Positions 1 to 64,000 of a stretch of DNA of 64,000 nt are shown here, in pieces. Made by a program: the position numbers and the translations under genes. Under the pieces are notes generated by a model. The model made no database searches. It saw only the letters and a list, made by a program, of their open reading frames with translations, and was not told where the DNA came from. Each line of letters opens with the position of its first letter. The first letter of the stretch is position 1. The stretch spans positions 434,001 to 498,000 of the forward strand of contig NZ_LXEI01000001.1 of NCBI RefSeq assembly GCF_001642835.1, given 5' to 3'. Origin of the DNA: Pseudotamlana agarivorans. Its GTDB lineage: Bacteria > Bacteroidota > Bacteroidia > Flavobacteriales > Flavobacteriaceae.

Positions 1-107
1 TTAAGAAAATACCGACACAGAATTAGCTTCAATATATTTAGAAACATTAAATGATCTCAACTTTAATATTTAAATTAATTTAGGCTCGTTTTTATTGAAA
101 TTATACG

Positions 108-115
108 CAAATATA
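108..115 (-). promoter_or_regulatory. Possible leftward promoter (-7 box) at window edge
   Basis: The minus strand reads TATATTTG, a full match to the Bacteroidota -7 consensus TAnnTTTG, which would start transcription near position 100 running off the left edge. No -33 TTTG stands at the usual distance. An ATG at 45-47 (minus) opens a short frame to the edge, but too little is visible to call a gene. The rest of 1-208 shows nothing I can name. Confidence 0.3.
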
Positions 116-208
116 AACGGTTTATACACATAAAAAAACATCCATAAAAGGTAAAATAAACTTAACAAGGTTTAGATTAATTTTACCATGTACTAAAATT
201 CATTTTAT

Positions 209-216
209 TAAATTTG
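209..216 (+). promoter_or_regulatory. Predicted serS promoter (-7 box)
   Basis: TAAATTTG fits TAnnTTTG and lies 20 bases before the serS ATG, so the mRNA leader would be only about 12-15 bases. I see no good -33 TTTG. Confidence 0.5.
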
Positions 217-235
217 CAGCTTAAATTTTTACAAC

Positions 236-1507
236 ATGTTACAAGTTCCTTTTATTAGAGAAAACAAAGAATTGGTAGTTGAACGTTTAGCAAAGAGAAA
301 TCTTAATGCGGTTCAACTGGTTGAAGATGTTATTACTTTTGATGAAGACAGACGTCGTTTACAAGCAGAATTAGACAATACCTTAGCCGAATCCAACACC
401 CTTTCCAAAGAAATAGGAAACTTATTTAAATCTGGTCAAGCCGAAAAAGCCAACGAATTAAAGGCAAAAACGAGCTTACTAAAAGAAACATCTAAAGAAC
501 TTTCGGAATTACTAAATGCCAAAGCCGATGCTTTAAATGAATTGTTGTACAAAATCCCAAATGTCCCAAATGAGATTGTACCTCGAGGCGTTTCTGAAGA
601 TGACAATGAAGAAGTTTTTAAAGCTGGAGAAGTACCAACTTTACATGAAGGTGCCTTACCTCATTGGGAATTAGCTAAGAAATACGATATTATTGATTTC
701 GAATTAGGAAATAAAATTGCAGGTGCAGGTTTCCCTGTTTATAAAGGAAAAGGTGCGCGTTTACAACGTGCTTTAATTGCTTACTTTTTAGACAAAAATA
801 CAGCTGCAGGTTATACAGAATATCAGTTACCACACGTAGTAAACGAAGCTTCAGGTATTGGAACGGGGCAATTGCCAGATAAAGAAGGGCAAATGTACCA
901 CATCACTGAAGACAACTTATATTTAATCCCAACCGCTGAAGTTCCTGGAACCAACATTTTTAGGGATGTGGTTTTAAACGAAAGCGATTTACCTATCGGA
1001 ATTACTGGTTACACACCATGTTTCCGTCGTGAAGCGGGAAGCTACGGTGCCCATGTGAGAGGTTTAAACCGATTACACCAATTTGATAAAGTTGAAATTA
1101 TTCGTGTAGAACACCCAAGCAAGTCTTACGAAGCTTTAGACGGCATGGTAAATCATGTGAAATCAATTTTAGAAGATCTTAAATTGCCATACCGTATTTT
1201 ACGTTTATGTGGTGCCGATTTAGGATTTACCTCAGCCCTAACTTACGATTTTGAATTGTTCTCTACAGCGCAGGACCGTTGGTTAGAAATATCGTCGGTA
1301 TCTAATTTTGAAACTTTTCAAGCCAATCGTTTAAAACTACGTTTTAAAAACAGCGATGGTAAAAACGAATTAGCACACACACTGAATGGAAGCTCATTAG
1401 CTCTACCACGTGTTCTTGCAGGTATTTTAGAAAACTGTCAAACTCCAGAAGGGATAGTTATTCCAGAAGCACTTCAATCTTACACGGGGTTTAAAATCAT
1501 CAATTAA
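236..1507 (+). CDS. serS: Serine--tRNA ligase
   Basis: Charges tRNA-Ser (and tRNA-Sec where present) with serine in the cytoplasm, using ATP. The 423-residue product has the usual family length. Residues about 28-105 form the charged, Leu-rich antiparallel coiled-coil arm that grips the tRNA variable arm. The class II catalytic core follows, with motif 2 (CFRREAG, about residue 262) and motif 3 (LNGSSLALPRVLAGILE, about 382-398), which bind ATP. The ATG at 236 starts the canonical MLQVPFIREN N-terminus just after a -7 box. It appears monocistronic: a hairpin follows at 1573. Family identity is clear from the motifs; nothing is odd. Confidence 0.97.
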   Translation: MLQVPFIRENKELVVERLAKRNLNAVQLVEDVITFDEDRRRLQAELDNTLAESNTLSKEIGNLFKSGQAEKANELKAKTSLLKETSKELSELLNAKADALNELLYKIPNVPNEIVPRGVSEDDNEEVFKAGEVPTLHEGALPHWELAKKYDIIDFELGNKIAGAGFPVYKGKGARLQRALIAYFLDKNTAAGYTEYQLPHVVNEASGIGTGQLPDKEGQMYHITEDNLYLIPTAEVPGTNIFRDVVLNESDLPIGITGYTPCFRREAGSYGAHVRGLNRLHQFDKVEIIRVEHPSKSYEALDGMVNHVKSILEDLKLPYRILRLCGADLGFTSALTYDFELFSTAQDRWLEISSVSNFETFQANRLKLRFKNSDGKNELAHTLNGSSLALPRVLAGILENCQTPEGIVIPEALQSYTGFKIIN

Positions 1508-1572
1508 GCTAACTCAAAAAAATAAGTAAAAGATTACGAGTTAGATAAGATTTTTAATAAAACATCGATAAA

Positions 1573-1617
1573 CCACACTCTGAAAACGTCATTCAACGAT
1601 AAGTGTGTGGATTTTTT
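1573..1617 (+). terminator. Putative rho-independent terminator after serS
   Basis: CCACAC (1573-1578) pairs with GTGTGG (1605-1610) around a long loop, followed by ATTTTTTG. The stem is only 6 bp plus partial extension, so this is moderate evidence. Confidence 0.5.
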
Positions 1618-1676
1618 GTGTTTTACAATAAAAATCTTCAAGTTAGCCTTGCTAACCCCTCCTGAATCTTTCAAAC

Positions 1677-1799
1677 ATGAAAAACTTAATACGCCTTGGG
1701 CTATTAATTGCCCTCATTGTTTTTGCAAGTCAATTGTTGTCATCAGGTTTTGAATCCACAAAATCGATAGATAAGACAACCAAGATTGCTGGTAAGTAG
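1677..1799 (+). CDS. Small membrane or secreted peptide, 40 aa
   Basis: A short frame starting at ATG 1677 and ending at TAG 1797-1799. The product begins MKNLIRLGLLIALIVFASQL, a charged N-terminus followed by about 15 hydrophobic residues, then a polar tail of about 17 residues ending in TKIAGK. It has the look of a signal peptide or single transmembrane segment. It stands between the serS terminator and the strong hairpin at 1924, with a small hairpin (GTTAGC/GCTAAC, 1642-1656) just upstream. I do not recognise a family. It could be a real small protein or chance; the clean hydrophobic start and its position in an otherwise empty gap are the only support. Confidence 0.45.
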   Translation: MKNLIRLGLLIALIVFASQLLSSGFESTKSIDKTTKIAGK

Positions 1800-1923
1800 T
1801 AACTGTTGTGTTTATTATTTCAAAGTTTAATAATAAAGTCTTTCTTGCACACACAAGGGCTTAAAGACTGTCCCCAATCGAGTGTTTAATTTAATAGTAG
1901 CAATACAAATTATTTTGATTGGT

Positions 1924-1954
1924 AAATGCCCGAATAAAATTCGGGCATTTTTTT
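1924..1954 (+). terminator. Strong rho-independent terminator
   Basis: AAATGCCCGAAT (1924-1935) and ATTCGGGCATTT (1939-1950) form a perfect 12-bp stem with a 3-base loop, followed by a T-run through 1954. No large gene lies just before it, so it may end the transcript of the 40-residue peptide frame at 1677 or serve as a second stop for serS. Confidence 0.8.
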
Positions 1955-2042
1955 ATCCTTACCCTACTCGTTAATGGCCAGCAAAGCTTAAAAATTGCTA
2001 ATTCGCATAAATACAACAAGGCACATTGCTTATCTTTACCCC

Positions 2043-3818
2043 ATGAGAAGATTCCTAATTTTATTTCTACTGCTTAGCGCTTCATTAGTTGCGCAGGAAG
2101 ATATTTTAGCTAAGGAATATTACAAAAATGGGGAATACGAAAAAGCGCTAATTGCTTATAAAAAGCTTTACGACAAGTCTCCTTCAAACATCAATTACAT
2201 CAATCAAATTGTTAGTGCACAACAACAATTGGAACAGTATGATGAAACCCATGCTTTTTTAGAAGGCATCATGAAACGGGTGCATTATCCTGCTTTTTTA
2301 GTTGAAATGGGTTATAATTATCAGCTTAAAAAAGATCAAAACACGGCCGAATCGTATTATCAAAAAGCGCTTTTGGCTCTAGAAAACCAGCCTACCCAAG
2401 TATTTGCTATAGCGCGTGCTTTTCAAACCCATTCGCTTTTGGATGAAGCTGCTCAGGCTTATGAAAAAGCCATGACCTTGAACCCAAACTTTAACTTTAG
2501 CGTACAATTGGCTCAAATTTACGGCGAGCAAGGTTTACTCGACAAAATGTTTACGAGTTATATCGATTATGCAGAAAACAACCCTTCTGCAGTAAGCGAC
2601 ATCAAACGCGCCATCAATGATTTTATTAGCGAAGATCCTTCAAACGAAAACAATATCCTATTCAAAAAAATCTTGTTAAAAAAAATGCAGCAAGACCCAA
2701 AAACACTTTGGAACTCCCTGCTAAGCTGGTTGTTTATTCAGCAAAAGGAATACAACAAGGCTTTTATTCAAGAGAAAGCGATTTATAATAGAGATCAACA
2801 AAGTCTTTATCGCATTTTTGAACTGGCTCAAATTGCTGCAAACGATGAAGATAGTGACATCGCTAAAGATATTTACCAATATATTATTGACACCTCAACA
2901 AGCAACGACACCAAATTAGATGCACATTTTAATCTGCTAGAATTAGAGGTAAAAAATAATAAAAAAGGCGACTATGATCGTATAAAATCTGATTACCAAA
3001 CGCTTTTAACGGAATATCCTAACAATGATAGAACTTTAGATTTACAAATTTCGTACGCCAATTTTCTAGCCTTTTATCTTAACGAGACTGATGAAGCCGT
3101 TAGTTTTTTAGAAGATGTTTTAAAGGCACCTTTATCAAAATTAGAACAAGCGCAAGTTAAACTTAAGTTGGGTGACATATTGGTGCTTCAGGAAAAATTC
3201 AACAAGGCCTTAATTTATTATTCACAAATTCAGCGTAATTTAAAAAACAGCACCATATCGCAGGAAGCGCGTTTTAAAGTGGCAAAGGCCAGTTATTACA
3301 AAGGTGATTTTAAATGGGCCGAATCTCAACTGAAAATATTAAAATCTTCAACCTCGCAACTTACCGCTAACGATGCCTTAGATTTAAAACTACTTATTAG
3401 CGATAATAAATATGAAGATTCCCTTCAAACAGCTTTAAAACTCTATGCTAAAGCAGATTTATTGGCTTATCAAAACAGAAATGACGAAGCCATTTCCTTA
3501 TTAAATAATATTTTAGAAGGGCATAAAACTGAACCTATCGTAGCCCAAGCTTTATACAAACAAGCCCAATTGTTTGAAATAGAAGAACAATACGACAAAG
3601 CACAGCATAATTACGAAGCTATTATTACAAATTACAGAGATGGTTTATTAATTGATGATGCTTATTTTCATCTAGCAAAAATTTATGAAAATCAGCTTAA
3701 TCAGCCCGAGAAAGCCAAATCATTATACGAAAAAATAATTTTTAATCATGCCGACAGTATTTTTTTCGTAGAATCCAGAAAACGATTTAGAGCTTTACGC
3801 GGCGATGCGATTAACTAG
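2043..3818 (+). CDS. Secreted tetratricopeptide-repeat protein
   Basis: A 591-residue protein made almost entirely of TPR-like helical pairs, with repeated A-x-x-x-Y-x-K/A-A-L and E-K-A patterns, after a signal peptide (MRRFLILFLLLSASLVAQ, residues 1-18). I place the start at ATG 2043 rather than the in-frame upstream codon at 1995, because only 2043 gives an N-terminal signal peptide; TATCTTTA just upstream resembles a -7 box. TPR arrays are protein-protein scaffolds; the partner cannot be told from sequence. It precedes DUF4286 and rsmA on the same strand with a 37-base gap, so co-transcription is possible. It is probably periplasmic or surface-associated. Confidence 0.85.
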   Translation: MRRFLILFLLLSASLVAQEDILAKEYYKNGEYEKALIAYKKLYDKSPSNINYINQIVSAQQQLEQYDETHAFLEGIMKRVHYPAFLVEMGYNYQLKKDQNTAESYYQKALLALENQPTQVFAIARAFQTHSLLDEAAQAYEKAMTLNPNFNFSVQLAQIYGEQGLLDKMFTSYIDYAENNPSAVSDIKRAINDFISEDPSNENNILFKKILLKKMQQDPKTLWNSLLSWLFIQQKEYNKAFIQEKAIYNRDQQSLYRIFELAQIAANDEDSDIAKDIYQYIIDTSTSNDTKLDAHFNLLELEVKNNKKGDYDRIKSDYQTLLTEYPNNDRTLDLQISYANFLAFYLNETDEAVSFLEDVLKAPLSKLEQAQVKLKLGDILVLQEKFNKALIYYSQIQRNLKNSTISQEARFKVAKASYYKGDFKWAESQLKILKSSTSQLTANDALDLKLLISDNKYEDSLQTALKLYAKADLLAYQNRNDEAISLLNNILEGHKTEPIVAQALYKQAQLFEIEEQYDKAQHNYEAIITNYRDGLLIDDAYFHLAKIYENQLNQPEKAKSLYEKIIFNHADSIFFVESRKRFRALRGDAIN

Positions 3819-3855
3819 TCTCTGAAAACAAAACAGATTACAAAAAACATACAAC

Positions 3856-4179
3856 ATGTACATATATAACGAAACCATGAATGTTGATGATGCCGTTCAT
3901 GATGAATGGCTCGTTTGGATAAAAGCACACATCCCAAAGGTTTTATCGACCGGAAAGTTTGAAAAAGCCACCTTAACGAAGGTTATGGTTGAAGAAGAGC
4001 TAGGCGGACAAACCTATTCTGTACAATACAGAAGCTATTCGCGTGAAGCTTTAGATGCTTTTTATCGCGATGATGCTGAAAAATTTCAATTAGAAGCTTT
4101 GAAACAGTTTGCCGATAAAATGCTGACCTTCAAAACCGAGCTACAAATAGTAGATGAATATACCGTAAACTTTAAATAA
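3856..4179 (+). CDS. DUF4286 family protein
   Basis: A 107-residue soluble protein beginning MYIYNETMNVDDAVHDEWL. It matches the DUF4286 family as I know it: a small conserved Bacteroidota protein with a ferredoxin-like alpha/beta pattern, including the typical central SVQYRS strand and a C-terminal TELQIVDEYTV strand. No catalytic motif or signal peptide is visible. It lies between the TPR gene and rsmA, and its function is unknown. Confidence 0.85.
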   Translation: MYIYNETMNVDDAVHDEWLVWIKAHIPKVLSTGKFEKATLTKVMVEEELGGQTYSVQYRSYSREALDAFYRDDAEKFQLEALKQFADKMLTFKTELQIVDEYTVNFK

Positions 4180-4181
4180 CG

Positions 4182-4189
4182 TAGCTTTG
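4182..4189 (+). promoter_or_regulatory. Predicted promoter (-7 box) for rsmA-mgtE
   Basis: TAGCTTTG matches TAnnTTTG right after the DUF4286 stop and about 45 bases before the rsmA GTG. No matching -33 element is seen. Confidence 0.45.
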
Positions 4190-4234
4190 CATCGCAGGTC
4201 GTAAGAGCTTTTTACTAATTATAAATCCGAATTC

Positions 4235-5029
4235 GTGGCACACCATCAAAATCAACATCAAGTAAAAGCAAAAAAACATTTAGGTCAGCATTTTCTAAAT
4301 GATGAATCTGTTGCCGAAAAAATTGCCAATACGCTCACTTTAGAGCACTACAAAACGGTTTTGGAAATTGGGCCAGGCATGGGCGTACTTACCAAGTATC
4401 TCCTAAAAAAAGATCTTACTACTTATGTTATTGAGATTGATACCGAATCGGTAGCCTATTTACAGGCCAATTACTTAAATCTTGCTCCGCGCATTATTGA
4501 AAAGGATTTTTTAAAGTTCGATTTAAATGATGTTTTTAAAGGCGAACCCTTTGCGATTATTGGAAACTTCCCTTATAATATTTCTACGCAAATAGTATTT
4601 AAAACGCTTGAAATGCGCGATCAAATTCCTGAGTTTTCGGGCATGTTTCAAAAAGAAGTCGCACAACGTATTTGCTCTAAAGAAGGCAGCAAAGTGTACG
4701 GTATCCTTTCGGTGTTAACACAAGCTTTCTACGAGGCAGAATATTTGTTTACCGTGCCACCAAACGTTTTTAATCCGCCACCAAAAGTCGATTCTGGGGT
4801 GTTAAGATTAATTCGAAAAGAGAATTACTCATTGCCTTGTGATGAGAAATTGTTTTTCAAAACGGTAAAAACAGCCTTTCAGCAACGACGAAAAACACTT
4901 CGTAACAGTTTAAAAACATTCAACATATCCGATAATTTAAAAGCAAACCCTATATTTGGCCAACGACCAGAACAATTGTGTGTTGAAGACTTTATTGCCC
5001 TCACCCAATTGATTGAAAACGACGCTTAA
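4235..5029 (+). CDS. rsmA: 16S rRNA dimethyladenosine transferase
   Basis: Dimethylates two adjacent adenines near the 3' end of 16S rRNA late in 30S assembly (KsgA). The 264-residue product shows the N-terminal KKHLGQHFL signature (about 14-22), the SAM-binding motif [12 protein letters not shown] (about 43-54), and the adenine-flipping NFPY motif (about 111-114). The C-terminal helical domain carries the QRRKTLRN segment. The start is GTG at 4235, since no ATG precedes the conserved KKHLGQ motif in frame. It is followed after 20 bases by mgtE, an order seen in other flavobacteria. Confidence 0.96.
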
Positions 5030-5049
5030 ACCGCCTAAAACCCCTTAAT

Positions 5050-6423
5050 TTGGCAGAAGAAAAAGAAAACATACAATTTCAACTAACCGACGCCCTTATT
5101 GAGCAGGTAGAAAATCTTGTTGAGCAACAAAACAACAAAGAACTACAAAAGCTTTTAAAAGAGTTTCATTACGCTGATATTGCCGAAATTCTAGATGAAT
5201 TAAATCTAGAAGACGCCATGTATGTGATTAAACTTCTGGATTCTGAAACCACCTCCGATATTCTTATGGAGCTGGATGAAGACAACCGTGAAAAGGTCTT
5301 AAAAAATCTTTCAGCCAAAGAAATCGCCGAAGAGGTCGAAGAACTAGATACCGATGATGCCGCCGATATTATTGCCGAACTGCCCTTAGAGCGCCAACAA
5401 GAAGTAATCTCTAATATTGAGGACATCGAGCATCGTGCCGAAATTAGAGAACTTTTGGCCTATGATGAAGATACAGCTGGTGGTTTAATGGCGAAGGAGC
5501 TGGTAAAAGTTTATGATACCTGGACCGTCGCGGGCTGTTTACGACGTATTCGTGGCCAGGCTGAAGAGGTAACACGTGTACACTCGGTTTATGTGGTGGA
5601 CAAGCAAGAAAAACTCGTTGGTAGACTTTCTTTAAAAGATTTGATTGTTGCCAAAAATGATCAAAAAATAGCCGATATCTATATTTCAAATGTAGACTTT
5701 GTTAATGTTCATGATGATGCCGAAGAGGTTGTAAAAATCATGCAGAAATATGACTTGGAAGCCATTCCCGTTGTGGACGATAACCATACCCTTTTAGGAA
5801 GAATCACCATTGATGACATTGTAGATGTCATGAAAGAGGAAGCCGAAGAGGATTACTTATTAGCGGCAGGTATCACCAGTGATGTTGAACATGACGATAG
5901 CATTTGGGAACTTACCAAAGCACGATTACCGTGGTTACTAATTGGTATGTTTGGAGGTATTGGTGCTGCAAGTATTATAAATGGATTTAGTGATGCCATG
6001 CTAAAATATCCAGCATTGCTTATGTTTATTCCATTAATTCAAGCTACCGCAGGAAATGTAGGGGTACAATCGTCGGCCATTGTGGTTCAGGGATTAGCCA
6101 ATAACAGTATTGATGGTAAAATATTTAGCCGTTTATTAAAAGAATTTGCCTTAGGACTTGTTAATGGAATTGCTATTGCGGCAATTGTATTATTAATTAG
6201 CCACTTTGTTTTTAAAACCACCTATTTAGAGTCCATAACCATTTGCGTCGCTTTAGTTACCGTTATTATTATGGCAGCACTTATCGGCACTTTTATTCCT
6301 ATCTTTTTAGATAAAAAAGGGGTCGACGCAGCCGTAGCCACAGGGCCATTCATCACCACGAGCAATGATGTTTTCGGAATTTTTATTTACTTTCTAATTG
6401 CCAAGCTCATTTTAGGGTTTTAA
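5050..6423 (+). CDS. mgtE: Magnesium transporter MgtE
   Basis: Inner-membrane Mg2+ channel/transporter, 457 residues. In order: an acidic N domain rich in Glu/Asp (about 1-130) built of MgtE_N helical repeats, a pair of CBS domains (about 135-260), a connecting helix, and a membrane domain of five helices (about 285-457) with the family motif GNVGVQSSAI (about 333). In known MgtE the acidic N and CBS domains bind Mg2+ and close the pore, so gating is probably by cytosolic Mg2+. The start is TTG at 5050, because no ATG or GTG lies upstream before the N domain. It probably shares the rsmA transcript. Confidence 0.95.
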   Translation: MAEEKENIQFQLTDALIEQVENLVEQQNNKELQKLLKEFHYADIAEILDELNLEDAMYVIKLLDSETTSDILMELDEDNREKVLKNLSAKEIAEEVEELDTDDAADIIAELPLERQQEVISNIEDIEHRAEIRELLAYDEDTAGGLMAKELVKVYDTWTVAGCLRRIRGQAEEVTRVHSVYVVDKQEKLVGRLSLKDLIVAKNDQKIADIYISNVDFVNVHDDAEEVVKIMQKYDLEAIPVVDDNHTLLGRITIDDIVDVMKEEAEEDYLLAAGITSDVEHDDSIWELTKARLPWLLIGMFGGIGAASIINGFSDAMLKYPALLMFIPLIQATAGNVGVQSSAIVVQGLANNSIDGKIFSRLLKEFALGLVNGIAIAAIVLLISHFVFKTTYLESITICVALVTVIIMAALIGTFIPIFLDKKGVDAAVATGPFITTSNDVFGIFIYFLIAKLILGF

Positions 6424-6470
6424 CCCAATTTATGGCTTGATGCCCTTTTACTACATTTAACTATTTCCTA

Positions 6471-6494
6471 TACCTTTGGTTTTAATTACCTTTG
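6471..6494 (+). promoter_or_regulatory. Two tandem -7 boxes before yicC
   Basis: TACCTTTG occurs twice, at 6471-6478 and 6487-6494, each a full TAnnTTTG match. The second would start transcription near 6501, about 15 bases before the ATG at 6516. This also argues against the in-frame start at 6492, which falls inside the box. Confidence 0.55.
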
Positions 6495-6515
6495 CGTAAC
6501 TTAATACTTCAGCAT

Positions 6516-7373
6516 ATGATATATTCGATGACGGGTTACGGAAAATCTGTATTGCAATTACCTACTAAAAAAGTAACGATTGAACTAAAATCTTTAAACA
6601 GTAAAAATTTAGATTTAAATGCTAGGATGCCTTCGATTTATCGTGAAAAGGAACTTGCCATTCGAAAAGTTTTAGCCGATCAATTAACGAGAGGAAAGGT
6701 TGATTTTTCAATTTATATAGAAACAACTGCTGAAGACACATCCACACAAATAAACGTCCCTGTTGTAAAACAGTACATGACGCAGTTAAAAAATGTTGTG
6801 GATGGCAATGATATCGAATTACTTAAAATGGCCGTACGTTTTCCCGATGCCCTAAATACTGTAAGGGAGGAAATTGACGAAACCGAATGGAAAAGTATAG
6901 AAACTCATATTGAAAACGCCATAAACGACCTAAACAACTACCGTTTAAATGAAGGAAAAGTTTTAGAACAAGACTTCAACCAACGCATCAGTACCATTGA
7001 AAACATTTTGGAAAAAGTGATCGCTATGGATCCCGAACGTGTTGAAGGTGTGCGTGAACGTTTATTAAAAGGCATTGAAGAATTAAGGGAGAAGTATGAC
7101 GAAAACCGTTTCGAGCAAGAACTGGTTTATTACATCGAAAAATTTGATATCACCGAAGAAAAAGTCCGTTTAAAAAACCACTTAAACTACTTTACTGAAA
7201 CCATAAACTCTAAAGATTCTAACGGAAAAAAATTAGGTTTTATTAGTCAGGAAATGGGTCGTGAAATTAACACTATAGGCTCGAAAAGTAACTACGCCCC
7301 TATGCAACAGTTAGTGGTTCAAATGAAAGACGAATTGGAGAAAATTAAGGAACAATTATTAAACGTTCTTTAA
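6516..7373 (+). CDS. YicC family endoribonuclease-like protein
   Basis: A 285-residue protein with the YicC N-terminal signature MTGYGK (Met at residue 5 onward) and the C-terminal DUF1732 region ending KSNYAPMQQLVVQMKDELEKIKEQ. Characterised YicC proteins are endoribonucleases that act in RNA turnover; that role here is inferred from family membership. The chosen ATG at 6516 follows a -7 box. It precedes gmk by 38 bases; the yicC-gmk pairing is common in bacteria. The protein is soluble and highly charged. Confidence 0.9.
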   Translation: MIYSMTGYGKSVLQLPTKKVTIELKSLNSKNLDLNARMPSIYREKELAIRKVLADQLTRGKVDFSIYIETTAEDTSTQINVPVVKQYMTQLKNVVDGNDIELLKMAVRFPDALNTVREEIDETEWKSIETHIENAINDLNNYRLNEGKVLEQDFNQRISTIENILEKVIAMDPERVEGVRERLLKGIEELREKYDENRFEQELVYYIEKFDITEEKVRLKNHLNYFTETINSKDSNGKKLGFISQEMGREINTIGSKSNYAPMQQLVVQMKDELEKIKEQLLNVL

Positions 7374-7411
7374 CGGTATAAAAATATATTAAGCCATAAA
7401 AACATTAAGGT

Positions 7412-8002
7412 TTGACAGCACAACAAGAAACAAAAAAAGGGAAACTTATTGTATTTTCAGCACCATCGGGCTCTGGTAAAACAACTATTGTAAGACACTT
7501 GCTTGGTCAAGAATCTTTAAATTTAGAATTTTCCATTTCGGCCACCTCTAGAGCTAAACGCGGCACGGAAATCGATGGAACAGACTATTATTTTTTATCG
7601 ACAGACGACTTTAAGCAACACATTAAAAATGACGATTTTTTAGAGTGGGAAGAAGTGTATCGCGATAATTTTTATGGCACTTTAAAATCTGAAGTAGAAC
7701 GCATTTGGGCCAAAGGAAAAAACGTTATTTTCGATATTGATGTATCTGGAGGACTACGTATAAAACGCAAGTTCCCCGATGAAACCTTAGCTATTTTTGT
7801 TAAACCACCAAGTGTTGATGAGCTAAAAATTCGTTTAAAAAAACGTAAAACCGAAACCGAGGATAAAATTAATATGCGTGTAGCCAAAGCTTCGGCCGAG
7901 TTGGCCACAGCTCCTTTGTTTGACACCATTGTGGTTAACGATACCCTGGAGCACGCCTTAGAAGAAGCGCATCAAAAAATTAGCGATTTTATTAACTCAT
8001 AG
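7412..8002 (+). CDS. gmk: Guanylate kinase
   Basis: Phosphorylates GMP (and dGMP) to GDP with ATP. The 196-residue product has the P-loop SAPSGSGKTT (about 16-25), the GMP-binding segment with SISATSRAKRGTEIDGTDYYF (about 41 on; typical kinases read S-x-T-T-R-x-x-R-x-G-E), and the EWEEVYRDNFYGT stretch. The start is TTG at 7412: an in-frame TAA lies at 7406-7408 and the next Met is too far inside. It sits 38 bases after yicC and 13 before nadD, so the three are likely one operon. Confidence 0.95.
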   Translation: MTAQQETKKGKLIVFSAPSGSGKTTIVRHLLGQESLNLEFSISATSRAKRGTEIDGTDYYFLSTDDFKQHIKNDDFLEWEEVYRDNFYGTLKSEVERIWAKGKNVIFDIDVSGGLRIKRKFPDETLAIFVKPPSVDELKIRLKKRKTETEDKINMRVAKASAELATAPLFDTIVVNDTLEHALEEAHQKISDFINS

Positions 8003-8015
8003 TCATTTTTTGTAA

Positions 8016-8594
8016 ATGAAGATTGGATTGTACTTTGGTTCTTTTAACCCGATTCATATCGGACACATGGTTATTGGCAACCACATCGCAGAATATAGTA
8101 ATTTAGATGAAGTGTGGTTTGTTGTGACACCGCATAACCCTTTTAAAGAAAAGAAAACACTGCTTGCCAACCACCACAGGCTAGAAATGGTATATCGCGC
8201 TACAGAACCCTATGACAAACTACAAGCTTGCAATATTGAATTTAACTTACCTCAGCCCAACTATACCATAAACACTTTGGTACATTTACAGGAAAAGTAC
8301 CCTAATAAAGAGTTTTGTCTAATTATGGGAGAGGACAATTTAAAAAGTTTTCACAAATGGAAAAACTACCAACTTATTCTTGAAAACCACTTTGTTTATG
8401 TGTACCCAAGAATTTCTGAAAACGTAATAGAAACGCAATTTGATGGACATGAGAAAATCATACATATCAATGCCCCGATTATGCAACTGTCGTCATCATT
8501 TATAAGAAAATCAATTGCCGCAGGCAAAAACGTCCAACCCATGCTTCCTGAACACGTATGGGAATATATGGATGAAATGAATTTTTACAGATAA
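8016..8594 (+). CDS. nadD: Nicotinate-nucleotide adenylyltransferase
   Basis: Transfers AMP from ATP to nicotinate mononucleotide, making deamido-NAD in NAD synthesis. The 192-residue product opens with GLYFGSFNPIHIGH; residues 14-17 (HIGH) are the nucleotidyltransferase signature. A C-terminal SSSFIRKSIAAGK segment corresponds to the ISxxxIR phosphate-binding motif. It starts 13 bases after the gmk stop, so it is probably co-transcribed with it. The downstream step enzyme NadK lies 16 kb away in this window. Confidence 0.95.
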   Translation: MKIGLYFGSFNPIHIGHMVIGNHIAEYSNLDEVWFVVTPHNPFKEKKTLLANHHRLEMVYRATEPYDKLQACNIEFNLPQPNYTINTLVHLQEKYPNKEFCLIMGEDNLKSFHKWKNYQLILENHFVYVYPRISENVIETQFDGHEKIIHINAPIMQLSSSFIRKSIAAGKNVQPMLPEHVWEYMDEMNFYR

Positions 8595-8780
8595 AACCTT
8601 AGAATATTTATCAATTTCACAAACACTTTGAACAATATTCAATAAAAAGTTTATTTGTTTAAAAACTTTACAATTAATTAACATTCTGTTAACCTTACTG
8701 TTTGGTATAGAACATACTTTTAATCTATTAATTTAGTCATAGTCTCAAATTCTCAAGAGCAGTGCTAAGAAAAAGATTAA

Positions 8781-9179
8781 ATGAACATAGATAATACGGC
8801 CGATTTTTTAGAAAAGTTTGACTACAAGTACGAACGTAAAGGCAAAACCTTAACCATCATCATGGATTATAGTCATCGCATTTTCATGGATTTTAAAAAT
8901 CCGAATAAGATTATAATCAAAGATGAATTAGTAACATGGAATTTTATTACTGGCGTTCTTAAAATGAGTATTAGAAGAGCTATTTTATTAAACCTCATGT
9001 GCAACATCGTTTTAAGTGCTATTATCGCCTTTTTCAACTTTAAAATTGGAATAACTGTTTTCTTCCTCCTAGCTTTATGGACCACCTATTGGTCGGTGAC
9101 TCATATTTCAAAATATGAAAATCTAAAGCACATCTTAACACACGGCAATAATTCTGCCATGTACTCTATTGAATCGTAA
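8781..9179 (+). CDS. Small two-helix membrane protein of unknown function
   Basis: A 132-residue protein that I do not recognise. Residues 1-60 are polar with a beta-rich pattern, then two adjacent transmembrane segments follow (about 67-86 and 89-108), and a short cytoplasmic tail. The N-terminus has no signal peptide, so a cytosolic N-domain anchored by a helical hairpin is likely. It stands alone, with 186 bases of AT-rich sequence before it and a convergent lipoprotein gene after it. Confidence 0.7.
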   Translation: MNIDNTADFLEKFDYKYERKGKTLTIIMDYSHRIFMDFKNPNKIIIKDELVTWNFITGVLKMSIRRAILLNLMCNIVLSAIIAFFNFKIGITVFFLLALWTTYWSVTHISKYENLKHILTHGNNSAMYSIES

Positions 9180-9250
9180 ACACAACCAGCTCAAAAAACA
9201 TTCTCTCTCCTTCTATTACCTCTAGCAACCAAATACCCTCTATTTCACAT

Positions 9251-9292
9251 AAAAAAAGAAACCGCTCAAAGCTATGGACTTTAAACGGTTTC
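9251..9292 (-). terminator. Rho-independent terminator of the 9320-10252 gene
   Basis: On the minus strand GAAACCGTTTAAAG pairs with CTTTGAGCGGTTTC around a 7-base loop (9258-9292; 14 pairs, two of them G-U), followed by seven T (9257-9251). The A-run on the plus strand means it may also stop the convergent gene ending at 9179 less efficiently. Confidence 0.85.
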
Positions 9293-9319
9293 AAACTAAA
9301 TAACCAACCAAAAAAACTC

Positions 9320-10252
9320 TTATAAAACCCTTGAACTAACTCGCGGGTTATCTTTTCTTTCTTTTTTAAATTTACGTTTCTTCTCTTTTAAGACCGTTTT
9401 ACCCGTTTTAGTATCTGTCGCTTTTATATATTGAATATAACCTCTACCGGCAAATCTATAAGTTGTATTAGTCGATGGCTGATACAACGAAATGGTCTCG
9501 TCATCTATAACGCGCAATTCAAAAAACTCATTGCCGTACTGATCATAATTTAATGTTAAAGTTTTTAAATAGAAATCATTAGCCACATCACCTACGCCAT
9601 AAGCACCTGTATAATCCCAATAAACGCGATTTGGATTTAATCCTGTAGGGTCCTGGGAACTTTGGAACGTTTCATCATTTCCTCCAGCCAAAAAGCGTAA
9701 ATAATTTTCGGCATCAAATGGATTAACAGCTCCTGTATTGCTAGTATATACTTTTTCCCAAGCTTCATAATCCTGTAAGAAATAATGAATGTTATCATAA
9801 AACACAAAATCATAATCAAAATTAGATCGTTGGTAGCCATCTAAAAAATAAGAAGTATTGTTATCGGGGTTATGTAATTCAATGCGATTATTAGAAATTT
9901 GATATACATCGTAGGTAGAAAAACCGTCGATATCATGGTCTACATCTAAAATCATTTCATAAGCATCGTAATAGCCAACATCAATTCCAAACCCATTGCC
10001 TGTTACACCAATACGAGCGATATTATTATTAGCGTAAAGCACCCCGTTACGAAATGACACAGTAAAAGCCTTTTGAAGCCAAGGCGTTTCACCATAGCCT
10101 AAGGTGGCATTAATATCGACATACCATAACTCGTAAGACCCTAATAACTGATTTAAAGAAATTCCAGGATCAATGTCCTCTCGTACACTATCACAGGACG
10201 TAAAAAAAACGCCACTTAATATAACTACTAAAAATAATTTTATCGCTTTCAT
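9320..10252 (-). CDS. Putative lipoprotein of unknown function
   Basis: A 310-residue protein with a lipoprotein signal (MKAIKLFLVVILSGVFFTSC, lipid-bearing Cys at 20). I place the start at 10252, because the in-frame codon at 10303 would put 17 residues before the signal and lies over the promoter. The body is rich in Tyr, Asp and Asn with beta-strand character; the last 35 residues are very basic (KEKKRKFKKERKDNPR). I recognise no domain. From memory, homologues beside nadD have sometimes been labelled nicotinate mononucleotide adenylyltransferase; nothing in this sequence supports such an enzyme. Probably an outer- or inner-membrane lipoprotein. Confidence 0.75.
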   Translation of the reverse strand: MKAIKLFLVVILSGVFFTSCDSVREDIDPGISLNQLLGSYELWYVDINATLGYGETPWLQKAFTVSFRNGVLYANNNIARIGVTGNGFGIDVGYYDAYEMILDVDHDIDGFSTYDVYQISNNRIELHNPDNNTSYFLDGYQRSNFDYDFVFYDNIHYFLQDYEAWEKVYTSNTGAVNPFDAENYLRFLAGGNDETFQSSQDPTGLNPNRVYWDYTGAYGVGDVANDFYLKTLTLNYDQYGNEFFELRVIDDETISLYQPSTNTTYRFAGRGYIQYIKATDTKTGKTVLKEKKRKFKKERKDNPRVSSRVL

Positions 10253-10300
10253 ATCTAAACAAGTTAAGGATTTCAAAACGATTAAATTCAAAACACGTGC

Positions 10301-10308
10301 CAAAATTA
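10301..10308 (-). promoter_or_regulatory. Predicted promoter (-7 box) for lipoprotein gene
   Basis: The minus strand reads TAATTTTG, a TAnnTTTG match, giving a leader of about 40 bases before the ATG at 10252. It supports that start over 10303. Confidence 0.5.
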
Positions 10309-10353
10309 CATAGGCTTAACCTCCAAAATCAACCGCATCATTATTTTTTTATG

Positions 10354-10361
10354 TATTTTTG
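10354..10361 (+). promoter_or_regulatory. Predicted promoter (-7 box) for gpsA
   Basis: TATTTTTG (TAnnTTTG) lies 24 bases before ATG 10386. The alternative TTG start at 10359 falls within the box, which argues for 10386. It diverges from the lipoprotein promoter about 50 bases away. Confidence 0.55.
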
Positions 10362-10385
10362 ACTCAGAAATTAGATAGAAATTTC

Positions 10386-11387
10386 ATGGATAAACCATTA
10401 AAATACGCCGTTTTCGGAGCAGGAAGTTGGGCGACTGCCATTGTAAAAATGCTTTCTGAAAATTTAAATGAAATTGGTTGGTATATGCGTAGCGTTTATA
10501 CGAAAGAACACCTTTTACGCGAACAACACAACCCCAATTACTTAAGTTCTGTAGAGTTTCATTTAGAACAACTCAAACTCAGTAATGATATTAATGAAAT
10601 TGCCGAATATGCCGATGTCCTTATATTCGTAATACCATCAGCTTTTATACATAGTGAATTAGAAAAACTGAAAGTAGATATTTCTAACAAGATTATCGTT
10701 TCAGCTGTTAAAGGTATTATGCCTGAAACAGAGCTATTGGTTGGCGAGCATTTTCATGATATCTATCAAGTACCTTATGAAAACATAGCCGTTATTGCTG
10801 GTCCCTGTCATGCCGAGGAGGTCGCTTTAGAGCGTTTATCATACCTCACTATTTCTTGTGCCGACCAAAGTAAAGCCAAGGCCATAGCCAATAGTTTAAG
10901 CAGCGACTATATAAAAACAAAAATCACCGATGATGTCATTGGTGTGGAATATGCCGTAATGCTTAAAAACATTTACGCTATAGCTGCCGGAATTGCCCAT
11001 GGTTTAGGTTACGGTGATAACTTCCAAAGTGTCCTGATGAGTAATGCGATTCGAGAAATGAAACGTTTCATTAAAAAAGTTCATAAAATGAAACGCAACA
11101 TTAACAATTCGGCGTATTTGGGAGATTTACTGGTTACAGGATACTCTGTGTTTTCCCGAAATCGCATGTTTGGTAATATGATTGGTAAAGGTTATACCGT
11201 AAAATCGGCGCAAATGGAAATGAATATGGTTGCTGAAGGTTATTACGCCACTAAGAGTGCGCATGAACTCAACCTTAAAAACGCCAAAAAAACACAAATG
11301 CCTATCATAAATGCGGTTTACGAGATTTTATATGAAAATAAAAATCCGAAGAAAGTATTTACGAAACTTACCGAGAAATTAGATTAG
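10386..11387 (+). CDS. gpsA: NAD(P)H-dependent glycerol-3-phosphate dehydrogenase
   Basis: Reduces dihydroxyacetone phosphate to sn-glycerol 3-phosphate, the backbone of membrane phospholipids. The 333-residue product starts MDKPLKYAVFGAGSWATAI, with the GAGSWATA dinucleotide-binding loop at residues 11-18. The catalytic region GVEYAVMLKNIYAIAAGIAHGLGYGDN (about 188-214) holds the conserved Lys, and the C-terminal domain has the SRN and GxMIGKG motifs. It is monocistronic, with its own -7 box and a convergent gene downstream. Confidence 0.95.
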   Translation: MDKPLKYAVFGAGSWATAIVKMLSENLNEIGWYMRSVYTKEHLLREQHNPNYLSSVEFHLEQLKLSNDINEIAEYADVLIFVIPSAFIHSELEKLKVDISNKIIVSAVKGIMPETELLVGEHFHDIYQVPYENIAVIAGPCHAEEVALERLSYLTISCADQSKAKAIANSLSSDYIKTKITDDVIGVEYAVMLKNIYAIAAGIAHGLGYGDNFQSVLMSNAIREMKRFIKKVHKMKRNINNSAYLGDLLVTGYSVFSRNRMFGNMIGKGYTVKSAQMEMNMVAEGYYATKSAHELNLKNAKKTQMPIINAVYEILYENKNPKKVFTKLTEKLD

Positions 11388-11390
11388 CAA

Positions 11391-11412
11391 GATTCCTGCT
11401 ATCGCAGGAATC
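11391..11412. repeat. Perfect inverted repeat between convergent genes
   Basis: GATTCCTGC (11391-11399) and GCAGGAATC (11404-11412) form a 9-bp stem with a TATC loop, only 3 bases after the gpsA stop and just before the stop of the minus-strand gene at 11415. No T-run follows on either strand, so it is not a classical terminator. The ATTCCTGC/GCAGGAAT core resembles intergenic repeats I know from flavobacterial genomes. Confidence 0.6.
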
Positions 11413-11414
11413 GG

Positions 11415-11810
11415 TTATTTTACCAGCACACCTTTTACCGACATGAGCGGAACAGGCTGTAAAGCTTTCAAATTGATACTGTTTTTCCTAAACAAATACG
11501 TTTTATCATACATTTGATTACCTTCAAAAAAAGTCACTTTAAACGTGTTATTTAAAGCAAATAATTCTTCTTGCATCAGTTCTATTTTGGCGTAACTTTT
11601 TTTAGGTAGTACATCTATCTTCTTTCTAAAAACGGAAGTCGTTTTATTTTCAGAATACCCACTAGTTACAATAAGAACCATCTCCAAATCGACATCTTTA
11701 TCATTTATGATGTAAGCGTTCCAATCTTGAGTTTTATAAATGTCGTTGTATTCGTTAACTACTGCTATGTAAACAGATTCAACTTTAGGGATTTTGATAT
11801 CTTCTTTCAT
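11415..11810 (-). CDS. Conserved hypothetical protein, 131 aa
   Basis: A soluble, beta-rich 131-residue protein without signal peptide or membrane segment. It begins MKEDIKIPKVESVYIAVVNE, has the central segment WNAYIINDKDVDLEMVLIVTSGY, and ends QPVPLMSVKGVLVK. The strand pattern suggests an immunoglobulin-like or beta-sandwich fold, but I recognise no family. It is convergent with gpsA, and its start region faces a 180-base gap before the efflux operon terminator. Confidence 0.7.
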   Translation of the reverse strand: MKEDIKIPKVESVYIAVVNEYNDIYKTQDWNAYIINDKDVDLEMVLIVTSGYSENKTTSVFRKKIDVLPKKSYAKIELMQEELFALNNTFKVTFFEGNQMYDKTYLFRKNSINLKALQPVPLMSVKGVLVK

Positions 11811-11923
11811 CTTGCAAAAATAATAAATCCGTTGTAGAAGATTCTATTTCATAGCGTTTGAAAAACAATTTTAAATACTATTCCAATACACCTTTAGATT
11901 TTAAACCTTCATTAAAAGGCAAA

Positions 11924-11955
11924 TAAAAAAAGCAAGCCATCTAATAATGACTTGC
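11924..11955 (-). terminator. Rho-independent terminator of the RND efflux operon
   Basis: On the minus strand GCAAGTCAT pairs with ATGGCTTGC (11932-11955, one G-U pair), followed by seven T (11931-11925). It lies 35 bases past the stop of the last gene in the operon. Confidence 0.85.
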
Positions 11956-11989
11956 TTCATAACACAATTAATGAATAATCAAAAAAATG

Positions 11990-13411
11990 TTAATTCAATC
12001 CACCACCAAGGGCTTTATATAAATTAACAATAGCTATCAATCGATCTAGTTTATTTTCAATACTTGTCAATTCTGAAGTTAATACACTTTGTCTGGCCAC
12101 TAATAAATCTAAATAAGTGGCATAACCGTTATTTAATAATTCTTCGGAGTTCACTTCGGCACGTCGTAAAGCTTGCACCTGATTATCGAGGTATTCCAGT
12201 TTTTCCGTTTCGGCATTATAGGAATACAAAGCCTCCGAAACTTCTCGTCCTGCCACCAGCAACGTTTGCTTAAAATTTAACAAAGCTGTTTCTTGCTGAG
12301 CTTGAGCCACTTCATATTGGGTTCTAATTTTACGCTGATTAAATATAGGCTGGGTAATACCACCCACAATATTAGCAAACAAAGAATTAGTATTAAACCA
12401 GTTATCAAACTCTAAACTTTGAAAACCTCCTGAAGCGCTTAAGGTTAATGAAGGATAGAAATTAGTTAAAGCTACATTGGTTAATTCAAACGACTGAATG
12501 AACTGACTTTCGGCGGCTACAACATCCGGACGGTTTCTTAGCAACAAATAAGGAACACCTAATTTTATAGGCGTTGTTATATTTTGTGCATCTAACGTAC
12601 TTCGCTCAAAATGTTGTGGTTCTCTAGCCAATAATATACTAAGGGCGTTTTCGGTTCTAAAAATCTCACGCTCAATATCAACCTGAATAGCTTTAGCATT
12701 ATTATATAACGCAATGTTTTGATCGACCGCCACTTGAGTAACCTCGCCTGCATCTTTTAAAGCTTGAATTGTGACCACACTTTTTTCACGAGTGTCCACC
12801 GTTTCTTTAGTTACAACCAACTGCGCATCTAAAGCCACCAAGGTGTAATAGGTTGTGGCAATACTTTCAATTAATTTAGTTTTCACAGCTTGGTGTGCTG
12901 CTACACTTTTTAAATAACTTGCATGAAAAGCACGTTTGTTACTACGAATCTTTCCCCATATATCAGCTTCCCAAGACAGTGTAGCTACGGCTTCATACTG
13001 ATTGATGGCACCGTTAAAAAAGCTACCAAACTGACTGTTTTTAGACAACTCTTGGTGCGTTAAAGAAGTTCCTGCACTTAAGGTAGGCAAATACCCAGCA
13101 TTACCTTGTTTCATATAGGCTTCGCCTGCGATAATTTGCTGAATGGCGATACGGATATCTATATTTTTCGACAACCCCTCTTCAATATATTGTTGTAAAT
13201 AAGGATCTGTAAAAACCTCTTTCCAAGAAACATCGGCCATCGATAAGCTATCTACGGGTAAGTTATCGGTTCTATACAAGCTGTCTGTTTCGGTTTCAAT
13301 AACCTCTGGTCGCTCGTAGTTTTTAGCAACAAAACAACTTTGAAGTGTCAATGACACAACAACTAGAAGTAGTGCCCTATGTAAATATTTTGGTTCTTTA
13401 ATCACTTTCAT
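11990..13411 (-). CDS. RND efflux outer-membrane channel lipoprotein (NodT/OprM type)
   Basis: Outer-membrane exit duct of a tripartite drug pump, 473 residues. A signal with lipobox LTLQSC (Cys 26) shows it is lipid-anchored, as in OprM/NodT proteins. Two outer-membrane efflux (OEP) halves follow, each with long helices, and a typical IPYLLLRNRPDVVAAE-like segment (here LGVPYLLLRNRPDVVAAE) joins them. It is last in the operon, 2 bases after the pump gene, and a terminator follows. Substrates cannot be read from sequence. Confidence 0.92.
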   Translation of the reverse strand: MKVIKEPKYLHRALLLVVVSLTLQSCFVAKNYERPEVIETETDSLYRTDNLPVDSLSMADVSWKEVFTDPYLQQYIEEGLSKNIDIRIAIQQIIAGEAYMKQGNAGYLPTLSAGTSLTHQELSKNSQFGSFFNGAINQYEAVATLSWEADIWGKIRSNKRAFHASYLKSVAAHQAVKTKLIESIATTYYTLVALDAQLVVTKETVDTREKSVVTIQALKDAGEVTQVAVDQNIALYNNAKAIQVDIEREIFRTENALSILLAREPQHFERSTLDAQNITTPIKLGVPYLLLRNRPDVVAAESQFIQSFELTNVALTNFYPSLTLSASGGFQSLEFDNWFNTNSLFANIVGGITQPIFNQRKIRTQYEVAQAQQETALLNFKQTLLVAGREVSEALYSYNAETEKLEYLDNQVQALRRAEVNSEELLNNGYATYLDLLVARQSVLTSELTSIENKLDRLIAIVNLYKALGGGLN

Positions 13412-13413
13412 AA

Positions 13414-16400
13414 TTAGTCTTCGGTTGTTTGAATTTGTGGTTTACTAGATACTTTTTCTTGTAACCATTGGAAAAATATGAACAAAATAGGTATAACAAA
13501 TAGTCCCAATATGGTACCAATGAGCATACCCCCTGCTGCACCTGTTCCAATAGAATTGTTTCCCGCAGCACCAACACCTTTTGCTAACACCAATGGCATC
13601 AATCCTAAAATAAAGGCAAATGACGTCATTAAAATAGGACGTAAACGGGCTTTTGCACCATCTATCGCAGCATCAACTATAGTAGCCCCTTTTCGGCGGC
13701 GCTGCAAGGCAAACTCCACAATTAGAATCGCATTTTTAGCTAACAATCCAATAAGCATGATTAAGGCTATTTGAAAATAAATGTTGTTTTCTAAACCTAA
13801 AAACTTGGTGCTAATATATGCTCCAAAAACACCAAATGGTAATGAAAGCACCACAGCTAATGGCAAAATATAACTTTCATACTGGGCACATAATAAAAAG
13901 TATACAAACAAGATACTTAGTATAAAGATAAAAGTAGTTTGGTTTCCGGCATTAACCTCTTCTCTGGTTAAACCAGAGTAAGCGACTTCGTAATTATTAG
14001 GCAGTTTTGAAGCCTCCTCTTCAATCACACGGATGGCATCACCAGTACTAAAACCTGAATTGGTTGCACCAGTTAAGGTTGTTGAATTAGACAAATTAAA
14101 ACGGGTTACCGATTGTGGCCCATAAACACGTTTTAAAGTAACAAACTGTGTGATGGGTGCCATCTCGTTATTATCCGTTCTAACATACATGCTATTTAAC
14201 GAAGACACATCAGCCCTATCCTCTGGTAATGACTGAATGTATACACGGAACTGTTTCCCAAATCTAGAGAAATCGGAAGCATAAACCCCTCCAATATAAC
14301 CTTGTAAAGTAGCAAAAATACTATTAATAGGCACCCCTTTTTCTTTAGCTAGCGGTACATTAACATCCATCTCATACTGCGGATATTTGGTATTAAAAGC
14401 CGATTGCGCATACTGGATTTCAGGATGCTTCATTAAAGCTCCTATAAACTCTTGGTTGGTTTTATCGAGCTCGGCAAAATCGCCTCCAAACTTATCTAAC
14501 AAGTTGACTTCGAAACCAGCTGAGTTTCCAAAACCTTGAATACTTGGTGGTGCAAAGAAAATAATATTAGCCCCAGGAACGGTTGATGCAATTCCAAACA
14601 GTTTTCCAATGGTAGCCTGTGTAGAAAGCGACGGATCTTCTCGTTCAGACCAATCATCTAACTTTATAAAACCAATAGCGTAGTTACTACCTGAACCACT
14701 TAATAAGCTTCGTCCTCTAACAAAGGACACCCCTTCTACACCAGGTAAACCTTCTGTTTTACCATAGAGGTCTTGTATAATTTCGTTGGTTCTATCTAAA
14801 GAAGCTCCTGCTGGCAATTCGATATTGGCGAACACCATGCCGCGGTCTTCATTAGGCACAAACCCGGTAGGTGTTGTTTTAGAAGCCCAAATAATACCAA
14901 CAGCCGCAATAATAACTAGCACAACCGATATCCATTTCTTTTTATATAAAAACTGAAGTGATTGTCCGTATCTATAAATTGTCGCATTAAAGCCACGATT
15001 AAAAAGAGTATAAAAACGTTGTAAGGCATTTTTATCTTTAAGAGCTTCCTCGTCATGAGACTTTAGAAGTAAGGCACATAAAGCGGGACTTAGCGTTAAG
15101 GCATTAACAGCAGAGATAAGAATGGCTATAATTAAGGTTACTCCAAACTGTTTATAAAATACCCCTGTTGGTCCTTGAATAAAGGTAACAGGAATAAATA
15201 CAGCTGCCATAACGAGGGTAATAGAAATAATAGCTCCTGATATTTCATGCATGGCGTCGAGTGTTGCCTTTCTCGGGTTTTTCTCACCTTCATCTATCTT
15301 GGCATGAACAGCTTCAACAACAACAATAGCATCATCAACAACAATCCCAATTGCCAATACAATAGCAAATAGGGTTAATAAATTAATTGAAAACCCAAAT
15401 ACATTGAGGAAGAAAAAGGTTCCTACAATAGAAACGGGCACGGCTATAGCCGGAATTAATGTCGATCTAAAGTCCTGTAAAAAGATAAACACCACGAAGA
15501 AAACCAATAAAAAGGCTTCAAAAATGGTATGTACAACTTTTTCAATGGAAGCTCCTAAAAACAAACTGGTATCATAAGGCGTAAAAATATCTAACCCTTT
15601 AGGCAGATCCTTTTTAATTTGCACCATGGTTGTTTTTATGTTGTCGATAATTTCCTGAGCATTGGAACCTTTGGTTTGGTAAATCCCCATAAAAACAGCG
15701 GGCTTCCCTAAACTTTGCGCACCCGAGGAATAGGATTGCGCGTCTAATTCAATATCGGCCACATCTTCTAAGCGTAGAAATTCACCATTCCCTAGAGCTT
15801 TTATAATCATGTTGCTATACTGACTCTCATTTTTAAATCGTCCGCTGTATTTTACGATATATGAAAACGCTTCACCATTATTTTCTCCCAAAGCACCAGC
15901 AGCAGCCTCTAAATTTTGTTCTTGTAAAACGGCTGTAATGTCGGAAGGTATTAAATTATATGCGGCTAGTTTTTCTGGTTTCAACCAAATACGCATAGCG
16001 TAATCCTGTTGAGAGAACACATTCACATCACCAACACCATTAATACGTTGTAATTTAGGAATGACATTAATTTTTAAATAATTCTGAATAAAAGTGGCAT
16101 CGTAATCATCGTTATCGGAATACAAGGAAGCAAACATCAATGCACTTGTTTGTTGCTTTTGGGTAGTTACACCAATTTGCTTCACCTCTTGAGGTAACAA
16201 AGAATTTGCTCTAGACACACGATTCTGAACGTTTACAGCAGCGATATCGGAATCCGTATTTTGATCAAAATAAACGGTAATATCGGCTGTCCCATTATTT
16301 GATGCAGTAGAGGTGATATAAGTCATCCCTTCAACACCATTAATCTGTTCTTCAATAGGAATGATAACACTTTCTAAAACCGTTTCGGCATTAGCTCCAG

Positions 16401-16548
16401 GATAGGAAGCCGAAACCTTAATGGTAGGAGGCGCAATATCTGGATACTGTTCAATAGGCAAGCTTGAAATACTTATTAACCCAAGCATGACAATAATAAT
16501 AGAAATCACCGTAGACAGTACAGGTCTTTCAATAAATGTTTTTAACAT
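13414..16548 (-). CDS. RND multidrug efflux pump, HAE1 family (AcrB-like)
   Basis: Inner-membrane proton-driven pump, 1044 residues, the standard length for the hydrophobe/amphiphile efflux-1 family. It has twelve transmembrane helices with two large periplasmic loops after TM1 and TM7. TM4 carries the proton-relay pair Asp405-Asp406 (GIVVDDAIVVVEAVH); TM10 holds the matching Lys (GLLAKNAILIVEFAL). The N-terminus MLKTFIERPVLSTVISIIIV is typical. It lies 12 bases after the adaptor gene. The pump probably exports dyes, detergents or antibiotics; the exact substrate range is unknown. Confidence 0.96.
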   Translation of the reverse strand: MLKTFIERPVLSTVISIIIVMLGLISISSLPIEQYPDIAPPTIKVSASYPGANAETVLESVIIPIEEQINGVEGMTYITSTASNNGTADITVYFDQNTDSDIAAVNVQNRVSRANSLLPQEVKQIGVTTQKQQTSALMFASLYSDNDDYDATFIQNYLKINVIPKLQRINGVGDVNVFSQQDYAMRIWLKPEKLAAYNLIPSDITAVLQEQNLEAAAGALGENNGEAFSYIVKYSGRFKNESQYSNMIIKALGNGEFLRLEDVADIELDAQSYSSGAQSLGKPAVFMGIYQTKGSNAQEIIDNIKTTMVQIKKDLPKGLDIFTPYDTSLFLGASIEKVVHTIFEAFLLVFFVVFIFLQDFRSTLIPAIAVPVSIVGTFFFLNVFGFSINLLTLFAIVLAIGIVVDDAIVVVEAVHAKIDEGEKNPRKATLDAMHEISGAIISITLVMAAVFIPVTFIQGPTGVFYKQFGVTLIIAILISAVNALTLSPALCALLLKSHDEEALKDKNALQRFYTLFNRGFNATIYRYGQSLQFLYKKKWISVVLVIIAAVGIIWASKTTPTGFVPNEDRGMVFANIELPAGASLDRTNEIIQDLYGKTEGLPGVEGVSFVRGRSLLSGSGSNYAIGFIKLDDWSEREDPSLSTQATIGKLFGIASTVPGANIIFFAPPSIQGFGNSAGFEVNLLDKFGGDFAELDKTNQEFIGALMKHPEIQYAQSAFNTKYPQYEMDVNVPLAKEKGVPINSIFATLQGYIGGVYASDFSRFGKQFRVYIQSLPEDRADVSSLNSMYVRTDNNEMAPITQFVTLKRVYGPQSVTRFNLSNSTTLTGATNSGFSTGDAIRVIEEEASKLPNNYEVAYSGLTREEVNAGNQTTFIFILSILFVYFLLCAQYESYILPLAVVLSLPFGVFGAYISTKFLGLENNIYFQIALIMLIGLLAKNAILIVEFALQRRRKGATIVDAAIDGAKARLRPILMTSFAFILGLMPLVLAKGVGAAGNNSIGTGAAGGMLIGTILGLFVIPILFIFFQWLQEKVSSKPQIQTTED

Positions 16549-16560
16549 GGATATAAGTTT

Positions 16561-17688
16561 CTAGTTCCTAAATAATTTTGCAATCGGCTTAACGGCCTTT
16601 TCAAAAGGGACCTCTTGAGGGGTAATGGCCATGTCGTTTCTTAGTTTCCCAACGCCAGACATCACAATTTTATCTCCCTTTTGCAGTCCAGATTCTACAA
16701 CATATAAATGATCTATGGCCGCTTTAACTTCAATCATGGCTGTTGTAATCTTATTACCTTCTTGGAGTTTAAAAACCATAATATTCCCTTGTTGCTCGAA
16801 AGTCGCTTCTTGTGGAATCACGATATGATTTTCATAAACCGTTGGAATTTGAATCTTTCCACTATTTCCATTGGTTAATAACTGATTTGGATTATCAAAA
16901 ACGGCCCTAAAACTTACCGTACCAGTATTCTGATTGATTTGTCCCGAACTAGTTTGAATCTGACCTTTTTCGGAATAAAGGGAACCATTAGCTAAAATTA
17001 AATTCACCTCGGCATAATTAGATAATTTTTCTTCTAAACTTTTACCTTCGGCATGTTCTAAAAAATCTAAATACTCGGTTTCATTTAAGCTAAAAAAGGC
17101 ATACACTTGTTTAATATCACTAACCGTGGTAAGTGGTGTGGCATCATTCGGACTAATTAAAGCACCTTCTCTAAAGTTAATCCTTCCAACGTGTCCGTCA
17201 ACTTGACTTCTTATAGTCGCGTATCCTATATTTGCAGCAATACTGCTATAATTAGCTTTGGCTTGAGCTAAATTGGCTTTAGCAGTTTCTAGCTGTACCG
17301 AACTAATAATATTCTTTTCCACCAAAGGAACTAATTTATCCACCTCAACTTGAGCCACATTAACGCGGGCTTTTGCAGCACCGGCATCTTCCGATAGAGC
17401 TTGCGTTTCAAGTTTAAAAAGCACTTGACCTTTTTTTACTTTCTGACCTTCGTCTACTAAAACCTTTTGAATATAACCAGCCGTTTTTGCTCTAACATCG
17501 CTGTTAATTACCCCCTCAATATTTGTAGGATACTCTTTAAAACCAGTAACTGTTTTTGTAGTTAATTGAATGATTGGAATAGATGGTGGTGGCGCTTGAG
17601 CTACTTCCTTTTTTTCTTGGTTACCACAGCCAACAACCGCGAGAAAGGCCGAAAAAAGGATTAATTTATAGGTGTGCTTTCTTTTCAT
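16561..17688 (-). CDS. RND efflux periplasmic adaptor lipoprotein (AcrA/MexA-like)
   Basis: Membrane-fusion protein that links the RND pump to the outer-membrane channel. The 375-residue product has a lipoprotein signal with Cys 21 (FLAVVGC), then the barrel-sandwich half motif VRAKTAGYIQKVLVDEGQKVKKGQVL, a helical hairpin (about 100-160), the second lipoyl half (SQVDGHVGRINFREGALI), and beta-barrel domains. It begins 6 bases after the stop of the regulator gene, so all four genes are one transcript. Confidence 0.94.
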   Translation of the reverse strand: MKRKHTYKLILFSAFLAVVGCGNQEKKEVAQAPPPSIPIIQLTTKTVTGFKEYPTNIEGVINSDVRAKTAGYIQKVLVDEGQKVKKGQVLFKLETQALSEDAGAAKARVNVAQVEVDKLVPLVEKNIISSVQLETAKANLAQAKANYSSIAANIGYATIRSQVDGHVGRINFREGALISPNDATPLTTVSDIKQVYAFFSLNETEYLDFLEHAEGKSLEEKLSNYAEVNLILANGSLYSEKGQIQTSSGQINQNTGTVSFRAVFDNPNQLLTNGNSGKIQIPTVYENHIVIPQEATFEQQGNIMVFKLQEGNKITTAMIEVKAAIDHLYVVESGLQKGDKIVMSGVGKLRNDMAITPQEVPFEKAVKPIAKLFRN

Positions 17689-17694
17689 ATTACA

Positions 17695-18204
17695 TTATTT
17701 GAGTTTGGATTGCGTTTTAATTATTTTCTCTTTTAAGTCGCTTATTGCAGACGTAGCGTTATCTATAAAATGAACAAAATCATGGTGTATGGTTAGATCA
17801 AATTTTTCTTCATGAGGCACTGTATCTAAAGCATTAATAGTCTTCTTATAATTCATTAATTCGGTGTGAATTTCTCGCTCTTCGGTCCAATTAAAAATCA
17901 TCTCATCAATTTTTTGCAGAATGCTATTATCATTGATTTTAAAATACTTTTTGCGATCTCCTGTTTTAGTGAAGTATTCAATCTTTTTTAAATCTTGCAA
18001 ATGATTGAGATTTGTAGAAATTGTGCTTTTACTGGCACATAAAACCTGAACGAGATTATCAAATGTAGTTCCAGATTTCCCAGTTAAAACTATATATGCA
18101 AAGATGCGAGCTGCTACGGGCGCTAACTGTTCTCGCTTCTCCAAAAACACCCCGAATTTCTCTACTAGGATCATTTTATCCTTACAAACATTATCGTTCA
18201 TCAT
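17695..18204 (-). CDS. GbsR/MarR-type transcriptional regulator
   Basis: A 169-residue winged-helix regulator, probably a repressor of its own efflux operon. Residues about 25-85 hold the DNA-binding domain (AARIFAYIVLTG... then TFDNLVQVLCASKSTISTNLNHLQDL, the recognition helix-turn-helix, and the wing GDRKKYFKI). The C-terminal part is helical and likely dimerises. Two adjacent Met codons (18204, 18201) are possible starts. It is first in the operon and its promoter is overlaid by a perfect inverted repeat, consistent with autoregulation; an inducer is unknown. Confidence 0.9.
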   Translation of the reverse strand: MMNDNVCKDKMILVEKFGVFLEKREQLAPVAARIFAYIVLTGKSGTTFDNLVQVLCASKSTISTNLNHLQDLKKIEYFTKTGDRKKYFKINDNSILQKIDEMIFNWTEEREIHTELMNYKKTINALDTVPHEEKFDLTIHHDFVHFIDNATSAISDLKEKIIKTQSKLK

Positions 18205-18264
18205 ATACTATTTAAACTGCTGTCATGATTAATAACATTTATACGAAGCAGCAAAATTAAGCTA

Positions 18265-18290
18265 CAAATATAATATTGGTTCGGAACAAA
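18265..18290 (-). promoter_or_regulatory. Promoter of the RND efflux operon
   Basis: On the minus strand TTTG (18290-18287) and TATATTTG (18272-18265, a TAnnTTTG match) stand 14 bases apart, shorter than the ideal spacing of about 19. The leader would be about 54 bases. The upstream half is covered by the inverted repeat at 18279-18296. Confidence 0.6.
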
Positions 18291-18296
18291 CCGAAC
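18279..18296. promoter_or_regulatory. Candidate operator for the efflux regulator
   Basis: GTTCGGAACAAACCGAAC is a perfect inverted repeat: 6-base arms GTTCGG/CCGAAC with a 6-base spacer. It overlaps the -33 region of the promoter for the regulator gene, where a bound GbsR/MarR dimer would block RNA polymerase. MarR-family sites are commonly such 16-20 base dyads. Confidence 0.65.
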
Positions 18297-18323
18297 TAAA
18301 ATAAAGTTAATAAAATGTTAAAC

Positions 18324-18360
18324 AAAAAAAAGAGACTACCTTTTATAGATAGTCTCTTTT
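18324..18360 (-). terminator. Rho-independent terminator of clpX
   Basis: On the minus strand AAAAGAGACTA pairs with TAGTCTCTTTT (18360-18328) around an 11-base loop, and the T-run continues to 18324. It lies just past the clpX stop at 18383. Confidence 0.85.
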
Positions 18361-18382
18361 TTATTTTACTTTAACCAACCCA

Positions 18383-19615
18383 TTATGAAACCGCTTTTAG
18401 TTTCTTTAATGTTGTTTTTGTTAATTTCTCTTCGGCATATGCCTTAGTAACATTCAACGTTTTTTCTTTACTACTTGGCAATTCAAACATCGCATCGGTT
18501 AATATTTCTTCACATAAAGAACGTAAACCTCTTGCTCCTAATTTATATTCGATAGCTTTATTTACGATAAAATCTAAAGCGCCATCAGTAATTGAAAACT
18601 CAATATCATCCATTGTAAACAACTTTTTATATTGCTTAATAATAGCATTTTTAGGTTGTGTAAGAATGGCTCTTAAAGTTTCTGCATCCAATGGATCCAT
18701 ATAAGTTAATACAGGTAAACGCCCAATAATTTCAGGAATTAAACCAAAATCCTTTAAGTCTTTTGGAATAATATATTGTAATAAGTGATCTTGATCAACG
18801 ACATCTTCAGAAATGGATGCGCTATAACCAACCGCTTGCATATTCAAACGTTTAGAAATAACACGATCAATACCATCAAAAGCACCACCAGCGATAAATA
18901 AAATATTTTCAGTATTTACTTCAATAAATTTTTGATCTGGGTGTTTTCTTCCGCCTTTTGGTGGCACGTTAACTACAGTACCTTCTAAAAGTTTTAAAAG
19001 AGCTTGTTGCACCCCTTCACCAGACACATCTCGTGTTATGGAAGGATTATCACTCTTTCTTGCAATTTTATCAATTTCATCAATAAAAACAATACCCTTT
19101 TCTGCCTTTTCAAGATTATAATCGGCAGCTTGTAATAAGCGAGTTAAAATACTTTCTACATCTTCACCTACGTAACCAGCCTCTGTTAAAACTGTAGCAT
19201 CGACTATAGCCAATGGTACATTTAACATTTTTGCAATGGTTTTAGCCATTAAGGTTTTTCCTGTACCTGTTTGACCAACCATCATGATATTACTCTTTTG
19301 GATTTCTATATCATCATTGGTAACCGGTTGTAATAAACGCTTGTAATGGTTATAAACAGCCACAGACATGACTTTTTTAGTCACATTTTGACCAATAATA
19401 TATTCGTCTAAGAAATTCTTGATTTGTTGAGGTTTCCTTAGTTTTAATTCTGCAGATAAATCACTACTGTCACTTTGTTTCGATTCTTCCAAAACAATGC
19501 CATGCGCTTGCTCTATACAGCGATCACAAATGTGAGCATCTAGACCAGCTATAAGCAGATTTGTTTCTGGCTTTTTTCTACCACAAAACGAACATTCTAA
19601 TTCTTCTTTTGCCAT
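18383..19615 (-). CDS. clpX: ATP-dependent Clp protease, ATP-binding subunit ClpX
   Basis: AAA+ unfoldase that recognises tagged proteins and feeds them to ClpP. The 410-residue product has an N-terminal zinc-binding domain with Cys 8, 11, 30 and 33, Walker A GQTGTGKT at 114-121, pore-loop GYVG at 147-150, and Walker B FIDE at 177-180; the C-terminal AAA lid carries GARGLRS. It lies 73 bases after clpP on the same strand, and a strong terminator follows. Confidence 0.97.
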
Positions 19616-19688
19616 TAATTTTATTTTGAGAGGATTTCAAATTTCATAAACCCCTAGGTAACAATTATTTAAAATTACAAATTTTTAT

Positions 19689-20363
19689 TTAATTACGGGC
19701 CAAAATCTCATCAATCATACCGTACTCCTTAGCTTTATCGGCTTTCATCCAGTAATCACGATCACTATCCTGATATACTTTGTCGTAATCCTGTCCTGAA
19801 TGCTTACTAATGATTTGGTATAATTCCTCTTTTAAAGTTAAGATCTCTCTCGCTGTAATTTCAATATCACTAGCTTGACCTTGCGCACCACCTAAAGGCT
19901 GATGAATCATAACACGTGAATGTGTTAAGCCACTACGTTTCCCTTTAGCTCCTGCACATAAAAGTACAGCGCCCATAGACGCTGCCATTCCTGTACAAAT
20001 CGTTGCCACATCCGGCTTAATAAACTGCATAGTATCGTAAATACCTAAACCAGCATATACACTTCCTCCTGGAGAGTTGATATAAATTTGAATGTCTTTA
20101 TTAGCATCGGTGCTTTCTAAAAACAACAATTGTGCTTGCACAATATTAGCCACTTGATCGTTAATGCCTGTCCCTAAGAAAATGATTCTATCCATCATTA
20201 ATCGAGAGAATACATCAAAAACAGCAATATTCATTTGGCGTTCTTCTATAATATTTGGAGTCAGATTTTGCGGGTACATACTACTAATAATTTTATCGTA
20301 ATAGGTGCTGCTAATCCCTTGATCTTTTATCGCGAACTTTTCAAATTCTTTTGCGTAATCCAT
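19689..20363 (-). CDS. clpP: ATP-dependent Clp protease proteolytic subunit ClpP
   Basis: Serine peptidase forming the 14-subunit chamber that degrades substrates unfolded by ClpX. The 224-residue product contains the catalytic triad Ser129 (GMAASMGA), His154 (MIHQPLGG) and Asp203 (DRDYW), at the same spacing as in E. coli ClpP. The N-terminal 30 residues are longer than in the mature E. coli enzyme and may be a propeptide. The tig terminator separates it from tig, so clpP-clpX likely has its own promoter, although I see no consensus -7 box in the 85-base gap. Confidence 0.97.
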
Positions 20364-20442
20364 AGTTTTCTTTCTTATTATTTAATGTGATCTTGATTTT
20401 CAAACAAATACCATGAAAATCACTAAAATAAGCTTTTCGTTT

Positions 20443-20478
20443 AAAAAAAAGCGCTTAAACCTTCCGGTTTAAGCGCTT
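20443..20478 (-). terminator. Rho-independent terminator of tig
   Basis: On the minus strand a perfect 13-bp stem (AAGCGCTTAAACC/GGTTTAAGCGCTT, 20478-20449) with a GGAA tetraloop is followed by a T-run to 20443. It is one of the strongest hairpins in the window. Confidence 0.92.
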
Positions 20479-20502
20479 AAAGATAAACAATTATTCTTTT
20501 AT

Positions 20503-21831
20503 TTATTTGTCACCGTAAACTTCTTTAACAAAGTTTTCGTAACTCAATTCCTTTACTTTAAGATTTGCTTTTTCTTTGTAAACAGCTAATAACTTTTGGC
20601 TGATTAACTGCTCAGAAATACGACGTGCTTCATCTTGGTTTCCAAGCACACGTGCTGCGATATCTTCTAACTCTTTATCTGAAGGGTTCAATTGACCAAA
20701 TTGAGCCATTTGCCCTTTAATCATTTCTTTAGCATGATTTTTAATATCGTCCATTGTTACTTGAACGTCATTATCGGTAATTAATTTTCCTTCAATTAAT
20801 TGGTAACGCAAACCTTTTTCAGATTTCTCATACTCTTCTTTAGCTTGATCGGCATCAATTTCTTTTTCACCTGCAGTTTGCATCCACTTTGTTAAGAACT
20901 CAGCTGGTAAATCGAATTTTGTGTTTTCAACTAAATATTCAGTAACGTCGTTTAATAACTTTTGATCGGCTTGTTGAGCAAATTGTTTTTCGGCGTCTTC
21001 CTTGATTTTAGCTTTTAACTCATCAACAGATTTTACTTCACCTTCACCAAAAAGTTTATCAAAAAGCTCTTGATCTAAATCAGCTAACTCACGTTCGTTA
21101 ATTTCAGTAATGGTAAAGTTTACTTCAATATCTAAACCATGAACATCATCATGACTTAATTTTAAAGCATGCATAAGTTCGTGATCATCATCATAAAGAC
21201 CTTTAGTTTTTAAAGTAATAACATCACCTACTTTAGCCCCTACAAATTGTTTTGCAGTAGCTTTACCTTTGAATTTATCTAAAGTTAAAGTTACCGTATT
21301 ATCGATTTCTTTTTCTTCGTTAGTAAAAGTTCCTGTGATTTCACTGTCTTTTTCAACAGTATCTTGAGATACTAATTTCCCGTATTGCTTTTGAATACGC
21401 TCAATTTGCTCGTCGATCATTTTATCATCAGCAACGATATTATATTGAGTAATCGCTTTTTTTCCTTTTAACTCTACGTCAAATTCTGGTGCAAGCCCTA
21501 ATTCAAATTCAAATGAAAAGTTATCAGCATCCCAATCAATACCTTCTTGAGCTTTAGGTAATGGTTGCCCTAATACATCTAATTTTTCTTCAGTTAAATA
21601 TTTGTTTAAAGCGTCTTGTAATAATTTATTCACTTCATCAACCAAAACAGCTTTTCCGTACTGTTTTTTAACCATGCCCATTGGCACATGTCCTTTTCTA
21701 AAACCTGGAATGTTTGCTGTTTTACGGTAATCTGATAAGATTTTCTCAACTTTATCACTATAGTCTTCTTTAGCGATATCCACTTTAACAACAGCATTTA
21801 ATGCATCAACGTTTTCTCTTGTAATATTCAT
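20503..21831 (-). CDS. tig: Trigger factor chaperone
   Basis: Ribosome-bound chaperone that meets nascent chains at the exit tunnel. The 442-residue product has the N-terminal ribosome-binding domain with signature GFRKGHVP (43-50), a central region in the place of the PPIase (FKBP-like) domain (about 150-240), and a long helical C-terminal domain. The central region is low in recognisable FKBP active-site aromatics, so proline isomerase activity is uncertain. It precedes clpP-clpX as in many bacteria, but has its own promoter, a leader of about 145 bases, and its own terminator. Confidence 0.95.
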   Translation of the reverse strand: MNITRENVDALNAVVKVDIAKEDYSDKVEKILSDYRKTANIPGFRKGHVPMGMVKKQYGKAVLVDEVNKLLQDALNKYLTEEKLDVLGQPLPKAQEGIDWDADNFSFEFELGLAPEFDVELKGKKAITQYNIVADDKMIDEQIERIQKQYGKLVSQDTVEKDSEITGTFTNEEKEIDNTVTLTLDKFKGKATAKQFVGAKVGDVITLKTKGLYDDDHELMHALKLSHDDVHGLDIEVNFTITEINERELADLDQELFDKLFGEGEVKSVDELKAKIKEDAEKQFAQQADQKLLNDVTEYLVENTKFDLPAEFLTKWMQTAGEKEIDADQAKEEYEKSEKGLRYQLIEGKLITDNDVQVTMDDIKNHAKEMIKGQMAQFGQLNPSDKELEDIAARVLGNQDEARRISEQLISQKLLAVYKEKANLKVKELSYENFVKEVYGDK

Positions 21832-21985
21832 TTTAAATGATATAAAGCCTTAAATTAGGCATTTAACAATAAGGTTTTTTGTAAAACCTAAAATTAATAG
21901 ATCCCCGAATTAACGAGCCTGATAATTTCAATGGAAAACTCTAAGAGTGAATACACGTAGAGTTTGTGCTACTAAAATCGGGATG

Positions 21986-22016
21986 CAAAAATAATATATT
22001 TTTATATCCTGACAAA
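21986..22016 (-). promoter_or_regulatory. Consensus promoter of tig
   Basis: On the minus strand TTTG (22016-22013), 19 bases, then TATTTTTG (21993-21986): both Bacteroidota elements at ideal spacing. Transcription would start near 21979, leaving an unusually long leader of about 145 bases before the tig ATG at 21831. Confidence 0.78.
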
Positions 22017-22045
22017 GTTTTTAAGAGCTTGATTTTTAGAGTGAT

Positions 22046-22387
22046 TTAATCCTCTTTTATAAGCGAATGGAGTATAGATTCTAGAATAGACAATAGAATA
22101 CTAAATATAATAGCAGTCCAAATACCATTTACATGAAACCCACTAGTAAGATTACTTGCCAGAAGTATAATTATAGCATTGATAACAAGTAAAAATAAGC
22201 CTAAGGTAAAAATCGTTATCGGTAAAGTAAAAATTACCAAAATGGGCTTCACAAAAAGATTTAACACTGCTAAAATAACCGAAACTATAAGCGCTGTAGT
22301 ATAACCATCAACAGTGACACCAGATAAAAAATTTGCCAATAGAAACACGGCAGCAGCAGTTAATAACCATTTTAGAATAAGTTTCAT
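22046..22387 (-). CDS. Phage-holin-like four-helix membrane protein (Phage_holin_4_2 type)
   Basis: A 113-residue, nearly all-hydrophobic protein with four predicted transmembrane helices (about 5-22, 28-45, 50-78 and 88-110), starting MKLILKWLLTAAAVFLLANF. This matches the mycobacterial-type 4-TM holin-like family, which is widespread on bacterial chromosomes and not tied to phage. Its role is unknown. It is last in a pdxJ-hydrolase-holin string, 26 bases after the hydrolase gene. Confidence 0.85.
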   Translation of the reverse strand: MKLILKWLLTAAAVFLLANFLSGVTVDGYTTALIVSVILAVLNLFVKPILVIFTLPITIFTLGLFLLVINAIIILLASNLTSGFHVNGIWTAIIFSILLSILESILHSLIKED

Positions 22388-22413
22388 GATTTTAGAATTT
22401 AAATTCCTACAAT

Positions 22414-23175
22414 TTACACAAACTTCATCACTTCAGCATAAAAATCTTTTGGATTTTCAGCATGTAACCAGTGACCTGCGTTAGAAATCGTAACGATATT
22501 TGCTTTAGGGAAATGTGTTTTAATAATACGCTCATCACCTACACCTATATATTCTGAGCGATCGCCACGTAAAAATAAGGTATCACCACCATATGTCGCA
22601 TGACTTGGCAAGGCCTCACCTACTTCGGCAACTTCATTTTGAAGCACCTCTAAGTTAATACGTAAACCCAACTGTCCTTTTTCAACCCAATACAAGTTTT
22701 TAAGTAGAAATTGTCTGGTTCCTAAATCCTTAACGTAGTCACTTAAAACCTTATCTACTTGTCCGCGACTCTTAACTTCATCAAACTTAATAGCGCTTAA
22801 TCCGTTTAAAATAGCGTCGTGATGCACCGGGTAAAACCTAGGCGATATATCGGCAACAATTAATTTAGACACCAATTCTGGGTAAAGTGTAGAAAACATC
22901 ATAGCTGTTTTTCCGCCCATAGAGTGCCCAAGAAGTACGATATCTTGTAAATTATAGTGTTCGCAATAAAATTTTAGGTCCTCAGCAAGTACTTCATAGC
23001 TAAATGCATCATCGTGAAAACTACGTCCATGATTACGCTGATCAACTAAGTGTACTTCATATCCTGCCTCGCTAAACTGCATCCCTAAGGTTTTCCAGTT
23101 ATCGCTCATACCTAAAAATCCGTGTAAAATAACAAAAGGCTTTCCTTCACCTATAACTGTTGAATGTAATAGCAT
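22414..23175 (-). CDS. Alpha/beta-hydrolase, YbfF-like esterase
   Basis: A 253-residue soluble hydrolase. The nucleophile elbow GHSMGG places the catalytic Ser at 85; the oxyanion-hole motif HGFLG is at about 18-22; FLRGDRSEYI supplies the likely Asp region and NAGHWLHAENP the catalytic His. This fits the YbfF/acyl-CoA or carboxyl-esterase group; the substrate is unknown. Its ATG shares one base with the pdxJ stop (TAATG), showing translational coupling. Confidence 0.9.
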   Translation of the reverse strand: MLLHSTVIGEGKPFVILHGFLGMSDNWKTLGMQFSEAGYEVHLVDQRNHGRSFHDDAFSYEVLAEDLKFYCEHYNLQDIVLLGHSMGGKTAMMFSTLYPELVSKLIVADISPRFYPVHHDAILNGLSAIKFDEVKSRGQVDKVLSDYVKDLGTRQFLLKNLYWVEKGQLGLRINLEVLQNEVAEVGEALPSHATYGGDTLFLRGDRSEYIGVGDERIIKTHFPKANIVTISNAGHWLHAENPKDFYAEVMKFV

Positions 23176-23888
23176 TATTTAAGTTTGTTTAAATACATTT
23201 GAATAACGTTTTCTACCCCTAAATACAAACTTTCGGTAATTAAGGCATGACCTATAGAAACTTCCAATAAATTAGGAATTTCGTCCTTAAAAAATTTAAT
23301 ATTTTCTAAAGACAAATCGTGTCCAGCGTTGATTCCTAAATCAAGTTCATTGGCCAATTGAGCGCTTTCAAAATAAGGTTTGATTGCTGATTTATTTCCT
23401 AAACTATATTGATGTGCAAAAGCCTCGGTATATAATTCAATACGATCGGTTCCTGTAAGTTTAGCGCCTTCAATTTGCTTTAAAACAGGATCGACAAAAA
23501 TAGACGTTCGAATGCCATTATTTTTAAATTCCTGAATCACATCAATTAAAAAGTCTTTATGTTTAATCGTATCCCAACCAGCATTACTAGTTATGGCATC
23601 AACCGCATCCGGCACGAGTGTAACCTGTGTTGGCTTAACTTCAAGAACCAAATTCATAAAGGACTCTACAGGGTTTCCTTCAATGTTATATTCGGTGTAC
23701 ACCTCTGGTTTTAAATCGCGTGCATCTTGATATCTAATATGCCTTTCATCTGGTCTAGGGTGAATAGTAATCCCTTCGGCCCCAAAACGCTGTGCGTCTT
23801 TTGCAAAACCTACCACATTAGGTACATCGCCACCACGTGAATTTCTTAACGTTGCTATCTTATTGATGTTAACACTTAACTTTGTCAT
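23175..23888 (-). CDS. pdxJ: Pyridoxine 5'-phosphate synthase
   Basis: Condenses 1-deoxyxylulose 5-phosphate with 3-amino-1-hydroxyacetone phosphate to make pyridoxine 5'-phosphate in the DXP-dependent vitamin B6 route. The 237-residue TIM barrel has the N-terminal LSVNINKIATLRNSRGG, the ITIHPRPDERHI active-site loop (about 41-52), QVTLVPD, and the GINAGHDLSLEN loop with the conserved His. It is first in its operon; a -7 box lies 18 bases upstream. Confidence 0.96.
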   Translation of the reverse strand: MTKLSVNINKIATLRNSRGGDVPNVVGFAKDAQRFGAEGITIHPRPDERHIRYQDARDLKPEVYTEYNIEGNPVESFMNLVLEVKPTQVTLVPDAVDAITSNAGWDTIKHKDFLIDVIQEFKNNGIRTSIFVDPVLKQIEGAKLTGTDRIELYTEAFAHQYSLGNKSAIKPYFESAQLANELDLGINAGHDLSLENIKFFKDEIPNLLEVSIGHALITESLYLGVENVIQMYLNKLK

Positions 23889-23905
23889 AAATCCGTTTTA
23901 AAAAG

Positions 23906-23913
23906 CAAAAATA
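23906..23913 (-). promoter_or_regulatory. Predicted pdxJ promoter (-7 box)
   Basis: The minus strand reads TATTTTTG (TAnnTTTG), with the start of transcription expected near 23899, about 10 bases before the ATG. Confidence 0.5.
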
Positions 23914-23976
23914 CAAAGTAGAACAGCCTATCATACTTTTTTTTTGATTAATTTGCAGTCCAATTCAACAGGAATT

Positions 23977-24636
23977 ATGAAACTCTCAGAATATATTATA
24001 AACGATATAAAGCCTTTGGACATAGAGAGCAAGGTGAGTGATTTGCAGTTGCTTTTCAACCAGCTAACCTTTTCTCATATCCCTGTTAGTGATGAGAACA
24101 ATGCTTTTATTGGCAGTTTTTCTGAAGCCGATGCCTATTGTTTTGAGAAAACTAAATCCTTAACGGAGTACAAATATTCTATTGAAGGTTTTTTTGTTCA
24201 AGACACCACATTATGGTTGGATGTTTTAGAGGCTTTTGCCAAAAACTCTACCAATATAATGCCGGTGCTAAACGATAAAAATGAGTATTTGGGCTACTAC
24301 GAGCTTAACGATATTATTAGTTTGTTTAGTGACTCTCCATTTTTCACGGAGTCTGGCGGTGTTTTAGTGATTGAAAAAGGCACAAACGACTACTCGTTTA
24401 GTGAAATCAGTCAGATTGTTGAATCTAATGGCGGTAAAATACTCGGGGCTTTTATCTCTAGAATGAGCAGTGATTTAGCCCAAATTACTCTCAAAATTGG
24501 ACAAACAGATATTACAGACGTTATTCAAACATTTAGAAGATACAGCTATAATATCGTATCTGGACATGAACAAGATGGGTATATTGAAACCCTAAAAGAG
24601 CGTTCAGATTATTTAAAAAAATACTTAAACATATAA
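23977..24636 (+). CDS. CBS-domain protein
   Basis: A 219-residue cytosolic protein. Residues about 10-120 form a CBS pair (LSEYIINDIKPLDIES... and NIMPVLNDKNEYLGYYELNDIISLF), which usually senses adenine nucleotides; the C-terminal 90 residues look like an ACT-like ferredoxin fold. I choose ATG 23977, where the CBS N-terminus MKLSEYI begins; the codon at 23944 overlaps a near-consensus promoter (TTAATTTG). It lies 3 bases before nadK, so it may bind an NAD- or ATP-related ligand, which is inference. Confidence 0.88.
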   Translation: MKLSEYIINDIKPLDIESKVSDLQLLFNQLTFSHIPVSDENNAFIGSFSEADAYCFEKTKSLTEYKYSIEGFFVQDTTLWLDVLEAFAKNSTNIMPVLNDKNEYLGYYELNDIISLFSDSPFFTESGGVLVIEKGTNDYSFSEISQIVESNGGKILGAFISRMSSDLAQITLKIGQTDITDVIQTFRRYSYNIVSGHEQDGYIETLKERSDYLKKYLNI

Positions 24637-24639
24637 TAT

Positions 24640-25527
24640 ATGAAAGTTGCCGTTTTCGGACGATTTTACAATAAAAACACATCTGTTTCAGTAGAAAGAT
24701 TATTCAATTATCTCTTGAAAAAAAACATCGATGCCTATATCGAAACCCATTTTTTCAACCTTATAAGAGAAAATTCCGCTCAAATAAACGATTTCAGCTC
24801 CTTTAAAACCTTTGACACCCTAGATACGTCCTTCGATTTTTTAGTAAGTATTGGAGGTGACGGCACCATTTTAAGAGCGATTACTTTTGTGAAAGATATT
24901 GACATTCCAATTATTGGTATCAATACAGGACGCCTTGGATTTTTAGCCACCATTCAAGTCGATGTGATTGAAAACGCCATGCAAAATATTATTGATGGCA
25001 ATTACAAAATATCGGAGCGTAGTTTATTAGCTGTGGAAACAACACCGAAAAATAAAGATATTAGCGCGATGAATTTTGCGCTCAATGAAGTTGCGGTTAG
25101 CAGAAAAAACACCACATCCATGATTACCGTGGAAACCCATTTGGATGGCGAATATTTAACCTCCTATTGGAGTGACGGATTAATTTTATCAACACCAACA
25201 GGCTCAACAGGATATTCCTTAAGCTGTGGCGGCCCCGTAATTACACCTAGCACCAACAGCTTTGTATTAACACCCATCGCCCCTCATAATTTAAGTGCCC
25301 GCCCTCTAATTATACCAGATTCTACCGAAGTCCACCTTAGGGTTAGCGGTCGTGAAGAAAACCATTTAGTATCTTTAGATTCGAGAATTGCCACACTTGA
25401 TAACGGGACTTTGATAAAAATTAAAAAAGCCGATTTCAAAATAAAAATGATTGATCTTCTAGACGAAAGCTTCCTAATTACTTTAAGAAAAAAACTACTT
25501 TGGGGAGAAGACAAACGCAACAACTAA
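24640..25527 (+). CDS. nadK: NAD kinase
   Basis: Phosphorylates NAD to NADP. The 295-residue product contains the ATP-NAD kinase signature GGDG at 72-75 (catalytic Asp 74), NTGRLGFLA, the NE-V region (FALNEVAVSR), and the glycine-rich SDGLILSTPTGSTGYSLSCGGP. Co-transcribed with the upstream CBS-domain gene (3-base gap). Confidence 0.96.
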   Translation: MKVAVFGRFYNKNTSVSVERLFNYLLKKNIDAYIETHFFNLIRENSAQINDFSSFKTFDTLDTSFDFLVSIGGDGTILRAITFVKDIDIPIIGINTGRLGFLATIQVDVIENAMQNIIDGNYKISERSLLAVETTPKNKDISAMNFALNEVAVSRKNTTSMITVETHLDGEYLTSYWSDGLILSTPTGSTGYSLSCGGPVITPSTNSFVLTPIAPHNLSARPLIIPDSTEVHLRVSGREENHLVSLDSRIATLDNGTLIKIKKADFKIKMIDLLDESFLITLRKKLLWGEDKRNN

Positions 25528-25624
25528 CCTAACTATCTACACTTATAAAAGCAATAATTATAAAGAAATGCTGTTTTACACTAAGACTATTTAGTTCAAT
25601 GTACTACAAACTAATCTTATTTAT

Positions 25625-25632
25625 TATATTTG
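25625..25632 (+). promoter_or_regulatory. Predicted promoter (-7 box) for the PorG-like/uppS/bamA genes
   Basis: TATATTTG (TAnnTTTG) lies 17 bases before the ATG at 25650; the leader would be about 10 bases. Confidence 0.55.
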
Positions 25633-25649
25633 CAAACTTTTGAATTTTT

Positions 25650-26336
25650 ATGAGGCATTTAACCCTATTGATAATAAGCATTTTAAGCATCCATTTTTGT
25701 GAAGCACAAATTCATGAAATTGGTGGTTTTGCAGGAGGCAGTAATTTAATTGGTGATGTTGGTTCTACGGAATATATCGCGCCAAACGCCCCAGCACTGG
25801 GTCTCCTATACCGATGGAACAGAAGCACCAGACACTCTTGGAGAGCATCGATTATCTATTCCGATTTAAAAGCATACGACTCTAAATCAGAAGACCCGAG
25901 ACGTATTCAACGCGATTATGACTTTGATTCTAACCTATTAGAAATCTCTGCTGGAATGGAATTCACCTTTTTAGATTTCGATTTACATTCCGGAAAAAAA
26001 GAATTTACACCTTACCTCTATAGTGGTATTAGCACGGTACGTTATGGCAATTACTATTTTATTAATGGAAGTCAAACTTCAGAAAACAAATCAAGTTGGG
26101 ATTTTGCTATCCCCATGGCCATAGGTGTTAAAGCCAAAATAGTTGGAAATTTTGTTGTTGGTATAGAAGTAGGTGCTCGCTATACATTTACCGATGAAAT
26201 TGATGGCAGTATGCCGAGTTCCGACAATTTACAGCAATACCAATTTGGAAATATAAACAATAACGACTGGTACATGTTTTCTGGGCTTACCCTAACCTAT
26301 ACGTTTGGACAAAACCCATGTTATTGTGTGAAATAA
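25650..26336 (+). CDS. DUF6089 outer-membrane beta-barrel, PorG-like
   Basis: A 228-residue protein with a signal peptide (MRHLTLLIISILSIHFCEAQ) and an 8-strand beta-barrel pattern. It begins the mature chain IHEIGGFAGGSNLIGDVG, typical of the DUF6089 family that includes PorG, an outer-membrane part of the type IX secretion system. Assignment to PorG is by family resemblance and by its usual place before uppS and bamA in flavobacteria. It is 2 bases upstream of uppS. Its last residues (PCYCVK) include two Cys. Confidence 0.82.
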   Translation: MRHLTLLIISILSIHFCEAQIHEIGGFAGGSNLIGDVGSTEYIAPNAPALGLLYRWNRSTRHSWRASIIYSDLKAYDSKSEDPRRIQRDYDFDSNLLEISAGMEFTFLDFDLHSGKKEFTPYLYSGISTVRYGNYYFINGSQTSENKSSWDFAIPMAIGVKAKIVGNFVVGIEVGARYTFTDEIDGSMPSSDNLQQYQFGNINNNDWYMFSGLTLTYTFGQNPCYCVK

Positions 26337-26338
26337 AA

Positions 26339-27079
26339 ATGGATTTAAAAAATAATATAATACCCGACGCTTTACCAAAACATATTGCCATAATTATGGA
26401 TGGCAATGGTCGTTGGGCGAAGCAAAAAGGTATGATTCGTGCTTTTGGACATGAAAATGGCACAAAAACAGTAAGAAAAACCGTAGAAGCTTGTGCCGAA
26501 CTTGGCATAGAAAACCTCACGCTTTATGCCTTTTCTACAGAAAACTGGAATCGCCCAAAGCTAGAGGTTAAAGCGCTTATGAAACTTTTAGTGTCATCGT
26601 TAACAAAAGAATTAAAGACCCTTCAAAAAAATAATATCAAACTTTCTGCTATAGGCTGTCTAAAAACCCTACCTAAAAAAGTTTTTGAAGAGCTTTCATC
26701 TGCTATTGAATCAACCAAAGATAACACACGAATGACTCTTACTCTTGCACTTAGCTATGGCTCAAGAGATGAAATAGTAAACGCAGTAAAAGAAATTAGC
26801 AATAAAGTTAAAAATAATATAATTTCGCCCGAAAATATTGATGAATCAATTATTAATGAGCATCTTTACACGCAAAATTTGCCAGATGTAGATTTACTTA
26901 TCAGAACCAGCGGAGAACAACGCATAAGTAACTTCTTGTTGTGGCAAATTGCGTACGCCGAATTACATTTTACAAGTGTGCTATGGCCAGATTTTACCAG
27001 ACAACATTTGTATGAAGCTATTATTGAATATCAAAAAAGAGAACGACGATTTGGGAAAACCAGCGACCAACTTAGTTAA
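26339..27079 (+). CDS. uppS: Isoprenyl transferase (undecaprenyl diphosphate synthase)
   Basis: Adds isopentenyl units to farnesyl diphosphate to make the C55 lipid carrier for peptidoglycan and O-antigen. The 246-residue product has the MDGNGRWA motif (Asp 21 is the Mg ligand) and the C-terminal DLLIRTSGEQRISNFLLWQIAYAEL block. I choose ATG 26339, 2 bases after the PorG-like stop; the start at 26318 would overlap that gene. The 3' end overlaps the likely bamA start by 29 bases. Confidence 0.95.
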   Translation: MDLKNNIIPDALPKHIAIIMDGNGRWAKQKGMIRAFGHENGTKTVRKTVEACAELGIENLTLYAFSTENWNRPKLEVKALMKLLVSSLTKELKTLQKNNIKLSAIGCLKTLPKKVFEELSSAIESTKDNTRMTLTLALSYGSRDEIVNAVKEISNKVKNNIISPENIDESIINEHLYTQNLPDVDLLIRTSGEQRISNFLLWQIAYAELHFTSVLWPDFTRQHLYEAIIEYQKRERRFGKTSDQLS

Positions 27080-29651
27080 TACACCTTCTGTATTAACACT
27101 TTTGAAATATTGTACCTCTATAATTCTTTTTATAGGCAGCTTTATTATTGAAGCACAAAACCCTAACACAAAGTATACACTTGGCGAGATATCTGTAGAA
27201 GGAAATACAACCTTTAGCGAGCAAACCATTATCACATATTCCGGTTTAAGTAAAGGCAAAGAAATATACATTCCTGGAGAAGAAATTAGTAACGCCATTA
27301 AGAAACTTTGGAACTCTAAACTTTTTAACGACATTGAAGTTTATGTTACCAATATAGAAGGTAACGTTGTGACGCTACAAATTAGGCTTTCTGATTTACC
27401 TCAGCTTAACGAACTTAGAATTAACGGTGTTAAAAAAGGGAAGCAAGACGAAATTATTAAAGAAAACAACCTTAATAAAGGTGTAAAGGTTACTGAAAAC
27501 TTAATTACTACAACCAAAAACTTCCTTACAAAAAAATATAAAAAGGACGGTTATTATAATACCAAAGTACACATAAACACTATTGAAGTTAAAGATTCTA
27601 TTGATACGCAACGCGTGAATATGGTATTAAACATCGACAGGGGTGCCAAAGTGAAAATTAAAGATATTACATTTAATGGCAATGAGGTTTTAGAGGATAA
27701 AAAACTTCGTGCTAGTATGAAAAGCACGAAAAAAAGAAATCGTTTACGCATTTGGAAACGCTCTAAATTTATCGACTCTGCGTATCAAGCCGATTTAGGT
27801 CATGTTATTGACACGTATAAGAAAAATGGTTATAGAGATGCCCGAATTATATCGGACAGCCTTATCGTTAACGACGATAAAACCATATCACTTCAAATTA
27901 ATGTTACCGAAGGAGAACAATATAAATTTGGGGAAATCAATTTTATTGGAAATACTGTTTACAGTGACTTATATTTAAAACGATTACTACGAATTAACAA
28001 AGGCGATGTTTATAACAGCATCCTTTTACAGGAACGTATTGCTGACAATTCCAAGCCAGATGCTTTCGATATTACCAACCAGTATCAAAATAACGGGTAT
28101 TTATTCTCAAGTATCAACTCGGTAGAGGTGAATGTTGAAAACCATGTTATTGATACTGAAATTAGAATTTCTGAAGGAAAACCAGCCTATTTCAACAATG
28201 TAAGTGTTGTTGGAAACGACAAAACAAACGATCACGTTATCTATCGAGAAATACGTACACGTCCGGGAGAATTATATAGTAAAGCTAATGTGGTTCGTAC
28301 AGTGAGAGAGCTTGGACAGTTAGGGTTCTTTGATGCCCAAGAGTTAACGCCAAACTTCCTAAACCCAAATCCTGTTGAGGGCTCTATAGATATGGAATAC
28401 TCGGTTAAGGAAACAGGATCTAGTCAAATTGAATTACAAGGTGGCTACGGTGGTGGTGGATTTATTGGTACTTTAGGACTATCCTTTAATAACTTTTCTA
28501 TAAAAGATATCTTTAAAAAGGACGCCTATAAACCAATCCCTATGGGTGATGGTCAAAAACTAGCACTTCGTTTACAAGCCAGTCAGTTTTACCAAACCTA
28601 CAGTTTTTCGTTCTCAGAACCTTGGTTAGGTGGTAAAAAGCCTGTACAATTTTCGGCTTCTTTATCGCATACGAAACAGTTCGGACAGAATCCATTCACT
28701 TACGAGGTAGATAAGAGCAGAAGTTTTAACATTACAGGTATCACTTTTGGTTTAGCAAAACGTTTAAGTGTTCCAGATGATTTCTTTACACTTTCTCAAG
28801 CTATTGGTTACCAACGTTATGATTTGAACAACTACAACACAGGACTTTTTGAGTTTGGTGACGGCTACTCGAACAACCTTTCGTACACTATTGGACTTAG
28901 TAGAAATAACACTAGCGTAGATCCTATTTATCCAACAGGAGGATCGAGTTACTCGGTAAGTGCTAAACTTACTTTACCATATTCACTCTTTAACAATGTG
29001 GATTATGAAGCATTAAAAATTGAACGTGAAGAAAATGATATCATTAGAAATCTACCTGATACACAGCCTGACGAAGTTCTAGCTGCCAACGAAAGAATCT
29101 CTGAAATAGACCAAGAACGTTACAAGTGGCTAGAATTTTACAAAATAAAGTTTAAAGCAGAATGGTTTACACAAATTGCTAAAGATTTAGTCTTAAGACC
29201 AAGCACAGAATTTGGGTTCCTAGGAGCCTACAATAATGATAGAGGAGTTATTCCTTTTGAGCGTTTCTTCGTTGGTGGTGATGGTTTAGGGAATTACAGT
29301 TTAGACGGTAGGGAAACTATCCAATTACGTGGTTACCCAAACAATTCTTTATCTGGCCAAGACGGAGGTACTATTTACAATAAGTTTTCATTAGAATTAC
29401 GTTACCCAATAACATTAAAAGCCTCGGCTAAAATATTTGCTTTAGGTTTTGCCGAAGCTGGAGCCTCCTATGATAGTTTTAGAGATTATAATCCTTTCGA
29501 TTTAAATCGATCAGCTGGTGTAGGACTAAGAATTTTCATGCCTGCATTTGGATTATTAGGCATTGATTTTGGTTATGGATTTGATCCAATTCCAGGAACA
29601 ACAGTAAGTAATGGATGGGAAACACATTTTATTATTGGGCAACAATTTTAA
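27051..29651 (+). CDS. bamA: Outer-membrane protein assembly factor BamA
   Basis: Core of the machine that folds beta-barrels into the outer membrane. A signal segment (LLKYCTSIILFIGSFIIEAQ) precedes five POTRA-like repeats (about residues 35-430, each with a GN-x-x motif) and a C-terminal 16-strand barrel ending in the canonical Phe (IIGQQF). The frame opens at 26949, but a start at TTG 27051 gives MGKPATNLVNTPS plus a normal signal peptide, 866 residues in all, and overlaps uppS by 29 bases; the longer start would put 34 extra residues in front. The start is inferred. Confidence 0.93.
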   Translation: MGKPATNLVNTPSVLTLLKYCTSIILFIGSFIIEAQNPNTKYTLGEISVEGNTTFSEQTIITYSGLSKGKEIYIPGEEISNAIKKLWNSKLFNDIEVYVTNIEGNVVTLQIRLSDLPQLNELRINGVKKGKQDEIIKENNLNKGVKVTENLITTTKNFLTKKYKKDGYYNTKVHINTIEVKDSIDTQRVNMVLNIDRGAKVKIKDITFNGNEVLEDKKLRASMKSTKKRNRLRIWKRSKFIDSAYQADLGHVIDTYKKNGYRDARIISDSLIVNDDKTISLQINVTEGEQYKFGEINFIGNTVYSDLYLKRLLRINKGDVYNSILLQERIADNSKPDAFDITNQYQNNGYLFSSINSVEVNVENHVIDTEIRISEGKPAYFNNVSVVGNDKTNDHVIYREIRTRPGELYSKANVVRTVRELGQLGFFDAQELTPNFLNPNPVEGSIDMEYSVKETGSSQIELQGGYGGGGFIGTLGLSFNNFSIKDIFKKDAYKPIPMGDGQKLALRLQASQFYQTYSFSFSEPWLGGKKPVQFSASLSHTKQFGQNPFTYEVDKSRSFNITGITFGLAKRLSVPDDFFTLSQAIGYQRYDLNNYNTGLFEFGDGYSNNLSYTIGLSRNNTSVDPIYPTGGSSYSVSAKLTLPYSLFNNVDYEALKIEREENDIIRNLPDTQPDEVLAANERISEIDQERYKWLEFYKIKFKAEWFTQIAKDLVLRPSTEFGFLGAYNNDRGVIPFERFFVGGDGLGNYSLDGRETIQLRGYPNNSLSGQDGGTIYNKFSLELRYPITLKASAKIFALGFAEAGASYDSFRDYNPFDLNRSAGVGLRIFMPAFGLLGIDFGYGFDPIPGTTVSNGWETHFIIGQQF

Positions 29652-29736
29652 AAACTTAATTTATTGTGGCACGATATTTTCTAATAACACTTTAATGTTT
29701 TGCATGGGAATTAAAATTTTTAAGATTATATTTCGT

Positions 29737-29744
29737 TAATTTTG
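29737..29744 (+). promoter_or_regulatory. Predicted promoter (-7 box) for skp genes
   Basis: TAATTTTG (TAnnTTTG), expected transcription start near 29751. The leader is about 65 or 145 bases depending on which start the next gene uses. Confidence 0.48.
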
Positions 29745-29894
29745 AAGATTGTATTTTAAAAGGCGTCCTTGTTTACCCTTTTAAAACTTTAAAACCAAAC
29801 ACTAAACATTAACCAAATGAAACGAGCCTTGTTAAAAAACACAACATTTAAAAATGACATTATAAGCCCGTTATTTGTTACCCAAATTAGAAAC

Positions 29895-30884
29895 ATGTTG
29901 ACAAATCATAAAAGCAACGTTCTTTTTTTACTGATATTAATTTTTACGGCATGTTTTAATTTACATGCGCAGCGTGGGGTTAGAATAGGCTATATTGATA
30001 CCGAATATATTTTAGAAAATGTACCCGAATATCAAGAAGCCACGAAACAGTTAAACCAAAAAGCTGAGAAATGGAAAAATGAAATCCATGAAAAGTTGCA
30101 AGCTGTTGAACAAAAAAGAAAAGACCTAACCACTGAAAAGGTTCTTTTAACGGAAGAACTAATTCATGAACGCGAAGAAGACATCGATTTTGAAGAAAGT
30201 GAAATTTTAGACTACCAACAAAAACGATTTGGTCCAAACGGTGATTTGTTCATTCAAAGAAAGCAATTAATGCAACCGATACAAGATCAAATTTTTTCGG
30301 CAGTTCAAGATATCGCAGAAGGTAAAAAATATGATTTTATTTTCGATAAATCTTCGGATGCCACTATGTTATTCTCGGCAAAACGTTATGATTTAAGCGA
30401 GCAGATTTTAAGAAGTATTTCAAGAACTGCAAAAAGAAATCAAGCACAAAACCGAACAGAGCGTAAAGCGGCCGAAGAAGAAGAACTGGTTCCGGAAATA
30501 AATGAGGAACTTGAAGCTCGTGAAAGTGCTGCCGAAGCTCGAAAACGAGAAGTTTTGGCTGCTAGGGAAGCAAAAAAACAAGAAGCTCTAGAAAGACGTC
30601 AGAAAATCATTGAAGAGCGAGAACGTGAACGTCAAGCCAAGTTAGATGCTAGAAACGGTGTTACACCACAAGAAGAAGGTGAAGTCGGTGATGACATTGA
30701 AGAATCTGGAGAAACTGCTAAGGAAAATGCACCTGAAACCAAAACTAGAGAACAACTCATAGAAGAAAACAGACAAAAGAAACTCGCCGATCGCGAAGCT
30801 AGAAAAAAAGAATTAGAAGAAAGAAAACGTAAAATATTAGAAGAGCGCCAACGCGCAAGAGACAGTATAAACCAAAACAAATAA
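29895..30884 (+). CDS. Skp/OmpH-family periplasmic chaperone with long charged tail
   Basis: Binds unfolded outer-membrane proteins on their way to BamA. ATG 29895 gives a standard signal peptide (MLTNHKSNVLFLLILIFTACFNLHAQ, 1-26) and 329 residues; an in-frame ATG at 29817 would add 26 residues before the signal, so I prefer the inner one. Residues 27-180 are the OmpH domain (GYIDTEYILENVPEYQEA, coiled-coil arms, KKYDFIFDKSSD). The remaining 150 residues are very rich in Arg, Lys and Glu (EERERERQAK) and likely a long helix; this tail is not in classical Skp. It sits between bamA and a shorter paralogue. Confidence 0.9.
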   Translation: MLTNHKSNVLFLLILIFTACFNLHAQRGVRIGYIDTEYILENVPEYQEATKQLNQKAEKWKNEIHEKLQAVEQKRKDLTTEKVLLTEELIHEREEDIDFEESEILDYQQKRFGPNGDLFIQRKQLMQPIQDQIFSAVQDIAEGKKYDFIFDKSSDATMLFSAKRYDLSEQILRSISRTAKRNQAQNRTERKAAEEEELVPEINEELEARESAAEARKREVLAAREAKKQEALERRQKIIEERERERQAKLDARNGVTPQEEGEVGDDIEESGETAKENAPETKTREQLIEENRQKKLADREARKKELEERKRKILEERQRARDSINQNK

Positions 30885-30915
30885 TCAATTTATAACACAC
30901 TTAATACTATTAAAA

Positions 30916-31416
30916 ATGAAACAATTAAAAAATCTCTTATTAGCAACTGCATTTTGTATTGCAACAGTTAGTTTTACTCAAGCACAAAGCAAGATTGCAC
31001 ATATAAATACGCAAGAGTTAATCGCAGCAATGCCAGAAGCTAAAGCGGCTCAAACAGAGATTGAAACTTTAGGTAAAACATACCAAACAGATATTCAAGC
31101 TTCTATTACTGAGTACCAAAACACAGTAAAACAATACGAAGCTGAAGCTGCAACAAAAACAGATGAAGAAAACCAAAAAAGAGGTTTAGAATTACAAGAA
31201 AAACAACAACGTATTCAGCAGTTTAGAGCTGATGCTCAACAAGACATCGCTAAAAAAGAAGCTGAGTTATTTAAGCCTATCCAAGAGAAAGCAATGAAAG
31301 CTATTCAAGAAGTTGCTAAAGCTCAAGGTTACGATTACGTAGTAGATAGAGCTTCTTTAATCGTTGCTGACGGAAAAGACATTTTAGCCGACGTGAAGAA
31401 AAAGTTAGGGATCTAA
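30916..31416 (+). CDS. Skp/OmpH-family periplasmic chaperone
   Basis: A 166-residue standard-length Skp homologue: signal peptide MKQLKNLLLATAFCIATVSFTQAQ (1-24), then KIAHINTQELIAAMPEAKAA, long coiled-coil tentacles rich in Gln/Glu/Lys, and a closing YDYVVDRASLIVADGKDI strand. The two skp-like genes are 31 bases apart and probably one transcript; tandem copies after bamA are common in this lineage. A terminator follows at 31442. Confidence 0.94.
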   Translation: MKQLKNLLLATAFCIATVSFTQAQSKIAHINTQELIAAMPEAKAAQTEIETLGKTYQTDIQASITEYQNTVKQYEAEAATKTDEENQKRGLELQEKQQRIQQFRADAQQDIAKKEAELFKPIQEKAMKAIQEVAKAQGYDYVVDRASLIVADGKDILADVKKKLGI

Positions 31417-31441
31417 CACAAAACGTCAAACGACATAATTA

Positions 31442-31473
31442 AAGCTACCTCTTACTTAGAGGTGGCTTTTTTA
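31442..31473 (+). terminator. Rho-independent terminator after the skp genes
   Basis: AAGCTACCTCT pairs with AGAGGTGGCTT (31442-31468, short loop), followed by TTTTTTATT. Confidence 0.87.
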
Positions 31474-31583
31474 TTATACCTTAAAATCAAATAAATTTTA
31501 ACATTTTTTTAACACGTATTATCTTCGATATTATAGGTATTAACTTACATTAGAGGCTTATTTAAATCCAAAATAAGAAGTTT

Positions 31584-31925
31584 ATGAAAAATTTTATTAC
31601 CCTTCTCCTATTAACTGTTTTATTATCCTGTAGCACCAATTCTGATGTATCGTCTGAGATCAACTACGAAAATTCAACTTATATTATAGATGGTAAGGCA
31701 TACCATATGAAAACTGACGTTACAAATAAAGAGCAGGCTTTTGTTATAAAAACAGAAGAATCAGAATACATCCAATCGTTATTAGAAAAGAATACAACTA
31801 TAATATATGAAGATTCAGAAACTGGATATATCTATTTATTTGAAGACACAGATTCATACCAATTATTTATTAGTGAAAATGGTTCATATGCGAGAAAAAG
31901 AGCTGTAAAAAGGACTGATGATTAA
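31584..31925 (+). CDS. Small lipoprotein of unknown function
   Basis: A 113-residue protein with a clear lipobox (MKNFITLLLLTVLLSC, Cys 16). The mature part is acidic and hydrophilic, rich in Glu, Tyr and Ser, with beta-strand propensity; I recognise no family. It lies alone between two terminators (31442 and 31958), so it is a single-gene transcript. TATCTTCG upstream is only a weak -7 match. Confidence 0.72.
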   Translation: MKNFITLLLLTVLLSCSTNSDVSSEINYENSTYIIDGKAYHMKTDVTNKEQAFVIKTEESEYIQSLLEKNTTIIYEDSETGYIYLFEDTDSYQLFISENGSYARKRAVKRTDD

Positions 31926-31957
31926 ATGACTACAACATAGTAAAACATAATAATTCC

Positions 31958-31989
31958 AAAAAAAGCTGCCTTGTATAGGCAGCTTTTTT
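31958..31989 (+). terminator. Rho-independent terminator of the small lipoprotein gene
   Basis: AAAAGCTGCC pairs with GGCAGCTTTT around a 7-base loop (about 31961-31985), followed by T's. The T-run leads straight into the murI -7 box. Confidence 0.87.
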
Positions 31990-31996
31990 ATTTTTG
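31989..31996 (+). promoter_or_regulatory. murI -7 box adjoining the preceding terminator
   Basis: TATTTTTG (TAnnTTTG) ends 7 bases before the murI ATG at 32004, so the mRNA may be leaderless or nearly so. It uses the same T-rich stretch as the terminator at 31958. Confidence 0.5.
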
Positions 31997-32003
31997 TTAA
32001 ACT

Positions 32004-32783
32004 ATGAGCAAACAACCTATTGGCATTTTCGATTCTGGTGTTGGGGGGACTTCCATTTGGAAAGAAATCCAAGCCTTGTTACCGCACGAAAATATGATTT
32101 ATCTAGCCGATAGTAAGAATGCCCCATATGGCCCTAAAGGGAAACAGGCCATTATAGATCTCAGCATTAAAAACACAGAATATTTAATCGCGCAAGGTTG
32201 TAAACTTATTGTAGTGGCTTGTAATACGGCTACAACAAACGCTATAGACTATCTTCGGAAGAATTACAATATACCTTTTATTGGGATAGAACCAGCCATT
32301 AAACCAGCCGCATTAAACAGCAAAACACATACCATAGGTATTTTGGCTACAAAAGGGACCTTAAGTAGTGAGCTTTTTCATAAAACGGCCCATTTATTCG
32401 CCAGTGACTCTAAAATTATAGAACAAGAAGGGCATGGTATTGTAGAACTTATTGAAGACGGAAAACTACACTCTGAAGCCATGACAGGGCTGTTAGAAGT
32501 ATACCTTAAACCCATGATTGATGCCGATATAGATTACCTTGTTTTAGGCTGTACCCATTACCCTTACCTTATCCCAATACTTTTAAAAATATTACCTAAA
32601 AGCATAAAAATTATAGATTCTGGTGAAGCGGTTGCTAGACAAACGAAAGCCGTTTTAATTCAACACAATTTACTAAACCAGTCTACTAAAAAAGGCAAAT
32701 CAACATTATTTACAAATGCGAATCCTCAGGTTATTACAACGCTTTTGGGGGCGTCTAATGATATTTCTTATCTGGACTTTTAA
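32004..32783 (+). CDS. murI: Glutamate racemase
   Basis: Converts L- to D-glutamate for peptidoglycan. The 259-residue product has the two catalytic Cys (Cys 73 in VACNTATT and Cys 183 in LGCTHYP) and the FDSGVGG motif (9-15). The start codon lies just after the -7 box. It closes the uppS-bamA-skp-murI envelope block, an order common in Flavobacteriaceae. Confidence 0.96.
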   Translation: MSKQPIGIFDSGVGGTSIWKEIQALLPHENMIYLADSKNAPYGPKGKQAIIDLSIKNTEYLIAQGCKLIVVACNTATTNAIDYLRKNYNIPFIGIEPAIKPAALNSKTHTIGILATKGTLSSELFHKTAHLFASDSKIIEQEGHGIVELIEDGKLHSEAMTGLLEVYLKPMIDADIDYLVLGCTHYPYLIPILLKILPKSIKIIDSGEAVARQTKAVLIQHNLLNQSTKKGKSTLFTNANPQVITTLLGASNDISYLDF

Positions 32784-32797
32784 AAGGTAAGATTTTG

Positions 32798-32943
32798 CGT
32801 TAGCGGTTGCAACGGCATCCTTTTTTGGTTGGGTAACTACAATTTTAGCTTCCATACCTTCATTTTGACTCAAAATACTAAAAAAGCTACGAAAACATAA
32901 CCCAAAAAAGATATAGTGGAAAACGCGACCCTTGTGGTAACGC
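32798..32943. repeat. Imperfect inverted-repeat element after murI
   Basis: No gene lies in 32784-32987. Left arm 32798-32833 (GCGTTAGC... ending TTTTTTGGTT) and right arm 32896-32943 (AACCCAAAAAAGATATAG... ending TAACGC) are imperfect reverse complements: the ends GCGTTA/TAACGC and the inner CTTTTTTGGTT/AACCCAAAAAAG match. The loop is about 60 bases. I recall similar AAAAAGATATAGYGGA-type segments between genes in other flavobacteria. It may be a structured RNA, a terminator region or a nonautonomous repeat. Confidence 0.55.
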
Positions 32944-32987
32944 CCTAAAAAAACAACCCTAAGAGCTTAAACTTAAAGTATTGCTGT

Positions 32988-33503
32988 TTATTCTTTAAAC
33001 CAACTAGAATATTTAATGTAGTTATCGGCAATACGGTTAATTTCGTCCGATAGTAACTCTGGACTTACATCCTTAACCTTTTTAGCAGGTACACCAGCAT
33101 AGATACTGCCAGCCTCTACTCTAGTATTTTTAGTAACTACAGCACCAGCCGCAATAATACTATTGCTTTCAACAACACAACCGTCCATAACGATGCTTCC
33201 CATACCAATAAGGACATTGTCGTGAATAGTACAACCGTGCACCAGGGCATTATGTCCTATAGACACGTTATTACCAATATTGGTGGGCGCAGTAAGATAT
33301 GTAGCATGAATTACAGCACCATCTTGTATGTTCACCTTATTGCCCATTTTAATGTAATTAACATCGCCACGAACTACAGCACTAAACCAAATACTACCTT
33401 GTTTACCTATGGTAACATCTCCAACGATGGTTGCGTTTTCAGCTACAAAACAATCTTCTGGAATTTGAGGCGATTTGCCATTTACGGGTTTTATTACAGG
33501 CAT
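32988..33503 (-). CDS. Gamma-class carbonic anhydrase family protein
   Basis: A 171-residue left-handed beta-helix of hexapeptide repeats (V/I-G-x-x-V-x). The three zinc-ligand His are present at 66 (GAVIHATY), 84 (IGHNA) and 89 (LVHG), with the family 5-residue spacing between the last two. Likely CO2 hydration or a related role in the cytoplasm; such homologues often lack strong activity, so enzyme function is not proven. Monocistronic and convergent with murI. Confidence 0.9.
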   Translation of the reverse strand: MPVIKPVNGKSPQIPEDCFVAENATIVGDVTIGKQGSIWFSAVVRGDVNYIKMGNKVNIQDGAVIHATYLTAPTNIGNNVSIGHNALVHGCTIHDNVLIGMGSIVMDGCVVESNSIIAAGAVVTKNTRVEAGSIYAGVPAKKVKDVSPELLSDEINRIADNYIKYSSWFKE

Positions 33504-33579
33504 GCTGACTATAGGGTTATTGGTTAATAGTTATTGGCTTTACAAATCTTAACTCTTGGCTCCTGGTCCTTATTCTAAT

Positions 33580-34590
33580 CTAATTAACAGCAGGACAATG
33601 ACACTCGTAACGCTTAGGGGCACAATTGAAGTCATAACCTAAAGAAAATTGATGAAATCCACCATTAGTAAATACAATATCATTCGTTTGATAAGTATAT
33701 GTATATGCAAACATAAAACGTTCATAATTAACACCAACTAGCGGTGTAATTTGATTGAGTTTTTGAGTTTCAATAGTGTTAGCGTCCGTTTGGTATTCGG
33801 CACCATCTAGACTTTGACGGTAAGATAAACCTGCCCAAACTTGTCCGAAATCCATTTGCTTATAAACCTTAGCATTGATATCAATAATATTTTCCTTTGT
33901 ACCCGCCTTATATTGATATAACGTCGACGGCTCAAAAGACCAAGAGCTCCCTGGTCGGTTAAACACATAACCTGTTGAAAATAAAAAACGTCTTAGGTTA
34001 CTTGTAATTTCAAGATCGTTATTAATACCGGAATTATTAAGTAAGTTTTTAACGGTAGCATGAGCATAAAAGTTTAAGTAAAAGTATGAAAACCCAAAAT
34101 CTAAATTAAAATTGGCATCACTTTGTACAATTCCATCGATATTAGGATCACGAACTGGTAAATCGTTTAAAAACTCGGTTTCATCCAATTTATACTGAAT
34201 AAACCCAGCACTTAAACCAAAAGAAAGCATGTTTAAGTCGGTTGCACTTCTAGAAAACATAAGATGATGTGCATAAGTTAAATAACCTCCCGTTTGCGAA
34301 TGGTATCCGTTTTTATCGGTGTAAACAATACCACCTATTGCCGATTGCGATTCACCAATTTTACTGTTAGCACTTACTGTTAATAGTTTAGGGGCATTGT
34401 CTTGCCCAAACCACTGTTGTCTACCTGTTACTCGAATTTTACCACAATTAGCGGCACCAGCCATAGAAGGATGAATTAAATAATAATTATCACTTAAATA
34501 ATCGGCATAAATAGGCATGCCTTCCTGGGCTCTTACAAATTGAAAGCTTAGTAGAGCTACAACCGCAAGAATAACGTGGTTTAGTTTCAT
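33580..34590 (-). CDS. Type IX secretion membrane protein, PorP/SprF family
   Basis: A 336-residue outer-membrane beta-barrel with a signal peptide (MKLNHVILAVVALLSFQFVRAQ). The PorP/SprF hallmark near the N-terminus, the segment IYADYLSDNYYLIHPSMAGA, is present. Members of this family work with the type IX secretion system, often with a partner adhesin; no such adhesin gene is adjacent here. I choose ATG 34590 over 34617, since the signal peptide begins there. The protein ends with a Cys cluster (CAPKRYECHCPAVN), which is unusual for a barrel end. Confidence 0.88.
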   Translation of the reverse strand: MKLNHVILAVVALLSFQFVRAQEGMPIYADYLSDNYYLIHPSMAGAANCGKIRVTGRQQWFGQDNAPKLLTVSANSKIGESQSAIGGIVYTDKNGYHSQTGGYLTYAHHLMFSRSATDLNMLSFGLSAGFIQYKLDETEFLNDLPVRDPNIDGIVQSDANFNLDFGFSYFYLNFYAHATVKNLLNNSGINNDLEITSNLRRFLFSTGYVFNRPGSSWSFEPSTLYQYKAGTKENIIDINAKVYKQMDFGQVWAGLSYRQSLDGAEYQTDANTIETQKLNQITPLVGVNYERFMFAYTYTYQTNDIVFTNGGFHQFSLGYDFNCAPKRYECHCPAVN

Positions 34591-34621
34591 AATATAAAGT
34601 AGTCTTTGTTTAATCAATTAA

Positions 34622-34629
34622 CAAACATA
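34622..34629 (-). promoter_or_regulatory. Predicted promoter (-7 box) of the PorP/SprF gene
   Basis: The minus strand reads TATGTTTG (TAnnTTTG); the leader to the ATG at 34590 would be about 25 bases. Confidence 0.5.
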
Positions 34630-34976
34630 ACGTATTTACATAAAAAACAGGCAATATTTCAACATGTAAATTATTAAAATGGCAATACAACTTATTACCT
34701 TTCAATACCTTCGCTATATTAATGTGTAATAAACGAAATTTGATAGAAATAATACATGTATTTTCACCCTTTAGGTACTTAAATTCATGAATTTAATAAG
34801 AATTCCCCAAAAACCCCTCTAAATATAGTACCATTTCAGCTTTGAAATTACTGCACAACGCACCACAACATCAAATCATATTGAAACGAACAACTTGATA
34901 ATTTTTCCATATAATATCGAAATTTAGAAATATCGAAAGCCTTTCAAATATATTTAATGCTCACATTTAGTTTTCG
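34630..34976. other. 350-base intergenic regulatory region with palindromes
   Basis: This gap between divergent genes has no credible open frame. It holds a perfect 12-base palindrome AATACATGTATT (34751-34762), a perfect 18-base palindrome TTAAATTCATGAATTTAA (34779-34796), and a direct repeat ATATCGAAA (34914-34922 and 34930-34938) just upstream of the nfu promoter. These may be protein-binding sites; AT-richness makes chance palindromes likelier. Confidence 0.5.
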
Positions 34977-34984
34977 TATTTTTG
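34977..34984 (+). promoter_or_regulatory. Predicted promoter (-7 box) of the Nfu gene
   Basis: TATTTTTG (TAnnTTTG), 15 bases before ATG 35000. The frame's upstream start at 34982 falls inside the box and is rejected for that reason. Confidence 0.55.
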
Positions 34985-34999
34985 CAAAAAATAGATAAG

Positions 35000-35902
35000 A
35001 TGAACACTTTTAAAGTTTCCGTGCAAGAGACCACAAATAATGCGATTGTAAAATTTGAAGTCAATCAATTTATTACACAACACCAAAGTTTTGAGTTTAA
35101 TAATATCGACGAAGCTAAGGCCTCACCTTTAGCACAGCAATTATTTTATTTACCATTTGTAAAAAAGGTATATATATCCGGGAATTTTATTGCTGTAGAA
35201 CGCTATAATATTGTAGAGTGGAATGATGTACAGGATGAAGTAGCCGAACAAATTGAAGCCTATCTTAATGATGGTGGCATTGTGGTTGAAGACACGACAA
35301 CTGCTAAGAAAGTACCTGTTACGGTATACGCTGAAAGCACGCCTAACCCTTCGGTAATGAAGTTTGTTGCTAATAAAAAAATAGTGAATGCACTTTTTGA
35401 ATTTACCAGTATCGATGAAGCGAAATTATCGCCATTAGCGACCGAATTATTTCATTTCCCATTTGTAAAAAGTGTGTTTTTAGATGAAAACTACGTATCT
35501 ATAACTAAATATGATATGGCCGAGTGGCAGGATGTTACTATTGAGGTTAGAGAGTTTATTAGATCGTTTATTGAAAACGGAAAAGAAATCGTTGTGGCTA
35601 ATGCTGCTGAAAGTTTAGAAAAAACAAATCAGCAATTAGATAGCCATTTTGAATCGTTAGACGATACTTCAAAGGAAATTATAAATATTCTTGAAGAATA
35701 CGTTAAACCAGCTGTGGCGAGCGATGGTGGTAATATTCAATTTATATCCTATGACGCGGATACTAAAAATGTAAGTGTCCTGCTTCAAGGTGCTTGTAGC
35801 GGTTGTCCTTCGTCAACCTATACCCTAAAAAGTGGTATAGAGAACATGCTAAAAGAAATGTTACCAGGGAAAGTTGCTATGGTTGAGGCAATTAACGGAT
35901 AA
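35000..35902 (+). CDS. Nfu-type iron-sulfur scaffold with duplicated N-domain
   Basis: Fe-S cluster carrier or scaffold, 300 residues. Two tandem Nfu_N domains occupy about 4-90 and 107-195 (both have the E/DEAKxSPLAxxLFxxPFVKxVxxxxNxxxxxxY pattern), then an acidic linker and a NifU C-terminal domain (223-290) with the cluster-binding Cys266-x-x-Cys269 (GACSGCPSS). Most Nfu proteins have one N-domain; the duplication is typical of Bacteroidota members as far as I know. The second copy starts with the classical TPNPSVMKF signature; the first has lost it (TTNNAIVKF). Confidence 0.92.
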   Translation: MNTFKVSVQETTNNAIVKFEVNQFITQHQSFEFNNIDEAKASPLAQQLFYLPFVKKVYISGNFIAVERYNIVEWNDVQDEVAEQIEAYLNDGGIVVEDTTTAKKVPVTVYAESTPNPSVMKFVANKKIVNALFEFTSIDEAKLSPLATELFHFPFVKSVFLDENYVSITKYDMAEWQDVTIEVREFIRSFIENGKEIVVANAAESLEKTNQQLDSHFESLDDTSKEIINILEEYVKPAVASDGGNIQFISYDADTKNVSVLLQGACSGCPSSTYTLKSGIENMLKEMLPGKVAMVEAING

Positions 35903-35952
35903 TCCCAATAATTTTTGTTAACTTTAAGATTCAACTTAAATAAACAAAAATC

Positions 35953-36153
35953 ATGGCAGTATTAAAAGTAATTGAAATTTTAGCTAACTCAGAAAAAAGC
36001 TGGGAAGATGCAACAAAACAAGCCGTTAAACACGCTTCAAAATCGTTAAAAAACATCCGCTCTGTTTATGTTCAGGACCATAGTGCTAACGTAAAAGACG
36101 GTGAAGTGACGGAATTTAGAGTCAATGTGAAGATCACTTTTGAAGTAGATTAA
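35953..36153 (+). CDS. Dodecin family flavin-binding protein
   Basis: A 66-residue protein that fits the dodecin family: MAVLKVIEILANSEKSWEDA, with the Trp (residue 17) that stacks on flavin in dodecins, and a final VTEFRVNVKITFEVD strand. Dodecins form 12-mers that store or buffer riboflavin/FMN. It lies 50 bases after the Nfu gene and may be co-transcribed; an inverted-repeat element follows. Confidence 0.93.
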   Translation: MAVLKVIEILANSEKSWEDATKQAVKHASKSLKNIRSVYVQDHSANVKDGEVTEFRVNVKITFEVD

Positions 36154-36171
36154 ACCATTACAAAAAAAATA

Positions 36172-36308
36172 AAGAGGCTGTCTTAAAAGTTAAAACCATC
36201 GTTATTCTGTGCTCGACACAGAATCTCATGACATTGAAATTCAATAATTATGAGAATCCGAAATAAAATCAGATTGACGTAAAAATAACTTTTAAGGCAG
36301 CTTTTTTT
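36172..36308. repeat. 137-base inverted-repeat element with nested hairpins
   Basis: The outer arms GGCTGTCTTAAAAGTTA (36176-36192) and TAACTTTTAAGGCAGC (36286-36301) pair almost fully. Inside lies a perfect hairpin ATTCTGTG/CACAGAAT (36204-36224) and another pair TCTCAT/ATGAGA. The right end runs into seven T, so it can act as a terminator for the dodecin transcript. I know elements of the form GAGGCTGTCT...AGACAGCC with inner ATTCTG...CAGAAT from other flavobacterial genomes, so it is probably a repeat family. Confidence 0.75.
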
Positions 36309-36340
36309 ATACAACGTCATTAAAAACGACCAAATCACTC

Positions 36341-36697
36341 ATGACAATCATCCAAATCATCCTTTTAAGCTTCATAGCCTTTTTACATTTTTATTTTTTA
36401 ATTCTGGAAATGTTTTTATGGGATAAACCTAAAGGCATTAAAGCTTTTAAATTAGAATCAAAAGAATTTGCTCAAAACACGAAAGTATTAGCAGCAAATC
36501 AAGGACTTTATAATGGTTTTTTAGCTGCAGGGTTATGGTTTTCTATTTATGAAAATTCCGAAAGACTTGCTTCTTTTTTTCTAATTTGTATTGCAATTGC
36601 TGGTATTTATGGCTTTTATTCTACAAAAAACAAAGTCATCTTTTTTGTACAGGCACTTCCTGCCATACTTGTTTTTCTGTTTTTCGTCTTTTTTTAA
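36341..36697 (+). CDS. DUF1304 family membrane protein
   Basis: A 118-residue integral membrane protein with four transmembrane helices (about 2-22, 52-68, 72-88 and 96-116). The segment FYFLILEMFLWDKPKGIKAF near the N-terminus and NQGLYNGFLAAG are the DUF1304 hallmarks. Function unknown. Its transcription is probably separated from dodecin by the inverted-repeat element just upstream. Confidence 0.88.
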   Translation: MTIIQIILLSFIAFLHFYFLILEMFLWDKPKGIKAFKLESKEFAQNTKVLAANQGLYNGFLAAGLWFSIYENSERLASFFLICIAIAGIYGFYSTKNKVIFFVQALPAILVFLFFVFF

Positions 36698-36750
36698 TGA
36701 AACTTAACTATTTTTTATCGTTTCATAGAAGAATTGTTCCGAATTGTTAA

Positions 36751-36758
36751 TATTTTTG
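36751..36758 (+). promoter_or_regulatory. Predicted promoter (-7 box) of the MscS gene
   Basis: TATTTTTG (TAnnTTTG), 24 bases before the ATG at 36783. Confidence 0.55.
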
Positions 36759-36782
36759 AAACAAACTTAATTTTTAAACAAC

Positions 36783-37601
36783 ATGATGGAATTAGAAAAA
36801 ATTGACTTTGAAGCCTGGATGGCTTTAGCCGTAGATTACGGACTTAAACTTATAGGAGCCATAGTTATATGGATCATTGGTTCTTGGGTTATCTCAAAAC
36901 TTTTAAAAGGCATAAAAACGATTATGTCTAAAGGAAACTACGACGAGAGTCTTCAAGGTTTCTTATCTAATCTTGCGGGATGGGGACTTAAAATTGTTTT
37001 AATTATCGTAGTACTGGGTACTTTAGGTGTAGAAACAACATCATTTGCCGCTATTATTGCTGCTGCTGGTTTAGCTGTTGGTTTAGCCTTACAAGGATCG
37101 CTTTCAAACTTTGCTGGAGGTGTGCTTATTATGATTTTTAAACCATTTAAAGTTGGTGATGTTATTGAAGCTCAAGGTGAAATTGGTGGTGTAAAAGAAA
37201 TTACCATTTTTACTACCAAACTTACAGGTTTATCAAACAAAGAAATTATCATTCCTAATGGATCTTTATCTAACGGAAATATTGTAAACTATACGGTTGC
37301 AGGAACACGTCGTGTAGATTTAACTTTTGGTGTTGATTACGCTTCAGATATCAAAAAGACTAAAGAAGTTTTAATGAATGTTTTAAAAGCACATCCATTA
37401 GTAATTGAAGAACCTGCACCAACAGTTAATGTTTCTGAATTAGCTGATAGCTCGGTAAACTTTGCCGTGAGACCATGGTGTGCTTCTGGAGACTATTGGA
37501 CTGTGTATTTTGATGTTACTGAAAATGTAAAAGAAGCTCTTGATGCAGCTGGAATTGAAATTCCTTACCCACATCAAGTTGAAATTCATAAAGAGTCTTA
37601 A
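36783..37601 (+). CDS. Small-conductance mechanosensitive channel, MscS family
   Basis: A 272-residue inner-membrane channel that opens under membrane tension and releases solutes on hypo-osmotic shock. Three transmembrane helices lie in residues 15-110; the third is the Gly/Ala-rich pore helix AAIIAAAGLAVGLALQGSLSNFAGG (about 95-119). The beta domain (PFKVGDVIEAQGEIGGVKEI) and the C-terminal alpha/beta vestibule follow. Size matches E. coli MscS (286 aa). Two adjacent Met codons could be the start. Its stop is 5 bases from the convergent tsaB stop. Confidence 0.94.
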   Translation: MMELEKIDFEAWMALAVDYGLKLIGAIVIWIIGSWVISKLLKGIKTIMSKGNYDESLQGFLSNLAGWGLKIVLIIVVLGTLGVETTSFAAIIAAAGLAVGLALQGSLSNFAGGVLIMIFKPFKVGDVIEAQGEIGGVKEITIFTTKLTGLSNKEIIIPNGSLSNGNIVNYTVAGTRRVDLTFGVDYASDIKKTKEVLMNVLKAHPLVIEEPAPTVNVSELADSSVNFAVRPWCASGDYWTVYFDVTENVKEALDAAGIEIPYPHQVEIHKES

Positions 37602-37606
37602 TACTT

Positions 37607-38287
37607 TTAAGACTTTGGTTTTGGCTTTAGAGCTACAAAATCTTTCAAGTAATAAGGTTCAAAATAAGCGACATCTTCGGTGTCGCTTATTTTGTACTTC
37701 ATATTAGCGATCTCACCCATATAATTGGCCGAAGGTAATTTACCATCTATAAAGCGCGCATTGGGATGCTGAATTATGGTTTTTGTTTTTTCTACACCGC
37801 TTCCAACAAAATAAACCAGTCCTTGCTCTAAATATTCCATGAAAGACGATTCATCTAAAATTTGGGCTTGTGTCTCACGTACCTCATTATAATTAGTATC
37901 ATAAACGGCCGAGTACACTTCCATACGTCTAGCATCTAACATAGCTACAATAACACCACTCTCTGCTTTCACTTGTTGTGCTAATGCTTCTAGCGTAGGC
38001 ACCGCTATTAATGGTTTGTTTAAGGCATAAGCAAGACCTTTTGCTGCCGAAACACCAATACGTAATCCAGTATATGAACCCGGTCCTTTACTGACTGATA
38101 TCGCTGATAAATCTTTAGAAGTGATGTTCCCTTCCTTTAAAACCGTATCGATATATACATGAAGGCGCTCGGCATGCGAATAATTTTTATCATTGTCTTC
38201 TTCTAAAACAATAGTTTTACCATTTTTAGACAAGGCTACCGAGCAATTGGTGGTTGCTGTTTCAATGTTTAGTATGTATGTGTTCAC
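37607..38287 (-). CDS. tsaB: tRNA threonylcarbamoyladenosine biosynthesis protein TsaB
   Basis: Partner of TsaD in making t6A at position 37 of ANN-decoding tRNAs. The 226-residue ASKHA-fold protein begins MNTYILNIETATTNCSVAL and has the KGPGSYTGLRIGVSAAKGLAYAL signature (about 67-89). The start is GTG at 38287. It is last in the ABC efflux operon, 1 base after the tolC-like stop. Codons near its 3' end form a perfect 13-bp hairpin (37661-37693). Confidence 0.94.
   Translation of the reverse strand: MNTYILNIETATTNCSVALSKNGKTIVLEEDNDKNYSHAERLHVYIDTVLKEGNITSKDLSAISVSKGPGSYTGLRIGVSAAKGLAYALNKPLIAVPTLEALAQQVKAESGVIVAMLDARRMEVYSAVYDTNYNEVRETQAQILDESSFMEYLEQGLVYFVGSGVEKTKTIIQHPNARFIDGKLPSANYMGEIANMKYKISDTEDVAYFEPYYLKDFVALKPKPKS
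37661..37693 (+). terminator. Hairpin inside the tsaB 3' end, possible MscS terminator
   Basis: AAAATAAGCGACA (37661-37673) and TGTCGCTTATTTT (37681-37693) form a perfect 13-bp stem; the 7-base loop TCTTCGG contains a C(UUCG)G-type turn. On the plus strand it lies 60 bases past the mscS stop and ends in TTATTTT, so it could end that transcript antisense to tsaB. Confidence 0.55.
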
Positions 38288-38288
38288 G

Positions 38289-39665
38289 TTAATCTGTTAA
38301 AGGTTTTCCCATGTAAAAGTCTAAAACTTTTGTCTTAAAAACAAAATTGTATTTGGCATTTATAATGTTGGATTTTGAATTTACCAATCGGTTTCTAACC
38401 TGCTCAAAATCAAAAGAGTTCATAACGCCTAATTTATAGCTTTCCTCGGCATTTTTAAAAGACTCTGTTTGAGCATCCAACGACGCTTTTGAGGCTTGAT
38501 ATTGATTAAATGCGGCCTTAGCATCAGCGTAAGCTTGTTCTATATTGGTTCGTAAATCTTGCTTCTCTTGTTCTAAAGAATATTCTAATTTTTTAACGTT
38601 GATTTCAGCTTTATTAACATTGACTTTAGTTTGAAATCTGTTGAAAATAGGGATATTCAAACTAAACCCGAAGTTATAACCTAAATTATCTTCTAATTGC
38701 TGACCGAAACCATTATCTACAAGAATAATATTATTTGGATCTGAAGGATCTATAATGGGTCTTAAATCTTCTTGACCTTGAAAATGCTGATACGACGTTC
38801 CTAAACCAGCGCCAAAACTTAAAGTTGGATAAAAACTACTCTTAGCAATATTAGTCCCTAATTCTGCATCTTCTATATTTAGTTCTGCAACCTTAATTTC
38901 AGGCCTGTTGGACAGTGCAAAATTATAAATCTCAGAAGCGCTCTTATGTTCTAAAACGACATATGGCAATTCTATTTCCATAGCACTTACCTCAAAACCT
39001 TCATTTGGGATTTGTAACAATTGTGCTAAAGCCAAATTGGCTAGTTCTAAACTGTTTTCAGCATTAATTAACTGCTCTTGATCGCTTGCCAATTGTGCTT
39101 TCACTTCGTATAAATCGACTTTAGCACGAACACCAGAATTCACCAATTCCTGAATTTGATTAACTTGCTTCGTGGTGATATCCACTTGCTCATGTGCCAC
39201 TTTTAAATTCTCACGATTAAGCATAATGTTTAAAAATTGATTTACAACATTTAGCGAAATGTTATCTTTCAAAATAGACAACTGCAACTGGCTAGATTGA
39301 ATACCTAACTTTGCCTGTTTATAAATATTTGTATTTTGAAAGCCATTAAATAAAACAGTACTAGAACTTAAACCAAAGTTGTTACCACGAGAATCTCTAG
39401 AAACACGGTTTCCATCTTGACCAATAAAGGACCCAAAGTTATAGTTTTGTGAAGCAGAGCCATTTAAATTTGGTAGAAAGTTTCCCTTTGCACTTACTAA
39501 ATCTTGATCGGCAACCTGGGTATCTAATTCTGTTTGCTTGACAGAAATATTATTTTCTAGTGCATAATTAACACAATCCTGAAGTGTCCATAATTTTTCC
39601 TGAGCTATCGACACAGAAGCTATAAGAAAGCAACCTAATAATATTTTATATTTTAATATTTCCAT
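38289..39665 (-). CDS. TolC-family outer-membrane efflux protein
   Basis: Outer-membrane channel, 458 residues, with signal peptide MEILKYKILLGCFLIASVSIAQ and no lipobox Cys at the cleavage site. Two OEP repeats with long alpha-helices: SNRPEIKVAELNIEDAELG starts the second half. It lies 4 bases after the macA-like gene, so it serves the ABC efflux system of this operon. Confidence 0.93.
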   Translation of the reverse strand: MEILKYKILLGCFLIASVSIAQEKLWTLQDCVNYALENNISVKQTELDTQVADQDLVSAKGNFLPNLNGSASQNYNFGSFIGQDGNRVSRDSRGNNFGLSSSTVLFNGFQNTNIYKQAKLGIQSSQLQLSILKDNISLNVVNQFLNIMLNRENLKVAHEQVDITTKQVNQIQELVNSGVRAKVDLYEVKAQLASDQEQLINAENSLELANLALAQLLQIPNEGFEVSAMEIELPYVVLEHKSASEIYNFALSNRPEIKVAELNIEDAELGTNIAKSSFYPTLSFGAGLGTSYQHFQGQEDLRPIIDPSDPNNIILVDNGFGQQLEDNLGYNFGFSLNIPIFNRFQTKVNVNKAEINVKKLEYSLEQEKQDLRTNIEQAYADAKAAFNQYQASKASLDAQTESFKNAEESYKLGVMNSFDFEQVRNRLVNSKSNIINAKYNFVFKTKVLDFYMGKPLTD

Positions 39666-39669
39666 ATGA

Positions 39670-40803
39670 CTAACGTTTTCCTCCTTTACGACCTACTTCG
39701 TCTTCATTATCTTCTGAAGCTTTATTCCAAACCTTAATTTTATCACCTTCTTTCACCCCTTTTACTATCTCAACATCGATACCGTCTGACAAACCAAGCT
39801 CGACATCTTGCTTTTTGTATTTGTTTTCACCATCTAAAATCTCTACAAAAGGCTTTTCGGTAATACGGTTGTATTGTAACAAAGCTTCACGAATGGCTAA
39901 AACCTTTTCTTTATTCTCCAATTCAATTTCAGCATTAGCGCTATAACCTGCTCTAATATTTGATTTGCCTTCAATTTTTACGTCAGCTTTAATAGTAAAC
40001 TGTACCGCGCCATTTTCTTCAATTCCTTTAGGAGCAACAAAGGTTAATACTGCAGGATATTCTTCATCTTGAATCGCACCTAAAACCACTTTAATTGCTT
40101 TGCCTTCTTTAATTTTTCCAACTTCTGCTTCATCAACTTTACCTTCAAAAATCATCTTGCTCATATCAGCAATAGTCGCAATGGTTGTACCATCATTAAA
40201 ATTATTACTTTCAATAACTTGATTACCTTCACGTACAGGAATTTCTAAAATCGTCCCAGCAATTTGTGCTACGATGCTGGTATTTGAAGTGGAACCACCA
40301 GATACCGATCCTTGTTTAATAATCTTATAATCATTTTGTGCTTGATGATAGGTTTCCTTGGCTTGCATGAAGGACAATTCGCTATTTTCAAAATCTTGTC
40401 TTGAAATCACCCCTTTGTCGAATAAACTTTTGTTTCGATCATATAAAATTTTCGAGTTTTCATAAGATAGTTTTGCCGTAGCAATTCTACTTTTTGCACT
40501 CACTAAATTTTGCTCGTTAGGCACCACTCGAATGGTAGCAATTAAGGCCCCCTTCTCTACAACATCACCTTCTTCTACCATAATTTTATCGACAATTCCA
40601 GAAATCTGAGGCTTTAATTCAATTTCTTCTTCGGGATTTAATTTACCCGTAGCCACCGCTTTGGTATTTATCGAAGTGTAAAAAGGTTCCTCAACTTGGT
40701 ATTCCAAAATGTCTTTGGAGTTCGAATCTTTAAAGTATTTTAATACAAAAGCTAATAGTACAATAACGACTATGACTAAAATAATTTTTACGGTTTTATT
40801 CAT
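39670..40803 (-). CDS. ABC efflux periplasmic adaptor (MacA-like)
   Basis: A 377-residue membrane-fusion protein anchored by one N-terminal helix (TVKIILVIVVIVLLAFVLKYF). The biotinyl-lipoyl halves (LKPQISGIVDKIMVEEGDVVEKGAL and VAQIAGTILEIPVREGNQV) flank a coiled-coil hairpin. It links the ABC permeases to the TolC-like channel. The C-terminus (NEDEVGRKGGKR) is basic. Gap of 15 bases to the upstream permease gene. Confidence 0.93.
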   Translation of the reverse strand: MNKTVKIILVIVVIVLLAFVLKYFKDSNSKDILEYQVEEPFYTSINTKAVATGKLNPEEEIELKPQISGIVDKIMVEEGDVVEKGALIATIRVVPNEQNLVSAKSRIATAKLSYENSKILYDRNKSLFDKGVISRQDFENSELSFMQAKETYHQAQNDYKIIKQGSVSGGSTSNTSIVAQIAGTILEIPVREGNQVIESNNFNDGTTIATIADMSKMIFEGKVDEAEVGKIKEGKAIKVVLGAIQDEEYPAVLTFVAPKGIEENGAVQFTIKADVKIEGKSNIRAGYSANAEIELENKEKVLAIREALLQYNRITEKPFVEILDGENKYKKQDVELGLSDGIDVEIVKGVKEGDKIKVWNKASEDNEDEVGRKGGKR

Positions 40804-40818
40804 TGTGTTGCTTATTAT

Positions 40819-42063
40819 TTATTCTTCTCTTAATGCTTCAATGGGTTTAATGCTTGTGGCCTTGGTTGCAGGAATTAACCCAATTAAAGTTCCTAAAAAC
40901 ACTAAAATAGCTAAGGCTACGAAAACGACGGCTATAGAAACTGAAGCGTTCACGATGGCGGCATCTTCACCCTGACCAAAAAAGTGATCTAAGGCTATGA
41001 GTATCCATCCACCAGAAATAATTCCTATGATACCTGCTACTAAAGTGATAAAAACAGCCTCGACTACAATTTGTCTCTTTATTTCAAACGGTGTGGCTCC
41101 AAGGGCGCGCCTTAATCCAATTTCTTTTGTACGTTCTTTTACGGTGATTAAAAGGATATTCCCAATAGCAAAAACACCTGCAATTAAAGTCGCTATACCT
41201 ACAAACCAAGTTAAAAACTGCATGCCTGTTAAAAAGCCTGTCATTTTTGCAAATTCTTTACCCAAATTAAAACTACCAAAAGCTCTAGTATCTTCTGGAT
41301 GAATGTGGTTTAGATTTTTAAGTAATAATTTAGTATCGGCTTCAATCTGTTTGATATCGTATTCGGGTTTTCCCGTTATCATCATCCAACCAATTTGATC
41401 GCCCTTATTATAAATCTGTTGAAAAGTAGTAAATGGAATGTGCACATCGGTTGCAGGTCCCATGTTGACATCTCCTGTTTCAAACATTCCAACTACCAAA
41501 AAATTAATGCCATTAACATCTAAATACTTTCCGATAGGATCTTCATCGACTTCGAATAGTTGCTTATAGGCATCTTCAGAAATCACTGCAATTTTCTTTC
41601 GGTCGTGAATATCACTTTGATTAATGAAGCGTCCGTGAATTAACTTCTTCTTCTGTAATTGATCCAGCAATGGATAATCACCGGCCATTTGAAAACTTCC
41701 TGACAAAAAGTTTCTGGTTATGACTGTTGGTTGCTGACTTCGCGGCAGTACAAATTCAACACCTTGAACATTTTCTTCGATTTTTTTAGCATCAGTGAGC
41801 GTTAAATTAACACGACGACCCTCTTGAAACCCTTTAAATGATTTCCCAGTATTTTGCCCCCATATAAAAACAGTATTCGTGGCAAAATCGCCAAACAATC
41901 TGTTAAAGGAGTTTTCTAAGCCTCTAGCTGAACCTAACAGACCGATTAATAATAAAATTCCCCACCAGACACCTACCATAGTTAAAATAGACCTCAGTTT
42001 ATTTTTACTCAAGCTATCAAAAACTTCTTGCCATGTATCTCTATCGAATAAAAATCTGAACAT
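40819..42063 (-). CDS. MacB-type ABC transporter permease (second copy)
   Basis: A 414-residue inner-membrane protein with one N-terminal helix, a large periplasmic MacB_PCD domain (about 50-250), and three C-terminal helices of the FtsX domain containing the KERTKEIGLRRALGATPFEI signature. It begins 2 bases past its paralogue at 42066, and two different permeases here likely form a heterodimer, unlike E. coli MacB, where ATPase and permease are fused. Confidence 0.93.
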   Translation of the reverse strand: MFRFLFDRDTWQEVFDSLSKNKLRSILTMVGVWWGILLLIGLLGSARGLENSFNRLFGDFATNTVFIWGQNTGKSFKGFQEGRRVNLTLTDAKKIEENVQGVEFVLPRSQQPTVITRNFLSGSFQMAGDYPLLDQLQKKKLIHGRFINQSDIHDRKKIAVISEDAYKQLFEVDEDPIGKYLDVNGINFLVVGMFETGDVNMGPATDVHIPFTTFQQIYNKGDQIGWMMITGKPEYDIKQIEADTKLLLKNLNHIHPEDTRAFGSFNLGKEFAKMTGFLTGMQFLTWFVGIATLIAGVFAIGNILLITVKERTKEIGLRRALGATPFEIKRQIVVEAVFITLVAGIIGIISGGWILIALDHFFGQGEDAAIVNASVSIAVVFVALAILVFLGTLIGLIPATKATSIKPIEALREE

Positions 42064-42065
42064 CG

Positions 42066-43295
42066 TTAATCGTTTCTTAAAGCTATTATAGGTTTAATTT
42101 CTGACGCCTTTTTAGCTGGTAAATAACCCGCAATAGCACCCGCGACAATAAGTGTAAGAGTAGCACCAACTACTAAACTGTTACTTACCCCAGGATCTTT
42201 TATGAAATAAACTTCCAAACTAGGCCCTACAAGTTCCAACACACCAACGCCTATTAGCAGGCCGATATAACCAGCAATGGTAGTTATGATAATCGACTCG
42301 ATTAAAATAATCGACACAATAGAACGGGGTGTAGCTCCTAGTGCTTTACGAATACCGATTTCCTTAGTACGCTCCTTAACAACAAAAATCATGATATTGC
42401 TTATCCCCACAATCCCTGCGATAAGGGTACCAAAGCCAATAACTAGGATAATAACGGTTAAACTAGAAGTCATCAGTTCCACTTTTTTGGTGCCTTCGGC
42501 CATGTTCCTCATTCTGATGGCACGTTGGTCATCTCTAGCAACATCAAATTTATCTTTTAAAACTTTTTTAATGGAGTTCCCAAAAGCTAAGGCTTGATCG
42601 TTAGACATTTCAGGATTATAGGTGAGATGCAGTAAGTCTATAAAATCATTATTGCCATACACAAACTGTGTGGTTGTAATGGGCATATAAATCACACTTT
42701 CTTCACTATCGCCTTCATCATCGGTAAAGACCCCAACAATTTTATATTGTATACCACTCAGGTTAATATATTTACCAATAGGATCTTCTTTGAAAAACAA
42801 ATCATCTTCAACAGATTTACCAATGACTACGACTTTAGCTTTATTATCTAAGTCATTCTGATTAATATACCGTCCCGATTTAACCACATTATTTTCAATA
42901 AACATAAATTCGGGGTACACCCCTCGCAGCTCATAATTGTTTTTTTCACCGCGATAAGAAGCACTCACGCTTTTATTGACTTTGGATGTGATAAACTGTA
43001 CTTTGTCGCCATATTTCTCTTTTATAAGCGCGCGATCTTCATTTTTAAACTGGATTTGTCTTCCTACCTGCAACCCTTTATATGCTTTTGTAGTGCGTCC
43101 AGGGAAAATCATTATGGAATTATTCGCATCGGTACCAAAAGCCTCCTTAAAGGTGTTTTTTAATCCGTTTGCGATACCAAAAAGGATAGCGAATAATAGG
43201 ATAGCAAAAGCTACAGTAAATCCCGACATCAAACTACGTGTTCGGTTTTTATTGATGCTTTGAAATATTTCTCGCCAAAGATCGATATCAAACAT
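42066..43295 (-). CDS. MacB-type ABC transporter permease (first copy)
   Basis: A 409-residue paralogue of the neighbouring permease with the same layout: N-terminal helix, periplasmic MacB_PCD domain, and FtsX domain with KERTKEIGIRKALGATPRSI. Its start overlaps the ATPase gene by 8 bases, so translation is coupled. Export substrate unknown; such systems move antibiotics, peptides or lipoproteins. Confidence 0.93.
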   Translation of the reverse strand: MFDIDLWREIFQSINKNRTRSLMSGFTVAFAILLFAILFGIANGLKNTFKEAFGTDANNSIMIFPGRTTKAYKGLQVGRQIQFKNEDRALIKEKYGDKVQFITSKVNKSVSASYRGEKNNYELRGVYPEFMFIENNVVKSGRYINQNDLDNKAKVVVIGKSVEDDLFFKEDPIGKYINLSGIQYKIVGVFTDDEGDSEESVIYMPITTTQFVYGNNDFIDLLHLTYNPEMSNDQALAFGNSIKKVLKDKFDVARDDQRAIRMRNMAEGTKKVELMTSSLTVIILVIGFGTLIAGIVGISNIMIFVVKERTKEIGIRKALGATPRSIVSIILIESIIITTIAGYIGLLIGVGVLELVGPSLEVYFIKDPGVSNSLVVGATLTLIVAGAIAGYLPAKKASEIKPIIALRND

Positions 43296-43989
43296 ACTGC
43301 TCTGCTCTAACCTGGTTTACAATGGTGTCTTCAAGAATTATTCCGTCGCGTAAGCGGACAATACGTTTACACATATTAGCAATATCTTCTTCGTGTGTTA
43401 CCATTAAAATGGTTTTACCTTCATCATTAAGATGTTGAATAAAAGCCATGATTTCATGAGATGTTTTGGTATCTAAAGCACCTGTAGGTTCATCTGCTAA
43501 AAGTAGTTTTGGGTTAGCAGCTAAAGCTCTTGCAATGGCTACACGTTGTTTTTGACCACCAGAAAGCTCTTTAGGTAAATGATGTGCCCAAGCTGAAAGT
43601 CCTACTTTTTCTAAATGAAAAGCAGCCTTTTCTAGGCGCTCTTTACGTTTTAAGCCTTGATAATACAGTGGTAAAGCAACATTTTCGAGCGCATTTTTAT
43701 AGTTGATTAAGTTGAAGGATTGAAAAATAAATCCTAAAAACTTGTTTCTATAAACTGCAGCTTTTTTTTCTGTGAGGTTTTTTATAGGTAAGCCATCTAA
43801 AATATATTCACCTTCATCGGCTTCATCTAGCATACCTATAATATTAAGAAGTGTTGATTTTCCCGAACCTGAAGATCCCATAATGGCGACCATCTCGCCT
43901 GCTTCAACAGAAAGATCGATACCTTTTAAAACATGTAAACTGGAATCGCCTATTTTGTAGGACTTGTGAAGTTCGCTGATTTTCAACAT
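43288..43989 (-). CDS. ABC transporter ATP-binding protein (MacB/LolD type)
   Basis: A 233-residue ATPase that powers the two permeases. Walker A GSSGSGKST is at 38-46, the signature LSGGQKQR at about 142, Walker B LLLADEPT at about 162, and the H-loop in MVTHEE. This is the first gene of the operon ATPase-permease-permease-MacA-TolC-tsaB. No consensus -7 box is seen upstream. Confidence 0.95.
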   Translation of the reverse strand: MLKISELHKSYKIGDSSLHVLKGIDLSVEAGEMVAIMGSSGSGKSTLLNIIGMLDEADEGEYILDGLPIKNLTEKKAAVYRNKFLGFIFQSFNLINYKNALENVALPLYYQGLKRKERLEKAAFHLEKVGLSAWAHHLPKELSGGQKQRVAIARALAANPKLLLADEPTGALDTKTSHEIMAFIQHLNDEGKTILMVTHEEDIANMCKRIVRLRDGIILEDTIVNQVRAEQYV

Positions 43990-44070
43990 TTCTATTTAAG
44001 TTTTTTGGCTAAAGACTTTACAATAAGACTAACAACACAAAGAAATGTTACAATACAACGTAAAAAAATT

Positions 44071-44295
44071 TTAGCCTTCCTTTTTTAGCGTACGGTACTT
44101 TCTATAAACAAAATAACCCATTCCCGCCACTAACACGTATGGTATGGCCATGAGATACACAATGCCGTCGTTAATACCTTCGGCAGCAGACTGCCCTTCG
44201 GCTGTTTCTAATACAGCCCGACACATAGCACACTGTGCTGAAGCTTGAAACAAGCTAGTACAAAAAAATAATATAATTAAAAACCGTGTTTTCAT
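44071..44295 (-). CDS. Small CxxC membrane protein of oxidase-assembly cluster
   Basis: A 74-residue protein. After a signal peptide (MKTRFLIILFFCTSLFQASA) the mature chain starts QCAMCRAVLETAEGQ, a CxxC metal- or thiol-type motif facing the periplasm, followed by one transmembrane helix (IVYLMAIPYVLVAGMGYFVY) and a short basic tail. I do not recognise a named family. It ends the SCO-DUF420 string, 10 bases after DUF420, so a role in copper delivery or oxidase assembly is an inference from context. Confidence 0.75.
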   Translation of the reverse strand: MKTRFLIILFFCTSLFQASAQCAMCRAVLETAEGQSAAEGINDGIVYLMAIPYVLVAGMGYFVYRKYRTLKKEG

Positions 44296-44305
44296 GTAAG
44301 CCGTT

Positions 44306-44842
44306 TTAAACGTAGTACGGAGAAATCATAATATAAACAATCACTCCAGTAACAGCTACATATAACCATAACGGAAAAGTAATTTTCGCTATTTTTTTAT
44401 GCCTTTCCACCTGATTTGTAAGTCCGCGTAAAAAAGTAATCAATACAAAAGGAATCACAACGATAGATAAAATAATATGGCTTATTAAAATGAAATAGTA
44501 AACATACTTTATAAGTCCCTTGCCTCCAAATTTTGTCGAATCGCTAGTCATATGGTATGCCACATACATCACTAGAAATGATGTTGAAAGTACGATGGCG
44601 AAAATCATTAGTTGCTTATGCAGCTTCACATTCTTTTTTCGAATCGCTAAAAAAGCTAAAACAAGCACTAAAGCGGTAAGCGCATTGATCGATGCATAAA
44701 TAGGTGGTAAAAACGATAAGGGCTCGACGTTAGGAATTTTAACTCCAAACAAAATAGCAACCACAACAGGTATTAGTACAGACAATACAATAATTAATCT
44801 GTTATATTTTTTTTCATTTAGCATCATACTTGAGTTACTCAT
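44306..44842 (-). CDS. DUF420 family membrane protein
   Basis: A 178-residue protein with five transmembrane helices; PFVLITFLRGL and HKKIAKITFPLWLYVAVTGVIVY are DUF420 hallmarks (the His-rich helices may bind metal or heme). DUF420 genes usually lie beside cytochrome oxidase assembly genes, and here follow sco by 22 bases. Function unknown. Other in-frame Met codons (residues 6 and 7) are possible starts. Confidence 0.88.
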   Translation of the reverse strand: MSNSSMMLNEKKYNRLIIVLSVLIPVVVAILFGVKIPNVEPLSFLPPIYASINALTALVLVLAFLAIRKKNVKLHKQLMIFAIVLSTSFLVMYVAYHMTSDSTKFGGKGLIKYVYYFILISHIILSIVVIPFVLITFLRGLTNQVERHKKIAKITFPLWLYVAVTGVIVYIMISPYYV

Positions 44843-44864
44843 ATTCTGTAATTGTAGGTTATAA

Positions 44865-45608
44865 CTACTCGTTTAATAATTTTTTAATATCTGCTTTTAG
44901 GGCACTAATTTCTTCTTTCACACCGTCTTCATCTACTTGTTCTTTTTCTGAAACGATACCTCTGTAATAAATAATCGGATTTCCAAAATCATCCTTTCTT
45001 GAACGGATGAAACCATTTTTATCAACCAAAGCAAAATTTCCTGAATGTTCAAAGCCACCAGCGGCCTCATCATCTTGAGCGCTATAAAGATTAAAACCTT
45101 CATTAGACAATTTGTAAATAGCGTCTTTATCGCCAGTCATTAAATGCCAATTTGAGTTTGTAATTCCGTAGTTTTCAGCGTAAGCTTTAAGTACTTCTTG
45201 GGTATCGTAATCTGGGTTTATGGTAAAGGAAGCCACTCCAAAGTCCTCAAAACCTTCAAAAGTATTTTGAATTTGAACGAGGTTAGCATTCATGCGCGGA
45301 CAAATGGTTGGACAAGTCGTGAAAAAGAACTCTACAACGTAAACTTTACCATCATAATCTTTATTCGTAATCGTGTTACCATTTTGATCGATAAAAGAAA
45401 AATGAGGTACTTTTTTAGCCTCTCCATTAATTTCGATGAATGCTAAATCGGATGTTTGAGCCGGATTTTCTTTGACAGAATTACTTCTGCTTTCATTTCT
45501 AATGACATCCTTATTGGTAATTCTATCTACAATTTTAGGAATGAAAAGAATTCCAAAAACAAGAATAATAAAGGCAATGCCAATGTATGAATAGTTATTT
45601 TTCTTCAT
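44865..45608 (-). CDS. SCO family copper chaperone
   Basis: Thioredoxin-fold protein that delivers copper to the CuA site of cytochrome c oxidase. The 247-residue product has one N-terminal membrane helix (about 7-25), the copper motif Cys99-Cys103 (TTCPTICP), and the distal ligand His188 (FEHSGNF). All ligands are present. The 5' end overlaps the 240-residue gene upstream by 14 bases. Confidence 0.94.
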   Translation of the reverse strand: MKKNNYSYIGIAFIILVFGILFIPKIVDRITNKDVIRNESRSNSVKENPAQTSDLAFIEINGEAKKVPHFSFIDQNGNTITNKDYDGKVYVVEFFFTTCPTICPRMNANLVQIQNTFEGFEDFGVASFTINPDYDTQEVLKAYAENYGITNSNWHLMTGDKDAIYKLSNEGFNLYSAQDDEAAGGFEHSGNFALVDKNGFIRSRKDDFGNPIIYYRGIVSEKEQVDEDGVKEEISALKADIKKLLNE

Positions 45609-46317
45609 TTTGACTATTTAAATCGTTTGCACGTCTGGTATCCGAATTAAACTCCCCTTTACGCTTTTGACGGTATTCGGTAAAAACAATACGCAAATCG
45701 TCACTCATTTTATTTTTAATTTCGGCCACCTCAATGCAGTTATATGCGTTTAATCGGTATACAGGTTTATTTTTTTCAATCTCAGGATCGGTTCTATCAT
45801 CCAATCGTCCGCGTTGATTCAGGTCTTTATCAACTAAAAAGATATAGTCGGTTGCTAAATCGGCATCAAGGTCCTCAGTGCTTTTTAAACTATAAAAAAC
45901 ACGTTTAATGTCTTGAGGTTCGCCAAAAACAAAATGCCAGAACCGCATATCCTCATAGGAGTTAATTTCAGCTTGTAATTTTTTAACGGCTTCCTCAGTA
46001 CCTCTTGGCATTAATATAACAATTTGAAAGCGCTTAAAACCTTTAAATTTATCGTAAACTAATTCCTTTAAATTAGAAGCTGCAATGATTTTGCTTAAAG
46101 GCTGAGCACCTAAAAAACCTAATACCGTAATATGGTCTTTAAGAACGATTGGGGTATCGGAATCTGAAGTAAAATGCTCCAAATCTACCACCGACTCGTT
46201 TACAATATCTAAAGGCTGATAGTTATGAGTAGCGGGGTACAAAAACAATAAAAACGTGACAGGAAGGAAAAATAATATTCCTAAAATCACATAGCGACTT
46301 ACTTTTTTATAATCCAT
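45595..46317 (-). CDS. Membrane-anchored Sco-like protein lacking copper ligands
   Basis: A 240-residue protein with an N-terminal membrane helix (about 8-27) and a periplasmic domain that reads like a thioredoxin/SCO fold: ITVLGFLGAQPLSK in place of the CxxxC turn, then a helix, the strand FQIVILMPRG, and DYIFLVDKDLNQRGRLDDR, which parallels the SCO segment NFALVDKNGFIRSR. The Cys pair and His are absent. Its overlap with sco implies paired expression. Its role may be structural; I know no name for it. Confidence 0.75.
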   Translation of the reverse strand: MDYKKVSRYVILGILFFLPVTFLLFLYPATHNYQPLDIVNESVVDLEHFTSDSDTPIVLKDHITVLGFLGAQPLSKIIAASNLKELVYDKFKGFKRFQIVILMPRGTEEAVKKLQAEINSYEDMRFWHFVFGEPQDIKRVFYSLKSTEDLDADLATDYIFLVDKDLNQRGRLDDRTDPEIEKNKPVYRLNAYNCIEVAEIKNKMSDDLRIVFTEYRQKRKGEFNSDTRRANDLNSQNEEK

Positions 46318-46352
46318 TAACCATCCTTTTTATAGCCTTTTTTAAAGCACTG

Positions 46353-46360
46353 CAAAAATA
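46353..46360 (-). promoter_or_regulatory. Predicted promoter (-7 box) of the SCO cluster
   Basis: The minus strand reads TATTTTTG (TAnnTTTG), about 36 bases before the ATG at 46317; it lies right after the T-run of the preceding terminator. Confidence 0.5.
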
Positions 46361-46387
46361 GAAAAAGGTGGTTAAAAAAACCACCTT
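46361..46387 (-). terminator. Rho-independent terminator of the cytochrome oxidase operon
   Basis: On the minus strand AAGGTGGTT pairs with AACCACCTT (46387-46365), followed by TTTTCTATTTTT. It lies 50 bases past the subunit IV stop. Confidence 0.82.
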
Positions 46388-46437
46388 ACATCTCTATTTA
46401 ACACTTAGTCTATACGCTATCAAGCGCTATTTAATTC

Positions 46438-46818
46438 TTAAAAATCTCTTTTTATATAGCCTTCATCATATACGCTAAACACGTATCCACCTTCTTGTAA
46501 TAAAATAAATACTAAGTAAGCAATTAAAAAGATGGCTGTCCAAACAACAGCACGTCTTAATCCTGGAGTTTCATCACGCATGTGCATGAAATCCCAAGTA
46601 ATATAATAAGCTTTTACAATGGTTAGGATAATGAAAATCCAGTTTAAGGCTTTCATTCCAAATACATAACCCATTAAGATTTCAGGCTTGATAATACCTA
46701 AAATAACTTCAATTACAGTTACTATAGTTAACAAGATTAAAACACCCCAAATTTTTTGAGTATTCGATTTGAATTTTAATGCGCCTCTAAATATTTCTAA
46801 TTTATGATCTGTTGCCAT
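46438..46818 (-). CDS. Cytochrome c oxidase subunit IV family protein
   Basis: A 126-residue membrane protein with three helices (about 22-41, 47-70 and 88-110) and the subunit IV-type segment YYITWDFMHMRDETPGLRRAV. Bacterial subunit IV stabilises the oxidase core. It is last in the ctaB-cox3-cox3-cox4 string; a terminator follows. Confidence 0.9.
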   Translation of the reverse strand: MATDHKLEIFRGALKFKSNTQKIWGVLILLTIVTVIEVILGIIKPEILMGYVFGMKALNWIFIILTIVKAYYITWDFMHMRDETPGLRRAVVWTAIFLIAYLVFILLQEGGYVFSVYDEGYIKRDF

Positions 46819-46877
46819 TTTAAGTCTATTTATGTTTAGATTCCCGTTTTCACGGAAATAAAAAAGAATCTATTTTA

Positions 46878-47858
46878 TTAAACTAGGTAGAAGAATGTAA
46901 ATACAAATACCCAAACTAAATCTACAAAGTGCCAGTATAACCCCACTTTTTCAACCATTTCGTAACTTTTACGTCTTTCATAAGTTCCAATAACAACGTT
47001 GAAAAATATGATGATGTTTAAAATTACTCCAGAGAATACGTGGAATCCGTGGAATCCTGTAATGAAGAAAAAGAAATCGGCGAATAAAGGCGAGCCATAT
47101 TCATTTTCTTTAAGATTTGCACCTTCAACAACTTTTACTCCGTAGGTTTTAATAAGTTTTATAGACTCTTCTCTTGACAGTACGGTTTTATGACCTTCTT
47201 CTGTTAAAGTTTGCGTTCTAACCAAAATATTATCGTTAGCTTCTAAACCATGTAAAACTTCATCAACAGTAAAACTTGGTAAAGTACCTTCAGACACGAA
47301 CCAAAGTCCGTTTTTATTTTCCTGTTGAACACGTTCGGCATGAGCATCAGCAATGGCAAAATCGCCAATAGCTACACGATGACCTTCGGTATCTACAAAT
47401 TGTAAAATATTACCACCTTTTGTTTTTACAGCTCCAAATTCACCTTTAATGAAAGTGTTCCATTCCCAAGCTTGAGAACCAACAAAGACTAAACCACCAA
47501 TAATCGTTAAGAACATGTAGATGGTTACTTTGCTTTTATTTAAATGATGACCTGCATCTACAGCTAACACCATAGTTACAGACGACATAATAAGTACAAA
47601 TGTCATAAAAGCCACATAATACATTGGCGCTTCTACACCATGTAAAAATGGAAAGTGAGTAAACACTTCATCGGCAATTGGCCATGAATCAATAAATTTA
47701 AATCTTGAAAATCCGTAGGCTGCTAAAAACCCAGAAAAAGTTAATGCATCTGAAACGATGAAAAACCACATCATCATTTTACCATAACTGGCTTTTAAAG
47801 GCTCATTACCACCCGTCCATGTTTGGTCCGATCCAGCGTTTACAACTGTAGTACTCAT
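46878..47858 (-). CDS. Cytochrome c oxidase subunit III with large insertion
   Basis: A 326-residue heme-copper oxidase subunit III. Helices lie at about 28-50, 80-102 and 111-130; the hallmark TGFHGFHV is at 267-274 and WHFVDLVW at 309-316. Between the third helix and TGFH stands a hydrophilic insertion of about 115 residues (138-252), predicted outside the membrane; ordinary subunit III has only a short loop there. It has its own -7 box and follows a shorter subunit III gene. Confidence 0.92.
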   Translation of the reverse strand: MSTTVVNAGSDQTWTGGNEPLKASYGKMMMWFFIVSDALTFSGFLAAYGFSRFKFIDSWPIADEVFTHFPFLHGVEAPMYYVAFMTFVLIMSSVTMVLAVDAGHHLNKSKVTIYMFLTIIGGLVFVGSQAWEWNTFIKGEFGAVKTKGGNILQFVDTEGHRVAIGDFAIADAHAERVQQENKNGLWFVSEGTLPSFTVDEVLHGLEANDNILVRTQTLTEEGHKTVLSREESIKLIKTYGVKVVEGANLKENEYGSPLFADFFFFITGFHGFHVFSGVILNIIIFFNVVIGTYERRKSYEMVEKVGLYWHFVDLVWVFVFTFFYLV

Positions 47859-47886
47859 ATATAATGGTTGTTATTTAAAAGTTGCA

Positions 47887-47894
47887 CAAAAATA
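47887..47894 (-). promoter_or_regulatory. Predicted promoter (-7 box) of long subunit III gene
   Basis: The minus strand reads TATTTTTG (TAnnTTTG), about 29 bases before the ATG at 47858, within a 150-base gap that suggests a transcript separate from the upstream pair. Confidence 0.5.
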
Positions 47895-48008
47895 ATCATT
47901 TTATTCATCTGACGAAATATACGCCTTGAAATTTTAAACTATGATAATTGTCAGTTTTACTGGGAGTTAGCTGTTAAAATAATCAAAAAAATAAATGACC
48001 ACTACTAA

Positions 48009-48590
48009 TTACCTTACAAAGTAGAGGAATAAAAAGAGGTAAACCCACAGAATATCAATGAAGTGCCAAAAGGTTAGAGCTAACTCAAAACCAAGCATAT
48101 TACTTGCGCTATAACGTTGTTTAAATTGATTAAAAATTACAACCAACAAACAAATTAGCCCGACCACAACGTGTAGAATGTGAACCACGGCTATTAAATA
48201 AATATACGACATGGTTACATTACTAGTAGGCCCTGTAAAATTGTATCCCAAGTCAATAATTTGCTGAAATCCCACAAATTGGTTATAAATAAAAAACACT
48301 CCTAAAACTAGAGTCGCTAATAACCAAAGCATAGTAGCTTTATTTTGGCCAGCTTTTAAAGCTTTTTTAGCCATTATAAAAGTAATACTACTGATTACAA
48401 TAAACACCGTACTAATTAAAAAGGCATTTGGCAATTGGAAATCTTTTAACCAATCAGGTCTGCTACTGCTCACTACGAAAGCACTGGTCCAACCAGCAAA
48501 CGACATTACCAATGAAATGATTCCAAACCAAAGCATCATTTTTTTTGCTCTGCCAATTTTCTCTTCTTTAGTCCCTTGGGTTAAGTCCAT
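48009..48590 (-). CDS. Cytochrome c oxidase subunit III (short form)
   Basis: A 193-residue subunit III with five helices, ending in LALTFWHFIDILWVYLFLFLYFV, where WHFIDILW is the family hallmark; VHILHVVVGL replaces the TGFHGLHV motif. It starts 2 bases after ctaB. Together with the 326-residue form it makes two subunit III genes in one locus, as often seen in Bacteroidota. No subunits I and II are in the window. Confidence 0.92.
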   Translation of the reverse strand: MDLTQGTKEEKIGRAKKMMLWFGIISLVMSFAGWTSAFVVSSSRPDWLKDFQLPNAFLISTVFIVISSITFIMAKKALKAGQNKATMLWLLATLVLGVFFIYNQFVGFQQIIDLGYNFTGPTSNVTMSYIYLIAVVHILHVVVGLICLLVVIFNQFKQRYSASNMLGFELALTFWHFIDILWVYLFLFLYFVR

Positions 48591-48592
48591 GA

Positions 48593-49486
48593 TTATCGTA
48601 TAAATTTATCTATTACGTAAACAATTTGAATAAGTGTTATGTAAGACACACTCACTAACATTAATTGTCTTGCAGCTTTTTCGGTCATTTCTCTAAACAA
48701 TCGTACCGCATAATGCAGCATGAATAGTCCGCACAGAAATACAATAACTGCTGCTACAATCGAAAGTTTTAATTCACCTGTAAAACCAAAAACTGGTATG
48801 ATAGACACAATGATGGTCCAAATGGTATACATGATAACCTGCACTGCAGTTCCGCGATCTTGTTTTCCAGTAGGCAACATAAAGAAGCCTCCCTTTTTAT
48901 AATCTTCAAATAAAAACCAACCTATAGCCCAGAAATGTGGGAATTGCCAAAAAAACTGTAAAGCGAATAAAGTTCCTGGCTCAATACCAAAATTATCGGT
49001 AGCAGCTACCCAACCTAACATAAAAGGAATAGCTCCAGGAATGGCTCCTACAAATACCGAAATAGGTGTTTTGGTTTTTAACGGCGTGTAAACACAGGTG
49101 TAAAGAAAAATAGAAATCGCACCAAACATAGCGGTTTGCTTGTTAATGGTATACAGAATAATGATGCCGAGTACTGTAAAAATAGAAGCAATAACAAAAG
49201 CGGTATTAACAGACATACGTCCAGCTGGAATTGGTCTGTTTTTTGTGCGGTCCATTAAGGCATCTAAATCTTTTTCTATAATCTGATTGAAAGCATTGGA
49301 AGCACCAACCATGAAGTACCCTCCAAAGGCTAATAATACGAGCACTTTAATATCAATAACATCGACACCTAACAAATAGCCTGCAAGCGATGAAAACACG
49401 ACGCTTAAAGACAAGCGCATCTTGGTGATCTCTTTAAAATCTGAAATAACAGTAGGTTCTTGTATGGCTGATTTTGAACGACTCAA
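48593..49486 (-). CDS. ctaB: Protoheme IX farnesyltransferase (heme O synthase)
   Basis: Adds a farnesyl group to heme B to give heme O for the oxidase. The 297-residue UbiA-family membrane protein has eight to nine helices and the first prenyltransferase motif in residues 64-90 (NAFNQIIEKDLDALMDRT followed by RPIPAGR). A second motif with YTPLKTKTP is at about 128-136. It is first in the oxidase operon, downstream of a near-consensus promoter. Confidence 0.95.
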   Translation of the reverse strand: MSRSKSAIQEPTVISDFKEITKMRLSLSVVFSSLAGYLLGVDVIDIKVLVLLAFGGYFMVGASNAFNQIIEKDLDALMDRTKNRPIPAGRMSVNTAFVIASIFTVLGIIILYTINKQTAMFGAISIFLYTCVYTPLKTKTPISVFVGAIPGAIPFMLGWVAATDNFGIEPGTLFALQFFWQFPHFWAIGWFLFEDYKKGGFFMLPTGKQDRGTAVQVIMYTIWTIIVSIIPVFGFTGELKLSIVAAVIVFLCGLFMLHYAVRLFREMTEKAARQLMLVSVSYITLIQIVYVIDKFIR

Positions 49487-49521
49487 TATAATTTTCCTTG
49501 ACGGTTTTTTTAATGCGAGTG

Positions 49522-49552
49522 CAAAGATACTCTATAAAAGCATTTTAGCAAG
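49522..49552 (-). promoter_or_regulatory. Promoter of the ctaB-cox operon
   Basis: On the minus strand CTTG (49552-49549), 19 bases, then TATCTTTG (49529-49522), a full -7 match with TTG of the -33 element at ideal spacing. Leader about 30 bases. Confidence 0.68.
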
Positions 49553-49595
49553 CCGAATAAAGTTAAAATACGAGGCTGTGAAAAGGAGAATTTAA

Positions 49596-51695
49596 TTAAA
49601 AATCGAAATACCAGTTAAATAAATCGGTACGCACACCAACAGTAAACCACACAGTATTATTTTTATACGTCGTAGATGTTGTAGCATCAGGATCGAAATC
49701 TCTAAAGGTCACATCTCCAAAAATCTTCATATTTGAAGCCACATTTAACAAATAACCTGCTTGTAAATTACCATTAAAGATATTGGTTCTAATACCCTGC
49801 CCTACTTCAACACCAGTATCATAAGGACGATCATAATAGTCTCTGTAGATATCCCCACCATAACTGTAATTATCAACATCATCATCAAAATCGAAACCAC
49901 GAACTCCAAAAATAAGTTTAGCATTAGCAAACCATCTTTTATAATGATAGCGTCCAATAACAATAGCTTCACTAAAATTGGAATTCCATAAATGCGCCAT
50001 TGACTGGTTACTATTGGCATAGTTAAGCACAATAGTATTATGGGAGTATGTATACGGTCTTACGCGATTGTACTCGAATTGGAGCAATAAATTATCAACT
50101 TTAAAGGCATCAAAATATTTTATACCCAATTGGTATCCGTATTTATTCTTATAACTTTTTTCACCTCCTGTCATGTCTGCAAGTGAAAATTCATCCAAAA
50201 TTAGCTGTCCATATAAGTACATCTTATCATTCCACTTATATTTAGCCGTAGCTCCCATGAGCGCATTACCTGCTCCCTGACCCGTTTCAAACTCTATAGC
50301 CCTATAAAAGATAATCGGATTCAAGTAATTCACATCGAAACCTCTATCATTGGAATCATCCCATACTACAGATTCAAAGAAACCCAGATTTAAACGTTTC
50401 GTTACATTCCAACTTAAAAAATGATTGCCAATATATTTTCTTTTATAGGCTTTATCTTCAAGAACTTCGTCACGAACATCCATAAGCCACATCCAAGTAT
50501 TGGTATATTTCATTTTCCAAAAAGTGGTGTTAATTTTGAAGAAGGGATACGGGGTTGAAACATCACTTAGAACTAAAGATCTATAACCATCTCCAATAAA
50601 GGATTTCCCATGTCCGAATTGAAAATTAAAATATTTTGAAGGTGTATAAGATAAATAAGCCTCGGCAACCGGATAATCGTATGCATCTGTTCTGTAGCGC
50701 TTAGCAATACCTCGACCAGGTATGAGGGCTGGGTCTGGCCCTGCAGCTTTCAGTGTTTCTGCATAACGATTAAAATAATCGGCAAAACGACCTTGGCTTT
50801 CTAGAAACGAAGTGAAAAAACTAAATTTATCGCCAAAACCACCTTGAATTACAATACCTCTGGTATTGTTATAAGTATAACTAAAGTCGGCATCCTGATC
50901 TTTACCCATTTGAATATCAAAAACAGGGTCGACTGTAAACCAATAATTATCGGTTTGTAACTGAACAAAGTTCTCGTTCCAAAGTTTACGCCCTACCCAG
51001 GTCTTTCTATCTTGAAGTAGTTTTTCATTTTCGGCATTAAAATCGTAATATTTTGAAACTTCTGAGTAGATAAATGGTTTGGCACTGGTATGGCTGTTCG
51101 TCCCTACGAGATTCATCTCTTTATCGAACTTTGCATAGTCACTATGTACAAAAGGAATGTTTAACTGACTTTTATAATTTGGTTTATTGAAGGCACGCGT
51201 TTGGGCTGTTACACTATCGAATTCACGCTTAGCTTGCTCCTCTAATGCCGTTAATTTGTTTGCTTTAGCTAAGTCTTGAGAAGACATTTTTTGATTAACT
51301 AATGGAATTTTAATAGGAAAGGAATACTGCTTAAAAGTATTTCGAGAATTATAGGTAGCTGGTGTAATAGTAGGAAAAGTAGAAAAAACACGAATGGCTT
51401 CCTTTTTAAGCTCATCATACATCGCATCGATATAAATCACTCGAAAAGTTCCTGTGGTATCCACCTCAAAAAGCACGACTACTTCACCTTTATAATTTTC
51501 TTTATAAACCCGCTCTGGCACCTGAAACTCATTATATATATGATTAAAAACGGATTGATCAAAACACTGTTGAAGCGAATCTATAGATACCGATTTACAT
51601 TCTGGAAAAACAGGTGGTTTTTCTTTTAAAATAGAGCGTTGTGCATGCCCCTTAACCTGTATAATAATTAGGATAAGTACAATGAATTGCTTCAT
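49596..51695 (-). CDS. RemB-like gliding protein: TonB-C-like domain plus outer-membrane barrel
   Basis: A 699-residue exported protein (signal MKQFIVLILIIIQVKGHAQ). Residues about 28-132 look like a TonB C-terminal domain: PVFPECK...C (Cys 33 and 44), GEVVVLFEVDTTGTFRVIYI, KKEAIRVFSTFPTITPA, PIKIPL. The remaining ~560 residues are a beta-barrel with alternating aromatic strands, ending in the Phe of FDF. The size and layout match gliding protein RemB as I remember it; I give no gene symbol because that is memory only. It lies before two tonB genes whose C-domains share the same Cys pair. Confidence 0.7.
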   Translation of the reverse strand: MKQFIVLILIIIQVKGHAQRSILKEKPPVFPECKSVSIDSLQQCFDQSVFNHIYNEFQVPERVYKENYKGEVVVLFEVDTTGTFRVIYIDAMYDELKKEAIRVFSTFPTITPATYNSRNTFKQYSFPIKIPLVNQKMSSQDLAKANKLTALEEQAKREFDSVTAQTRAFNKPNYKSQLNIPFVHSDYAKFDKEMNLVGTNSHTSAKPFIYSEVSKYYDFNAENEKLLQDRKTWVGRKLWNENFVQLQTDNYWFTVDPVFDIQMGKDQDADFSYTYNNTRGIVIQGGFGDKFSFFTSFLESQGRFADYFNRYAETLKAAGPDPALIPGRGIAKRYRTDAYDYPVAEAYLSYTPSKYFNFQFGHGKSFIGDGYRSLVLSDVSTPYPFFKINTTFWKMKYTNTWMWLMDVRDEVLEDKAYKRKYIGNHFLSWNVTKRLNLGFFESVVWDDSNDRGFDVNYLNPIIFYRAIEFETGQGAGNALMGATAKYKWNDKMYLYGQLILDEFSLADMTGGEKSYKNKYGYQLGIKYFDAFKVDNLLLQFEYNRVRPYTYSHNTIVLNYANSNQSMAHLWNSNFSEAIVIGRYHYKRWFANAKLIFGVRGFDFDDDVDNYSYGGDIYRDYYDRPYDTGVEVGQGIRTNIFNGNLQAGYLLNVASNMKIFGDVTFRDFDPDATTSTTYKNNTVWFTVGVRTDLFNWYFDF

Positions 51696-51837
51696 GTTTG
51701 TTTGGATAGAATGGTTTTAGAGCGGAAAGATACTATATTTTTTATATTCTTAATTTAAAGTACTCTATATTGATACTGTTGATTGAAAAAAAGAAGTCGA
51801 TTTGCCATTTATTAAATGAGCCGCTTGAAGGATAGAA

Positions 51838-51921
51838 CTTGCCGAAACATATTTTAATAATAAATATTAAGGTATTTCGACAAGCTCCATTTAACACATA
51901 CTACTTCGCTTTTAAGACAGC
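51838..51921. repeat. Degenerate inverted repeat, second copy of the 36-kb element
   Basis: In the 240-base gap, CTTGCCGAAACATATTTTAATA pairs imperfectly with TATTAAGGTATTTCGACAAG (51838-51884). Further on, 51909-51921 reads CTTTTAAGACAGC, whose reverse complement GCTGTCTTAAAAG is identical over 13 bases to the left arm of the element at 36172. No terminating T-run is present. Confidence 0.5.
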
Positions 51922-51935
51922 ATTCTTTTAACTCA

Positions 51936-52724
51936 TTATTGTACTTGAAAAACAATAGGCAAGGTATATACCACACCAACATGCTTGTCATGCTGTCTAC
52001 CGGGTGTCATTTCTGGAATATAGTTAATAACACGTTTGGCCTCTCGTTCAAGCTCTGGGTTAGGAGCGCGCGTTTTAACGTTGGTAACATGTCCTGTTTT
52101 ATCTATAGTAAACTGCACTTGAATACGCTGACGTCCTGTTAAACCATAATTGGATGCTATATCGCTACCTTGAAACTTCTTTTGAATCAGTTGAGTTATT
52201 TTATCGGACATGCATTTTTTCCTAGCTTCATTCCCATTGACTTTTTCACAGCCAGGATAAATTGGAGCTTCTTGAATAGCTCTAAAAGTAACAGGTTCCT
52301 CATCGGTAGGTTTCTCTACTAAGGGCACAAGCGTTTCAGGGGTAACAGGTTCGGTTGGTGTTTCCGTTTGGACATCCTCAAATAAAATATCTTCCGGCTC
52401 ATCATTTTTTATAACTTCAAAAGACAAAGGTTCCTTTGGGGCCCTTTTTTTGATGCGTTCCATAGTTTCTGGAACTTTTGTTTTAATAAGCGGCACATCC
52501 ACCCAAGCTAATTCCTCAATTGGAGGTAAATCGTCATCAACTTTTGGAATGGTCGTTTTAAAATTTAATTCCAATAAACCAAAAGCAACCAACAAGCATA
52601 AGATGATACCTACTTGGAAATAGTTGGTGGAGTTTTTCTGTAAATTCACATCATGCTTTTGTGACTTTCTCATGATTTTACCATCATATCGTATAATATC
52701 CTTGTTTTTACTTTGAATCTTCAT
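51936..52724 (-). CDS. TonB-family energy transducer
   Basis: A 262-residue protein with a cytosolic basic N-terminus, one membrane helix (about 36-53), a Pro/Glu/Thr-rich periplasmic spacer (60-150), and a TonB C-domain (about 153-262) with PIYPGCE...C (Cys 159 and 171), QVQFTIDKTGHVTNVKTRAP and YTLPIVFQVQ. TonB proteins pass proton-motive force to outer-membrane receptors. It is a paralogue of the next gene upstream. The cysteine pair could form a disulphide. Confidence 0.9.
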   Translation of the reverse strand: MKIQSKNKDIIRYDGKIMRKSQKHDVNLQKNSTNYFQVGIILCLLVAFGLLELNFKTTIPKVDDDLPPIEELAWVDVPLIKTKVPETMERIKKRAPKEPLSFEVIKNDEPEDILFEDVQTETPTEPVTPETLVPLVEKPTDEEPVTFRAIQEAPIYPGCEKVNGNEARKKCMSDKITQLIQKKFQGSDIASNYGLTGRQRIQVQFTIDKTGHVTNVKTRAPNPELEREAKRVINYIPEMTPGRQHDKHVGVVYTLPIVFQVQ

Positions 52725-52774
52725 AATATTATCAAATTAAATGTTAATAATTTCTTAAAGACACAAGAAGCATA

Positions 52775-52817
52775 CCAAAAAAAGAAATCCCGTTACAAAA
52801 GGATTGTAACGGGATTT
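52775..52817 (-). terminator. Rho-independent terminator of the upstream tonB
   Basis: On the minus strand a 14-bp perfect stem (AAATCCCGTTACAA/TTGTAACGGGATTT, 52817-52785) with a 5-base loop is followed by C and seven T. It separates the two tonB genes into two transcripts. Confidence 0.92.
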
Positions 52818-52863
52818 TGATTTATTATCTAGATTACATTATGTAACCTTGTATTTGAAAACC

Positions 52864-53583
52864 TTAATCTTGAACTTGGAAGATAATTGGTAAAGAATAT
52901 GGTACATTTACCGGCTTACCACGTTGTTTTCCAGGTTGCATTTTAGGTAATAAGTTAATTACACGAGCAGCTTCCTTTTCTAAACCAGGGTGTGGTGCTC
53001 TTGCTCTTACTCCTGTAATAGAACCTGTTTTATCAATTTTAAAGATCACGTTAATACGCTGTCTTCCCGATAAACCTAACTCACTAGCTAACTCTGTATT
53101 AAACTTTTTATTTACAAACTGAGAAATCTTTTTAGACATACAATCTCTTTTCTCGTTGTTGCTTCCTTTTTCACAACCAGGGAAAATTGGCACATTTTCA
53201 ATTACTGAAAACGGTACATCTACATCTTCCTCTACCTCTTCTACTTCTACTTCTTCAACCTCTACAATTTCAGTTTCTTGATCAACCTCTGTAGATTCGA
53301 TTACAGTTTCTTCAACCTCTACCTCATCTTCAACGATCTCGATAACTTCTGGAGCTGCAGGTGGCGGTGGTGGCGGTGGTGGTGTTTGAATTTGTTCTGT
53401 TAATGGAATATCTTCTTCTAATTCCTCATCCATATTCACCATTCCAATATCTATATCTTCCTTATCGTAAGTTTTATAGTTTATTGCATAATTTGTAAGA
53501 AATAGCATTAGTGCTAGGCCAACAGCAAAGTATAATGAACTGTTACGTCCTACATTTGCTTTGGGATTTTTTTTAACTTCCAT
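52864..53583 (-). CDS. TonB-family energy transducer
   Basis: A 239-residue TonB: one membrane helix (17-35), a run of eight Pro (68-75), a highly acidic spacer of EVE/VEE repeats (80-122) and a TonB C-domain (130-239) with PIFPGCE...C (Cys 137 and 148), NVIFKIDKTGSITGVRARAP and SLPIIFQVQD. It is closely related in the C-domain to the 51936 gene. Its acidic spacer, unlike the Pro/Lys spacer of classical TonB, is the odd part. Confidence 0.93.
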   Translation of the reverse strand: MEVKKNPKANVGRNSSLYFAVGLALMLFLTNYAINYKTYDKEDIDIGMVNMDEELEEDIPLTEQIQTPPPPPPPPAAPEVIEIVEDEVEVEETVIESTEVDQETEIVEVEEVEVEEVEEDVDVPFSVIENVPIFPGCEKGSNNEKRDCMSKKISQFVNKKFNTELASELGLSGRQRINVIFKIDKTGSITGVRARAPHPGLEKEAARVINLLPKMQPGKQRGKPVNVPYSLPIIFQVQD

Positions 53584-53654
53584 AATTTAATTCGTTTATC
53601 AAGATTGCTAAAATAACTATTTATTTACCAAAATAACAAGCGTTTCAAAAGTTT

Positions 53655-54023
53655 TTAACGCAGGACTTTGTTTTTAACTATTAGGATTAAAGATGCTAAG
53701 AGGGCGCCAAGGGTATTTGCCACCATATCGTAAACATCTAACGACCTAGAAACCGTCAATGTACCTTGTAAAACCTCAATAATTATACCAAAAACTACAG
53801 CTAAAATTAGTGCGTAATATACAGCGGGTTTATTGGCCATCTTAAAATTAAGTAAAAAGGTTCCAAACCATAAAATAGTTAAGAGACCATAGGCCAGAAA
53901 ATGAAAAATCTTATCACCAAAAGAAACCCCAATATCTGGAACATTCTTAAGCGTGATAAGACAAACCGTTGCTAATAAAACAGTATAGCTTACTGCAGCG
54001 ATAGGTACAATTTTATTAAGCAC
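53655..54023 (-). CDS. VanZ-like family protein
   Basis: A 122-residue membrane protein with four helices and the VanZ-like features: [16 protein letters not shown] near residue 37 and the [29 protein letters not shown] segment at about 82-110. Role unknown; VanZ itself gives low teicoplanin resistance, but most chromosomal homologues have no known link to that. Its start overlaps the gcvH stop by 8 bases. Confidence 0.9.
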
Positions 54024-54396
54024 CTATAAGGCTTTTATATTCTTCAGACGAAAGCAAACCATCAGCTTGAGATAAATCAGAGCATTTCACTTTTATCATC
54101 CATCCATCACCGTAAGGATCTGAATTTACCTTTTCAGGTTCATCTTCTAACGCATCGTTAAACTCAATAATTTCACCAGCTAGTGGCAAAAATAAATCAG
54201 ACACGGTTTTAACAGCTTCAACTGTTCCGAAAACCTCATCGGCATCTAATGTTTCATCTAGAGTTTCAACCTCCACATAAACGATATCTCCTAATTCACT
54301 TTGTGCAAAATCTGTAACGCCTATCGTAGCGATATCGCCTTCTAATCTAACCCATTCGTGATCTTTAGTGTACTTTAATTCTGAAGGAATATTCAT
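54016..54396 (-). CDS. gcvH: Glycine cleavage system H protein
   Basis: Lipoylated carrier that shuttles the methylamine group between P, T and L proteins of glycine cleavage. The 126-residue product has the lipoyl-attachment Lys 63 in [11 protein letters not shown] and the full family fold ([21 protein letters not shown]). The start follows a near-perfect promoter, and it is coupled to vanZ. The other gcv genes are not in the window. Confidence 0.96.
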
Positions 54397-54425
54397 GTCT
54401 AATATTTTAAGTTAATAATTTGCAA

Positions 54426-54456
54426 CAAATGTATTTATTCAAATGTTAAATTCAAA
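54426..54456 (-). promoter_or_regulatory. Consensus promoter of gcvH-vanZ
   Basis: On the minus strand TTTG (54456-54453), 19 bases, then TACATTTG (54433-54426): both elements at ideal spacing. It sits in the 71-base gap right after the sprA stop; the leader is about 23 bases. Confidence 0.78.
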
Positions 54457-54467
54457 CTGCTTTTCTG

Positions 54468-57400
54468 TTAATTCCCAAAATTATAACGAATAGTTAATCC
54501 TGACCTTACAGTTGTTTGTGGAAATGCGGTAGAAATGGCATAATCTGAAAACGTATAATCGAAATAAAAGATTCCCGTTAGGTTTTTACTAAAGGCATAG
54601 TCGGCTGTATATTTTACACCCCAAATGGTTTGCCCTGAAGTAATTTGATTATTATCTAAATCTAAATACCTAACAATCGTTTTATTATCTCTTACCGAAA
54701 CATCGGCTTTCATATTTAAATCACTAATAATACGCTTCTGAGGCCCCGCTAATTTAGATCGGATGCGTAAATCTTTAATACGATATCCCAATCCTAATAT
54801 GTATTCATTACCATGAACTTCGGTCATTAAATTATTATCAAAACTCAGGGACAGCAATCGGTCTTTTTTAATTTCGGCTAATATTTTAACCGAGTTTTTC
54901 ATTTCCATGTCAATGCGCATAAGCGGACTAAACATTTCGGTTAAATTGATATTACTATACAGTGTTTCGTTTTTAAAATTCCCTGATTGATCTAAAGCCT
55001 CGGCTGGTTGATTCGCGTAAGGTGTACCAGGAATTGGTTTTTCATTAGCTGCAGGGTCTAGATTCAAGTTTAAATTCGTTGAAAACTGATTGATGGTATA
55101 CGTGGAACGGTAACCATGCGTTAACGAGAATCGTTTAAAGTTCTTTTTAAACCACCCAAACTTCATGAACCCCGTATATTTCAAATCCCAGTTTGGGATT
55201 GGCACGTTTCTAAAAGTTTCAGTAGTGATGTTTTCGGCATCTTTTCCTTGGTAGGCTGCTAAAAATGATGGCAATAATACCTGTTGGTTGTTCTTACCAA
55301 ATCCTAAAGGATAGCCTTCTGCATCTCTAGCATAATTGGTTGTACCGTAAAACTCTTCCGCCAAACGATCGGCTATTTTTATTCTATTCGATCTAAATTC
55401 TGTAAAGGCTTCTGAAGTCGTTTCATCACTAGCCTGAAAGGCTGTTTTTATTAATAATGTTGAAATATTATAGTTTCCAAAGGTATTTGGAGTTAAGGAA
55501 TAATACTCTTCATTTTCTATTCTATAATTTTCGGAGTAATTTTCATAGTATGATCGGTTGCCCAGAATATCAATTTTTAAATCTCTTACTGGTTGTACTG
55601 ATGCCGAAATATCTAACTGCTTGGTTTCAGTAGTGGTATACTGCTGATTAAATTCTGGAAACAGTGTTAACCACCCATTTCTAGCTGCCCTGTCACGTAC
55701 ATCACTTTGTCCTCCCAAAACAAATCCTAATGTTGGCTTCGTAGTCCCTAGGAAACCAGGCGTGTGAACAAAACCTGGTAAAAAGGTTCCGTTATTTTCA
55801 GAATAATTAATTTGAATTCTTTTAACACTTGTTAAAATATCGATAGCAGCATTTAATGCTTTTGTTCCGGCTTGCCCTTTTGTTTTAGGCTGCGAATTTT
55901 CTTCCATCCCTTCCGGAGTAGCTGCAGGTCGTCCTGGCACACCTCGTGACCTTGCACGACTAACAGGCTTTTTGGTTAAACCAATATATTTATATAATCG
56001 ATTCATATCCATAGACGAGTTGATGGTATGAACGTTTGAATTCTGAATCGTATTTCCTAAGTCGTAAACCGCACCAGTAGATTCCAGGGTCACTTCTTGA
56101 TACAAATCGGAACTTTTTTGCCATTGGAAGCTACCAGTGTATTGGTAGGTAAGATCTAAAAAGCTAAAGGTTGGTATTTTATTAATGGGCACTTTATAGG
56201 TAAGCCCTAAATTCTGCATCTGTCGGTTAGGGTCACCAAAATCTAGCATGCCATTCCATATATCTAGGGTTTCATCCTGCTCACCAGCTTCAAAATCGTC
56301 ATTCTTAAAATAGTTTCGTACAATATTACTATTAGTGGCCGTATAATTTAACTGTAAGGATTTGGTTAAATTATAATTTATAGTGTATTGAAAGTCGAAC
56401 ATATAGTTTCTTCGATACAATTCTTCAATGCCGATATTGTCACCCGTAAGATCTACTTCTCTAAATTTTTGTCGGTTATATTGTCGATTTAAATCGGAGT
56501 TAACCGTAAAACTTGCTGGCAACAGGTTTAAGTTAAAATCCTTTAAAATTTTCCAATACTTACCTGTAAACAACGAATCGTTCTTTTGAAAAGGCTCGAT
56601 AACCAGAGGCTCAAAATTATGGGCATAATTAGCCCCTAAACGTAAAGTTTTATTAACAGAGTTCTCAATTTCAAAATCCCGATGTTCAATTTTATTATAA
56701 GAATAATTAAGCGTGAAATTTTCCACATCATAAAAACGAGGTTTCGCATCGGTAGTACGCACCTTTCTGACGCCTATAAAATTAATACTGTGACGCATGG
56801 TGTAATCTTCCGACTGTTCTTTAATACGTTCCCTTTCGGCAGCATCATTAGCAGCATCCAAACGTGATTCTAACGTTAAATCTTTATATAACTGATCATA
56901 TTTAGGTGTAATAAGAGCTTCACCTCGACCATAATTAAAAGGCAATTGTACGCCCCATTTTTTAGGTAATAGCTGCCCCACATTCACATTGGTAACCACA
57001 TCATATTGCTGAACATCTTCAAGACTACGTTGGCTTGGCCCTTGTTCTAAGGACCCAAAACCAGAAGTGCTTTGACGCCCTGTCGCGCTTATATTTGCAA
57101 AATCTGCAATGTTAGAATCCATGCTTACCACTGCCGCCCAACCGCCATGATTGTCTAGGTCTGACATGCGCAATTCGTTAAACCAAATTTCTCCACATAC
57201 ATCAGTGCCACTAGCATTCTTAACCCCTACCATTAGTGTTCGAATATCTCCAAAGTTAGGATTTCCTTTAATTGCCACACGATGCTGCCCTAAAACATAG
57301 CCCGTAAATGGATCGCTTACAGGTAATACATCATCTCCAATGACATCATAATATGTTAAATCGGCATTGCCGCTAGAGATGCTTTCGGCTTTAATATCTC

Positions 57401-60400
57401 CTAACACTTCAATAGGCAAGTTTATTTCATTCACGTCTGGCCATAACTCGGACCCTTTGACTTGTAACGGAATTTCAATTTGATAGTAATTCTCGGTAAG
57501 GTCATTTCCCATACGAATGAATCCTACTAAGTCTTTATCATCTAAGGTTCCAACAGAAGCATCTTGATCTTCGGCATGAAAGAACATGCGAATGCGTTTA
57601 TATTGACGCATATCTAAATCGATATTTTTGTATACACCTCTTGAATCTTCGGCTTCCAAACCACAAACCTCAACCACTAAAGATTGTTCGTTTTGACGAA
57701 TAACAGTGTTGTTATTATACAATTGTTCTGGAACAATGCCTGGTGGACTTTCATAACGCCCTTCGTTCTCTAGAGTACCTATAACCCCAACCGAAAACTC
57801 GGTATTAGGATCGATAGGGTCTGGGTCATTTTCATCTAAAGGCAAGGTATAACGTCGCCAATCGCTTCGCACTAAATCGAGTGTCCCAAAACGGAAAACC
57901 GTTGGCTCGGTAAACTCTTTTAAATAAATTCTTGAAAAACGTACCGATCTTAAATCTGAAATATTTCCAACAGATTTAGCATGTGTACCTTCAACAGGAA
58001 CTCTAAACTGATACCATCTTACATTTACAGACTGACCGTTTGGTAATTGACGTGGTCGTTCCTTATAATCTCTTAAAAACTGCTTTAAAGGATTACTGTC
58101 TGGAATGTTCTCAAAGTCAGCTTCGGTTGTTGGTAAATTTTGCCTGTTTAATTCCAGCTCATACTCGTAATAACTATCTATGGTATTCATGGTGTTATCA
58201 CGATTAATATCTTCCACATCTGGTTGGGTGTTTGCACCACGGTCTGTGTTAGAAAATCCATCAGGGGTATTCCCTTCTACCCCGTTATACTTTTTATATC
58301 TATCGAAAATATTACCATCGGTATTTAAAAAATATACATAATTATCATTAGAAGGGTCGTCGCCAAACTGTGCTCCAAATTCCATAATTTCTTCAGCATC
58401 ACTATAACCATCGTACCCCACATCTTGGTTAATACGCTCCTCACCTGTACTATCAAAAGCATATACTAAAGATTGGTTTTGTGGTGTTACCGTTCCCCAG
58501 TCGGTAGGCTGTAAAAAAGTAACATCCCCATCTTTTGGTAACCCATTCTCATAGAGCTTCTTACCATCCTTAATAATATCTTCTGAGATATTTCCTAAGT
58601 TAAAAACCAGCTTACCTCCAGGGTTATTAGGATTATCTTGAAAGGGATCCTGTACCCAAAAATCAATATACTCTACATTTTGTTGTTCAAAATCTGTTGA
58701 AGTAATTTGTCTCGTGATTCCGGCCCAACTGTCCTGCGGATTATTTATCACGCCACTAGCAGCATTGGGATCGAAGTTATAAGGGCCGCGTTCGTTAGGA
58801 TAATAAGCTAAATCTAAAGTAAATAACACGGAATTCTGACCCTGAACTAAATCTCTATCTGGGAATAATTCGTTAATAAATACACGACTGGTATACAATC
58901 CAGAAATATCATCATCGGTCATACCATCTGGACGTTGACTACTGTAAAAAACAGGGTCGATAGAATACCAGTTTAACATGGCACGTTGATATCCATTTTG
59001 GATACCATTATCATCTTGATTTGGATTACTTGGAATATTTAAATCCAAAGGCCTACTAGACAAAACCCACGACAGTTGCGATTTTAAATCAATACTGTTT
59101 TGAGAACCTTCAAAGTCGTCTATATATGAGGTCGCTTCTCCGTTCAAATCGGTACCTTTTGGAGCACCTGGAGAAAGATAAGCGAATTCCCCTCTAAGAG
59201 AAACGTTCGATTCTACATCGGTATCGATATTTGGTAGCTTATTAACTAAACGCGTTAAGAATGGTACTTTAGTAGCGTAATTTCCATTAACACCAAAAAT
59301 AGAGTTGTTTATTGATTCTGTGCCGTAGTTTGCTTTTTGTGTTATAGGACGCTCATTAAGATTTAAAAACGTACCACCTAAAACAAAATTATCGTTAAAC
59401 TGATGTTGGACGTTAAATCCTGTAAAACGCCTTGTTTGTTGTCCGAAAACGGCATTATTCTCTGTAGAAACTTCAATAGGCGTGTTGGAAGCTTTTAAGG
59501 CTTCATCTAAAATTTGCACCCTTCCCAATTGGTAATTTACAGTATAATCAATGCCTTCAACTAAAACACGACCTCCTGCTGTAACGCGTACAGAACCACG
59601 AGGTACATTAAACGAGCCTATTGGAATACCATCGCCACCTGTGGATTTATAACGTCCTTGTAATTTAAACTTATTTTTTTCTACGTAATCTAAAGCCTTT
59701 GTTTTAGTTTCTGAATAAAGCTTATCAAATACATACTTCTTTTGATCGTCATTATAGGAGGTATCATCCTCATAATTTCCACCCCCAAGCACATCAAATA
59801 AATACTCTCCAAAAGGCTCGGCACTGGTAAACACAATTTTACCATTTACGGGAATGACTGTGATACCTGGAACAAAATCGAAAAAACCATCACCACGACT
59901 TTGTGGATCGTTATTATAGTTTAATTTATCTAAATTGAAAACCCTTAATAAAGGTATATTTTGAATCAAGTCCTCCTGATTGGTATTAGTTCCAATCGGA
60001 TTTCCATTAATATCGTTAGCAAATTCACTACCAACAGGTTTTATAAAGTTTAAAGGTGTCGATTCATTGTAAAAGATATTCAGTTTAAAATCCTCAACAC
60101 TTAGATTATAAGCCCCAGTGTCGTAGATATTTTTCATCATTAAATCCCAAACTGGCTGATTTACATTGGTCACACTACTTTTTAACATTTTAAGCAAAAG
60201 AGCCGAGTTAACCACATTGGTAACGTTTCCATTGTTATCGGTATCCACATCGGTAGCATCTACCCCATCATTAGCAAATTCTCCAACCTGATACACCTTC
60301 CCTGAAATGGTATATTGAAAAGCTACAGCTAAAACTTCATCGTTACTTAACCGTTGGTTTAACGAAATATATCCTAATTCTGTATTTAAAGTATATTCTT

Positions 60401-61709
60401 GACCCTCAATTAATTTTCTTGCATTTTCTAGTTTAGCATAATCAGGCCCTTCACTAACATTTGGCACTAAAATACCAGATTGCACAGTCGCAATATCCCT
60501 TACAGCAGGAGTTAGTTGTGATCCAGGACCACCAATATTGGTCGGGTCAAAATCATTATTTCCATTATCTGGAAAGGCCCCAGGCCCAACGTTTACGAAA
60601 TCATTTGGAGGTGTTTGCAAACCAATTCTATCTGATTCTCCTAAATCTTGCAAAGCCACAACGTTTCGTACATTTTCAGTACGATTACTTCGGTTGGTTA
60701 CCCAAACTTCCAAACGTTTAATTTGTAAACCTTTGTTATTTATAAACGGGTAGTTGGATAAAGCAGCGTCGTAAGTTTCTCTAAAATATTGTGCTAAGAA
60801 AAAGTGCCTGTTTTCATCATAATCCCTAATAAAAACATCAAACTCTTCGAGGGTTCCACCACCTTGAGCCACAACGGTATTGGATTGTGATTTTTGTTCA
60901 GAAAAAATCCCTGTAATGGTGGTTTTACCAAATTGAAGTTGCGCCTTAACACCAAATAAACTTTGTGCTCCAGTAATTAAGGAACTATTCAATGGCATGC
61001 TCACATTACCAACTTCTATTTTCTGAATAATATCGTCTTCAGTTGGTGTGTATTCTAATTTTATTAAATTCTGAAAATCGAATGTAGATTGTGTATCGTA
61101 ATTCGTATTAATTTGAAGACGTTCTCCCACTTTACCTGTCAAACTCAAACTTATTCGCTGATCGAAATCAAAGGTTAAGTTACTACGATTTCTAGGTGAA
61201 AATGATGGGTTGTCTTGTTTTGAATACAATATTCCCAGATCCATTTCAACAGAACCTTGAGGAATAATTTCTATAGTATTTCCTCCAAAAATGCTTTCAA
61301 AAAGTCCTGAGTTGATATAAAACTCAGGCAGTAAGTTTCTACGACCTTCTTCAGAGCCTTCTTTTTTACCATCGAAAGCATCAATTTTTTCTTTATAATA
61401 TGCTCTTAGATTTTCTCTCGCGACTAACTCATAATACTCCTTTGGTGTTAAGATTACCGGAAAACGAATATCATACTCCCCAATTTTTTCGGTGTAAATA
61501 TATCGGTTAGAAACAGGATCGTAAGTGTATTTAGATACTACACTTGACGGCATTGGCTCTTTTATATTTCCAACATGATACCCAGGTTCTGGCGGAATGG
61601 AATCTTGAGGTGTTCCTTGCCCCCATACATCTGTAAAACAGCATAGGGCAAAAAGCAATAAAAAACACGGTTTAATTGATTTATAAAATTGAAGGTTAGT
61701 TATTTTCAA
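54468..61709 (-). CDS. sprA: Type IX secretion translocon protein SprA
   Basis: Forms the giant 36-strand outer-membrane pore of the type IX secretion system, needed for gliding and adhesin export. The 2413-residue product fits the family's very large size: a signal peptide (about 1-31), then QDSIPPEPGYHVGNIKEP, several repeated SprA_N-like blocks (EYYELVARENLRAYYKEK and others) and a beta-strand-rich body, ending in the barrel strand TVRSGLTIRYNFGN. The gene starts 6 bases after ruvA, an order found across Flavobacteriaceae. No terminator is seen; the gcvH promoter follows the stop. Confidence 0.95.
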   Translation of the reverse strand: MKITNLQFYKSIKPCFLLLFALCCFTDVWGQGTPQDSIPPEPGYHVGNIKEPMPSSVVSKYTYDPVSNRYIYTEKIGEYDIRFPVILTPKEYYELVARENLRAYYKEKIDAFDGKKEGSEEGRRNLLPEFYINSGLFESIFGGNTIEIIPQGSVEMDLGILYSKQDNPSFSPRNRSNLTFDFDQRISLSLTGKVGERLQINTNYDTQSTFDFQNLIKLEYTPTEDDIIQKIEVGNVSMPLNSSLITGAQSLFGVKAQLQFGKTTITGIFSEQKSQSNTVVAQGGGTLEEFDVFIRDYDENRHFFLAQYFRETYDAALSNYPFINNKGLQIKRLEVWVTNRSNRTENVRNVVALQDLGESDRIGLQTPPNDFVNVGPGAFPDNGNNDFDPTNIGGPGSQLTPAVRDIATVQSGILVPNVSEGPDYAKLENARKLIEGQEYTLNTELGYISLNQRLSNDEVLAVAFQYTISGKVYQVGEFANDGVDATDVDTDNNGNVTNVVNSALLLKMLKSSVTNVNQPVWDLMMKNIYDTGAYNLSVEDFKLNIFYNESTPLNFIKPVGSEFANDINGNPIGTNTNQEDLIQNIPLLRVFNLDKLNYNNDPQSRGDGFFDFVPGITVIPVNGKIVFTSAEPFGEYLFDVLGGGNYEDDTSYNDDQKKYVFDKLYSETKTKALDYVEKNKFKLQGRYKSTGGDGIPIGSFNVPRGSVRVTAGGRVLVEGIDYTVNYQLGRVQILDEALKASNTPIEVSTENNAVFGQQTRRFTGFNVQHQFNDNFVLGGTFLNLNERPITQKANYGTESINNSIFGVNGNYATKVPFLTRLVNKLPNIDTDVESNVSLRGEFAYLSPGAPKGTDLNGEATSYIDDFEGSQNSIDLKSQLSWVLSSRPLDLNIPSNPNQDDNGIQNGYQRAMLNWYSIDPVFYSSQRPDGMTDDDISGLYTSRVFINELFPDRDLVQGQNSVLFTLDLAYYPNERGPYNFDPNAASGVINNPQDSWAGITRQITSTDFEQQNVEYIDFWVQDPFQDNPNNPGGKLVFNLGNISEDIIKDGKKLYENGLPKDGDVTFLQPTDWGTVTPQNQSLVYAFDSTGEERINQDVGYDGYSDAEEIMEFGAQFGDDPSNDNYVYFLNTDGNIFDRYKKYNGVEGNTPDGFSNTDRGANTQPDVEDINRDNTMNTIDSYYEYELELNRQNLPTTEADFENIPDSNPLKQFLRDYKERPRQLPNGQSVNVRWYQFRVPVEGTHAKSVGNISDLRSVRFSRIYLKEFTEPTVFRFGTLDLVRSDWRRYTLPLDENDPDPIDPNTEFSVGVIGTLENEGRYESPPGIVPEQLYNNNTVIRQNEQSLVVEVCGLEAEDSRGVYKNIDLDMRQYKRIRMFFHAEDQDASVGTLDDKDLVGFIRMGNDLTENYYQIEIPLQVKGSELWPDVNEINLPIEVLGDIKAESISSGNADLTYYDVIGDDVLPVSDPFTGYVLGQHRVAIKGNPNFGDIRTLMVGVKNASGTDVCGEIWFNELRMSDLDNHGGWAAVVSMDSNIADFANISATGRQSTSGFGSLEQGPSQRSLEDVQQYDVVTNVNVGQLLPKKWGVQLPFNYGRGEALITPKYDQLYKDLTLESRLDAANDAAERERIKEQSEDYTMRHSINFIGVRKVRTTDAKPRFYDVENFTLNYSYNKIEHRDFEIENSVNKTLRLGANYAHNFEPLVIEPFQKNDSLFTGKYWKILKDFNLNLLPASFTVNSDLNRQYNRQKFREVDLTGDNIGIEELYRRNYMFDFQYTINYNLTKSLQLNYTATNSNIVRNYFKNDDFEAGEQDETLDIWNGMLDFGDPNRQMQNLGLTYKVPINKIPTFSFLDLTYQYTGSFQWQKSSDLYQEVTLESTGAVYDLGNTIQNSNVHTINSSMDMNRLYKYIGLTKKPVSRARSRGVPGRPAATPEGMEENSQPKTKGQAGTKALNAAIDILTSVKRIQINYSENNGTFLPGFVHTPGFLGTTKPTLGFVLGGQSDVRDRAARNGWLTLFPEFNQQYTTTETKQLDISASVQPVRDLKIDILGNRSYYENYSENYRIENEEYYSLTPNTFGNYNISTLLIKTAFQASDETTSEAFTEFRSNRIKIADRLAEEFYGTTNYARDAEGYPLGFGKNNQQVLLPSFLAAYQGKDAENITTETFRNVPIPNWDLKYTGFMKFGWFKKNFKRFSLTHGYRSTYTINQFSTNLNLNLDPAANEKPIPGTPYANQPAEALDQSGNFKNETLYSNINLTEMFSPLMRIDMEMKNSVKILAEIKKDRLLSLSFDNNLMTEVHGNEYILGLGYRIKDLRIRSKLAGPQKRIISDLNMKADVSVRDNKTIVRYLDLDNNQITSGQTIWGVKYTADYAFSKNLTGIFYFDYTFSDYAISTAFPQTTVRSGLTIRYNFGN

Positions 61710-61715
61710 AATGAA

Positions 61716-62297
61716 TTATAAATTTTTTAAAGCCTGCTTAATGATGGTTTCGACATTAGCATCTGGTTGGGCTATCATAATCTTATCTACTACACGTTCG
61801 GCTTGTTTTTTAACAAAACCAAGAACTTCTAAAGCTGATAACGCTTCATCCTTATTGGTATTGCCTTGTGAAACAGAAACTTCATCAATATCATAAATCT
61901 TAATGATTTTATCTTTCAATTCAATAATAACACGTTGTGCTGTTTTGGCTCCAATTCCTTTAATGGATTGAATTAAAGCCACATCTCCAGTAGCTATCCC
62001 TTCACGAACTTGCTTAGGTGTTAATGACGACAACATGGTACGCGCAATGCTAGAACCAATGCCACTTACAGAAATTAGCAATCTAAAAATTTCACGTTCG
62101 GCAAGACTTGAAAAACCGTATAAAGTATGAGAATCTTCTTTAACTTGAAGATGAGTATATAGTTTTAAGTGTTCTCCTTCGGGAATTTGAGAGTAGGTAT
62201 GTAAAGATATATTAAGTAAATAGCCCACGCCGTTACAATCTATAACAACGTGGGTTGGATTTTTATCGGTGAGTTTACCTTGAATATGGGTTATCAT
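61716..62297 (-). CDS. ruvA: Holliday junction branch-migration protein RuvA
   Basis: Binds the four-way junction and loads RuvB. The 193-residue product has the OB-fold domain I (MITHIQGKLTDKNPTHVVI), the tandem helix-hairpin-helix domain II with VSGIGSSIARTML and IKGIGAKTAQRVIIEL (about 75-130), and domain III (about 145-193) that contacts RuvB. Transcribed with sprA. Confidence 0.96.
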   Translation of the reverse strand: MITHIQGKLTDKNPTHVVIDCNGVGYLLNISLHTYSQIPEGEHLKLYTHLQVKEDSHTLYGFSSLAEREIFRLLISVSGIGSSIARTMLSSLTPKQVREGIATGDVALIQSIKGIGAKTAQRVIIELKDKIIKIYDIDEVSVSQGNTNKDEALSALEVLGFVKKQAERVVDKIMIAQPDANVETIIKQALKNL

Positions 62298-62319
62298 CTA
62301 TGTCAGTTGGTTATCTGAC

Positions 62320-62327
62320 CAAATGTA
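62320..62327 (-). promoter_or_regulatory. Predicted promoter (-7 box) of ruvA-sprA
   Basis: The minus strand reads TACATTTG (TAnnTTTG). Transcription would begin near 62313, about 16 bases before the ruvA ATG. A short GTCAG/CTGAC hairpin lies at 62303-62319. Confidence 0.55.
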
Positions 62328-62366
62328 ATAAAATTATTTTCATTGGAAATATAATGAAACCTCCTT

Positions 62367-64000
62367 TTATGAATCTAATTGTTCTTTCTTCTGTGCATCA
62401 ATCACAGCAATTGCGGTCATATTCACAATTTCGTCTACACTAGCACCCAATTGTAAAATATGAACAGGTTTACTCATACCCATCATAATTGGTCCTATAG
62501 AATCTGCTTCATTCAATTCCTTTATTAATTTATAGGTGATATTGGCTGAGTCTAAATTTGGAAAAATAAGCGTATTCACCTTTTGTCCTACTAATTTCGA
62601 AAACGGGAATCGCTCTTTAAGCATCTCGTTATTAAGTGCAAAATCGGTTTGTAATTCACCATCGACGATTAAATCTGGTGCATGACGATGTAAATACGAT
62701 ACCGCTTCTCTCACTTTTGTAGCCATTGGATTGGATGAAGATCCAAAGTTCGAATATGATGTCATAGCCATAACAGGCTCCATGCCAAACATTTTAACAA
62801 TCTGAGCGGTCATTTGTGCTATTTTAGTAAGCTCTCTTGCGCTTGGATCGATATTAATAGACGTATCGCTTAAAAACAAAGGACCACGCTTGGTCATCAT
62901 CACGTTTGTCGTTGCTACTCTATTAACCCCTTTAGCCATACCAATAACCTCTAACATGGGTTTAACTACGGTAGGGTAGCTTCTTGAGTACCCTGAAATT
63001 AAGGCATCGGCATCACCTTCACTAACCATCATGGCTGCAAAATAATTACGCTCTCGCATTAAACGTTGTGCGGCATATAGTGTTACACCTTTACGTTTAC
63101 GTTGTTCCCAGTAAACTTTGGCGTATTTATTTTTACGTTCGTCTTCTTCATCAGTTTTAGGATCGATGATGATCACATCATCAACATCAAACTCAATTTC
63201 ATTCATTAAGCTTTTAATGGTATCCTTTCTACCTAATAAAATAGGAATGGCCACACCTTCTTCATGAACAATTTGAGCAGCTTTAACAACGGCTAATTGA
63301 TCAGCTTCAGCAAAAACCACACGTTTAGGATTTAATTTAGCACGGTTTAAAAGCAATCGTACAAATTTATTATCAGAGCCTAAGCGCTCTCTTAAAACAT
63401 CTTGGTAATCTTCCCAATTGGTAATAGGCTCTTTAGCAACACCACTTTCCATAGCCGCCTTTGCTACTGCTGGAGGCACTTCGGCAATTAAACGTGGATC
63501 GAAAGGTTTAGGAATGATATACTCTTTACCAAAAGTTAAACGTGTTTCCCCGTAGGCAATGTTTACTTGTTCTGGAACTGGTTCTTTGGCTAATCGCGCC
63601 AGAGCTTCTACAGCAGCCATTTTCATGGCTTCATTGATTTTAGTTGCTCTAACATCTAAGGCTCCTCTAAATATAAACGGGAAACCAAGAACGTTATTCA
63701 CTTGATTAGGATGGTCGCTCCTTCCCGTTGCCATAATAATATCTTTACGTGTTGCAATAGCCACCTCGTATTTAACCTCTGGATCGGGGTTTGCCATGGC
63801 AAAAACAATAGGATTTTCGGCCATTGCCAATAGCATTTCTGGCGATACAATATTAGCCATAGATAAACCAATAAACACATCGGCATCAATCATAGCTTCA
63901 TCTAGGGTATCTATTTTGCGGTGGGTTGCAAATTCGGCTTTTTCGGCAGTGAGGTTGTCGCGATCATCACGAATGACCCCTTTACTATCCAGCATCACCA
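62367..64000 (-). CDS. NADP-dependent malic enzyme, C-terminal part (5' end off window)
   Basis: Oxidatively decarboxylates malate to pyruvate with NADP. About 544 residues are visible; full MaeB-type enzymes are about 760, so some 200 N-terminal residues lie beyond the right edge. The visible part starts in the NAD-binding domain (DADVFIGLSMANIVSPEMLLAMAENPIVFAMANPDPE and GRSDHPNQVNNVLGFPFIFRGALDVRA). From about residue 215 of the visible part it changes to a phosphate-acetyltransferase-like domain (RVVFAEADQLAVVKAAQIVHEEG), typical of the fused MaeB form; in those enzymes that domain is regulatory, not catalytic. Confidence 0.93.
   Translation of the reverse strand, partial: VMLDSKGVIRDDRDNLTAEKAEFATHRKIDTLDEAMIDADVFIGLSMANIVSPEMLLAMAENPIVFAMANPDPEVKYEVAIATRKDIIMATGRSDHPNQVNNVLGFPFIFRGALDVRATKINEAMKMAAVEALARLAKEPVPEQVNIAYGETRLTFGKEYIIPKPFDPRLIAEVPPAVAKAAMESGVAKEPITNWEDYQDVLRERLGSDNKFVRLLLNRAKLNPKRVVFAEADQLAVVKAAQIVHEEGVAIPILLGRKDTIKSLMNEIEFDVDDVIIIDPKTDEEDERKNKYAKVYWEQRKRKGVTLYAAQRLMRERNYFAAMMVSEGDADALISGYSRSYPTVVKPMLEVIGMAKGVNRVATTNVMMTKRGPLFLSDTSINIDPSARELTKIAQMTAQIVKMFGMEPVMAMTSYSNFGSSSNPMATKVREAVSYLHRHAPDLIVDGELQTDFALNNEMLKERFPFSKLVGQKVNTLIFPNLDSANITYKLIKELNEADSIGPIMMGMSKPVHILQLGASVDEIVNMTAIAVIDAQKKEQLDS

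Follow-up and report, generated by a model that had tools for sequence, protein, structure and literature searches.

A TonB C-terminal-like domain ahead of a Wzi-like barrel in a RemB-like protein of a flavobacterial sprA locus

The sprA locus and the RemB-like gene

The window, i.e., the whole stretch of 64,000 nucleotides analysed here, carries on its minus strand a locus whose upstream gene encodes the SprA/Sov T9SS translocon (54468..61709; TIGR04189, 2735 bits). It is followed on the same strand by two syntenic genes, for GcvH (54016..54396; PF01597) and a VanZ-like protein (53655..54023; PF04892), and then by TonB1 (239 aa; 52864..53583), with a TM segment, a Pro/Glu-rich spacer and a TonB_C domain (PF03544, 1.2e-9), TonB2 (262 aa; 51936..52724), with a TM segment, a spacer and a TonB_C domain (PF03544, 2.5e-7), and the RemB-like protein (699 aa; 49596..51695). 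Directly after remB, and also on the minus strand, lies a UbiA-family gene (48593..49486; PF01040), here called ctaB. The initial annotation had correctly placed the two tonB genes and remB on one strand; having called the tonB genes downstream, it has to be reversed on that point, since all three lie on the minus strand, so that both tonB genes are upstream of remB and transcribed before it. A terminator-like hairpin (52784..52818, no strand assigned) lies between tonB1 and tonB2, and is weak in itself because the scan of the region gave five such sites where shuffled sequences lead one to expect 3.1; in the promoter scan, the number of sites was no higher than in shuffles.

The RemB-like open reading frame encodes a signal peptide, a TonB C-terminal-like domain, a helical linker and plug, and an 18-strand Wzi-like barrel. 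The putative signal peptide (residues 1-19, ending in GHAQ; 51639..51695, minus strand) was read from the sequence; its residues 2-17 are helical in the model, and its [ASG]Q end aligns across orthologues with and without the TonB-like domain.

As to identity, the available part of PMC4910214 gives sprA of F. johnsoniae as Fjoh_1653 and remB, a named gliding gene, as Fjoh_1657, an offset of four locus numbers that fits the gene order sprA-gcvH-vanZ-deoC-remB found in one genus (g2) of our set. The window's protein thus fits a RemB-like assignment by its position relative to sprA, the likeness being judged from locus numbers. In the window's family remB sits in the sprA locus, and the source genome encodes both GldJ and GldK. 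The suggested connection with gliding holds as far as this location goes, but 17 of the 73 genomes of the family have SprA with no remB seen. A scan of named genomes returned Tamlana loci only (n = 2).

A probable barrel of the Wzi type

The Wzi barrel has 18 strands and is plugged by helices on its periplasmic side; loop deletions have been made in it (partial text of PMC3791409). The corresponding part of the RemB-like protein (residues 176-699; 49599..51170, minus strand) comprises, in the secondary structure of the model, periplasmic helices followed by 18 strands of at least eight residues, i.e., the same predicted architecture. Its closest structural match is the E. coli K30 capsule lectin Wzi (2ynk; Z 24.7, rmsd 3.5, 374 residues aligned over 176-691), by a wide margin over the next-best entry (Z 18.7). 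Neither the RemB-like protein nor any of the 63 members of its alignment matches PF14052 (Wzi), and the link with Wzi consequently rests on the fold and on intermediate homologues. Seven of ten scanned distant homologues do match PF14052 (five over the cut-off), the other three remaining unmatched; among the intermediates, protein L195 of genome G377 aligns with the window's barrel at about 3e-81 to 4e-80 and matches PF14052 at 4.1e-9, over the cut-off. NCBIfam offered nothing useful for RemB or its relatives. On the predicted model and these intermediates, the barrel looks like one of the Wzi type, although RemB differs from Wzi by its additional N-terminal domain, by the missing direct PF14052 match and by the placement of its gene in the sprA locus. 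Moreover, a Wzi-like fold alone does not prove sugar binding.

Many relatives of the RemB barrel, like Wzi, belong to genes near those for polysaccharide. Among the barrel-only relatives, one neighbour family occurs at 17 of 31 loci and is absent from the other 14; in L102 it is Polysacc_synt_2, and the genes around it encode exosortase XrtF, a sugar transferase and sugar aminotransferases. The remB gene of the window's family has no member of this neighbour family next to it.

A TonB-dependent transporter, the other outer-membrane barrel tied to the Ton domain family, was considered and rejected: such transporters have a 22-strand barrel with a plug (PMC9022066, seen in part), whereas the RemB-like protein has 18 long strands, no match to a plug family, and bears the TonB-like domain itself.

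The N-terminal domain, its cysteine pair and its history

Residues 24-132 (51300..51626, minus strand) resemble the TonB C-terminal domain (PF03544) in sequence pattern, in predicted fold and in the Cys pair of related TonBs. Against PF03544, hmmscan gave E 9e-4 and 20.1 bits, below the cut-off of 24.6 bits, and the profile search of the whole genome gave 24.6 bits, flagged as over the cut-off. Within the same genome, residues 24-130 are similar to a TonB encoded on contig C5 (2.7e-10, 30% identity); in the 63-row alignment, of which 47 rows carry the domain, 34 members match TonB_C at E<=0.01, the best at 2e-7. Against PDB sequences, phmmer with the whole protein found no match, and a profile of the domain reached solved TonBs weakly (E 0.44 and 0.53), ranked behind unrelated proteins. 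As the barrel fills the structure lists of the full-length model, the domain was folded and searched separately, and was predicted with pLDDT 92.4 and pTM 0.84. The top 15 Foldseek matches are all TonB or FusB chains, none of them at E<=0.001, and superposition on the TonB bound to FoxA (6i97_D) gives Z 8.6 and rmsd 2.3 over 87 residues. By sequence and predicted fold, then, this is a TonB C-terminal domain, as first proposed.

The unusual order, with the domain ahead of an outer-membrane barrel, is also real: the domain and its Cys pair are kept in all 58 orthologues examined in the window's family, and a profile search found the domain in none of 56 barrel-only proteins outside it. No other family yielded a RemB-type barrel with the TonB-like domain. 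Its invariant positions are Pro28, Cys33, Cys44, Gly82 and Phe104. Unlike TonB, RemB has no strong TM segment and no Pro/acid-rich spacer, both of which TonB1 and TonB2 possess, and its domain is N-terminal to a barrel. Near the last strand, Pro131 is nearly invariant (57/58) and departs from TonB, and a Tyr stands in 47 of 52 RemB domains where 84 of 90 TonBs have Gln; the peptide-binding edge may hence be altered with respect to TonB.

The motif PxxPxC appears in all three proteins of the window (PVFPEC, PIYPGC and PIFPGC), and the Cys positions (33/44 in RemB, 159/171 in TonB2, 137/148 in TonB1) give spacings of 11, 12 and 11, exactly as annotated. Cys33 (codon 51597..51599) and Cys44 (codon 51564..51566), both on the minus strand, are the only cysteines of the RemB-like protein; they are invariant in the 58 orthologues, with a spacing of 11, and probably form a disulfide acting as a structural staple. 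Both cysteines are also kept, despite varying loop length, in 85 of 90 TonBs, a sample taken from sprA loci and a portion of the TonB_C matches with a profile whose seeds were RemB domains plus TonB1 and TonB2, and therefore leaning towards this subfamily. The pair being general among these related TonBs, its presence in RemB, TonB1 and TonB2 is not special, and a particular bond among the three by way of it was rejected.

The tree was built from 26 of the 52 RemB domains and the 90 TonBs, on few columns and with a long-branch warning. The RemB domains form a single clade (100/99) on a long stem branch (1.69), joined with two other long-branched TonBs (86/90); TonB1 and TonB2 fall in another clade, of 49 rows (99/99), to which the RemB domains do not belong. 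The tree thus lends no support to the idea that an adjacent tonB was recently fused to remB.

At 28 of 57 loci, remB is preceded within 4.5 kb by one to three tonB genes. The remaining 29 loci, every one in genus g2, have none, and the domain is kept there. These loci, together with the separate domain clade, tell against the initial suggestion of a specific docking trio of RemB, TonB1 and TonB2; docking by the RemB domain in general is plausible. A second adjacent tonB is seemingly commoner where remB is present, in a count that ignores kinship and carries no weight.

A proposed docking role and its alternatives

Starting from the barrel type and the domain fold, both taken from predicted structures, and from the single domain clade, the invariant Cys pair and the locus, we propose, with about even confidence, that RemB anchors polysaccharide at the cell surface and has, on the periplasmic side, a domain for passive docking. 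The Wzi-like outer-membrane barrel would bind or anchor surface polysaccharide, and in the window's family a TonB C-terminal domain would have been added in the periplasm between the signal peptide and the plug helices of the barrel. This disulfide-stapled alpha/beta module would act as a passive docking element, not as a force transducer, keeping a protein or peptide partner at the periplasmic face of the outer membrane; the partner would most likely belong to the T9SS/gliding apparatus whose locus RemB shares. This gives the poorly understood gliding-associated RemB a new, testable idea of function. If true, a Wzi-type polysaccharide barrel with a TonB C-terminal domain confined to one family links surface polysaccharide to the T9SS/gliding locus, in contrast with the filing of RemB as adhesin-like in a table of PMC4910214 (seen in part). 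Our literature search, which covered a minority of subscription journals and did not bring up the original RemB studies, returned no statement of a TonB C-terminal domain in RemB or of a relation to Wzi, and the excerpts of PMC9601211 and PMC12611786 contain nothing bearing on RemB.

The idea of a self-energising barrel, raised at the outset, was rejected. An energy transducer has an N-terminal TM anchor and a Pro-rich spacer that spans the periplasm, and RemB, with a signal-peptide-like start and some 45 residues between the domain and the Wzi-like part, has neither; without membrane anchor or long spacer it cannot energise itself. The domain might instead pair with the C-terminal domains of inner-membrane TonBs and recruit ExbBD-TonB, the proton-driven pull acting on the helical plug. 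Its homology to TonB domains and the upstream tonB genes at about half of the loci point that way, as do the TonB C-domain dimers reported in PMC9022066; the available text of that source calls their physiological role "not well-established", and with the genus g2 loci devoid of such tonB genes and a domain clade of its own, we regard this coupling as unlikely. In F. johnsoniae, twin-Cys outer-membrane barrels, SprF and PorG, bond Cys343 of GldK (excerpts of PMC12635249), and RemB, likewise a barrel with an invariant periplasmic Cys pair in a host with GldJ and GldK, might bond GldK of the moving track and be dragged along the cell. Its cysteines, however, are spaced C-x10-C within a folded domain, unlike the CxC motif of a periplasmic C-terminal tail, the same pair is common in the sampled TonBs, and RemB occurs nowhere in the main text of PMC12635249, all of which makes this bond very improbable. 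We also hold it decidedly unlikely that RemB is a force-coupled element, the third of its kind in the outer membrane of gliding bacteria, in which a Wzi-type barrel would grip capsule or slime, the TonB-like domain would clutch a proton-driven motor via Ton strand pairing or a disulfide to the GldK track, and polysaccharide would be moved or held against moving adhesins.

Two further readings were weighed. The domain might bind the cell wall and keep the barrel fixed: PMC9022066 raises peptidoglycan binding by dimers of TonB C-domains, though as no more than a possibility, and for RemB we find a peptidoglycan tether quite improbable. Alternatively, the domain might be a relic, retained for folding or barrel biogenesis only and lacking any partner. 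The long stem branch and several conserved positions that differ from TonB are consistent with such a history, which we judge rather unlikely, given that the domain is kept with its five invariant residues in every orthologue examined, and that barrel-only relatives manage without it.

The TonB-like domain and the barrel of RemB

The initial annotation had seen a TonB C-terminal pattern at the start of the RemB-like protein (RemB, 49596-51695, minus strand), and several layers of evidence bear this out. In a protein search of its own genome, residues 24-131 are linked to three TonBs (best 2.7e-10), and the TonB_C profile matches near its cut-off: residues 60-128 score 20.1 bits (E 9e-4), below the 24.6-bit cut-off, and the genome-wide profile search gives 24.6 bits. 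Structure prediction also yielded a TonB-C-like fold. The AlphaFold2 model of the N-domain (pLDDT 92.4, pTM 0.84), for which 53 of 58 N-domains were aligned and TonB sequences kept out, has TonB or FusB chains as its top 15 Foldseek matches in the PDB, the best at E 1.1e-3 and probability 1.00, with none at E≤0.001. VIA-align superposes it on TonB of the FoxA complex (Z 8.6, rmsd 2.3, 87 residues), followed by TolA domain III (Z 7.9, rmsd 5.0). The N-domain profile matches PDB sequences weakly, with TonB at E 0.44 and 0.53 and unrelated proteins ranked ahead.

The full-length model (63 sequences, pLDDT 86.6) shows 18 strands of at least 8 residues after a helical stretch. Its first Foldseek match is Escherichia coli Wzi (2ynk), aligned by VIA-align at Z 24.7 and rmsd 3.5 (374 residues over model positions 176-691), with AlgE far below at 18.7. 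Wzi is described as a lectin of the outer membrane that binds capsular polymer and combines an 18-stranded barrel with a helical bundle in the periplasm (PMC3791409). Although Wzi is the best structural match of the RemB barrel, the Wzi profile PF14052 does not match RemB itself. Among 10 scanned of the 20 fetched distant homologues, 7 match this profile, 5 of them above the cut-off, and the homologue at locus L195 matches both the window's barrel (3e-81) and PF14052 (4.1e-9). In two other distant Wzi-like barrels (L194, L242) the signal peptide is followed by a proline-rich segment, which may be a further periplasmic extension.

In the parts of the RemB literature available to us, remB (Fjoh_1657; sprA is Fjoh_1653) is filed as adhesin-like (PMC4910214) and RemB and SprA are mentioned together beside a genomic island (PMC5714932); there we met no statement of a TonB-C domain or of a relation to Wzi.

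Fused and bare forms

The order-level search covered 296 genomes, 73 of them from the window's family, Flavobacteriaceae. There, the full protein occurs in 56 of 73 genomes, its own included. No barrel was found in the other 17 by a search scoring at most three candidates per genome, so that a remote copy could escape; a barrel-alone search in 6 of these 17 again found none. The sample of the phylum, also 296 genomes, has a barrel homologue at E≤0.001 in 128 of them. At least 53 genomes of other families have the barrel only, with alignments beginning at residue 173 or later. All 53 listed proteins were fetched, and in the 25 that were aligned the signal peptide passes into the barrel part with no domain between. 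A profile search found the TonB-like domain in none of 56 barrel-only proteins (these 25, 28 others and three from the phylum set; best E 1.7). The simplest account is a single gain of the domain within the window's family, with which the tree agrees, as the RemB domains form one clade (100/99).

In 31 barrel-only loci, three neighbour families recur (17, 16 and 15 loci), the commonest being missing from 14; some of the contigs are short. Neighbours were grouped by similarity and named in one locus, L102 (10 of its 18 listed ORFs), where the three families are Polysacc_synt_2, exosortase XrtF and an exosortase-F-associated membrane protein; upstream of them lie genes for sugar aminotransferases, hexapeptide transferases and a sugar transferase. 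At L102:10431-11460 and in similar loci, barrel-only relatives of RemB adjoin XrtF and its associated membrane protein, a proximity that may connect this barrel with the exosortase system.

Gene order around remB

The three genes described initially, remB, tonB1 (52864-53583) and tonB2 (51936-52724), are all present on the minus strand. The order there is sprA, gcvH, vanZ, tonB1, tonB2, remB and a UbiA-family gene, which we take to be ctaB; both tonB genes therefore precede remB, rather than lying downstream as had been stated. The gaps ahead of tonB1, tonB2 and remB measure 71, 139 and 240 bases. Between tonB1 and tonB2 there is a terminator-like hairpin (52784-52818) with a stem of 14-15 pairs and a T run after it (sites of this kind number 5 in the scan and 3.1 in shuffled sequence), and for this reason tonB2-remB may form its own transcription unit, apart from sprA-tonB1.

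The closest named relatives of RemB are from Tamlana, a genus of Flavobacteriaceae (86% identity). Among 57 remB loci of the family (55 genomes and two Tamlana), sprA, gcvH and vanZ were seen in 53, and ctaB in 53. Co-occurrence with tonB holds for 28 of the 57 and fails for 29: within 4.5 kb upstream of remB there are 0, 1, 2 or 3 tonB genes in 29, 11, 16 and 1 loci (L064, whose long reading frame masked the gene, counted with one). Other sequence separates tonB from remB in some loci (e.g., L072, L092, L094). All 29 loci lacking an upstream tonB belong to one genus, g2, in which a deoC-like ORF precedes remB in 10 of 11 loci inspected; Pfam assigns it to DeoC in L050 and weakly, below cut-off, in L066. 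In these loci (L050, L054, L057 and others) the DeoC-like gene stands between vanZ and remB, in the position of the two tonB genes; L072 and L077, also g2, keep two upstream tonBs along with remB, L072 having the deoC-like ORF as well. The family genomes without remB have SprA in 17/17, and in 13/17 ctaB lies downstream with no remB between.

The cysteine pair and the possible role of the domain

Alignment of orthologues showed the Cys pair of the N-domain (Cys33/Cys44) to be invariant, at spacing 11, in 57/57 remB loci and in the window. Both Cys are present in 85 of 90 collected TonB C-domains, one in 1 and neither in 4, which matched only past that region; this sample leans towards the subfamily in question. 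The loop between the paired Cys varies in length among these TonBs. Given these counts and the variable loop, the pair is a trait of the TonB subfamily and its pattern fits an intramolecular staple. A possible alternative is thiol exchange with GldK, as reported for SprF and PorG in a study whose main text mentions neither RemB nor TonB (PMC12635249).

Two near-invariant departures from TonB, a Pro where the last strand ends (51/52 rows) and Tyr for Gln (47/52), may mean that the partner is something other than ordinary TonB boxes. The start of RemB is signal-peptide-like, and the protein has neither anchor nor spacer; it cannot, therefore, by itself pass force from the inner membrane, and the idea of self-energising is not sustained. 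Rather, the short tether to the barrel would hold the domain against the periplasmic side of the outer membrane, where it would serve for docking while the barrel anchors polysaccharide.

The window's own genome also gives two weak GldK-like matches (G000:C17:65-349 and G000:C24:62-349; E 5e-11 and 2e-9), each in an open frame of 363 aa with which its contig begins.
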